Part shown: piece after piece, positions 1 to 35,591 of the stretch
Numbering within the stretch: the first letter of the stretch is position 1
Layout of the letters: each line of letters opens with the position of its first letter
Origin: Nanobdellota archaeon
Lineage (GTDB): Archaea > Nanobdellota > Nanobdellia > SCGC-AAA011-G17 > PNOQ01
DNA: 35,591 nucleotides
Direction: 5' to 3'
NCBI GenBank assembly: GCA_018829185.1
Contig: JAHJUI010000011.1
Coordinates: 1 to 35,591, forward strand
The notes under the pieces: model-generated
What the model was told of the DNA's origin: nothing
The model's database searches: none
The model's input: only the letters and a program-made list of their open reading frames with translations
Program-made: the position numbers and the translations under genes

Positions 1-5
1 ACAAA

Positions 6-22
6 CCAAAAGCCTTATATAA
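6..22 (+). promoter_or_regulatory. BRE/TATA promoter of the cold-shock gene
   Basis: CCAAAAGCCTTATATAA at the left edge fits an archaeal BRE (CCAAAA) directly followed by a TATA box. Transcription would start near base 45, giving a short leader that contains a GAGGT Shine-Dalgarno at 42-46, about 13 nt before the ATG. The same CCAAAAG-TTTATA design recurs before the surface genes at 10911 and 12796. Confidence 0.6.
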
Positions 23-59
23 GCAAATAAATGGCTAATTCTGAGGTAAACTTACTAAA

Positions 60-257
60 ATGAAAGGAACAGTAAAATTTTTCAATAGAAGTAAAGGCTT
101 CGGATTTATCGCTGGTGAGGATGGAAAAGAATATTTCGTTCATTCAACTGGTCTTAAAGAAGGCGTCTCTATTAATGAAAATGACTTAGTCACCTTCGAT
201 GTAACTGAAGGCGATAGAGGACCAAAAGCTGAAAATGTTGAATTAGCATCAGAGTAA
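60..257 (+). CDS. Cold-shock domain protein (CspA-like)
   Basis: A 65-residue single cold-shock domain, the usual length for the CspA family. Both RNA-binding motifs are intact: KGTVKFFN with KGFGFI (RNP1-like) and YFVHST (RNP2-like). The family binds single-stranded RNA or DNA non-specifically, melts RNA structure and works in the cytoplasm as an RNA chaperone. The gene stands alone, with its own BRE/TATA and a GAGGT ribosome binding site, and is followed by a T-rich stretch near 280-312 that could end transcription. CSPs are uncommon in archaea but recurrent in mesophilic and DPANN lineages, so lateral origin is possible. Family call is secure; physiological role (cold or growth-phase response) is inferred. 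Confidence 0.93.
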   Translation: MKGTVKFFNRSKGFGFIAGEDGKEYFVHSTGLKEGVSINENDLVTFDVTEGDRGPKAENVELASE

Positions 258-399
258 AGGTAGCTTAAATAAACAATTTCTATAAATTATTTTTATTTGT
301 TTTTTATTTTTAATCAATAGTAGTGTGAACCAAAAAGATTTATGGTTGTTTTGTACTAAATGGTTAGATTTATAATAATTTCTGGTTTATCTAATTAAA

Positions 400-1332
400 A
401 TGGTAGTTATTTACACTCAAGAAGACTTAGATAAAGTGGAAGAACAGATGAGAAGTTATGAATCCAAGCTGGCTTCTGACATTTGGAACATTCTTGGGTT
501 GGATGGAAAAAAGTGGAGTGGTGATTCTAAGGTTATTAAAGATTCTCCAATAATTAGATTTACCCCCGCTAATTTAGATACATTAGAAAAAATTTGCTGC
601 GATGTTTATTTTGTTCCGGAAAAAGACCCTTCAGACCCTTCAAAAAAAGGGGTTTTATTTGACCTTGGAGATCCGTTTTCAACAAAGGCATTAATAGAAA
701 GTTTAGATTTTTTAGGTTATGGTTTGGAAGATATTGGTGCTGTTTATCTTACGCATATGCATGCCGATCATTGCGGGAATATTTCCCAATTACTAAATTC
801 TATTAAAAAAGGACCTCCTGTTTTGATGCCCCAACAAGAATTTAATGTTTATCACGAAAATCCACTTGATGTTTTAGAACCTTCTTTTCGTTGGAAACAC
901 AAGGGCGATGAAGAATATGTTAATCCAAATAATGGATTATTATTAAAAGATCCTAGTAAGTATGACGGACAATTAAAAGTTCTTAGAGATGGGAAAATTG
1001 TTAATGGGTTTAGGCATAAAAGGGTTGAACTGAGTGATTTATCTAATCTTTGCGAAGGAGAATTAGGGTATGCCGTTTTTGATCAGCATCATCAGGCAGG
1101 AGATACTGTGTATGTTTTAGGTAATTTTATTTTTTTAGGTGATGCTTTGGGCTTGCGGACTGGGCCCTTAGGTAATAAAGATAAATATGCTTACTCAGCT
1201 AATGTAAAAAGGATTAAACGTTGGGTGGTTAAGGGTATGTCAAAAGGATTCATCCCTTGTTTGGGTCATAGTGCAGCATATATTGGTAGTAAAGATATAA
1301 GCCCCGCACAAAGTTCTGTATTTGTAGGTTAA
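400..1332 (+). CDS. Metallo-beta-lactamase-fold hydrolase
   Basis: A 310-residue protein with the MBL-fold metal motif THMHADHCG near residues 118-126, preceded by the typical strand LFDLGDP. A later Asp (FLGDALG) and a late His (CLGHSAAY) fit the remaining metal ligands. The fold normally holds two metal ions and hydrolyses thioesters, phosphodiesters or lactones. The N-terminal 70 residues and the middle insertion (Lys/Asp-rich) do not match a subfamily I recognise, so no substrate can be given. The gene appears leaderless: GATTTATAATAA lies about 28 nt before the ATG. It ends 2 nt before the convergent archease gene. Substrate unknown; fold call is good. Confidence 0.75.
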   Translation: MVVIYTQEDLDKVEEQMRSYESKLASDIWNILGLDGKKWSGDSKVIKDSPIIRFTPANLDTLEKICCDVYFVPEKDPSDPSKKGVLFDLGDPFSTKALIESLDFLGYGLEDIGAVYLTHMHADHCGNISQLLNSIKKGPPVLMPQQEFNVYHENPLDVLEPSFRWKHKGDEEYVNPNNGLLLKDPSKYDGQLKVLRDGKIVNGFRHKRVELSDLSNLCEGELGYAVFDQHHQAGDTVYVLGNFIFLGDALGLRTGPLGNKDKYAYSANVKRIKRWVVKGMSKGFIPCLGHSAAYIGSKDISPAQSSVFVG

Positions 1333-1334
1333 TA

Positions 1335-1733
1335 TTAAACATCAACAATACATTGAACATTAAACTTTTTATCTTTCCAATATTTTAAACCAGAATAAGT
1401 TGCTGCTTTGACTTCAATCTTTGGTTTATGTTTTTTAATATCTATTTCTTCACCATAAACTGTTGCTTTTAATGTATTTTCTTTTATTTTAACTTCAAAT
1501 TTAGAGAAAAACATGTTTTCAATATCTTTTTTAGCTAAAAGAGCGTTTAACCATTCAACAAATAAAGCTGCAGTGTCATCTGCTTCACATTTAATTGTTA
1601 TTTTTTTAATGGGTTTTACATCTGAAACCATTAATTCAAATAAAGCTTTTGCGCCTTCTTCAAACATTTTGTTTAAACTATCTGAATTAACTAGGATGCC
1701 TACATCTGCTTCATGTTCTAGGAATTTGTACAT
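1335..1733 (-). CDS. Archease, activator of tRNA ligase RtcB
   Basis: A 132-residue protein with the archease hallmark start YKFLEHEADVGI (LEHxADxGI in the family) and the family-type end AATYSGLKYW...VDV. Archease helps the RtcB RNA ligase guanylylation step and so supports tRNA splicing and RNA repair in the cytoplasm. The length is close to the usual ~140 residues and the ends look complete. No rtcB gene is in the window, so the partner must lie elsewhere. The ATG is 27 nt from a TATA-like centre (about 1760) shared with the divergent gene at 1789, pointing to a leaderless transcript. Confident on family. Confidence 0.93.
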   Translation of the reverse strand: MYKFLEHEADVGILVNSDSLNKMFEEGAKALFELMVSDVKPIKKITIKCEADDTAALFVEWLNALLAKKDIENMFFSKFEVKIKENTLKATVYGEEIDIKKHKPKIEVKAATYSGLKYWKDKKFNVQCIVDV

Positions 1734-1751
1734 AAGATTAATTGAAATACT

Positions 1752-1767
1752 AACTTTTATAAGTTTT
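1752..1767. promoter_or_regulatory. Bidirectional TATA between archease and the 1789 gene
   Basis: AACTTTTATAAGTT is a nearly palindromic TATA-like element midway in the 55-nt gap between two divergent start codons (1733 minus, 1789 plus). Each start is about 27-29 nt from its centre, the distance expected for a leaderless archaeal transcript in either direction. Confidence 0.5.
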
Positions 1768-1788
1768 TTCTTATTCCTGTTTTTTACA

Positions 1789-2748
1789 ATGATGTCTGAT
1801 GAAAGTAAAATAAGGCTTGCGGGTAATCCTAATTTAACACAGGGGGATCGGGTTTTAACTAAAATAGCTTCTGGAAAAGTAAGAAGATATGATGTAAATA
1901 ATCCTCATCTTTTATCAGATAGAGTTAATGAAGGAGAAATTAGAAAAGTTTTAACTGATCTTAGGTGGGTTGTGACTAGTTTAGATTATTCTTTAATGGA
2001 ATCTCCTGCTGCAACAACAGCTTACTCTAATGCATTATCAATTCCCTTTAATATTAAACATCCAAGAGCGATTCCTTGGTATTTTAGAACCGCTTTTAGG
2101 TTAGCAACGGATAAACTTAGAGAAACAGGAAAATCATCACATAGTAAAAGTTGGAAAGAATATGTGGAATTTGCTTTTATGGAAAGAGAGAAAGACGGGA
2201 GTTTATGTTATAATCGGGTTACTGGAGAACCAGTTTTAAAGGAAGTAGAAAAACAAGAACTTTGGAGAAGATGGCCCATAGAAAGAATATCAGCTTTAGC
2301 TTATCCGGGATCTATTGAATTTATGAATGCTTTGTTTGAAGTAAATTTGGGATTAGAGGCAATAATAGCAACCGAAGATATAGAACCAATTGCCAAAAAA
2401 GCAATGCATCTTATGATTGATTTTGATGATCCAGCCCAGGCAGGAGAAAGAATTTCTTTTGAAGCTTATGGAACTGCAAATTGGGCAGGGGGAAGTGGAT
2501 TAATGAAAGCGATTACCGATAGGATGGATTTAAATCCAGGAAATTTATTGTATATTTGGGATAATAAACCAGAAGGATGGAATGTATTTGATTTGAAGAA
2601 GAGATATGGATTTGATAGAGTTTTGGGATTAAGGGTTGTAAATCCTGGAAAGGATTCTAGTTCTTTGTCAATGTCAACAGATATAACAGTTTACAAAAAT
2701 TTTACCTCTTTAAGGGAATATTTTCCTGAAAGGGATATGGCTGGTTAA
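1789..2748 (+). CDS. Conserved-looking protein of unknown function, possibly HAD-like
   Basis: The track's ORF begins at 1513, but its first 92 codons only mirror the archease gene on the other strand. The ATG at 1789 (or the next codon, 1792) sits 29 nt after a TATA-like element and gives 319 residues. I do not recognise the family. A stretch in the middle (YPGSIEFMNALFEVNLGLEAIIATE) and a later one (GNLLYIWDNKPEGW) resemble motif II and motif IV surroundings of HAD hydrolases, but no DxDx(T/V) nucleophile motif precedes them, so catalysis is doubtful. No signal peptide or membrane segment. It is not visibly linked to the following Oap operon, which has its own upstream AT-rich promoter-like region. 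Confidence 0.6.
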   Translation: MMSDESKIRLAGNPNLTQGDRVLTKIASGKVRRYDVNNPHLLSDRVNEGEIRKVLTDLRWVVTSLDYSLMESPAATTAYSNALSIPFNIKHPRAIPWYFRTAFRLATDKLRETGKSSHSKSWKEYVEFAFMEREKDGSLCYNRVTGEPVLKEVEKQELWRRWPIERISALAYPGSIEFMNALFEVNLGLEAIIATEDIEPIAKKAMHLMIDFDDPAQAGERISFEAYGTANWAGGSGLMKAITDRMDLNPGNLLYIWDNKPEGWNVFDLKKRYGFDRVLGLRVVNPGKDSSSLSMSTDITVYKNFTSLREYFPERDMAG

Positions 2749-2819
2749 TTATCTCTTAAATCACCAAAATCTTTATTAATTAACTTAGACTTCTAAAAAT
2801 TAGAAAAAAGGGGAAAGTA

Positions 2820-3458
2820 ATGACAAATATATTTACAAAATTTCTACAAACACTGTTTGGTGGATTATTTAGAAAGAAACCCCATGTTAAGATTGGGTTA
2901 TATGGCCCACCGAATGCAGGAAAAACAACATTAGCAAATAGAATTTGCCATGATTGGTTAGGGGAAGATATTGATATGGGTGCTGTTTCTAAGATTCCAC
3001 ATGAAACTAGGGAAATTCAAGTTAAGGAACATGTTGATATTAAACAAGATGGTAAGGAAATTACTTTTAATTTAATTGATACGCCTGGAATTGCAACTAA
3101 GATTGATTATCAAGATTTTATGAAATTTAAAATGAGTAAAAAATTAGCTCAAGCAAGAGCAAAGGAAGCAACTAAAGGAGTTATTGAAGCTATTAGATGG
3201 TTAGATGATATGGATTGTGTTTTAGTTGTTTTAGATGCAACAAAAAATCCATATTCACAAGTTAATATTACAATCATAGGAAATTTAGCAGCTAGAGACA
3301 TCCCAGTTTTGATTGTTGCAAATAAGATAGATTTAAAAAAAGCAAATATTAAAAAAATAGAGGCAGCATTCCCTCAATATAATGTTATTGGAATATCTGC
3401 TGAAAAGGGAAAAAATATGGAGCAGTTTTATAAAACTATTGTAAAGTTGGTGAAATAA
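2820..3458 (+). CDS. Era-like GTPase (OapA-type)
   Basis: A 212-residue small GTPase of the TRAFAC/Era-like group: P-loop GPPNAGKTT (about 29-37), switch-type T, G3 DTPG, G4 NKID and a C-terminal SAEKG (G5). It heads a three-gene operon, Era-like GTPase, DUF2073 protein and Zn-ribbon protein, with gaps of 3 and 0 nt. In haloarchaea this trio is named for its closeness to a replication origin (oapABC); that naming is from memory. The actual role is unknown; a ribosome or replication link is only an inference. A GGGGAAAG Shine-Dalgarno precedes the ATG. No Orc1/Cdc6 gene or origin repeat is visible nearby. Confidence 0.85.
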   Translation: MTNIFTKFLQTLFGGLFRKKPHVKIGLYGPPNAGKTTLANRICHDWLGEDIDMGAVSKIPHETREIQVKEHVDIKQDGKEITFNLIDTPGIATKIDYQDFMKFKMSKKLAQARAKEATKGVIEAIRWLDDMDCVLVVLDATKNPYSQVNITIIGNLAARDIPVLIVANKIDLKKANIKKIEAAFPQYNVIGISAEKGKNMEQFYKTIVKLVK

Positions 3459-3461
3459 AAG

Positions 3462-3851
3462 ATGGTTACAATACAATATTTACCTTATCTTGAACATGGT
3501 AGTTTAGACTCTGAAGAAAAAATTAAAAAGTTGTTGAAGTTAGTTAAAGAAGACAAAATTCTTATGATGGAAGGAAGATTAAGTCCTGTTGAAGAAGCTA
3601 AATTAATTGAAAGAACAATGGAAGAGATTTCTAAGAATTTTAAGGGTGTTGAAATTTGTACTATTTACCCAAATGGAAATGGTAACAAGAAAAAACAAGA
3701 ATTTTGGAGTAAAGTGAAATTAGGATTTTTTAATATGGTGTTAGGGAGTAGACAGGGTGTTACTATTATAGGTCCAGCAAGTTTAATTAAAGAAATTAAA
3801 AGAGATCCTAATAAAATAGAATTGTTAATGAAAAATAAGAGGAAAAGGTAA
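3462..3851 (+). CDS. DUF2073 family protein (OapB-type)
   Basis: A 129-residue protein between the Era-like GTPase and the Zn-ribbon protein, matching the archaeal DUF2073 pattern: GRLSPVEEAKLIERTMEEI in the N-terminal half, a central IYPNGN loop and a C-terminal GVTIIGPASLIKEIKRDPNKI. It has no catalytic motif that I can recognise and no signal peptide. It starts 3 nt after the GTPase and its stop directly abuts the next ATG, so translation is likely coupled and the three products probably act together. Function unknown. Confidence 0.82.
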   Translation: MVTIQYLPYLEHGSLDSEEKIKKLLKLVKEDKILMMEGRLSPVEEAKLIERTMEEISKNFKGVEICTIYPNGNGNKKKQEFWSKVKLGFFNMVLGSRQGVTIIGPASLIKEIKRDPNKIELLMKNKRKR

Positions 3852-4232
3852 ATGCCCCACCAATGTGTAAGATGTGGAAATGTTTATGATGATGGTTCTA
3901 AAGAATTATTAAAGGGATGTAATTGTGGAAGTAAATTCTTTTTCTTTATTAAAAAAGAAAATATTGATGCAGCTAAAAAATTAAGTTCTGAATTAACAAA
4001 AGATGAAAGAGAACAAATTGAAAAAGATGTAATTGATATTGTTGGTTCTAAAGTTGATGAAGGGGAACCGGTTTTTTTGGATATTGAATCTATTCGTGTT
4101 TTAAAACCTGGTAAATATGAATTGGATTTAATTGATTTATTTAGGGGAAAACCTTTGGTGTATAAGATTGAGGATGGCAAATATATTATTGATTTAGTTT
4201 CTACGTTTGAAGCTAAAAATAAAAAGAATTGA
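3852..4232 (+). CDS. Zn-ribbon protein (OapC/DUF2072-type)
   Basis: A 126-residue protein with an N-terminal zinc ribbon, CVRCGNVY...CNCGSKFFF (CxxC and CxC in the first 30 residues), then a variable charged linker and a C-terminal strand-rich part (IRVLKPGKYELDLIDLF...PLVYKIEDGKYIIDL). This is the layout of the archaeal DUF2072/OapC family. It is the last gene of the Era-like GTPase operon, starting at the base after the DUF2073 stop. Nucleic acid or protein binding is plausible from the ribbon, but no role is established. Confidence 0.85.
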   Translation: MPHQCVRCGNVYDDGSKELLKGCNCGSKFFFFIKKENIDAAKKLSSELTKDEREQIEKDVIDIVGSKVDEGEPVFLDIESIRVLKPGKYELDLIDLFRGKPLVYKIEDGKYIIDLVSTFEAKNKKN

Positions 4233-4253
4233 TGTAACTACTTCTGAGAGATA

Positions 4254-4286
4254 ACAAATAGAAAGATTTATAAAGGGTAAATTTTA
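4254..4286 (+). promoter_or_regulatory. Leaderless promoter shared with the subtilisin gene
   Basis: TTTATAAA at 4267-4274 lies 26-33 nt before the papain-like gene's ATG. The whole 33-bp block, centred on AGAAAGATTTATAAAG, matches the block at 29846-29878 before the subtilisin gene with a single G/A difference. Both place the start codon 10-13 nt beyond the block, so the match covers the TATA box and its flanks but not the start region. Confidence 0.8.
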
Positions 4287-4299
4287 GTTTTATACCAAG

Positions 4300-5499
4300 A
4301 TGAAATGGTTTATTATTCTTTTAATATTTGTATTATTAATTAGTTTAGTGCCAACTTCACAAGGTTTAGTTCCAAGTTCTCAGGAGATTACTGAAGAAGC
4401 TTCTACTTGTGGTGGAGATGCTCCTGGAATGTCAAATCCAGCTGCTGTTTATTGTATAGAATTAGGATATTCTTATGATAATGGTTTTTGTGTTTTTAAC
4501 AAAAATGAGAGATGTGAAGAATGGGCATTTTTACAAGGAAAATGTGGACAAAAATATTCTGTTTGTTCTACATTAGGTTTAAAGACCAAAATTAAAACTG
4601 ATGGTCAAAATCCTTTTACTCAAGAATATGTTGTTTGTACTTCTGGAAGAAAAGAAGTTGCTTCTGCTACTGATATGATTAATCTTAGTGAAAAATCAAC
4701 TAAAGGTTTCCAAGAAATTGTAGAAAAAGAAACAACTAAAAGAAAAGTTGAAAAGAAAATTGCTTTGCCTTTTGAATTTGATTGGAGAAATCATCGGGGC
4801 GAAGATTGGACAACTTCTGTAAAGAATCAAGGTACATGTGGAAGTTGCTGGGCTTTTGCAACTGTTGGTATTGTTGAGTCTGCCTATAATATATATAATA
4901 ATAATCCAGATTTAGATTTAGCAGAAGAATATTTAGTTTCTGATTGTCATTTGCAATATGGTTGGCAAACTTGTTGCGGAGGTTTTCAGCAATATGCATT
5001 AGATTTTATTCAAAGTGAAGGAATCCCAGATGAAGAATGTATGAATTATGTTTCTGGAAGTGGATGTTATTGCATTAGTGGAGCTTGTAATGCAAATTGT
5101 GAATATAGTTCTACATTACCTAGAACTTGTGCTGATACCACCTGTGACGATCGGTGTGAAGATTGGGATGAAAGATTGTATGATATTAATGATGCTACTT
5201 ACTTTAATATGAATTCTTCATTATCAAAAGATGAAATAAAACAATTTATTATTGAAAAAGGACCAGTTGCATCTAATATGTTATTTGGTTATGGTTATTG
5301 GGATGGAGATGTTTACAAATGTGAAAGTGCTTCACATGTTAACCATGCTGTTATTTTGGTTGGTTATAATGATATTGATAATTATTGGATTGTAAAGAAT
5401 AGTTATGGAGCTGGTTTTGGGGATGAAGGTTACTTTAAAGTTGCTTATGGTAATTGTTTTATTGATACTCCTGCTTGGCTTTCTTATGTTGAGCTTTAG
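4300..5499 (+). CDS. Secreted papain-family (C1A) cysteine protease with DUF333 domain
   Basis: A 399-residue exported protein. Residues 1-22 form a signal peptide. Residues about 40-85 match DUF333 (NPAAVYC...CVFNKNERCEEWAFLQGKC). The papain domain runs from about 158 to the end, with oxyanion-hole Gln177, nucleophile Cys183 (NQGTCGSCWAF), His349 (VNHAVILVGY) and Asn367 (WIVKNSYG), so it should be active. Many paired Cys suggest disulfides outside the cell. The region between DUF333 and the catalytic domain may act as an inhibitory pro-region. It has a leaderless promoter nearly identical to that of the subtilisin gene, so joint control is likely. Likely substrate: host or environmental proteins (inference). 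Confidence 0.93.
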   Translation: MKWFIILLIFVLLISLVPTSQGLVPSSQEITEEASTCGGDAPGMSNPAAVYCIELGYSYDNGFCVFNKNERCEEWAFLQGKCGQKYSVCSTLGLKTKIKTDGQNPFTQEYVVCTSGRKEVASATDMINLSEKSTKGFQEIVEKETTKRKVEKKIALPFEFDWRNHRGEDWTTSVKNQGTCGSCWAFATVGIVESAYNIYNNNPDLDLAEEYLVSDCHLQYGWQTCCGGFQQYALDFIQSEGIPDEECMNYVSGSGCYCISGACNANCEYSSTLPRTCADTTCDDRCEDWDERLYDINDATYFNMNSSLSKDEIKQFIIEKGPVASNMLFGYGYWDGDVYKCESASHVNHAVILVGYNDIDNYWIVKNSYGAGFGDEGYFKVAYGNCFIDTPAWLSYVEL

Positions 5500-5533
5500 A
5501 AAGGTTTAAATATATTTATTTCTTAGTAATTCT

Positions 5534-5540
5534 GAGGTGA
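5534..5540 (+). promoter_or_regulatory. Shine-Dalgarno that decides a TTG start
   Basis: GAGGTGA is a perfect match to the 16S anti-SD core and lies 5 nt before TTG at 5546. The track's GTG start at 5537 lies inside this Shine-Dalgarno, so TTG 5546 is the better start and yields a clean signal peptide beginning KKLGLLLVL. Confidence 0.7.
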
Positions 5541-5545
5541 TTTAC

Positions 5546-7074
5546 TTGAAAAAATTAGGTTTATTATTAGTATTATTTTTGTTTATAATAAATATTTCTA
5601 TGGCATATGAATCTTTTATGCCTAGTTTTGCTATAGGTTCGGATGATAATGCTTATATTACGTGGGTGACATATAATCAAGATCCAGATGGAATTTATTA
5701 CTCCAAACACAGCGGTGTTGATGGGAGTCCTTTAGTAATGGAACCATTTATTGTTTCAGAAGTAAATGGCGCTGAAACTCCTTGGGTAGATGTTGATTCA
5801 AATGGAGATTCACATGTTGTTTGGACTGAGTATAGTCAGGATGGGCTTCTTTTTATGCTAAAGTGAGTGGATCTACTGGTGAAGTGATTAGGGAACTTAG
5901 AATTGAGGAAGGTGTAGGAGGATATACTTTTAGGGTAGCTTCAGTTGCAGTTGACGCTAACGGAGATGCGCACATAGTAGCTCATAATTATTATGATCAT
6001 AAACTTTATTATTATAAAATTGATGGTGTTACTGGGGGAGAAATAGTAAGTAAAATAATGATAAATACTGGTTCTTCTACTTGGCCAGACCAGTATGCAG
6101 ATTTGGATATTGATTCTTCAGGAGATGTTCACATAGTTTGGGCTGATGCCTTTGATGATTTACTTATGAAATACATTAAATTAGATGGTGACAATGGAAA
6201 TGTTTTGATTACCCAAAAGACACTCTATAATGGGGCAGGCGATGGATATGCTTCTGATTCAGCCATAGCAGTTGATGTTAATGGTGATGTGCATGTGGTT
6301 TGGGAATACGATAAAACGGCGGGTAATTATGATTTGATAAGTTATATTAAAGTAGATGGAACTACAGGAATTCCAATTATTCCAAGGATGGAAGTTAACT
6401 TTTCTTATACTAATTACCATTATAGGGATTATGTGCCGGATGTGGCAGTAGATTTTGAAGGTAATGTTCACATTGCTACTAGGTTTAAGTATGATTATGG
6501 AGATCCTTGGATAAGATATATAAAAATGGATGGAGATACTGCAGAAGATATAATCCCAGAGTTTAGAGTTACTGATGTAACTGCTGATCCTTATGTTGGT
6601 GTTTTGGATGTTGATTCAGTTGGGGATGTACATATTGTTTATCAAGATGACAATATTACTGGCGGAGATAGCTTTTTGGTTTACACTAAATTGAGTGGAA
6701 CAGATGCAAGTGTCATATTTGGTGATCAACCAATTGGTGATGTAGGAACAGGAATTCCAGAATGTGATTTAGGATTAGAATATGTTGTCCAATGTGGAGA
6801 AGTTTTTAATCCAGATTGTTTTGCAAATGATTGGGCGTGTTGTAGTGATGACCCCGGAGAATACTTAATAGAAGAAAATGGAGTAAAGAGATGTTGCAAT
6901 AATCCAAATGATAGAATAAATGCACAAGGTAATTGTGTAATGCCCACTTCAAAAATAAAGAAGACAGCTATGCCTAGATTTTCACCTCAAGAAGGATATA
7001 GTTGGTTATTGCCATTTGGAATTTTAATTGTAATATCTGTTTTGATTTATTTCTTTACAGTTAAGAAGAAATAA
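5546..7074 (+). CDS. Secreted seven-repeat beta-propeller protein, C-terminally anchored, frameshifted
   Basis: Two track ORFs (5537-5866 and 5863-7074) are one gene split by a missing T in the T-run at 5850-5854. With one T restored, FMLK-stop becomes FYAKVSGSTG and continues into the second ORF. The repaired protein has a signal peptide, then seven repeats with the signature D-x-x-G-D-x-H-[IV]-V (the first and sixth degenerate), as expected for a closed seven-bladed propeller; the break lies in blade 2. A Cys-rich stretch, the motif KKTAMPRFS, a single membrane helix (LLPFGILIVISVLIYFF) and a KKK end follow. The second ORF's own start is a GTG inside a blade without a ribosome site. Likely surface binding protein; ligand unknown. 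Confidence 0.8.
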
Positions 7075-7136
7075 TTTCTTTTTTCTTTTTCTTATTTTTG
7101 ATAAAGTTTAAATACTTTAAATTCTAAAAGGAGATT

Positions 7137-7703
7137 ATGGATGAATATCTAAGGGGCGAAATCCTTAAAGTTTTAAGAGCTACTTATAAGGCAGTTAAAA
7201 AGAAAGATATTGTTAAATTAAATGCTTTAAGTGATAAGTTAACTCATAGCTCTAGTATTTATCAAGATAAATATTCTATTGGTGTTGCTGTTTTAGTTTA
7301 TTCTTTATTTAAAATTATAGAAAAGAACGAACATAGAGTTTACAAAGATTGGGATAAGTTCTATGAAGAAATAAAAAGACTTTTGTTACATGCTATAATT
7401 CATCTTAAGAAAGATCAAATTAAGAGTTTTGAACACTTTATAAAAAGAATTATGGACACTATGAAAAAACAAGATCAAAATGTTGGTTTGTTTGTTCAAA
7501 AAATAATAGAATCTTCTAAAGTAAAAAAAGGAAGCAAATTATATGAACATGGTTTATCCTCCGGATTAGTTGCGGAATTGTTGGGAGTTACTCAATGGGA
7601 ATTAATGGATTATGTGGGGGTCAAGCAAGTTAAATATTATACTCCAAGTTCTTCTATTAAACAAAGATTGGCTTTTACAAGGAGGATTTTTAATTTAAAA
7701 TGA
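7137..7703 (+). CDS. Unknown helical protein, first gene of the PIN/Tag operon
   Basis: A 188-residue, Lys-rich, probably all-helical cytoplasmic protein that I do not recognise. The last third contains a helix-turn-helix-like stretch (GLSSGLVAELLGVTQWELMDYVG), similar to the DNA- or RNA-contacting part of small wHTH proteins. It has a GTTTAAATAC promoter about 27 nt upstream and an AGGAG just before the ATG. Its stop overlaps the start of the PIN-like gene by 4 nt (ATGA), so the two are likely made together. Given the partner, it could be an antitoxin-like or RNA-binding regulator of the PIN protein, but that is only an inference. Confidence 0.65.
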   Translation: MDEYLRGEILKVLRATYKAVKKKDIVKLNALSDKLTHSSSIYQDKYSIGVAVLVYSLFKIIEKNEHRVYKDWDKFYEEIKRLLLHAIIHLKKDQIKSFEHFIKRIMDTMKKQDQNVGLFVQKIIESSKVKKGSKLYEHGLSSGLVAELLGVTQWELMDYVGVKQVKYYTPSSSIKQRLAFTRRIFNLK

Positions 7704-8401
7704 AAAGTTTAGTTTTTGATTCAAGTTCAATAATTAGTTTGGCTACTAATAATTTGTTATGGCTTTTGAGACCTTTGAAAAAACAGTTTAAAGGGGATTT
7801 TTATATTTCTAAATCTATTAAACATGAGATTGTGGATCATCCTATGACCACTAAGAGATTTAAGTTTGAAGCTTTAGTTATTGAAGATTTAATTGAAGAA
7901 GGTTATTTAAAATTACATTATGATAAACAAATTGAAAGAGATGCAGAAAAGTTAATTGAAATTTCTAAAAAAATATTTAATGCAAGGGGCAGAGACCTTA
8001 CTTTGGTTCAGAAAGCAGAAGTTGAAGGTTTGTTATTAGCTAAACATTTGAAATCAGAAGCCTTTGTTGTTGATGAGAGAACTATGAGATTGTTGATTGA
8101 AGCTCCAGAAAACGTAAGAAAAATATTACAAAGTAAATTACATACCCAAATTCATTTTAATAAAAATAATTTAGATGAGTTTAGAAAAAGAGTTAACGGA
8201 GTTAAAATTATTAGAAGTACAGAATTGGCTTTAGTTGCTTTTGACATGAAATTGTTGGATAAATATATTACTGTTAATAAAATCCTTAAGAAAAGTAAGA
8301 AAAAAGCTTTACTTGAAGGGGTTCTTTGGGGTTTGAAATTAAAAGGTTGTTCTATTTCTCCGGAAGAAATAAATGAAATTCTAAGAGAAAAATTTAAATG
8401 A
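7700..8401 (+). CDS. PIN-like domain protein (predicted ribonuclease)
   Basis: A 233-residue protein with a PIN-fold layout: N-terminal LVFDSSSIISLA (first acidic residue Asp7 with following Ser), an acidic helix AEVEGLLLAK near 113-122 and the strand AFVVDERTMRLL (further acidic residue) near 127-138. PIN proteins are Mg-dependent RNA nucleases used as VapC-type toxins or in RNA processing. At 233 residues it is longer than VapC toxins (~130); the extra C-terminal ~90 residues are Lys-rich and helical. It overlaps the upstream unknown gene and the downstream glycosylase gene by 4 nt each, making a three-gene coupled operon. The nuclease call rests on motifs only. Confidence 0.7.
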   Translation: MKSLVFDSSSIISLATNNLLWLLRPLKKQFKGDFYISKSIKHEIVDHPMTTKRFKFEALVIEDLIEEGYLKLHYDKQIERDAEKLIEISKKIFNARGRDLTLVQKAEVEGLLLAKHLKSEAFVVDERTMRLLIEAPENVRKILQSKLHTQIHFNKNNLDEFRKRVNGVKIIRSTELALVAFDMKLLDKYITVNKILKKSKKKALLEGVLWGLKLKGCSISPEEINEILREKFK

Positions 8402-8955
8402 AAAGATGTCCTTGGCCTGGAAATGATGCCTTGATGGTTAAATATCATGATGAAGAATGGGGAATTCCATTACATGGTGACAGGAAGTTATTTGAGTTTT
8501 TAATTTTGGATGCTTTTCAAGCTGGATTAAATTGGAAAATAATTTTACATAAACGTAATAACTTTGAGAAAGCTTTTGATAAGTTTAATGCGAAGAGAAT
8601 CGCTAAATATAATGAGAAAGATTTTGAAAGATTAATGAATGATGCTGGAATAATTAGGAATCGGTTAAAGATTGGGGCTGCGATTACTAATGCTCAGAAA
8701 TTTTTAGAAATTAAGAAAGAGTTTGGTTCTTTTGATAAATATATTTGGCAATTTACTAATTATAAAACAATTGATAATAAATGTAAAATTTTGAAAGATA
8801 TTCCAGTTATTTCTAAAGAATCTGATGAGATGTCTAAAGATTTGAAAAAGAGGGGCTTTAAGTTTGTTGGCTCTACAATCTGTTATGCTTTTATGCAAGC
8901 TGCTGGGATGGTTAATGATCATACTATAGATTGTTTTAGATACAGAAAAACTTAA
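8398..8955 (+). CDS. tag: 3-methyladenine DNA glycosylase I
   Basis: A 185-residue Tag-family enzyme that removes 3-methyladenine from alkylated DNA in base excision repair. The zinc site aligns residue for residue with the E. coli protein: Cys4, His17 (YHDEEWG), His175 and Cys179 (NDHTIDC). QAGLNW and GFKFVGSTICYAFMQAAG are family signatures. The base-recognition Glu38 of E. coli is Asp here (LILDAFQAG), a conservative change. It is the last gene of the operon with the unknown protein and the PIN-like protein (4-nt overlap), an unusual setting for a repair enzyme. Confident on family. Confidence 0.95.
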   Translation: MKRCPWPGNDALMVKYHDEEWGIPLHGDRKLFEFLILDAFQAGLNWKIILHKRNNFEKAFDKFNAKRIAKYNEKDFERLMNDAGIIRNRLKIGAAITNAQKFLEIKKEFGSFDKYIWQFTNYKTIDNKCKILKDIPVISKESDEMSKDLKKRGFKFVGSTICYAFMQAAGMVNDHTIDCFRYRKT

Positions 8956-8980
8956 ATAGGTTATTTTTTATATTTTATAT

Positions 8981-10308
8981 ATGGGCAAAAGAGGTATTTC
9001 TCCATTAATAGCAACTGTTTTATTAATCGGTTTTACAATTGTTTTAGCAGCATTAGTTTTTAGGTGGGGTGACAGTTTTTTAATTCTCAAACAGAGCAAA
9101 CAGATCAAGAAATAAGGGCAGTACTTGCTTTCGCAGGAGTAGATATTTCTTTAGGAGATGTAGAAGGTTCAGGTTGTTCTGACTTGAGATTATTAATTAC
9201 TAACTTTGAAGATGTTGATATCTTAAGATTCTTAGTTAGAATTACAGATGGAGATGATATAGATTTAATAACCACAACAGATGGTTTACCTGCTTTTTAT
9301 TCTAGTTGGATTGATGTTGTTTATCCTGGAGATGTTACAACAATTACTAAGATTGAATTATTTCCAGTAATTGAACTAAATGGAGAAGAGATAAGATCTA
9401 TTGAACCAGCTTATACTGGTATTTTTGAAGCAGGAGATATAATTGCTGTTGGTTGTGTAGAAACAGATTGTCATGATACAGTTGATAATGATGGGAACAA
9501 TTTGACTGATTGTGCAGATCCTTATTGCCAATTTGTTGGGACAGAAGTTAATTGTTATGATGGTGTAGATGATGATTGTGATGGAGATATTGACTGCGAT
9601 GATAGTGAATGTATAGATCCAGATTCTGATATTAATACGGTTTTAATGTATAGGTTTAATGAAGGTTCTGGTAATTTTACATGCGATAATTCAGGTAATG
9701 GGCACAATGTAATTTTTGGAGATGGATCTTGTACACCCGGAGTTGAACCATGCCCTGCTTGGGTTTCTAATGCTGGTGGATATAGAATAGATTTTATTAA
9801 TGACTTGCATACATACTATCTTAATGTAAGCAATGATGAGGGGTGGGAAACTGAACTTTCAGAAATGACAATAGAGGTTCAAATAAATTATACTAGTCCC
9901 GGAGGAAGTACAGGGGCAATATTAGATAAAAGCGATCCAGGTAATTTTGAAGGATTTATATTGCATGCTGGACATTGCAACCCCCCTTATACTGTGGCTT
10001 GTTGGGTTATCCAGTTAGGAAATGGAACTGAATTTAAATATCATAGATGTTCAATGCCTACTTCTTATTGGTACCAAGGAGTCTTCAACTTTTCATTAGT
10101 TTATGATTCTTCATTGGCTTCAGATCATTTAAAAATGTATGACCAAGATGGTTTGCTTTGTGGTAGCGGGTCTACATTCAATGGATTTGGGTCAATAAAA
10201 ATACCGGATGTTGATATGATAATTGGTCTTGGATATTATTCTCCTGCTCTTGACTGGGACGGATTAATGGATAATATAATAATATCAAATATAGCAAGAA
10301 CAATTTAA
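8981..10308 (+). CDS. Class III pilin-like surface protein with metal-binding repeats and LamG domain, frameshifted
   Basis: The track only shows the part from 9184, but an in-phase-repairable start lies at 8981. The first 32 codons encode an archaeal pilin leader, GKRGISPLIATVLLIGFT, cleavable by the archaeal prepilin peptidase after the KRG. A T is missing in the T-run 9076-9081; adding one joins WGDSF to FNSQTEQTDQEIRAVLAF and opens the frame to 10308. After the pilin strand domain come two Cys/Asp motifs (DNDGNNLTDCADPYC, DDDCDGDIDCDDSEC) of the MopE-type metal-binding kind, then a concanavalin/LamG-like domain to the C terminus. A leaderless promoter (ACTTAAATAG) overlaps the end of tag. 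Probably a pilus-linked adhesin; glycan binding is inferred. Confidence 0.78.
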
Positions 10309-10331
10309 ACAAAAACCTTATAAATATAATT

Positions 10332-10341
10332 TTCTAGAATA
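10332..10341. promoter_or_regulatory. TTCTAGAATA element between TATA and pilin start
   Basis: The palindromic TTCTAGAA core lies between the TATA box (CTTATAAAT) and the ATG of the pilin gene, over the expected transcription start. The same ten bases form the middle of a larger palindrome downstream of this gene (10826-10843). A candidate operator; no regulator is known. Confidence 0.35.
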
Positions 10342-10346
10342 CACAC

Positions 10347-10823
10347 ATGAATAAAAGAGGGCTTTCTCCATTAATAGCAACTGTTTTGATAATTGCTTTT
10401 ACTGTTGTTTTAGCTTCCTTACTTATTGTTTGGGTAAGAGGGATAAATAATGAATTTATGGGTGGTAGTTTGTGCGAGTATGGGGCTAATGTTAAGTGCA
10501 CAAATATTAATTTTAAGATAGTAAGAGTAGAAAGTTTTGACAATAACATTACTGTTACTTTGTTTAGTAATTCTAATGCTGATTTTACTACAATTGTTTT
10601 ACAGGCTTTTAGCCAAGGTGTTGTAGTGTCTAGCACCTCTTTTGAAGGGACTGTTCAAGAGCCAGTTATTAGGGGATTTGAAAATGCATTTTTAACGTTT
10701 AATGTTCCTAATTTAAATGAAGTGGATGAAATAAGAGTTATACCAGGTTTAACCTTTAAGAGAGAAAATGAAATTTGTGAACTTTTTTGTGAAAGGGTAG
10801 TGAAAGAAGTGGATTTTAGTTGA
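10347..10823 (+). CDS. Type IV pilin-like protein with class III signal
   Basis: A 158-residue protein beginning MNKRGLSPLIATVLIIAFTV, the archaeal class III leader plus hydrophobic assembly helix (cleavage expected after KRG). The rest is strand-rich with four Cys. Such proteins assemble into adhesion pili or remain as pseudopilins at the cell surface. It directly follows the pilin-LamG fusion, whose leader is almost identical, so the two may assemble together with the larger one as a tip adhesin. A TATA box about 27 nt before the ATG indicates a leaderless transcript. No pilus ATPase or platform gene is in the window. Confidence 0.85.
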   Translation: MNKRGLSPLIATVLIIAFTVVLASLLIVWVRGINNEFMGGSLCEYGANVKCTNINFKIVRVESFDNNITVTLFSNSNADFTTIVLQAFSQGVVVSSTSFEGTVQEPVIRGFENAFLTFNVPNLNEVDEIRVIPGLTFKRENEICELFCERVVKEVDFS

Positions 10824-10825
10824 TA

Positions 10826-10843
10826 TACTATTCTAGAATAGTA
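10826..10843. promoter_or_regulatory. 18-bp perfect palindrome upstream of the 10911 promoter
   Basis: TACTATTCTAGAATAGTA is a perfect 18-bp palindrome that begins 2 nt after the pilin stop codon and ends 5 nt before the BRE/TATA (CCAAAAGCTTTATAAA, 10849-10864) of the next gene. It is not followed by a T-run, so an operator is more likely than a terminator. Confidence 0.5.
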
Positions 10844-10848
10844 ACTTA

Positions 10849-10906
10849 CCAAAAGCTTTATAAATTTTTTCTTATTCTAAATTTCACCTAATATATATAG
10901 GGGGGG
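10849..10906 (+). promoter_or_regulatory. BRE/TATA and poly-G ribosome site of the 10911 gene
   Basis: CCAAAAGCTTTATAAA (10849-10864) is a strong BRE/TATA. The expected leader of about 28 nt ends with seven G residues (10900-10906), 4 nt before the ATG, acting as the Shine-Dalgarno. A 7-G tract is very unusual in this AT-rich DNA and could change length by slippage. Confidence 0.6.
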
Positions 10907-10910
10907 CAAA

Positions 10911-12713
10911 ATGAAAAAAATATTATTAATATTAATGATACTCTTGGTATTGCCGATGGCTTCTTTTGCTAGATTAGAAGAAGCAGAACCAATTTATTTT
11001 AAAGAAGGGCAACATCAAATAGGAGTACCTTTTTGGCCTGAACATGGGCCAGGGGTAGAAGTTTTAGTTCAAGTAGATCATTTTAATTTAGGAGAAGATC
11101 AATTAACACATAATTTTGATTGTGAAGGTTGCGCTTTAAAAACATTGTATCCTTGTGGAGAGGATTATCCAATAAGGATGAGGTGTGGTTCTTATAATTT
11201 CTTAAGCGACTATATAGAATTTACAATGGATGTTGCTCAAGGAGAGAAAAATCATCTTGGATTGAAAAGAAATAATGCTGGAGATATAAATGGTTATGAG
11301 ACTACTAAGTTTGAGTGGTTTATTAATGGGGAATCACAAGGAATTGTAGAAGAAACAAGTTTAGCTTGTGAAATAGTTCAATTGGAGATTTCCGGAGAAT
11401 ATACTGATAATGCTGATGAAGTTAAATTAAAATTCAAGAATGTATTAAATACACCAACTTCAATATCCTGCGCTACTGACTTTCATTACATACATGCTTA
11501 CACATACACTGGAGGGGATATCCCCGGTGGAGATGTAGATATTGTTATTGAAGGTGATGAATTTGATGTTAATGAAAATTCTGATTTAGAGTTCGGTGTT
11601 AGTGTTGTTTCATCTTGTAATGAGGTTAATTTAGTAGCTAACAATTTACCAGAAGGTGCTAGTTTTGATGGAAATACATTTTCATGGAAACCAGATTATA
11701 ATGTAGTTCAACATACAAATGGACCAGTTACATTCTTTAAGACTTTGTTTGGTTTTAATAATCTTGAAAAAGAATTTGACATAGAATTTGTAGCTACTGG
11801 CTGTGATGATTCAGATTCTGAAGTTGTGACTGTTACAGTACAGGATGTTAATAGGGCACCAAAAATTAAACATGTAAGAAATTTAATTATAGTTGAAGGG
11901 AAACTTGCTTATATATATACACAGGTTAAAGATGCAGATGGAGATAGTATAATATATGATTTTGAAGCTCCATTCAATGATAATGGATATTGGCAAACTC
12001 AAATCGGAGATGTTGGAAATTACTTCTTTACCTTAAATATCTATGATGGATATGGTGGAAGTGATTCAGCAAGATTTAATGTTGAGGTTGTTCCAAAAGC
12101 AGATTCAAATCATGCACCATTTTTGAATGCAGTTCATGATGCACAAGTTTGTCTTGGACAAGAAGTCTTAGTTGATCTTGATGCATATGATCATGAAGGA
12201 GATGTTTTGAGTTACTATGCTTCTGTGCCTACTGGACAAACTGCAAGTATGGATGCAAGTACTGGTGAGTTTTCTTGGACTCCAAGTGAACTTGGACAGT
12301 TTAACATTTTGTTCGGCGTTTCAGATGGAGAGTTGAATAATGAGCAGTGGGCTACTTTTGTGGTAGAAGAATGTGAAGAGCCACCAGTTGAAGAAGTGGA
12401 TGTTAAGAAATCACTTTCTACAATGAGTGCCTATGTATTTGGCAACAGAGTAAAAGCAGGAGACACGCTATATATTAATACTCACGTAAGAAATTTGGGA
12501 GAAGCTAGAGAACACATTAGGGCAAGAGTAATTGTTCCAGAACTGAACATTTACATTAGTAAATACATTGATTTAGACGAACAAGAAGACTCAAGTAAGG
12601 TAATTGAGGTACAAATACCCCATGATGCTAAAAAAGGAGAATATCTGGCTTTAGTAGACCTTACAAGTAGAGACAACAGTGATAATGAATACGTGATATT
12701 TGAGGTAGTCTGA
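10911..12713 (+). CDS. Secreted Ig-like/cadherin-like repeat protein
   Basis: A 600-residue exported protein with a signal peptide (about 1-20, cleavage near SFA-RLE). After an N-terminal Cys-containing domain come putative Ig (He_PIG-type) repeats: one near 240-310 (NLPEGASFDGNTFSWKPDY), one after NRAPKIKHV (DADGDSIIYDF) and one after NHAPFLNAV (YDHEGDVLSYYAS...STGEFSWTPSELG). The last ~100 residues form a CARDB-like domain with IPEL/VPEL and KKGEY motifs, like the next gene's product. There is no C-terminal anchor, so it is probably held by other surface proteins. Leadered transcript with poly-G Shine-Dalgarno. Cell-surface structure or adhesion is inferred. Confidence 0.82.
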   Translation: MKKILLILMILLVLPMASFARLEEAEPIYFKEGQHQIGVPFWPEHGPGVEVLVQVDHFNLGEDQLTHNFDCEGCALKTLYPCGEDYPIRMRCGSYNFLSDYIEFTMDVAQGEKNHLGLKRNNAGDINGYETTKFEWFINGESQGIVEETSLACEIVQLEISGEYTDNADEVKLKFKNVLNTPTSISCATDFHYIHAYTYTGGDIPGGDVDIVIEGDEFDVNENSDLEFGVSVVSSCNEVNLVANNLPEGASFDGNTFSWKPDYNVVQHTNGPVTFFKTLFGFNNLEKEFDIEFVATGCDDSDSEVVTVTVQDVNRAPKIKHVRNLIIVEGKLAYIYTQVKDADGDSIIYDFEAPFNDNGYWQTQIGDVGNYFFTLNIYDGYGGSDSARFNVEVVPKADSNHAPFLNAVHDAQVCLGQEVLVDLDAYDHEGDVLSYYASVPTGQTASMDASTGEFSWTPSELGQFNILFGVSDGELNNEQWATFVVEECEEPPVEEVDVKKSLSTMSAYVFGNRVKAGDTLYINTHVRNLGEAREHIRARVIVPELNIYISKYIDLDEQEDSSKVIEVQIPHDAKKGEYLALVDLTSRDNSDNEYVIFEVV

Positions 12714-12719
12714 TTACCA

Positions 12720-12735
12720 CCAAAAGGTTTATAAA
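12720..12735 (+). promoter_or_regulatory. BRE/TATA of the S-layer-like gene
   Basis: CCAAAAGGTTTATAAA differs by one base from the promoter of the 10911 gene. The leader of roughly 40 nt carries AGGAGGGG before the ATG at 12796, a combination expected for a highly expressed gene. Confidence 0.6.
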
Positions 12736-12795
12736 CGGTTCATGACTACCAGATAACAACACATTTAACTAATATTTAGGAGGGGTTAAAACAAA

Positions 12796-14067
12796 ATGAA
12801 ACAATTTAAATTGTTAACAATTGCATTATTGTGCTTATTTGTTGCAATGGTAATTCCAGTTGCGGCTGCTGATTTTGAAATAACCACAGTAAGGGTTAAT
12901 GATCAATTAGCAAGTAACACAATACATGTAGAAAGAGGAGAAACTATAACCATAGAAGTTTGGTTAAAATCTACAAATGCAAGCGATGACTTAAGACTTA
13001 AAGCTTGGATAGGTGGTTATGAGCACGACGATATCGAAGTTAAATCTGATTCATTTGATATGCCTGCTGGTGTAACAATGAAAAAGACACTTAGATTGAC
13101 CTTACCAGACGACATGGAGTCTGCAGATGAAGCAGATTACAATTTGCACGTAGAAATGTACAACGATGAAGAAGAGTTTGAATTTCCTTCAATCCATTTG
13201 TACATTGATGAAGGAAAACACAACTTAAGATTACAAGATGTTATCTTCACACCTGGTTTAAGCTTAGAAGCAGGAGATTTATTCTTTACTGTTGTTAGAG
13301 TTGAAAACATGGGTTATGAAAAAGAAGAAGATATCATGGTTAAGATGAGTATTCCTGAATTAGGACTAAGTACTAGAACTTACATTGAAGAGTTAGGTAC
13401 TGTTGAAAACGATGAAGACGATGACGAAAGTTCCATGTCATCTGACGAACTTTTCTTAAGAATTCCAAGCAATGTTAAAGCAGGAATTTATGAAGTCTTA
13501 ATAGAAGTGCAATACAACAGAGGCCACGACGTATTAGAAGAGTCTTATTCCTTAGTTGTTGATGGTGGAGTAGCATACTCTGATAAAGAAGTTTCAATAA
13601 CTGTTGACACTGAAAGCCAAGAAGTAAGTCAAGGAGCAGGCGCTGTTTACAAAGTTATGTTTGCAAACATCGGTAGTTCTAAAGTAGATTATATCTTAGG
13701 TGTAAGTGGTGTTGAAAGTTGGGGAACTTTTAGAGTAGATCCAGCTAAAATAACTCTTGATGAAGGAGAAACAGCTGAAATGTTTGTTTATGTTACTGCT
13801 AAAGAAGGAGCTGACTTAGGTGAGCACAACTTTGTAGTAAATGTTAAAGCAAATGGTCAGAATGTTAAGAGTTTTTCTTTGACTGCTGATGTAGTTAAAG
13901 ATGTTAACGGTTGGAGCCAAGTAAGGAGAGGCTTAGAAATTGGATTCGCTGTACTTTTGATTATACTTGTTATTTTGGGTATAGTTCTTGCTGCTAGAAA
14001 ATTAGGCGGTAATGGAAACGAAAGTATGGAAGAGCCAACAATCGAAGAAGGCCAAACTTATTACTAA
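12796..14067 (+). CDS. S-layer-like, membrane-anchored surface protein
   Basis: A 423-residue protein with a signal peptide (about 1-25, ending VAAA-DFE), three strand-rich domains and a C-terminal membrane helix (IGFAVLLIILVILGIVLAA) followed by a short acidic tail. The middle domain (AGDLFFTVVRVENMGYEKEEDIMVKMSIPELG...KAGIYEVL) matches the C-terminal domain of the preceding protein. A strong BRE/TATA, long leader and good Shine-Dalgarno, together with more C-ending codons than its neighbours (AAC, GAC, TAC), suggest very high expression. It fits the COG1361-type S-layer-like proteins. Being the envelope's main protein is an inference. Confidence 0.8.
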   Translation: MKQFKLLTIALLCLFVAMVIPVAAADFEITTVRVNDQLASNTIHVERGETITIEVWLKSTNASDDLRLKAWIGGYEHDDIEVKSDSFDMPAGVTMKKTLRLTLPDDMESADEADYNLHVEMYNDEEEFEFPSIHLYIDEGKHNLRLQDVIFTPGLSLEAGDLFFTVVRVENMGYEKEEDIMVKMSIPELGLSTRTYIEELGTVENDEDDDESSMSSDELFLRIPSNVKAGIYEVLIEVQYNRGHDVLEESYSLVVDGGVAYSDKEVSITVDTESQEVSQGAGAVYKVMFANIGSSKVDYILGVSGVESWGTFRVDPAKITLDEGETAEMFVYVTAKEGADLGEHNFVVNVKANGQNVKSFSLTADVVKDVNGWSQVRRGLEIGFAVLLIILVILGIVLAARKLGGNGNESMEEPTIEEGQTYY

Positions 14068-14176
14068 ATTTTTCTTTTCTTCTTTTCTTTTATATTCTAT
14101 AATACTCTATTTTTAGTACAATAATGTATTTATAAGGAATGGACTTCTTGAAAGTAACAAAAAGGAGGGATTAACC

Positions 14177-16729
14177 ATGAGTAATAAATATGTTTATCTT
14201 GTATTATTTTTATTAGTTATACCAGTAATTCTTGCAGCAGGAAGTTTTTCTGTTTATCAAGGTCAGGATCCAGGTGGATTATGCCCTGGAACAACTGGAT
14301 TATTTACAGATGTAGTAACTAATGATGGTAGTGAACTAATGCAGTTTACTGTTTCTGGAAGCGGAAGTGCTTCAGCTATTTCTACTTTTGTACCAATGGG
14401 TTTTTCATTAAATCCTGGTCAATCTAAAACAGTTTATACCTATGTTACACCAAGAACAAGTACCAGGGTAGGCAATTATAATTTGGATTTAGTTATAAGT
14501 TCTAATGGCCAAAGTAAAGCACTTGGACATGATATTGTTGTTAAGAATTGTTTTGAATTTATCATAGAGGCTTTAGATACAGAAAAACATGTTTGTCCTT
14601 GTGAATCTGATAAATTTGATATAAAGATAATCAATAATGGAGATTATGTTCAATCTTATGATTTAAGTGTTGAAGGAGAAGCAGCAAATTCTGTAACTTT
14701 AAGCCAAGATAGAGTAAGCGTTGGTGCTGGAGAAACTAAAACAGTTTATGCTTATGTAAAAGCTGACTGTGATGATTTAGGAGAATATGGATTTACTGTA
14801 ATTGCCGATCCTGAAATTGGAAGTCTTGTACAATCTGTTTATGCTACGCTTGTGGTTGATCCTTGTTATGATTTCAATGTGCAAACAGATCAAGATTATG
14901 TAACTTTTTGCGAACATACTCAAAAAGTAATCCCAATTAAAGTAGTCAATCAAGGATCTACAAGTAATACTTATGACTTTGAAATTGATGGCCCTGCATG
15001 GGCTAATTTAGATGTTAATAAGAGGGATGTAGCTGCTGATGATTCTGGAATTGTTAACTTGATTTTAAGCCCAGATTATGGTATTGAAGGTGATTTTGAT
15101 GTCGGGTTTAAAGCTATAACCCAAAAAGGAGATTTAGAAGCTTCTAATATGTTTAATGTTAAAGTTGAAAAATGTCATGCAGTGGATGTAAGTATTCAAA
15201 AAGATTCTGATAAGATATGTAATTCATTAGAAAATACTTATGAAGTGAAAGTAAAAAATACTGGAACAACCGAAAAGACTTATAATATAGAATTATTGGC
15301 TCCTGACTGGGTTACATTACAAGGAGGAGATCTTACTCTTGATTCTGGTCAAGAATCTATTTTGACTTTAACTGTTGCTCCACAATATGATGTTGTTTCT
15401 GCAGCTTATCAAATTAAAGTAAGAGCAGTTGCGATAGATAGTGATAAATTATCTGGGGAAGATGTTTTAGCCATTACAACGGTTTCAGTAGATGAATGTT
15501 ATCAAGTTAAGATTGGAATAAATGAGAAGGACATTGAAGTACATTATGATGGAACTGCAACAGTTCCAATTGTAATTGAGAATAAAGGTACTTACAAAGC
15601 TAATTATGATTTGGGTGTTAGTGGTACTGCCTCAAGTTTTGTTTATTTGAATCCTGCTTCATTAGAAATTGATAAAGATAAAGCAGAGGTAATTTATTTG
15701 TATATTGCTCCAAATGCTCAAGTAGTGGATGGAGATTATGAAGCAAGTGTTTCTGTTAGACTTGGGGATAGCACAATTTTAGCTAGTGATACAATTAATA
15801 TTAAGGTTTTAGATAGTAAGGCAGTAGGTTTAGAAGAAATTACTGGAGAGGCAATTGAAGAGGTTGAAGGAGGTGCTTCTTTGTGGGCAAGAATTAAAGC
15901 TTTCTTTGTTAGATTATTTGAACAAAAAGAAGTTGAAGAACCTTTAGCTGAAATAGAAGATCTTCCAATTGAAGAAATCTTTGAGGAAGAAGTGGAAGGG
16001 GAACCAGTAGAAGAGGTAGTTGAAGAAGAATTAGTAGAAGAAGTTATTGAAGAACCTGTTGAAACTGAAAAATTAAATTTAGATGACATCAGCTTAGGAT
16101 CATATTTATTTGGTGGCGAGGGGACCAAATATGGTTTGATTGTAAATGGGGGGGAACATGAAGTTACTTTGCAAACTACTGGAGAAGATTATGTTGTTTT
16201 AGAGATTAGATCTGAATTAAAGACTTTAATCTTGGATGTTGGAGAGTCAAGATATTTAGATTTAGATGAAGACGGTAATCCGGACACTAAAGTAACTTTT
16301 AATGGATTTATTGATGGAGAAGCAGACATACAATTTGAGAAAATATCTGCAATTGTTAATGAACCTGTGGAAGAAGTAGTTGAAGAAATTCCTGAAGAGG
16401 AAATTATCGAAGAAATTACTGAAGAAACTACAACTGAAACAGAAGGTGAAGGTTTTGGTTTGATGAAATACAGATATCATTTCATTACAGTATTAGTAAT
16501 TTTGATATTGATATTGTTAGCGATAAAAACAAACTTCCATAAAAAATTGGTTGACTTTTTTGAAGAAGAAATTGAAGAAGAGGAAGTAGAAGTTGAACCG
16601 CAAAAAGAAGAAATACATGAAGAGAATAAGAAGTTTATGGAAGAATATGCTAATGAGGCTTTAGAAGAAGAGAAAAAGGTTAAAGAAAAACCTAAAGCAA
16701 AACCTAAAAAAACTAAAACAAAAAAATAA
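14177..16729 (+). CDS. Large membrane-anchored surface protein with five Ig-like repeats
   Basis: An 850-residue protein. A signal peptide (1-20, ILA-AGS) is followed by five ~100-residue strand repeats of the COG1470/NEW3 type to about residue 545; repeats 2-5 begin with Cys (CFEFII, CYDFNV, CHAVDV, CYQVKI) and most carry a second Cys, suggesting repeat-internal disulfides. Then come an amphipathic helix (LWARIKAFFVRLFEQ), a Glu/Val-rich linker, a small domain with a DLDEDGNPD calcium-type loop, a second Glu-rich linker, a membrane helix (FITVLVILILILLAI) and a cytosolic, highly charged tail ending in Lys. SD AAGGAGGGA and TATA (ATTTATAA) precede it. Probably links the envelope to the cell interior. 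Confidence 0.82.
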   Translation: MSNKYVYLVLFLLVIPVILAAGSFSVYQGQDPGGLCPGTTGLFTDVVTNDGSELMQFTVSGSGSASAISTFVPMGFSLNPGQSKTVYTYVTPRTSTRVGNYNLDLVISSNGQSKALGHDIVVKNCFEFIIEALDTEKHVCPCESDKFDIKIINNGDYVQSYDLSVEGEAANSVTLSQDRVSVGAGETKTVYAYVKADCDDLGEYGFTVIADPEIGSLVQSVYATLVVDPCYDFNVQTDQDYVTFCEHTQKVIPIKVVNQGSTSNTYDFEIDGPAWANLDVNKRDVAADDSGIVNLILSPDYGIEGDFDVGFKAITQKGDLEASNMFNVKVEKCHAVDVSIQKDSDKICNSLENTYEVKVKNTGTTEKTYNIELLAPDWVTLQGGDLTLDSGQESILTLTVAPQYDVVSAAYQIKVRAVAIDSDKLSGEDVLAITTVSVDECYQVKIGINEKDIEVHYDGTATVPIVIENKGTYKANYDLGVSGTASSFVYLNPASLEIDKDKAEVIYLYIAPNAQVVDGDYEASVSVRLGDSTILASDTINIKVLDSKAVGLEEITGEAIEEVEGGASLWARIKAFFVRLFEQKEVEEPLAEIEDLPIEEIFEEEVEGEPVEEVVEEELVEEVIEEPVETEKLNLDDISLGSYLFGGEGTKYGLIVNGGEHEVTLQTTGEDYVVLEIRSELKTLILDVGESRYLDLDEDGNPDTKVTFNGFIDGEADIQFEKISAIVNEPVEEVVEEIPEEEIIEEITEETTTETEGEGFGLMKYRYHFITVLVILILILLAIKTNFHKKLVDFFEEEIEEEEVEVEPQKEEIHEENKKFMEEYANEALEEEKKVKEKPKAKPKKTKTKK

Positions 16730-16790
16730 TTCTTTTTTTCTTTTTTTAAATATAGAAAAGTTTTTAAAGTAGAGAGTGTTGAAATAATCT

Positions 16791-18047
16791 ATGAGGGGTG
16801 CATTATATTTATTTTTAGCAGTTTTTTTAGTTTTTATTATAGCTTTATCTGTTTTTAATGGTGGGATAACTGGAAAGGCAACTCTTCCTTCTGAACTTCC
16901 TGATCCTGATGATCCACCACCCCCGCCACCCCCCCCTGCAGATGATGGTGGAGACAATCCCGAATTTGATGGAGATTTACAAGATGTGTCTTTATCTCCC
17001 ATAATTAGTAGATTTATGGGTCTTGATGATGGTGAAACTTTAATTTCTATTAAACAATTTAGAGATATGAATAGAACTTTGGCCATTAAAGGAATTATAA
17101 TAAAAGTTACTTCTTCTCATGTTACGAAAATTGAAGATAAATGTGTTGATGCAACTACATTAAATCAATATTATATTGAAGATAAACAAGTTAAGATAGA
17201 AGAAATAAGATGTGAAAATAATTGTTATGATGGAAAATGTTTAGAATTTAGTTGTAGAGATTCTGATGGAGACAATGTAAACATACTTGGTTTTGTTGAG
17301 GGTGTTGGTCCTGAAAATAATATTTATTATATGGAAGATTATTGTGTTATGGATAATGTTAGAGAGTTTATTTGTGTAAATGATTTACCTCAAGATTATG
17401 ATTTCCTTTGTGAATTTGGTTGTGATTCTGGAAAATGTAAGAAAAGAATTCAAGAATTTTATGGATTTGATAGTGATGGACGTTATGCTTGGTTTACACC
17501 AGGATTTATAACTGGAAGAGATGAAAATGGAGATTTTAGAGAAGATGATAAATGCTATAATTCGTATATACTCACGGAGTTTTATTATACTGGGGCTAAA
17601 CTGAATGGGAAGGGGAAGGATTATATTGGTTGTTTTAATGGATGTAAAAATGGAGCTTGTATATCTTTAACTGAAGAGAATGAATATCATTCTATTTGTC
17701 TAGATCACTATTGTGCAAAAGTGGAAGGTCCTGGAGAAAATACCTGCTCTGCTAATGAAGATTGTGGCGGAGAAGAAGGATCTGGAATGTATAAAGCATT
17801 TGTTATGGAGGAGAATGGTACAAAAAAATGTGTATCAACTACTAAACCCGGGGAAGAACCTTGTTTAGAAGATGAACCTACAGATAAAATATATTGTTCT
17901 GATTTAGAAGGAGTTTCATGCGGAGAAGGAAGATGTGTTGGTAAGTATGTAGCTACTGATGATGTTCCACCAGTTAATTGTTGTGTTGGAACATGTTTGA
18001 ATCCATTTATCGCTGGATTAAATAATATTTTAAATAGTTTTTCTTAG
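16791..18047 (+). CDS. Pro- and Cys-rich membrane-anchored surface protein
   Basis: A 418-residue protein with an N-terminal membrane helix (LYLFLAVFLVFIIALSVF), the GITGKA motif also seen in spirit in the previous protein (EITGEA), a Pro-rich stalk and a long Cys-rich exterior (CxNNCYDGKC, CEFGCDSGKCKK, CFNGCKNGAC repeats). The spacing of Cys suggests repeated small disulfide domains. The stalk is encoded by C-runs including eight consecutive C at about 16929-16936, odd in this AT-rich genome. Leaderless promoter (GTTTTTAAAG) about 27 nt upstream. The stop codon overlaps the convergent smc stop. No family recognised; surface location is well supported. Confidence 0.75.
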   Translation: MRGALYLFLAVFLVFIIALSVFNGGITGKATLPSELPDPDDPPPPPPPPADDGGDNPEFDGDLQDVSLSPIISRFMGLDDGETLISIKQFRDMNRTLAIKGIIIKVTSSHVTKIEDKCVDATTLNQYYIEDKQVKIEEIRCENNCYDGKCLEFSCRDSDGDNVNILGFVEGVGPENNIYYMEDYCVMDNVREFICVNDLPQDYDFLCEFGCDSGKCKKRIQEFYGFDSDGRYAWFTPGFITGRDENGDFREDDKCYNSYILTEFYYTGAKLNGKGKDYIGCFNGCKNGACISLTEENEYHSICLDHYCAKVEGPGENTCSANEDCGGEEGSGMYKAFVMEENGTKKCVSTTKPGEEPCLEDEPTDKIYCSDLEGVSCGEGRCVGKYVATDDVPPVNCCVGTCLNPFIAGLNNILNSFS

Positions 18048-21000
18048 ATTTTTAAAGAAATAATTTTAGAAACGCCTTGTTGCATTGATACTCCATAGAC
18101 TTGGTGTGCTTCTGATATAATTGCGTCATTATGGGAAATTACAATATATTGGGCATTACTTGAATATTGATTGATTAGTTGTGATAATTTTTCTGAGTTT
18201 GTTTTGTCTAGTGCTGCATCTACTTCGTCTAATAAGTAGAATGAAGCTGGTTGTAGCTCTTGAATAGCAAAAATGAAAGCTAGAGCTGCTAATGTTTTTT
18301 CTCCACCTGAAAGACTCCTAATATCTAAGTATTTGTGTGTTCCATGTAATCTTACATTGATTTCTACTCCCCCCTCTAAAGGTTCTTCTTTATTTTCCAT
18401 TTCTAAGAAAGCTTCTCCTTTTTTTGTTAATAATGAGAAAATTTCTTGGAATTGACTTTTTAATTGTCTAAATGTTTTCATGAAAACTGCTGCTTTTTTA
18501 GAATCTATTTCAGCTATTAATGAAAGAACATCTTCTTTTTCTGATTTTAATTTTGCTTGTTTTTCTACTAATGATTTATGCTCTGTTTCTAATCTTTCAT
18601 ATACTTCTAAGGCACGCATGTTTACACTACCTAATCTTGCCACCATTGTTTCGAATTCTTTGATTTCTGTTTTTAATTGATCTAGGTTCATTCCTCTTCT
18701 TATCTTTCCATCTTTAAATTGTTCAAATTCTTCATTCAGACCATCTATTTTTGCGATTATGGTTGCTTTTTTAATTGATAGTTCATTTTTCTTTAGTTCT
18801 AATTGTCTTATTCTTTCATTTTCTTTATCTATGCCCAGTTCTTTATTTTGAATATCTTCTGAGAATTTATTTCTTTTTGTTGCTAGGTCTTTGAATTTTC
18901 CATAGAAATCAACTTCTTTCTTTTGTCTTTGTTTTAAATCTTTATTTTTTACAATTAATAGTTGGATTAAATTTGTTAATTCGTTTTTGAAATCTTCATT
19001 TTCTTTACCTTGGGATTTTAGAATTTGATCTATTCTTTGAGATTCTGTTTTTATCATTGAGACTTGATTATCTATATTTGTAATTTCAGATTTTTTATGA
19101 AGGATTTCTTCTTTAATTTTATTTTGTTTTTCATTTAAAGTGTTTAAACCAGAAGTAATTGTTGGATCTTTCATTAGTTTATCTCTGATTATTAATGATT
19201 GTTTTTTTAATTGAGTGATTTCATTGAAATTGGTTTTTAATTTATTTTCTACATCTTTTATGTCATTTGTTACTTCTTTTTGTTGGTTTTCTAAAGCTAT
19301 TTTTTCTTCTTCTATTTGGGTTATATCTATTTCTAATCCTAAGCTCTTTTCTAGCTTTATTATTGATCCTTCGTATTCTGCTTTTTCATGTCTTAAGTTT
19401 GTTATTTTTTCTTCTGCTTGATCTCTTTTTTCTCCTAAGCTAGTTATTATCTTTGATAATCTCGTTGTTTCTTGTTCCAATTCTTTTATTTTAATATTAA
19501 TTTCTTTTTCAGAGAATTTGCCTTGTTTTTTTCTGTAACCCCCAATCATTGCTCCACTTGGTTCCATCAAATCTCCTTCTAAAGTTACCATTCTAGTCCT
19601 TCCTATTCCTATTTTTCTTGCAGTTTCTATGTTATCTACAATTACAGTATTTCCTAGAACATATGAGAATATATTTTTGAATTTTAGATCATATTTTATT
19701 ACTTCATGAGCTAAACCTTTTATTCCCTCTGATTTTATGTTTTCTTGAGGTTTTCTAGCTTTTATTTTGTTAATTGGTAGGAAATTAACTACTCCTAACC
19801 TGTTTTGTTTTAGCATTTGTATTAACCTAGCTGCTGTTACATCATTATCTACTACTATGCTATTTGCTCTTGCCCCAGCTGCTACTTCAATTGCTAAAGA
19901 ATATTCTTGAGGTACTTCTGCTAAACTTGATACTAATCCGTAGACTCCCTTTTGTTTGTCTTTGATTATTTTCTTTATTGCTTGGTTATTTGATAAATGT
20001 GCTTGTTGACTTAGGTTTTTTGCCTTAAGTTCTGCTAAATTTTGATTTTCTGAAACTAATTTTGATCTTGCTGCATGAAGTTGGGTTGCTAGCATAGAAT
20101 CATCTGTAAGTCTTTTACTTAGTTCTTTTACTGAGTTTTCAAATTTAGTTTTTAATTCTTCTATTTTTGAAGAGTCTTTGCTTTCTTTTATTTTATTTAG
20201 GTTTACTTTTATGGTGTCTAAATGATAGGTTGCTTTATCTTTTTCTCTGACTAATTCTGCTTTTTCTTCTTGTAGTTCTTGAATATTATTTGAAACATAA
20301 TCTACTTTTTGTTCTATTTCTTCTATTTTTGTTGAGAAATCGCCTATGTTTTCAATTTTATGTTTTTTCTTAAATATTTGTAATTCTTTTAGAATTGTGT
20401 TTTCTGAGCTATGTATTTTTTCTATTTCATTTGTTATTTCTTTTTTATTTTTTGTTAATTCTGATATTTTTGTGTTTGTTTCATTTAAAGATGTTTTTAA
20501 TTGGATTGCTCTTGCTTTTATTTTTTCTATTTCATTTTGGACTGTTTCTTGTCTTGCATTGTATTTTGCAATATCTTCTTTTAAAGTGCTTATTTCATCT
20601 CTTAATAATAATTGTTCTTTTTCTCCTTTTTCTTCTAATTGAATGTTAATATTTGTGATTTCATTTCTTTTTTCTTGGATTGCGTTTTTTATTTCTAAGA
20701 GTCTTTTGTTTACTACATTTATGTTTGTATCATATTTACTTATTTCTGATAATACTTTATTTCTTCTTTCTTCGTTTTCTTTTATTTCAATATTGATTAA
20801 AGTTGCTTTGTTGTCTTTTAATCTCCCTTGTAGTTCTTTGTAACGTTTTGCTTGATCACGTTCTTTTTTTAATTGTTTTAGGTTAGATTCTCTTTCTGTT
20901 AGGATTATACCTGATGAATTTAATCTTTCTTGAACTTTGTCAAGTTCTTTTAATGATTTTTCTTTTTTATCTTCATATACTGAGATTCCTGCTATTTCTT

Positions 21001-23083
21001 CTATTACTTCTCTTCTTGCTTCTGGCTTCATTTCCATGAAATGTACAATATCTCCTTGGAGAATTACGTTGTGACCATCTGGGTCTATTCTGGCTGCTGA
21101 GAGAGTATCTACTATTTGTTGTCTTGTCATTTTTTGGTCATTTAATTTGTAGATAGAATTTCCGTTTGGTCTGACTATTCTTGTTACTCTTACTTCCTTG
21201 TCATCTACTGGAAATTCTTTTTGAGAATTGTCAAAATGTACAGATACTTTTGCTTCTTTTGCTGGTCTGTTCTTTTTTCCACCATTGTAGATTAGGTTTG
21301 CTGATTTTTCTGCTCTCATTGATTTAGCTGAAGATTTTCCTAAGACGAAGCATAAAGCGTCCATTACATTGCTGTTGTGTACAAAAATTCCATTTCCTAT
21401 AAAATTATGACAATTTGGAATTTTTAGGTCGTATACATATGGTTCTCCTTTTACTTTTTTGATTTCTACAATCTGATCCCAGAAAATATCTGAATTAGCT
21501 AAATTTTTTAGGATATTTATTGTTTCTTTAGCTTCTTTTAAACGAGTGTTTATTTCTTTTTTGATTAAGTTGTATAAATTCTCTGCGTTTTTTGGTTTAG
21601 GATTGAATTTTTTGTGAACCCAATAAATTGTTATTCCTTGTTTGTGTAATCCTATATTTTTGCTGCAATAATTGAATTTTAATCCTAAGCTTTTGATTGA
21701 ATTTAAGAGTGAATTTCTATCTTTTTTTAGGTTTTTCTTTGTTTTTTCAAATACTTTTATTTTGTTATTAAAAATTAAAAGTGCTTCGTTAATACCTTTC
21801 CTTGTTAAACAACATCTATTTTCATTGTATGCTGAGAGTCTAGGGTATTTTTTTCTTAAGGGTTTGTAACTTATACAAAGAACCTGTTGACATTCTTTAA
21901 TTAATTTATTTGCTTCTTTTGGTATAACATCTACATTTGGATTTGTTATAATATTTAATTTTGCCCATTTTTTTAATCTTTCTTTTTTATGTTTACATTT
22001 TAAGGGGATATTTTCGTATAATAATTTTAATTTTTCTTTTCCTTCTATTGTTATGTGGTAATATGTTCTTTTTGTTTTATTTTTTGTGTTTGTTGCATAT
22101 TTTAGTTTACCCTTTTTTCTTGCTACAATTCCAAATCTTAGCAATGATAATTGAACTTGATTGGCTAATCTTTCGTTTTTTGTAACAAATTCGAAAGTTG
22201 GGTTATCTTTTCTTATTGAAGCATCACAATCAAATAAAGCTCCTAAGAAATTGGCAATTATTTGGTTGTTTGAAATTAATAATTCTGGTGGAATGTTTTT
22301 GTATAAACACGTTACTTTGTCTTTTGCTCTGAACAGTCTTTTTAAGAAGTCTGGTAGATTTTTATTCCAATAAATCAATCTTGTTGCTTTTCCTACTTTT
22401 TTTTCATATTTCAGTTCTAAATTGAATAATTTTTTTGCTAGGTTTTTGAAATCATTTAGAACATTTTCATCCATATTTACTAGTTCTATTCTATCTTTTG
22501 TTATGTATCCATCTCCTGTTAGGTATCCAACGAATCTAGCTAGTTCTTTGTTTATTTTCTTTTTTTCAAATTTGATTTCTTTTTTTATGTTTAAATTTAT
22601 TTTTCTTGGGGTTGCTATAAAATCTCCTGTTTTTAGTTTTCCTACAACTTCTGATTGAATTTTTGAATCTTTTAGTATCATAATTGGGTGACAGGCGGTT
22701 GTAGTTACTTCTTTTCCTGTTTTTGTTATTAGGGTGTATAAATGGGGTTCTCCTTTTCTTTTTATAAATGCAGAAATATTTTTTTTGATGACTTTCATTG
22801 AATTTGGTTTTAAGCCAAAAGTGTGAACTTTTTCTGGATTTTCTGGAGTGTAAACCCCGTCATCTAGCTTGATGTGCAGATTAGACTTTTTAAGGGCATT
22901 TTCTACTATTTCTCCAATTGGTTTTAATTCTCCGTTTTGTAACAAAACTTGGGTATTATAACTACACGATTTCCCACTGCCATTTGGTCCTATAATTATG
23001 TTATAATTATTTCCGAAAATAAGCTCAGTGTGATTGGCAAATGATTTGAAACCTTTGGCTGTAAGTTTAGTTATAATAGTCAT
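18044..23083 (-). CDS. smc: Chromosome segregation SMC ATPase containing an intein
   Basis: A 1679-residue precursor. The N-terminal ATPase half carries the P-loop GPNGSGKS, interrupted by an intein; without it the SMC is 1147 residues, near the normal 1170. Then follow a coiled coil, hinge (GVYGLVSSLAEVPQEYSLAIEVAAG... GAMIGG), second coiled coil, and the C-terminal half with signature LSGGEKTLAALAF and Walker B FYLLDEVDAALD. SMC dimers compact and organise the chromosome. No scpA/scpB gene adjoins it. The start overlaps the end of the TrmB-like gene by 4 nt, so the two are co-transcribed. ATPase activity must depend on intein splicing since the P-loop is split. Confidence 0.96.
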   Translation of the reverse strand: MTIITKLTAKGFKSFANHTELIFGNNYNIIIGPNGSGKSCSYNTQVLLQNGELKPIGEIVENALKKSNLHIKLDDGVYTPENPEKVHTFGLKPNSMKVIKKNISAFIKRKGEPHLYTLITKTGKEVTTTACHPIMILKDSKIQSEVVGKLKTGDFIATPRKINLNIKKEIKFEKKKINKELARFVGYLTGDGYITKDRIELVNMDENVLNDFKNLAKKLFNLELKYEKKVGKATRLIYWNKNLPDFLKRLFRAKDKVTCLYKNIPPELLISNNQIIANFLGALFDCDASIRKDNPTFEFVTKNERLANQVQLSLLRFGIVARKKGKLKYATNTKNKTKRTYYHITIEGKEKLKLLYENIPLKCKHKKERLKKWAKLNIITNPNVDVIPKEANKLIKECQQVLCISYKPLRKKYPRLSAYNENRCCLTRKGINEALLIFNNKIKVFEKTKKNLKKDRNSLLNSIKSLGLKFNYCSKNIGLHKQGITIYWVHKKFNPKPKNAENLYNLIKKEINTRLKEAKETINILKNLANSDIFWDQIVEIKKVKGEPYVYDLKIPNCHNFIGNGIFVHNSNVMDALCFVLGKSSAKSMRAEKSANLIYNGGKKNRPAKEAKVSVHFDNSQKEFPVDDKEVRVTRIVRPNGNSIYKLNDQKMTRQQIVDTLSAARIDPDGHNVILQGDIVHFMEMKPEARREVIEEIAGISVYEDKKEKSLKELDKVQERLNSSGIILTERESNLKQLKKERDQAKRYKELQGRLKDNKATLINIEIKENEERRNKVLSEISKYDTNINVVNKRLLEIKNAIQEKRNEITNINIQLEEKGEKEQLLLRDEISTLKEDIAKYNARQETVQNEIEKIKARAIQLKTSLNETNTKISELTKNKKEITNEIEKIHSSENTILKELQIFKKKHKIENIGDFSTKIEEIEQKVDYVSNNIQELQEEKAELVREKDKATYHLDTIKVNLNKIKESKDSSKIEELKTKFENSVKELSKRLTDDSMLATQLHAARSKLVSENQNLAELKAKNLSQQAHLSNNQAIKKIIKDKQKGVYGLVSSLAEVPQEYSLAIEVAAGARANSIVVDNDVTAARLIQMLKQNRLGVVNFLPINKIKARKPQENIKSEGIKGLAHEVIKYDLKFKNIFSYVLGNTVIVDNIETARKIGIGRTRMVTLEGDLMEPSGAMIGGYRKKQGKFSEKEINIKIKELEQETTRLSKIITSLGEKRDQAEEKITNLRHEKAEYEGSIIKLEKSLGLEIDITQIEEEKIALENQQKEVTNDIKDVENKLKTNFNEITQLKKQSLIIRDKLMKDPTITSGLNTLNEKQNKIKEEILHKKSEITNIDNQVSMIKTESQRIDQILKSQGKENEDFKNELTNLIQLLIVKNKDLKQRQKKEVDFYGKFKDLATKRNKFSEDIQNKELGIDKENERIRQLELKKNELSIKKATIIAKIDGLNEEFEQFKDGKIRRGMNLDQLKTEIKEFETMVARLGSVNMRALEVYERLETEHKSLVEKQAKLKSEKEDVLSLIAEIDSKKAAVFMKTFRQLKSQFQEIFSLLTKKGEAFLEMENKEEPLEGGVEINVRLHGTHKYLDIRSLSGGEKTLAALAFIFAIQELQPASFYLLDEVDAALDKTNSEKLSQLINQYSSNAQYIVISHNDAIISEAHQVYGVSMQQGVSKIISLKI
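21374..22969 (-). mobile_element. LAGLIDADG intein inserted in the SMC Walker A motif
   Basis: A 532-residue intein, SMC precursor residues 39-570. It begins with Ser (SCSYNTQVLL, Thr at position 6 as in splicing block A), has a block B (TTTACHPIMI), two LAGLIDADG motifs (LARFVGYLTGDG and IANFLGALFDCDA, both with the catalytic Asp), and ends with block F/G, HNFIGNGIFVHN, followed by Ser+1. Cutting at Lys38/Ser39 and Asn/Ser exactly restores GPNGSGKSNVMDAL; a cut at the next Cys would leave an extra Ser. Both splicing and homing domains look intact, so it may be an active selfish element. Confidence 0.92.
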
Positions 23084-23868
23084 TGATCACCACCCTTTTT
23101 CCGAAGAGGTTTAGATTTATAAGGTTTTTGTTGAGGTTTTGCAAATATCCATAGGCTGTCAAAGAAACTTTCAAAAGATTTAGCAGTTTGTTCAGAAACT
23201 ATATGTATACAGGTGAATTCTTCTTCGTAGGAAAAGATAAAACTGTTGTTGTTTATTATCATAACCGCGGATGGACTGAATGTTGTTATTTCTCTTACTT
23301 CTGTGTATTTTATTTTTTTGAAGTATTCCCAGTATGGGGTGTTTTTATCAGAGAAAAGAATGAATGCTTTTTTCTTTAATTGTAACCTTCTTTTATGCCA
23401 TTTTTTCCAGAAGTTATTAAACTTTTCGTCTTTTGAAGATCTTATTCCCATAATTTTTATTTCTTTTCCTTGTTCTAATGCTTCATAAACAACTGTTGCA
23501 ATTCCTTTAAATCCTTTTACTAAGGAGACGTTTTCTGGTTTTGTTGCATGTTTTTTTAATTCTTCTAGATGGGGTAGTATTTTTTCCAATTCTTTTTCTT
23601 GTTTTTCTAGATGTTTTTTATTATCTTGAAGGTAATTTAAAATCATCTTTGGGTCGTTTGCAATGAAATGTTTTATGTTATTTTCATATACAACTTTTAC
23701 TAAGCCTTTATCTACTAATTTGTATAAAGTTTCGTATATTTTTCCACCAGAGATTTTAGCTTGTCTTACTATTTCTCCGCTTTTTGCTTTTCCTAATTTT
23801 AGTAATGCTAAGTAAGTTAGAACTTCATTTTTGGTTAATCCTGCTTCTTCTAGTAAATTTTCATACAT
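23080..23868 (-). CDS. TrmB-like transcriptional regulator
   Basis: A 262-residue protein with an N-terminal TrmB-type winged helix (LTKNEVLTYLALLKLGKAKSGEIVRQAKISGGKIYETLYKL), a coiled-coil linker (about 85-110) and a C-terminal effector-type domain like that of TrmB family members, shorter than the sugar-binding versions (~340). The track starts at GTG 23880, but ATG 23868 is about 31 nt from the palindromic TATA TATTTAAATA whereas the GTG is too close, so ATG 23868 is preferred. It overlaps smc by 4 nt, an unusual partner for this family. Ligand and target genes unknown. Confidence 0.83.
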   Translation of the reverse strand: MYENLLEEAGLTKNEVLTYLALLKLGKAKSGEIVRQAKISGGKIYETLYKLVDKGLVKVVYENNIKHFIANDPKMILNYLQDNKKHLEKQEKELEKILPHLEELKKHATKPENVSLVKGFKGIATVVYEALEQGKEIKIMGIRSSKDEKFNNFWKKWHKRRLQLKKKAFILFSDKNTPYWEYFKKIKYTEVREITTFSPSAVMIINNNSFIFSYEEEFTCIHIVSEQTAKSFESFFDSLWIFAKPQQKPYKSKPLRKKGGDQ

Positions 23869-23894
23869 TCTACTTACCACTAGGTGGGAGGCAG

Positions 23895-23904
23895 TATTTA
23901 AATA
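23895..23904. promoter_or_regulatory. Palindromic TATA between trmB-like and 23959 genes
   Basis: TATTTAAATA is a perfect palindrome in the divergent gap. It is correctly placed for a leaderless start at 23868 on the minus strand and, with a leader carrying GGAGGTGTT, could also serve the plus-strand gene at 23959. Confidence 0.45.
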
Positions 23905-23958
23905 TAACTATATTCATATTACTACTATGAAAGAATAACACAATGGAGGTGTTAAAAA

Positions 23959-24249
23959 ATGGGAATACATTATAAAAAAGCAGCATATAGGGTAGATATT
24001 AATGTTTTAGGAACTAGATTTCATACGTTTACTGGAGATTTAGGAACTGCTCTTTGTATAACTAAAAGAATGGAGAGAGAAGAACACCACCCTCAAATTT
24101 ATGAAATTCCAGTAAAAGAGTATAGACCTCATAGGCCTGCAGGTAGACATATAGAATTAATTTATCAGAATGATGAAATATTCGGAACAAAGTCACCAAA
24201 ATCTTTGGAAGACTTAGAAAAATTAGTTGAAGCTGGAGAGAATAAATAA
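23959..24249 (+). CDS. Small unknown protein, 96 aa
   Basis: A 96-residue basic cytoplasmic protein that I do not recognise. It has a strong Shine-Dalgarno (GGAGGTGTT), no signal peptide and no membrane segment. The N-terminal half reads as strand-helix (VDINVLGTRFHTF...ALCITKRMEREE), the middle has an Arg/Pro/His cluster (EYRPHRPAGRHIEL), and the end is an acidic helix. It lies alone between the divergent TrmB-like gene and the convergent FAD dehydrogenase. The good ribosome site and start support expression. Confidence 0.65.
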   Translation: MGIHYKKAAYRVDINVLGTRFHTFTGDLGTALCITKRMEREEHHPQIYEIPVKEYRPHRPAGRHIELIYQNDEIFGTKSPKSLEDLEKLVEAGENK

Positions 24250-24253
24250 TTTT

Positions 24254-25591
24254 TTATTTTTTCAAAATTCCTTTAGCAGCAATAATTCCGTTTGCTGCAG
24301 CGCCTACAATGTTTCCAGATAGTCCTGCACCATCGCCAGCGAAGTAAAGGTTTTTTATTTTGCTTTCTAAGAATTTGTCTGTTTCTATCCTTGCTGAGCG
24401 AAATTTGATTTCTGGGCCATATAATAATGTTGAGTCTGATGCTATTCCTGGCATTACTTTGTCTAGCTTTTCTAAACCTTCAATTAAGTTTCTCATTACT
24501 CTTGCAGGAAATATCATGCTTAAATCTCCAGGTGTTACATCTTTAAAAGAAGGTATTACATAACTTTTTTTGATTCTGTACCATGTGCTTCTTCTACCAT
24601 TTTTCAAATCTCTAAATCTTTGTAATATTGGTTTGTTTCCACCAATTAGATTTGCTACTCTTCCAATTGCTTCACCATAACTAATTGTGTTTGAGACTGG
24701 TTCTGTAAGTTTAACTTTTGTGACTAATGCGAAATTGCTATTGTTTGATTTAACATTCGAGTTAGAATGTCCGTTTACGAAAACAAAATCATCATATTCC
24801 TCTTTTGATACGTAACCATTTGGGCAAGGGCAGAATGTTCTTACAGTGTCATCGAAATGATCTGATTGTAATTTGAATATTGATTCATACATTGTTTTTG
24901 AGTATTCTTCCATTATTTGTGATGGGAATTCTACTCTTACTCCGACCCATATTGATTGAAATGTAAATTCTAAACCTAATCTCTTTGCTTCATCCCTCAT
25001 CCATAATGCACCTATTCTTCCTGGCGCTACTAAGACATATTTTGCAAGTAAATCTCCTTTTGGAGTTTTAACTCCTTTAATTTCATTATTTTCTGTTAGA
25101 ATTTGGCTAACCTCTAAATTAGTGTAAATTTTAACTCCTTTTTCTTCTAAATACATTTCGAATTTCTGCATTACTTTCGGTAGTTTGTCTGAGCCGACAT
25201 GTCTTAATTTTCTTACAATTAGGTTAATTCCTTCTTTTTTTGTTCTGGCAACTAATTCATTTACTTTTTCCATGTCTTTGGGATAATAATCTGAATCTAC
25301 TCCAAATCTTGTGAAAATTTGATCAACATAATCTAAAAATGTTTGATATTCTTCTTCATCATAGAAATCTAGAAGTTTTTCATGGCTTAAAACTGGGGTG
25401 AAATGCAATTTACCGTCGGAGAATAAGCCACTACCACCAATGCCACACATTACGTCTGTTCTTTCTCTTGTTTTTGAGCTTTTTCCTTTGTCAATTAAAC
25501 AGACTTTTATTTCTGGTTTTTGGGTAATTAACTCATATGCTGCAAATAAGCCAGCTGGCCCACCTCCTACTATAATTACGTCGTAATTCAT
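24254..25591 (-). CDS. FAD-dependent dehydrogenase (COG2509 type)
   Basis: A 445-residue flavoprotein with an N-terminal dinucleotide-binding motif (DVIIVGGGPAGLFAAYEL), a CGIGGSGLFSDGK segment typical of COG2509 proteins, and a C-terminal FAD motif (YFAGDGAGLSGNIVGAAANGIIAA). It is predicted to be a cytoplasmic oxidoreductase; the substrate is not known for this family. It starts 1 nt after the purA stop, so the two genes form one transcript. The pairing could be chance economy of a small genome rather than a shared pathway. Confidence 0.87.
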   Translation of the reverse strand: MNYDVIIVGGGPAGLFAAYELITQKPEIKVCLIDKGKSSKTRERTDVMCGIGGSGLFSDGKLHFTPVLSHEKLLDFYDEEEYQTFLDYVDQIFTRFGVDSDYYPKDMEKVNELVARTKKEGINLIVRKLRHVGSDKLPKVMQKFEMYLEEKGVKIYTNLEVSQILTENNEIKGVKTPKGDLLAKYVLVAPGRIGALWMRDEAKRLGLEFTFQSIWVGVRVEFPSQIMEEYSKTMYESIFKLQSDHFDDTVRTFCPCPNGYVSKEEYDDFVFVNGHSNSNVKSNNSNFALVTKVKLTEPVSNTISYGEAIGRVANLIGGNKPILQRFRDLKNGRRSTWYRIKKSYVIPSFKDVTPGDLSMIFPARVMRNLIEGLEKLDKVMPGIASDSTLLYGPEIKFRSARIETDKFLESKIKNLYFAGDGAGLSGNIVGAAANGIIAAKGILKK

Positions 25592-25592
25592 C

Positions 25593-26807
25593 TTAACTCC
25601 AAGGTTCTTTTAGAACAATAATATCATTTCTTTCTGCCCCAGTGCAGATTATTGAGAATTTTGCATCTGTTAATTCTTCTATTCTTTTTATGTATTTTTT
25701 TGCGTTTTCTGGTAATTCATCGTAATTTTTAATTCCTGCTGTTGTTTGTCCTTTCCAACCAGGTAATGTTTCATATATTGGTTTTGCTTTTCTTAGCATT
25801 AATCCATCTGCTGGAGCAATATCATATTCTTTTCCATTGATTTCATATTTTGTGCAGATTTTTAATTCTTCTAAATGATCTAGGACATCTAGTTTTGTTA
25901 ATATTAATGAATTAAATCCATTTACTAGGATAGAATGTCTTAAAACTGGGATGTCTTGCCAACCACACCTTCTTGGCCTTCCTGTTGTTGCTCCGAATTC
26001 TTTGCCATGATCTCTTAGAATATTTCCGCTTTCACCATCATCTTGTGTTGGTAATGGACTGATTCCGGTTCTGTCAACCCTTGTGATATATGCTTTTACT
26101 ACTCCTAAGCATTTGTTTATTAAATGAGGCCCAATTCCTGAGCCTGTTGGTGCCCCTGAGACAACTGCATTTGAACTTGTTGTGTATGGGTGTGATCCAA
26201 AATCAACATCTAGCCAGGTTCCTTGCGCCCCTTCAAATAAAATATTTTTATTATCTTTGATTGCATCGTTTAATAGTTTTGAAACATTTGTGATTAATGG
26301 TTTTGCCCATCCTTGTTCTTTTAGATAATCTATGTTTTCTTTTACTTTATCTCTGGATATATCTTCATGTAAGAAATCTACGTTTAGAATATCTATCATT
26401 CTTATTCCTTCTCTTGCTGCTTTTCTAATGTAAGTTGGTCTTATCCCCCTTCCGGTTGATTCTGCTTTTTCAGTTTTAGAAGATTCCATGTCTTCTGGGA
26501 GAATTATGTTTGCTAATTCACTTATGAATATCTTTGGGTTTATGTTATCTGCTTTTAGTTTGTCTATTTCTTCTTTTAGCTTTTCTAGGGAAATAACTGT
26601 TCCATTGCCAATTACACAGATTTTGTCTCTTAGAACTCCTGATGGGACGTAGTGCAATATTGTTGTTTTTCCGTTTACAACTAGGGTGTGACCTGCGTTT
26701 CCACCACCGTTGTATCTTACAACATAATCTGCTTTTTTAGCTAGAAGATCGACTATTTTGCCTTTTCCTTCATCGCCCCATTGACATCCAGTTATTGCTA
26801 TATTCAT
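25593..26807 (-). CDS. purA: Adenylosuccinate synthetase
   Basis: A 404-residue enzyme that joins IMP and aspartate using GTP, the first step from IMP to AMP. The GTP loop GCQWGDEGKGK (about 7-17), the catalytic HTL of GGGNAGHTLV, RYNGGGNAGH, the DFGSHPYTTSSN motif and GRPRRCGWQD are all in place. The length is close to the family's ~430, slightly shorter. AGGGGATT precedes the ATG. No other purine gene is nearby in the window. A palindrome TTCTCGAGAA (26855-26864) lies upstream of the presumed promoter. Confidence 0.96.
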   Translation of the reverse strand: MNIAITGCQWGDEGKGKIVDLLAKKADYVVRYNGGGNAGHTLVVNGKTTILHYVPSGVLRDKICVIGNGTVISLEKLKEEIDKLKADNINPKIFISELANIILPEDMESSKTEKAESTGRGIRPTYIRKAAREGIRMIDILNVDFLHEDISRDKVKENIDYLKEQGWAKPLITNVSKLLNDAIKDNKNILFEGAQGTWLDVDFGSHPYTTSSNAVVSGAPTGSGIGPHLINKCLGVVKAYITRVDRTGISPLPTQDDGESGNILRDHGKEFGATTGRPRRCGWQDIPVLRHSILVNGFNSLILTKLDVLDHLEELKICTKYEINGKEYDIAPADGLMLRKAKPIYETLPGWKGQTTAGIKNYDELPENAKKYIKRIEELTDAKFSIICTGAERNDIIVLKEPWS

Positions 26808-26882
26808 GTAATCCCCTGAAAATAAACCCCGTTTTTCTTATTAAAGGTTTTCTGTTCTCGAGAATATAATTTGTAGTTGTGT

Positions 26883-27356
26883 TCAAATAAAACTAGCTAT
26901 TAAATCGCCAATATAATGGGTTACTATGATTACAATTATTGCAATTATCAAATGTTCAAAAATTATCTTATAAGTGTTCACTTTTTGTTCTTTCGCCATA
27001 TAATAACTAAAGATTGTTATTAATGTAAGGCCATAAACTATACTTACAATTATCGCTGTTGATAACGGAAGTAATAAAACAGGGATTATAAAAGTTAATG
27101 AGAAAATAAATTTTGTTAAAAAGGTTGTTATTGTTGATTCCCAAATTTGTTTTGTTGAATGGTGGTTTTCAAATTCTTCTGAAATATGGATTCCTAATGC
27201 ATCTGACATTGCATCTGCAATAGCTATTACTAAAATACCCCCTATAACAAACAAGGCTGAGTTTGTAGTTGCGTGTAATCCAACCATTAAACCAAGGGTG
27301 GTTATGATTCCTGACGTTAGGCCAAAACTAAAGCCTTTTTTAATGGAAACTCTCAT
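26883..27356 (-). CDS. VIT/CCC1-family membrane transporter-like protein
   Basis: A 157-residue protein with about five membrane helices. FGLTSGIITTLGLMVGL and IAIADAMSDALGIHISEE match the start and the metal-site helix of the VIT1/CCC1 family, which moves Fe2+ or Mn2+ across membranes. It is shorter than plant/yeast members (~230-320) and lacks most of the cytoplasmic metal-binding loop, though EEFENHH after helix 2 could contact metal. A TATA box CATTTATAAAC about 26 nt upstream indicates a leaderless transcript. Transport of iron or manganese is inferred from family only. Confidence 0.78.
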   Translation of the reverse strand: MRVSIKKGFSFGLTSGIITTLGLMVGLHATTNSALFVIGGILVIAIADAMSDALGIHISEEFENHHSTKQIWESTITTFLTKFIFSLTFIIPVLLLPLSTAIIVSIVYGLTLITIFSYYMAKEQKVNTYKIIFEHLIIAIIVIIVTHYIGDLIASFI

Positions 27357-27492
27357 GGTTAAAGTTGAAATATATTTGTTTATAAATGTGATTGTTTAAA
27401 ATTTCATTTAGCTTAATTGTTTTTAAAGATTATTAGGATTTAAAAAATAAGAAAAAATAAAGATTTTACTGAAAATTAAAAAACGGGCAAGA

Positions 27493-27540
27493 TTATTTCT
27501 TTTTTTTAGTTGCTTTCTTTGCTACTTTCTTTTTTGCCAT
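27493..27540 (-). CDS. 15-residue polybasic micro-ORF
   Basis: Too short for the ORF track. It encodes MAKKKVAKKATKKKK, ten Lys in 15 residues, like the tail of a histone H1-type or ribosome-associated peptide. The case for expression is its own TATA (GTTTATAAG, near 27590), an AAGGGGTGG ribosome site before the ATG, and a T-run after the stop. It could bind nucleic acid, or bind the neighbouring acidic micro-protein. Unproven. Confidence 0.5.
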   Translation of the reverse strand: MAKKKVAKKATKKKK

Positions 27541-27608
27541 TTGGTTTACCACCCCTTGATTATTATTTTAATTTTATTGATTAGCTTGCTTATAAACTTA
27601 TCTTTTTT

Positions 27609-27643
27609 AAAAAAAGAAAAAATTTAGGTCACCGAAAGTAACC
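27609..27643 (-). terminator. Hairpin plus T-run terminator
   Basis: Just after the acidic micro-ORF, the minus strand carries GGTTACTTTCGGTGACC (6-bp stem with one G-T pair) followed by TAAATTTTTCTTTTTTT, an intrinsic-terminator-like signal separating the acidic from the basic micro-ORF. Confidence 0.55.
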
Positions 27644-27654
27644 GTGATTTACTG

Positions 27655-27747
27655 TTAGTAGTCTTCATCTTCTTCGTCGTCAAAGTCTTTTTTATCTCCA
27701 GACTCTTCTTCATCTTCATCATCCATTTTATCCCATTTGTTAGACAT
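27655..27747 (-). CDS. 30-residue polyacidic micro-ORF
   Basis: Missed by the track. Begins MSNKWDKMDDEDEEE and ends DEDY; about half of its 30 residues are Asp or Glu. A GGAGGT Shine-Dalgarno lies 7 nt before the ATG and a hairpin/T-run terminator follows the stop. A TATA-like GTTTAAATAC about 110 nt upstream would give an unusually long leader. Neighbour of the polybasic micro-ORF on the same strand. Function unknown. Confidence 0.55.
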   Translation of the reverse strand: MSNKWDKMDDEDEEESGDKKDFDDEEDEDY

Positions 27748-27891
27748 TTTAGATTACCTCCATTGGTTTATTTAGAAATATAGACAACTTGTTTTTAGCC
27801 CTATTAGAAATTATCTCCCTTATTTTTTAATTAAAATTTAACCACTATATTAGTATTTAAACTTTTCTAAATTGGAGAAGGATAGTTAGAT

Positions 27892-27910
27892 TTTAGAGCT
27901 GCGCTCAGCA
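27892..27910 (+). repeat. GC-rich repeat, half copy A
   Basis: Eighteen of 19 bases match the first half of the 37-bp repeat (TTTAGAGCTGCGCTC...), including the GAGC-TGC-GCTC hairpin. The second half is absent, replaced by AAAAAGCTTAAAA, the promoter region of the next gene. Confidence 0.7.
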
Positions 27911-27966
27911 AAAAGCTTAAAAACAATTAAATTAAGTATACTATTTTAAGAAAAGGAGGTGAAAAA

Positions 27967-28167
27967 ATGTTTTTCGACAAAAAAATTAAAAATCTAAAAA
28001 CTTGGGATATTGCTTTAGTTAAGTTAGCTACTGCAGCTTTTGTTTTGTTTGTAATAACTATTTGGTCTGCAGCAATGGAGTGGGTACATTCAGTAAATCC
28101 TTGGGTTTTCTTTGTATTGTTTATGATATTTGCAATTAAACCAATGATTAAAGTTTATTCAAAATAA
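27967..28167 (+). CDS. Small two-helix membrane protein, 66 aa
   Basis: A 66-residue protein with two hydrophobic segments (LATAAFVLFVITIWSAA and WVFFVLFMIFAIKPMI) and charged ends. It has a near-ideal ribosome site (AAGGAGGTG) and a promoter-like AGCTTAAAAAC, so it is very probably expressed. No family recognised. It stands alone between the micro-ORFs and the beta-helix gene. Confidence 0.65.
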   Translation: MFFDKKIKNLKTWDIALVKLATAAFVLFVITIWSAAMEWVHSVNPWVFFVLFMIFAIKPMIKVYSK

Positions 28168-28236
28168 TTTCTTTTTCTTTTTTTAGTACTGTTTTCAATC
28201 AAAAGATATATAAACAAAAGATTCGTAAATAATTAT

Positions 28237-29832
28237 ATGAAAAAGAGGTTGTTATTGATATTAGTTTTAATTATTTTCATTTCTAGTTGTACTTCTATTG
28301 AAGAACCTTCATTAAGTCCTTCAAGAGGAATTACTTATTATGTCGACAAAGACGGTGTCTATGGTGGAACTTGTTCTAATTCGAATGATGGTCTTTCATG
28401 GAGCAGTCCTTGGTGCACAGCTGCTAAAGCCGGTTCTGCAGTCCTTCAGCCCGGAGATACTGTTAACTTTGCAGATGGAACTTACCCCATATATAGACAG
28501 GGAATAACTAGCAGCGGAACTGAAGGAAATCCGATAACTTACAAAGCATACGACAAGGAGGTAGTTTTGGACTGTGGAGGAGATAATGGGTGGTATATAA
28601 GCGGAGATGATTACCTAACTCTCGATGGCTTCAAGTTCCAGAATTGCAATAGCTGCATAAGTCTGCCATCATATGGGTTGACTGATATGACTGATATAAC
28701 TATCAAGAATATCTATGCGGGTTCGGGAGGTTGTGATGGGGGAATTGGTGAGTTGCAGGGTCTAGGTAATCTTGCTGTTGTCACAAATCTTGTGATTGAC
28801 AATATAACTTTCATCGATACAGGAGGTATCGGTCTGTGCGCAGGCAACTATGTTAACGGACCAAGTGTTAAAAACGCTGTTGTGAAAAATTCCTATTTTA
28901 AAGGGGGAGGGAATATTGGTATAGGCCGGGGGAATAATATAACTTATGTGAACAATATCATCATTGAACCTTCTGGCCATTCTTATGTTGTCGGATCAAA
29001 TTATGGTGGGGAACTCATTTGTGATGGGTATGTTTTTGCATCAAATATTATCATAGAAAATAACATATGCTTTAGATGTTATGACATGGCAACTTTTTGC
29101 GCTCAAAACATAAGTTATATACACAATACAGTAATCCAAGGTGTATGGAGGCCATACCCTAATTGCAGTGCAGCAAAAGGCTCTGGAATCCTTGTTAGCA
29201 ATGGATTTGGTCTAACACAAGAGAGCCTAATATTAAAAGATAATCTTTTTGCACAATGCAACACTTTAAGATTAGGTTCAGTTGGTTCAGGTTTAGAAAG
29301 CGACAATAATTATTTCTTTAATGTACATGGAAGTTATGAGTACCAAGGTTGTATCCCTGAACAAACAAATATTATTGATGGTGAAGGAGGGTATTATGCA
29401 TATCTTAATGACTGGCAATCAGAGACAGGACAGGATATGAACTCTAATCAAGTTTATGGAAATTATGCAGATGCAGATTTAGAAACTCTCCTTGTAAACC
29501 CATTAAACACAATAAATCCAAATTTCGCACCAAGAGAAGATAGTTGGCTTTGTCAGGAAGGTAATGAAGGCTCAGATGGAGAAACAATTGGAGCATTACC
29601 TTGCAGTGATCTAGTTCAAGAATGTTATGAAGGGACACCTTATGGGAGTTGTTCTGAAACACAACCTTGGTATTGCAATGAAGGTAATTTAGAACCTAAT
29701 TGCCAGGAATGTCTTTGCGCAAATGAATTTACATGCAGGTATGATGGTTTTTGTGTAGAATCAAAAAAATCAAGAAAGGCTATTGCAATGCCTTTGTTTT
29801 CAAACATTAAAAGTTTCCTTGATTTGTTTTAA
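28237..29832 (+). CDS. Secreted right-handed beta-helix protein with Cys-module C terminus
   Basis: A 531-residue exported protein. The N terminus has a hydrophobic segment ending FISSCTS, which looks like a lipobox (lipid-anchored Cys near 18). YYVDKDG...GGTCSNSNDGLSW and AGSAVLQPGDTVNFADGTY are typical of DUF1565-like beta-helix proteins, followed by many NxxI-type coils (IIENNICFRC, LILKDNLFAQC). Such proteins often bind or cleave polysaccharide; no catalytic residues can be assigned. The end has a Cys module (NCQECLCANEFTCRYDGFC) and the tail RKAIAMPLFS shared with the next gene. Its codons look richer in C and G than those of its neighbours. Leaderless promoter GATATATAAAC. Confidence 0.82.
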   Translation: MKKRLLLILVLIIFISSCTSIEEPSLSPSRGITYYVDKDGVYGGTCSNSNDGLSWSSPWCTAAKAGSAVLQPGDTVNFADGTYPIYRQGITSSGTEGNPITYKAYDKEVVLDCGGDNGWYISGDDYLTLDGFKFQNCNSCISLPSYGLTDMTDITIKNIYAGSGGCDGGIGELQGLGNLAVVTNLVIDNITFIDTGGIGLCAGNYVNGPSVKNAVVKNSYFKGGGNIGIGRGNNITYVNNIIIEPSGHSYVVGSNYGGELICDGYVFASNIIIENNICFRCYDMATFCAQNISYIHNTVIQGVWRPYPNCSAAKGSGILVSNGFGLTQESLILKDNLFAQCNTLRLGSVGSGLESDNNYFFNVHGSYEYQGCIPEQTNIIDGEGGYYAYLNDWQSETGQDMNSNQVYGNYADADLETLLVNPLNTINPNFAPREDSWLCQEGNEGSDGETIGALPCSDLVQECYEGTPYGSCSETQPWYCNEGNLEPNCQECLCANEFTCRYDGFCVESKKSRKAIAMPLFSNIKSFLDLF

Positions 29833-29845
29833 CTTAATAGTAGTT

Positions 29846-29878
29846 ACAAATAGAAAGATTTATAAAGAGTAAATTTTA
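29846..29878 (+). promoter_or_regulatory. Leaderless promoter shared with the papain-like gene
   Basis: TTTATAAA at 29859-29866 lies 23-30 nt before the subtilisin ATG. The 33-bp block matches 4254-4286 at 32 of 33 positions; the bases outside it do not match, so this is a conserved module rather than a large duplication. Confidence 0.8.
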
Positions 29879-29888
29879 ATATAAGTAT

Positions 29889-31325
29889 ATGAAATTCAAA
29901 TTTTTAATTGGACTAATATTGATTATATTATTAGTATTTCCAACAGTTTTATCTAAACAAGAAACTACAAATTTTGTTTCAGATTCTTTGATAGTCAAGC
30001 TTAATTCTAAAATGAATTTAAATGAAATTAAAAATTTAGATCCAAATATTATAAATGTAGATTATTTATTTGGAGATTCAAAATCACTGGATAATAGAGC
30101 TAAAAACTTAGAAATGGATACTTTTTATATTGTAAAATTAAAAGAAAATTCAAATATTACAAAAATTGCTGAAAAACTTTCTAAAAATAGTAAAGTAGAA
30201 AGTGTTGAATTTGATTATTTTGATGAATTAACAATGACCCCAAATGATCAATATTTCTTTTCTGGTGGAGGATTTTTCGGACAATGGAATTTATATAATT
30301 ATGGACAGCAAATTTTTCCAGGAGTATTTGGAATTAGTGGTGTAGATGTTGATGCACGTAAAGCATGGGATATTGAAACAGGGAATCCTGATGTTTTAAT
30401 TGCAGTACTTGATACAGGAGTTAATTATAACCACGCTGATTTAAGAAATAAAATATCAGATATTAGATATGATTTTGTTGATGAAGATAATGACCCCATG
30501 GACCAAAATGGCCATGGAACTTCTATTTCCGGGATGGCTGGTGCTCAAACTAATAATAATATAGGCATTGCCAGCTTATGCCCAGAATGTACAATAGTTC
30601 CTGTTAGAGTTTGTACTTCTTCATGTTTGTCTAGTAATGTAATTCAAGGAATTTATTTTGCTGTAGATAATGATGTAGATGTAATAAGTATGAGTTTTGG
30701 TGGTTATGATTCAGATTGCTCAAGAACCAATGGTTATGATATAGCAATCCAATATGCTTATGAAAATGGAGTTACTTTAGTGGCAGGAGCAGGTAATGAT
30801 TATTCTAGTAGTTCTTTTTATCCTGCTTGTAGGCCAGAAGTAATAAGTGTTGCAGGACATGGGGCATCTGGACAGATAAATCAATCTAATTATGGAAATT
30901 GGGTAGATGTTGCTGCGCCAAATGTACTTATTTTAACTACTGTTTTAAGCGGGGGATATGGACTTGGTGGTGGCACTTCAATAGCTGCACCCCAAGTATC
31001 TGCTTTAATAGGATTATTAATTTCTAGTCATGGAGATATAACTCCAGATAAGGCAAAAGAATTTGTAATGCTTACTTCAGAGGAATTAGATTGGGATGAA
31101 ACTCCAATAAATTCTGGAAGGATAAATGCTTATAATGCATTAAGTGCGTGTTTTATTGACAATGAAATTATTTTAAACCAAGTTTGTGTTGATGATGGAC
31201 CAAAAATGTGTTTTGAACAAGAATTAATTTCAAACTGTCAAGAATGTAGTTGTCCTACAGGTAAATATTGTATGTCTAATGGTGAGTGTAGTAAATATAA
31301 AGTTGCTGTTCCTTTTTATTTATAG
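29889..31325 (+). CDS. Secreted subtilisin-like (S8) serine protease
   Basis: A 478-residue exported protease. Residues 1-22 are a signal peptide and about 30-112 an I9-type pro-peptide (SDSLIVKLNS...KVESVEFDY). The S8 domain has the full triad, Asp175 (IAVLDTGVNYNHADL), His209 (QNGHGTSISGMAG) and Ser364 (GGTSIAAPQVS), with oxyanion Asn303 (AGAGND). A C-terminal Cys module (NCQECSCPTGKYCMSNGEC) ends in YKVAVPFYL, as in the beta-helix protein just upstream. There is no membrane anchor. Its promoter is nearly identical to that of the papain-like protease. Probably digests proteins outside the cell, for uptake or for attack on another cell (inference). Confidence 0.94.
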   Translation: MKFKFLIGLILIILLVFPTVLSKQETTNFVSDSLIVKLNSKMNLNEIKNLDPNIINVDYLFGDSKSLDNRAKNLEMDTFYIVKLKENSNITKIAEKLSKNSKVESVEFDYFDELTMTPNDQYFFSGGGFFGQWNLYNYGQQIFPGVFGISGVDVDARKAWDIETGNPDVLIAVLDTGVNYNHADLRNKISDIRYDFVDEDNDPMDQNGHGTSISGMAGAQTNNNIGIASLCPECTIVPVRVCTSSCLSSNVIQGIYFAVDNDVDVISMSFGGYDSDCSRTNGYDIAIQYAYENGVTLVAGAGNDYSSSSFYPACRPEVISVAGHGASGQINQSNYGNWVDVAAPNVLILTTVLSGGYGLGGGTSIAAPQVSALIGLLISSHGDITPDKAKEFVMLTSEELDWDETPINSGRINAYNALSACFIDNEIILNQVCVDDGPKMCFEQELISNCQECSCPTGKYCMSNGECSKYKVAVPFYL

Positions 31326-31331
31326 GTTTTG

Positions 31332-31368
31332 TTTAGAGCTGCGCTCGGCAGGTCTGCTGCCGATTAGA
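31332..31368 (+). repeat. GC-rich 37-bp repeat, copy B
   Basis: Begins 7 nt after the subtilisin stop and lies between convergent genes. It is bounded by TTAGA at both ends and contains GAGC-TGC-GCTC, then TCGGCAG-GTCTG-CTGCCGA, a perfect 7-bp inverted repeat. Matches copies C and D at 32 of 37 positions each. May also end transcription of both neighbours. Confidence 0.8.
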
Positions 31369-31411
31369 CTTTAGAAATCTTCCAAAGATTATTGAAATAT
31401 TGTTTATAGGT

Positions 31412-32563
31412 TTATTTTGTTCGTGCGAATTTATCAATGTCATCTGTATGAAATGAGGCACATGTTGTCCATTGGTCATCTATTCCTTGGTAGAAGTCTG
31501 TTCTGTCTCCATCAACCACCATTCCTGTAGTAAAAACTGTGTCTGGAACATACCCATCTTTTGGCAAACGCTTTCTGAAATCTTCTCGGTCTAGGAAAAC
31601 TGGACTTTTATGCAATACTTTCCATGGTTCTTCTAAATCAAGAGTCATCAATCTGGTAACATATTTGGTTTTTCCTTTTTCGTTTCTTGTTGTTTCATGG
31701 TATGCTGCAACCCATCCTTTAGGTCTTTTTACAGGGGGACTTCCTGTTCCAGTTACTTCACCCATTTCACTTGTTATTAATCTATGGTCTTGTCCCCAAT
31801 GTACAAGGTCGGGGGAGTAAGAAATCCAGATACCGGGAATACTTAAATCAGAAAATGCATTAGGGCGTATAAATGAAGCATAGATTGGTTGCCTTTTGTC
31901 TATAGTTTCTGTTTTTGTGGGGCTTGGAATTTTTGTTGGGAATAAGGCAACATCTTTTCCTCTAATTTCTGGACGAGGAGTATTTTCTAAGGTTATTCTT
32001 TCTAAACTTAAGGGGTTTTTTATTTCATTGTTAATTAGAATAGAACTCCAAACTCCGAATTCTCTATGGGGTGTAGCATAAGTTATTATATATCCCCTAT
32101 TTTCTAAATATGTTATCCTTACATCTTCTAGTCCAAACCTATCAAATTCCCATGAGGGCGATATTGCAGGCTCTTGATGTATATTAGATATTTCTCTGTC
32201 TGTATTTAATATAACCATCCTAGGTAATGAAATGTGTCTTAATCTAATTGGTCCTTGTTTTGGAGTAACTTCTCTTTTGCGAATTCTTTTAAGGGTTTTT
32301 CTGTCGACAATATCATAGGCTATTTTAGGAGGTGCTTGTTCTACATTTGGTATATGGAAATAAGGCAGTAAAATTTTGCCAGGCATACTTTCCAGGGGAG
32401 TTTCAGCAACTCTTACAAATAAAATTGTTTCTAAACCTTGGGGGGTTTCTACTGTTGTGACTCCTGGATTGAATGCTCCAATAACTTCAAAGTCTTCTCT
32501 GGTTGGCGAGAAATCTTCAGGAGATACAATAATTTTTGTTTCAAAAAGTTTTGGTGGGTTCAT
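31412..32563 (-). CDS. GH130-like glycoside phosphorylase/hydrolase
   Basis: A 383-residue five-bladed-propeller-type protein of the GH130 group (beta-mannoside phosphorylases and relatives). FNPGVT near 31, FGLEDVRITYLENRGYIITYA (146-162, with the Asp that acts as general acid in the family), WISYSPDLVHWG, GTGSPPVKRPKGWVAAYHE and VFTTGMVVDGDRTDFYQG follow the family's order. No signal peptide, so it acts inside the cell, probably on manno-oligosaccharides from glycan turnover. The family has several substrates, so the exact one is unknown. It is flanked by a repeat element and has no sugar transporter nearby. Confidence 0.78.
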   Translation of the reverse strand: MNPPKLFETKIIVSPEDFSPTREDFEVIGAFNPGVTTVETPQGLETILFVRVAETPLESMPGKILLPYFHIPNVEQAPPKIAYDIVDRKTLKRIRKREVTPKQGPIRLRHISLPRMVILNTDREISNIHQEPAISPSWEFDRFGLEDVRITYLENRGYIITYATPHREFGVWSSILINNEIKNPLSLERITLENTPRPEIRGKDVALFPTKIPSPTKTETIDKRQPIYASFIRPNAFSDLSIPGIWISYSPDLVHWGQDHRLITSEMGEVTGTGSPPVKRPKGWVAAYHETTRNEKGKTKYVTRLMTLDLEEPWKVLHKSPVFLDREDFRKRLPKDGYVPDTVFTTGMVVDGDRTDFYQGIDDQWTTCASFHTDDIDKFARTK

Positions 32564-32728
32564 TCTAGTTCTCTGTTAAATTATAGGTTGCTGTGAATAT
32601 GAAAAAGCTTAAAAGTGTTTTGTTTAGAGTTACACCGAAACGTTTATATATAAGTAATGTTATCTAATTCTAACATAAAGTTAAGTAAAACTAACAAAAT
32701 ATTAGAAAAAGTTAACTAGGAGGAAAAA

Positions 32729-33100
32729 ATGAAAGGAGATAAAATATTTTGGTTCAATGGAATAGGGCAGTTATTATTAGTAATTGGTGTCTATTTAACC
32801 TTGATATTTAAAAATACGGTAGGATTAGTTCTTTTAGGAGTAAGTTTTGTACTGTTTTTATTATATTATTTGCTAAAGGGAGATACAATAGTATCAGATG
32901 AAATGATTGATGCATTATCATACAAATCAAATAGGTTTGCCCTTACTGCAGTGGTTATAACTATAGTTTTATTGACAGTTGCTTCATTATATTTGACTAT
33001 GACTGCAATTAATGTTTTAATGATAATATTTAGTGTTTTTATTATTTCAACAATAGCTTGTCAAGTATATTTGTTTTTAGGCCTTGGGAAGAAAGAATGA
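32729..33100 (+). CDS. DUF2178-like membrane protein
   Basis: A 123-residue protein with four predicted membrane helices in two pairs, and between them a cytosolic [19 protein letters not shown] segment like the DER...KSA motif of DUF2178. It overlaps the downstream HTH gene by 4 nt (ATGA). DUF2178-type proteins are often encoded next to such a small HTH regulator; the role is unknown. A strong BRE/TATA (CGAAACGTTTATATATA), a leader of about 55 nt and AGGAGG give it a well-defined expression signal. Confidence 0.7.
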
Positions 33101-33285
33101 AAACAAGGATTAAAGAGTTTAGAGCTAAGTATGATCTGACACAAGAAGAATTAGCTAAGAAAGTTGGTGTTCGTAGAGAAACTATTGTTTTTTTGGAAGG
33201 GGGAAAGTATAACCCTTCTTTAAAATTAGCTTTTTCTATTGCTAAGGTTTTGAAAAGTTCTGTTGATGAGTTGTTTTTGTTTTAG
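33097..33285 (+). CDS. Cro/CI-type HTH regulator
   Basis: The track starts at 33058, but ATG 33097, overlapping the previous stop, gives the standard family start [20 protein letters not shown]. The 62 residues form one HTH_XRE domain ([40 protein letters not shown]) of the type ending DELF. Related proteins usually carry several more acidic residues; here the TAG stop lies inside repeat copy C, so the end may have been replaced. Partner of the membrane protein just upstream; possibly an autoregulator responding through it. Confidence 0.88.
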
Positions 33286-33317
33286 AGTTGCGCTCGGCTG
33301 GTCTGCGGCTAATTAGA
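33281..33317 (+). repeat. GC-rich 37-bp repeat, copy C
   Basis: 32 of 37 bases match copy B. Several of the changes keep pairing in RNA: GAGT-TGC-GCTC has a G-U pair, and TGGTC-TGC-GGCTA pairs with two wobble pairs where copy D has AGGCC-TGC-GGCCT. The element supplies the stop codon of the HTH gene and ends 6 nt before a convergent gene. Confidence 0.8.
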
Positions 33318-33322
33318 AATAA

Positions 33323-33712
33323 TTAATCATAAATGTTTCTATACTTTGGATAAGCTCTTCTTTTTTGTAAGTATTCTTTTGGATCATCTATTAAAATAAT
33401 GTCCTTAATATTAACTCTTTCATAGGAAGCAGGTAATTTTTTGCTTTCATTTACTATAATACACTTCAGTGGTTTTCCAGCCACATAATGCCCGACTGCA
33501 CGTGCATGACCTCCATCAAGAAGAGGCCCTAATGGAGACCAACAAGCACTTAATTCATAATTTCCATCACCTAATTTAATAACAGGTACTACAGGAAAAT
33601 CATCTTCTGCTTCAATGCCTTTGACTATTGCTTCAGCAACCTCTACACTTAGTTCTGGTTCCCAACCAAAAAGAGTTTCTTCTTCTAAGTTTAAATGAAT
33701 TTCTTTGCTCAT
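33323..33712 (-). CDS. ParB/sulfiredoxin-like domain protein
   Basis: A 129-residue protein. ELSVEVAEAIVKGIEAEDDFPVVPVIKLGDGNYEL followed by LLDGGHARAVGHYVAGKPLKCIIV resembles the ParB N-terminal/sulfiredoxin-type domain (xDGxHRxxA...G), with GGHARA in place of G-x-H-R. It could bind nucleotide, but there is no HTH, so it is not a full partition protein. A TATA (CATTTATAAG) about 28 nt before the ATG, part of the degraded GIY-YIG remnant, gives a leaderless transcript. Alternative: unrelated protein with a chance resemblance. Confidence 0.6.
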   Translation of the reverse strand: MSKEIHLNLEEETLFGWEPELSVEVAEAIVKGIEAEDDFPVVPVIKLGDGNYELSACWSPLGPLLDGGHARAVGHYVAGKPLKCIIVNESKKLPASYERVNIKDIILIDDPKEYLQKRRAYPKYRNIYD

Positions 33713-33736
33713 TGTTATGGGGAATGTTAGAAAAAC

Positions 33737-33813
33737 TTATAAATGTTTGTTTTGAAATTCAGTGACCAATTTATGTTTGTAAGCTTTATTTTGGCTTTTT
33801 ATTGCATATTCAC
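33737..33813 (-). pseudogene. Remnant of the C terminus of a GIY-YIG nuclease
   Basis: Only about 25 codons survive: EYAIKSQNKAYKHKLVTEF and a stop. They match the end of the partial GIY-YIG gene at 35356 (EYAIKNQNKAYKNRLVSEF) in order and in DNA. No N-terminal catalytic part precedes them; instead a RelE-like gene fragment adjoins. The remnant also contains the TATA box of the 33323-33712 gene. Confidence 0.75.
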
Positions 33814-33969
33814 TTTAATCAACTCTTTCTTTTTTTGAAAAGCTTCAAAAATCTGAACTTCAGCTGTTCTTTTCTTCCCACTTTTTTCTACTTCAGCTAC
33901 TTCTTTATTCAAATAATTATATACTTCTTCTGCTTCAGGAGATAATTTGATTCTTATTGTTTTTTTCAA
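33799..33969 (-). pseudogene. Truncated RelE-like toxin gene
   Basis: Not in the track because it starts with TTG. It encodes 56 residues, KKTIRIKLSPEAEEVYNYL through FQKKKELIK, then NMQ and a stop that falls inside the GIY-YIG remnant. LSPEAEEVYNYL resembles the N-terminal half of archaeal RelE/ParE-type toxins (usually ~100 residues); the catalytic C-terminal half is gone. The TTG overlaps the stop of the wHTH gene by 3 nt, like the intact module at 35020-35023. Probably inactive. Confidence 0.6.
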
Positions 33970-34238
33970 ATTTCAAGTCCTTCGATGATCGCCTTTCTTA
34001 AATTTGGGTTATTATTGTGTATCCAGGTTATTCCTTTTAAACTTACTGCTATTTTGTTACTTTCTTCAAGATATTCTAAGATTTGCATTAAAGTATTATG
34101 ATTTACTTTTCTTGGTAGATGTTCTTTAATATAAACTATGCTGATTATAGATTCATCAGCATTTTTTATTGTTTTTTCTACCATTAAAATAGTGTTTAAA
34201 GTAGGTGAATGCATTACTTTTTTTATTAATTGTTCCAT
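33966..34238 (-). CDS. wHTH-like protein, antitoxin candidate (copy 1)
   Basis: A 90-residue protein paralogous to the one at 35020-35304. Shared pattern: MH-x-P-x-L-x-T-[IV]-L-MVE, [KE]EHLP[RK]K, and a final I-x-WI strand, suggesting a small winged helix. It is followed at once by a truncated RelE-like gene, the order wHTH then toxin seen also in the second module. Its promoter (CATTTATATATAAC) contains the inverted repeat TAACTA-T-TAGTTA, a probable self-operator. Antitoxin function is an inference from this layout. Confidence 0.7.
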   Translation of the reverse strand: MEQLIKKVMHSPTLNTILMVEKTIKNADESIISIVYIKEHLPRKVNHNTLMQILEYLEESNKIAVSLKGITWIHNNNPNLRKAIIEGLEI

Positions 34239-34250
34239 TTTGATACATTT

Positions 34251-34269
34251 ATGTAACTATTAGTTATAT
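34251..34269. promoter_or_regulatory. TAACTA inverted repeat, operator candidate (copy 1)
   Basis: TAACTA and TAGTTA separated by one base, 12 nt before the wHTH start and overlapping its TATA box. The same half-site forms the palindrome before the paralogous gene at 35304, with spacing 3 bp shorter. Confidence 0.55.
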
Positions 34270-34297
34270 ATAAATGTTTCTATTTTGGGTATGTTTA

Positions 34298-34334
34298 GTT
34301 AGAGCTGCGCTCGGCAGGCCTGCGGCCTAATAGA
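34298..34334 (+). repeat. GC-rich 37-bp repeat, copy D
   Basis: 32 of 37 bases match copy B. Contains GAGC-TGC-GCTC and AGGCC-TGC-GGCCT, both with a three-base TGC loop; the latter also holds the palindrome GCAGGCCTGC. Located between divergent genes, about 60 nt upstream of the wHTH start and 35 nt before the 34369 gene. Confidence 0.8.
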
Positions 34335-34368
34335 AAATTTTAAAAATAGGAAACAATTTTTTGAAAAT

Positions 34369-34707
34369 ATGAAAACAAAGAAGAGAAAAGGATATCCTGA
34401 TTATTGGACTGATTTTATTGCTGAAATGTTTTGTATGGCGAGAAGTATGAGTAAGAAGAAATGGGTTGGAATTCAATATGAAGATTTAAGAGATTTGGGC
34501 AGAGAGAAACCTAAAGGGAAGGTAACTAAAACCATTACTAAAAATAAAGATTATATTCCTTTATCTAAAAAGAACAAGAATTGCAAGAAAAAATTGGGCT
34601 GGGGCTGTTTACTGCCAAAAAGGTGTCCATTTTTAGCACTATCAGAACCAACAGATGAATTAATCAAACATGTAGAAAAGTTCTATAATAAAAAATCTAA
34701 TAATTAA
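34369..34707 (+). CDS. Small basic Cys-containing protein of unknown function
   Basis: A 112-residue, Lys-rich protein that I do not recognise. It begins with an aromatic helix (YPDYWTDFIAEMFCMARSMSKKKW), then a charged linker, then a Cys cluster (CKKKLGWGCLLPKRCPF) that could bind a metal. The last 11 nt overlap the convergent RelE-like toxin gene. No good Shine-Dalgarno; a leaderless start is possible from the AT-rich stretch after repeat D. Located within the toxin-antitoxin region, so it may be part of that accessory block. Confidence 0.55.
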   Translation: MKTKKRKGYPDYWTDFIAEMFCMARSMSKKKWVGIQYEDLRDLGREKPKGKVTKTITKNKDYIPLSKKNKNCKKKLGWGCLLPKRCPFLALSEPTDELIKHVEKFYNKKSNN

Positions 34708-35023
34708 ATTTTCTTTCATAATCTTTGTGATCCATCCACTCTAGAACTATTGAAACAACAATGATTTCTTGGTTTTCAATAGAATACAAAAGCCTCCACG
34801 CATCTGGCAAATTATATTTCCATAAATTGGTTATTTCATATTTCTTGATGTATTCTTTTGGTATTAATCTTTTTGGAATTTGTATACCACAAAAAGCATT
34901 TTCTTCTATATCTTTAAAAGCCCTTAAAAGCCATTCATATAACCTTTTTTCTTTAGTTTTTGTCTTTTCAAATGCTTCTAAGGTTTTATTATTTACAAAT
35001 TTTACTTTTGATGGAAGTTTCAT
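34697..35023 (-). CDS. RelE/ParE-like toxin (predicted)
   Basis: A 108-residue protein resembling the archaeal RelE-like group: FCGIQIPKRLIPKEYIKKY, NLWKYNLPDAWRLLYSI and VVSIVLEWMDHKDYERKF follow the family's strand order, with conserved Lys/Arg and a late Tyr. Such toxins cut mRNA in the ribosome. The ATG overlaps the preceding wHTH gene by 4 nt (ATGA), the usual antitoxin-first layout. The length is normal and no break is seen, so it is likely functional. Whether it is a true toxin of a pair has not been shown. Confidence 0.78.
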   Translation of the reverse strand: MKLPSKVKFVNNKTLEAFEKTKTKEKRLYEWLLRAFKDIEENAFCGIQIPKRLIPKEYIKKYEITNLWKYNLPDAWRLLYSIENQEIIVVSIVLEWMDHKDYERKFNY

Positions 35024-35304
35024 ATTTTACTCCAAAATAATTCTTTGTGTTTAAGGTGTTCTTTTACTTTTTCTGGGTAGAATATCCAACCTATTTTTCC
35101 TTCTGCGTCAATAGATATTTTTCTGGAATACAATAGATAATCAATTATTAAGCAAAATGTTTGATACATCATTTTTTTTGGGAGGTGCTCCCATAAAGCT
35201 CTCTTTTTAAATTCACCATCATATTTTTTAATGAATTCTTCTACCATTAGAACTGTATCTAGTTGGGGGTAGTGCAATATTCCTTGTCGTGCTTGTGTTG
35301 CCAT
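35020..35304 (-). CDS. wHTH-like protein, antitoxin candidate (copy 2)
   Basis: A 94-residue paralogue of the 33966-34238 protein: ILHYPQLDTVLMVEEFIKK, WEHLPKKMMYQTFCLIIDYLLYSRKI and GKIGWIFYP align over the whole length. It overlaps the RelE-like gene by 4 nt. Its start codon directly follows a 5' region with the perfect palindrome ATATAACTAGTTATAT, over the promoter, so self-repression is plausible. Not a typical RelB/MazE antitoxin; a helix-turn-helix that binds DNA and the toxin is inferred. Confidence 0.72.
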   Translation of the reverse strand: MATQARQGILHYPQLDTVLMVEEFIKKYDGEFKKRALWEHLPKKMMYQTFCLIIDYLLYSRKISIDAEGKIGWIFYPEKVKEHLKHKELFWSKI

Positions 35305-35317
35305 GTTATATACACTT

Positions 35318-35333
35318 ATATAACTAGTTATAT
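35318..35333. promoter_or_regulatory. 16-bp palindrome, operator candidate (copy 2)
   Basis: ATATAACTAGTTATAT is a perfect palindrome 13 nt before the ATG of the wHTH gene, next to the presumed TATA (CTTTAAATATAA on the minus strand). It shares the TAACTA half-site with copy 1. Confidence 0.6.
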
Positions 35334-35355
35334 TTAAAGCTTTTGGTTGTGGTTG

Positions 35356-35591
35356 TCACGGTGGAGAATTCCTTTGAAATTCACTAACTAACCTATTTTT
35401 GTAAGCTTTATTTTGGTTTTTTATTGCATATTCTCTTTTCATAGCACTTTCTTTTGTTGGATGTGTTTCAAAGTAAACTAATTCTTTGAAACCTTTACTT
35501 CTAATGTATTTTGAGGCAATACCTTCTTTATGTTTTTTTATTCTGTTTTTTAGATTGTTTGTGTAACCAGTGTAATAACTATTATCTTTAC
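35356..35591 (-). CDS. GIY-YIG nuclease-like protein, 5' end outside window
   Basis: A partial gene, missing from the track, running off the right edge. The 77 visible codons read KDNSYYTGYTNNLKNRIKKH, ...YIRSKGFKELVYFE, then ESAMKREYAIKNQNKAYKNRLV to a TGA at 35358-35356. This is the UPF0213-type GIY-YIG domain (second half of the GIY...YYTGYT motif, Arg of the catalytic helix, Glu in MKREYAIK). Family members are small standalone endonucleases of unknown cellular role. A degraded copy of its end lies at 33737-33813. It lies upstream of the intact wHTH/RelE-like operon. Confidence 0.85.
   Translation of the reverse strand, partial: KDNSYYTGYTNNLKNRIKKHKEGIASKYIRSKGFKELVYFETHPTKESAMKREYAIKNQNKAYKNRLVSEFQRNSPP

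Follow-up and report, generated by a model that had tools for sequence, protein, structure and literature searches.

C-terminal segments borne by unrelated secreted proteins are known from archaeosortase/PGF-CTERM and other three-part CTERM signals (MYXO-CTERM, PMC11980579; GlyGly-CTERM, PMC6219818), and in the type IX secretion of Bacteroidetes one C-terminal domain is found on unrelated secreted enzymes. The arrangement described here, an eight-Cys module followed by a short A-[MV]-P-x-[FY] tail, likewise ends unrelated secreted proteins, and in one of these the motif is followed by a membrane helix and a basic end as in the CTERM signals. It differs from the CTERM systems in that three of the four tails are without a membrane helix, that no exosortase or archaeosortase was found in the genome and that the CTERM models miss the proteins of the window. 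Unlike the type IX domains, the module is also found in N-terminal and internal positions, and its host is an archaeon. In being short, with eight conserved Cys, single or in tandem and attached to varied secreted domains, it resembles EGF-like and antistasin/TIL-type modules, but it is without a curated Pfam family (23 members scanned), a PDB sequence or a significant fold match and was seen here solely in DPANN archaea. The pattern is real: a secreted Cys-rich domain, widespread and unnamed, is combined with a genome-private, probably selected tail.

The source organism is a small DPANN archaeon of the Woesearchaeota type, and the genome searched comprises 826,748 bases in 27 contigs (96% complete). 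The window, which is the whole stretch of 35,591 nucleotides that was analysed, encodes three of the tail proteins on its plus strand, two of them in neighbouring genes. One of the neighbours (28237-29832) encodes a secreted beta-helix protein of 531 amino acids with a weak Chondroitinase B-like match and an apparent lipobox, ISSC, at the N-terminus. Its C-terminal sequence in translation (NCQECLCANEFTCRYDGFCVESKKSRKAIAMPLFS) contains the eight-Cys module (29623-29754, placed by module profile and alignment), the tail RKAIAMPLFS (29773-29802, from translation and the genome pattern search) and a short Phe/Leu-rich end translated as NIKSFLDLF (29803-29829). The other neighbour (29889-31325) encodes a secreted subtilase of 478 amino acids with a Peptidase_S8 domain (PF00082, E=7.2e-42). 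Its translated C-terminus (NCQECSCPTGKYCMSNGECSKYKVAVPFYL) contains a module with a longer first loop than usual (31149-31289) and the tail KVAVPFY (31299-31319), after which one residue precedes the stop. The eight-Cys segments of both proteins can be aligned and are followed by RKAIAMPLFS and YKVAVPFYL, respectively.

The third protein is a secreted, propeller-like protein (5537-7074) whose coding sequence breaks into two frames near 5842 (GATGGGCTT); the gene may be a pseudogene or truly frameshifted, or the break may stem from a sequencing error. The second-frame ORF (5863-7074, tail in translation KIKKTAMPRFSPQEGYSWLLPFGILIVISVLIYFFTVKKK) contains a degenerate Cys-rich region at the place of the module (6832-6951, module profile E=0.0016), the tail KIKKTAMPRFS (6952-6984, from translation and paralog alignment) and, in translation, a membrane helix with KKK (7003-7071). 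The whole-genome search gave a fourth tail protein, a propeller on contig C2 that is a paralog of the window propeller (40% identical), has an intact reading frame and, at its C-terminus, an intact module followed by KKTAMPLFS. All matches obtained when this paralog was searched against the order were to the module alone. The combination of motif, membrane helix and basic end is found in the window propeller only and not in the beta-helix protein, the subtilase or the C2 propeller.

The original prediction of one C-terminal cassette on unrelated secreted proteins is thereby confirmed for the beta-helix protein, the subtilase and the propellers, and the three tails that it quoted are all present in the translations. 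The motif that it gave, K-x-A-[MV]-P-x-[FY], is real but has to be widened to K-x(1,2)-A-[MV]-P-x-[FY], as the Lys of the beta-helix protein is at -3 from the Ala. The propeller was rightly included, with KKTAMPRFS before its membrane helix, but its locus (5863-7074) is outside the region 28237-31325 that had been stated for the pattern. The tail is not confined to two neighbours, since it occurs in four proteins on two contigs, and the full K-x-A-[MV]-P-x-[FY] motif was seen C-terminally in no cytosolic gene of the genome; one soluble protein (L118) has AAVPSY 19 residues before its end.

The consensus of the module is C-x-DGT-x4-C-S-x2-KP-x-YC-x2-G-x-L-x3-C-x2-CGCP-x-G-x2-C-x2-DG-x-C. Cys4 and Cys7 were both missing in five of 71 fully scored modules, with no case of a single loss, and two further gapped modules agree (Cys4 missing, gap at Cys7). 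This joint loss implies a disulfide that is likely formed between the two residues. AlphaFold2 modelling gave a pLDDT of 92-94 for the module (residues 11-50) and of 53-55 for the tail, which is predicted to be flexible. No family exceeded the cut-off when 23 module members were scanned against Pfam (best E=0.064, families inconsistent), the PDB sequence search with the module gave zero matches and a Foldseek search of the module model (pLDDT >90) against PDB gave nothing significant (best E=7.8). The module was not described anywhere in the literature found by our searches.

A first profile built from three tails and, for the phylum scan, a deeper alignment were used to map the distribution of the module. 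Ten matches were found in the genome itself by profile search, and the module was present in 34 of 61 relatives and, across the phylum, in 111 of 371 genomes. It is placed N-terminally, internally, in tandem or C-terminally in secreted proteins, some of which have Ig-like or Rhs-like parts. When 85,462 species were scanned, the named carriers of close copies were all DPANN or unnamed archaea, in genomes labelled Woesearchaeota, Nanoarchaeota or archaeon, and none of the virus contigs encoded the module. Among 30 relatives of the subtilase, many of them cut before the C-terminus, the only other C-terminal module was in a genome of the same family (G001), with a tail, KHSQRINLFELISNLFSK, unlike that of the window protein. 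A further beta-helix protein (L133) has the module in common with the window protein and nothing else. Because its position in secreted proteins varies, the module is a mobile domain rather than a tail signal, and the claim that it is part of a sorting tail does not hold.

Two groups of module proteins were also observed. One comprises five similar secreted proteins of about 280-300 amino acids from different genera (L018, L023, L024, L026 and L032), in which a tandem pair of modules is combined with a C-terminus that is amphipathic and rich in Phe. The other consists of two paralogs (L012 and L013, on C13 and C26) with a signal peptide, one module, an Rhs-type repeat core and differing C-terminal ends. 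An Rhs-type core with varying C-terminal ends is a layout typical of polymorphic toxins.

Chance likeness among short hydrophobic C-termini is the least probable of the explanations for the tail, even though the motif, a short one, was defined post hoc and a look-alike, KKIALPFEF, exists in a papain-family protease of the window (4300-5499). The look-alike was rejected as a tail, since mature proteins of that family usually begin in this way. A search of the genome for A-[IMV]-P-x-[FY] gave 31 places, compared with 5 for the reversed control; 30 of the 31 were read in frame, and those within the 35 C-terminal residues of a secreted protein were exactly the four tails, all of them in module proteins or their paralog. 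Rough arithmetic, with about 10 other in-frame genuine matches, about 248,000 codons and about 130 secreted proteins, gives an expectation of about 0.2 by chance. The C2 protein, which was absent from the data behind the original prediction, was moreover recovered only later, with the pattern taken from the window. That the tail occurs in this genome solely in module-bearing proteins or their paralog, and that the beta-helix and subtilase genes are adjacent, would also fit plain inheritance, with the tail as a neutral passenger whenever the module was copied between genes. This is unlikely, although less so than the other alternatives. In the propeller pair the tail stretch is identical at 9 of 11 positions, compared with 40% overall, and is among the best windows of the alignment, yet the codons differ at five of the eight identical tail residues, which is comparable to 65 of 135 elsewhere; the four cassettes have a mean DNA column identity of 55%. 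Since codons drifted while residues stayed, the tail appears to have been kept at the protein level and not copied recently, and a neutral passenger of such age would be expected to decay, so that its retention speaks against this explanation. Selection is probably acting on the tail, as suggested by few data: four sequences, two of these from paralogs.

A sorting signal that an undescribed membrane enzyme recognises and either cleaves or links to some component of the surface, in the manner of archaeosortase, rhombosortase or myxosortase, would agree with a tail that is common to three unrelated protein types and retained despite codon drift, and with the three-part layout of motif, membrane helix and KKK in the window propeller. 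It is nevertheless quite improbable, as the membrane helix is missing after three of the four tails and K-x-A-M-P-x-F was found as the C-terminus of a secreted protein in 0 of 98 relatives; as far as these data go, the tail appears private to its own genome among the genomes compared. The exosortase/archaeosortase family PF09721 had no match at E<=10 in the genome, while controls such as M. jannaschii did match, and the single match to the sortase family PF04203 (14.4 bits) was below the cut-off. This sortase candidate was rejected, since it sits inside a phosphoglycerate-mutase-like ORF. NCBIfam includes many CTERM models, and nothing CTERM-like was found with it in the window proteins. A protein on C13 had weak NCBIfam matches to LPXTG_anchor (E=0.066) and sorting_LPXTATN (E=0.16), both below the cut-offs and located on a hydrophobic segment. 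As neither an exosortase/archaeosortase nor a credible sortase was found, a dedicated sorting signal is unsupported, and the sorting or cleavage system with a co-occurring enzyme gene that had been suggested is not borne out in this genome. Even less probable is a variant in which the tail is recognised by an undescribed DPANN enzyme for C-terminal processing or attachment, with fast-evolving, lineage-specific signals and the module positioning the tail outside the cell.

The explanation that we favour, and regard as fairly probable, is a mobile disulfide-rich surface domain combined with a lineage-private, membrane-proximal tail; the pattern looks less like a new sorting system than like domain shuffling to which a local linker for surface attachment has been added. 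The module would be a small extracellular domain closed by disulfides, including the putative Cys4-Cys7 bond. In DPANN archaea it would have been shuffled among adhesin-like proteins and secreted enzymes, and at the cell surface it may provide a stable spacer or bind a ligand. The tail, K-x-A-[MV]-P-x-[FY], would be a flexible extension past the module that was copied with it in this lineage, reaching two or more kinds of protein, and has been kept by selection. It most likely serves either as a linker close to the membrane or as a segment for peripheral attachment, adjoining a membrane helix in the window propeller and a Phe-rich amphipathic end in the C2 propeller and the beta-helix protein, and may be the local version of the membrane-proximal or peripheral attachment ends of relatives.

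The C-terminal modules of relatives are mostly followed by short amphipathic, Phe-rich ends or by a membrane helix (L018, L023, L024, L026, L032, L137 and L009), with ends such as LFQKIADFFKNLF, LFARWFRELFKI, FFNFLKALFF, FLGGFFKFVKGLF and NLFELISNLFSK. In a half-genome sample (400 kb plus the window), at least three Phe or Trp in the last 15 residues were found in 11 of 55 secreted proteins lacking a C-terminal membrane helix and in 21 of 347 soluble proteins (Fisher p=0.0016, with a post hoc threshold). The hydrophobic moment alone showed no enrichment of the secreted set (4/55 compared with 26/347 soluble). Against an attachment role, the subtilase tail stops at VAVPFYL without a helix or an amphipathic end. 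An extra C-terminal anchor on the beta-helix protein may be superfluous because of its N-terminal lipobox-like ISSC.

About 30% of the sampled genomes of the phylum encode surface proteins marked by the module, yet neither a Pfam model nor a solved structure exists for it. A named family would make it easier to annotate the secreted enzymes through which these archaea, small and probably dependent on a host, influence their environment. The tail would matter only if it were a true processing or attachment signal.

Another motif, [IVFT]TG-x-[AV]-[VIAT] (ITGNAV, ITGAAI, TTGLAV), is located beside the membrane helices of secreted, anchored proteins in this order and is perhaps of more interest than the A-[MV]-P-x-[FY] tail. 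In anchored proteins 13 of 18 matches were near a predicted helix; the corresponding number for six look-alike motifs was 0-3 each, and soluble proteins had three matches only. The motif is found in two proteins of the window, encoded at 16791-18047 (ITGKAT, amino acid 26) and 14177-16729 (ITGEAI, amino acid 555), and also in L142, L151, L152, L157, L220, L233 and L234. The translation of an SMC-like ATPase gene of the window (18044-23083) has an in-frame, intein-like insert after GPNGSGKS that begins with SCSYNTQVLLQNG and ends with VHNSN.
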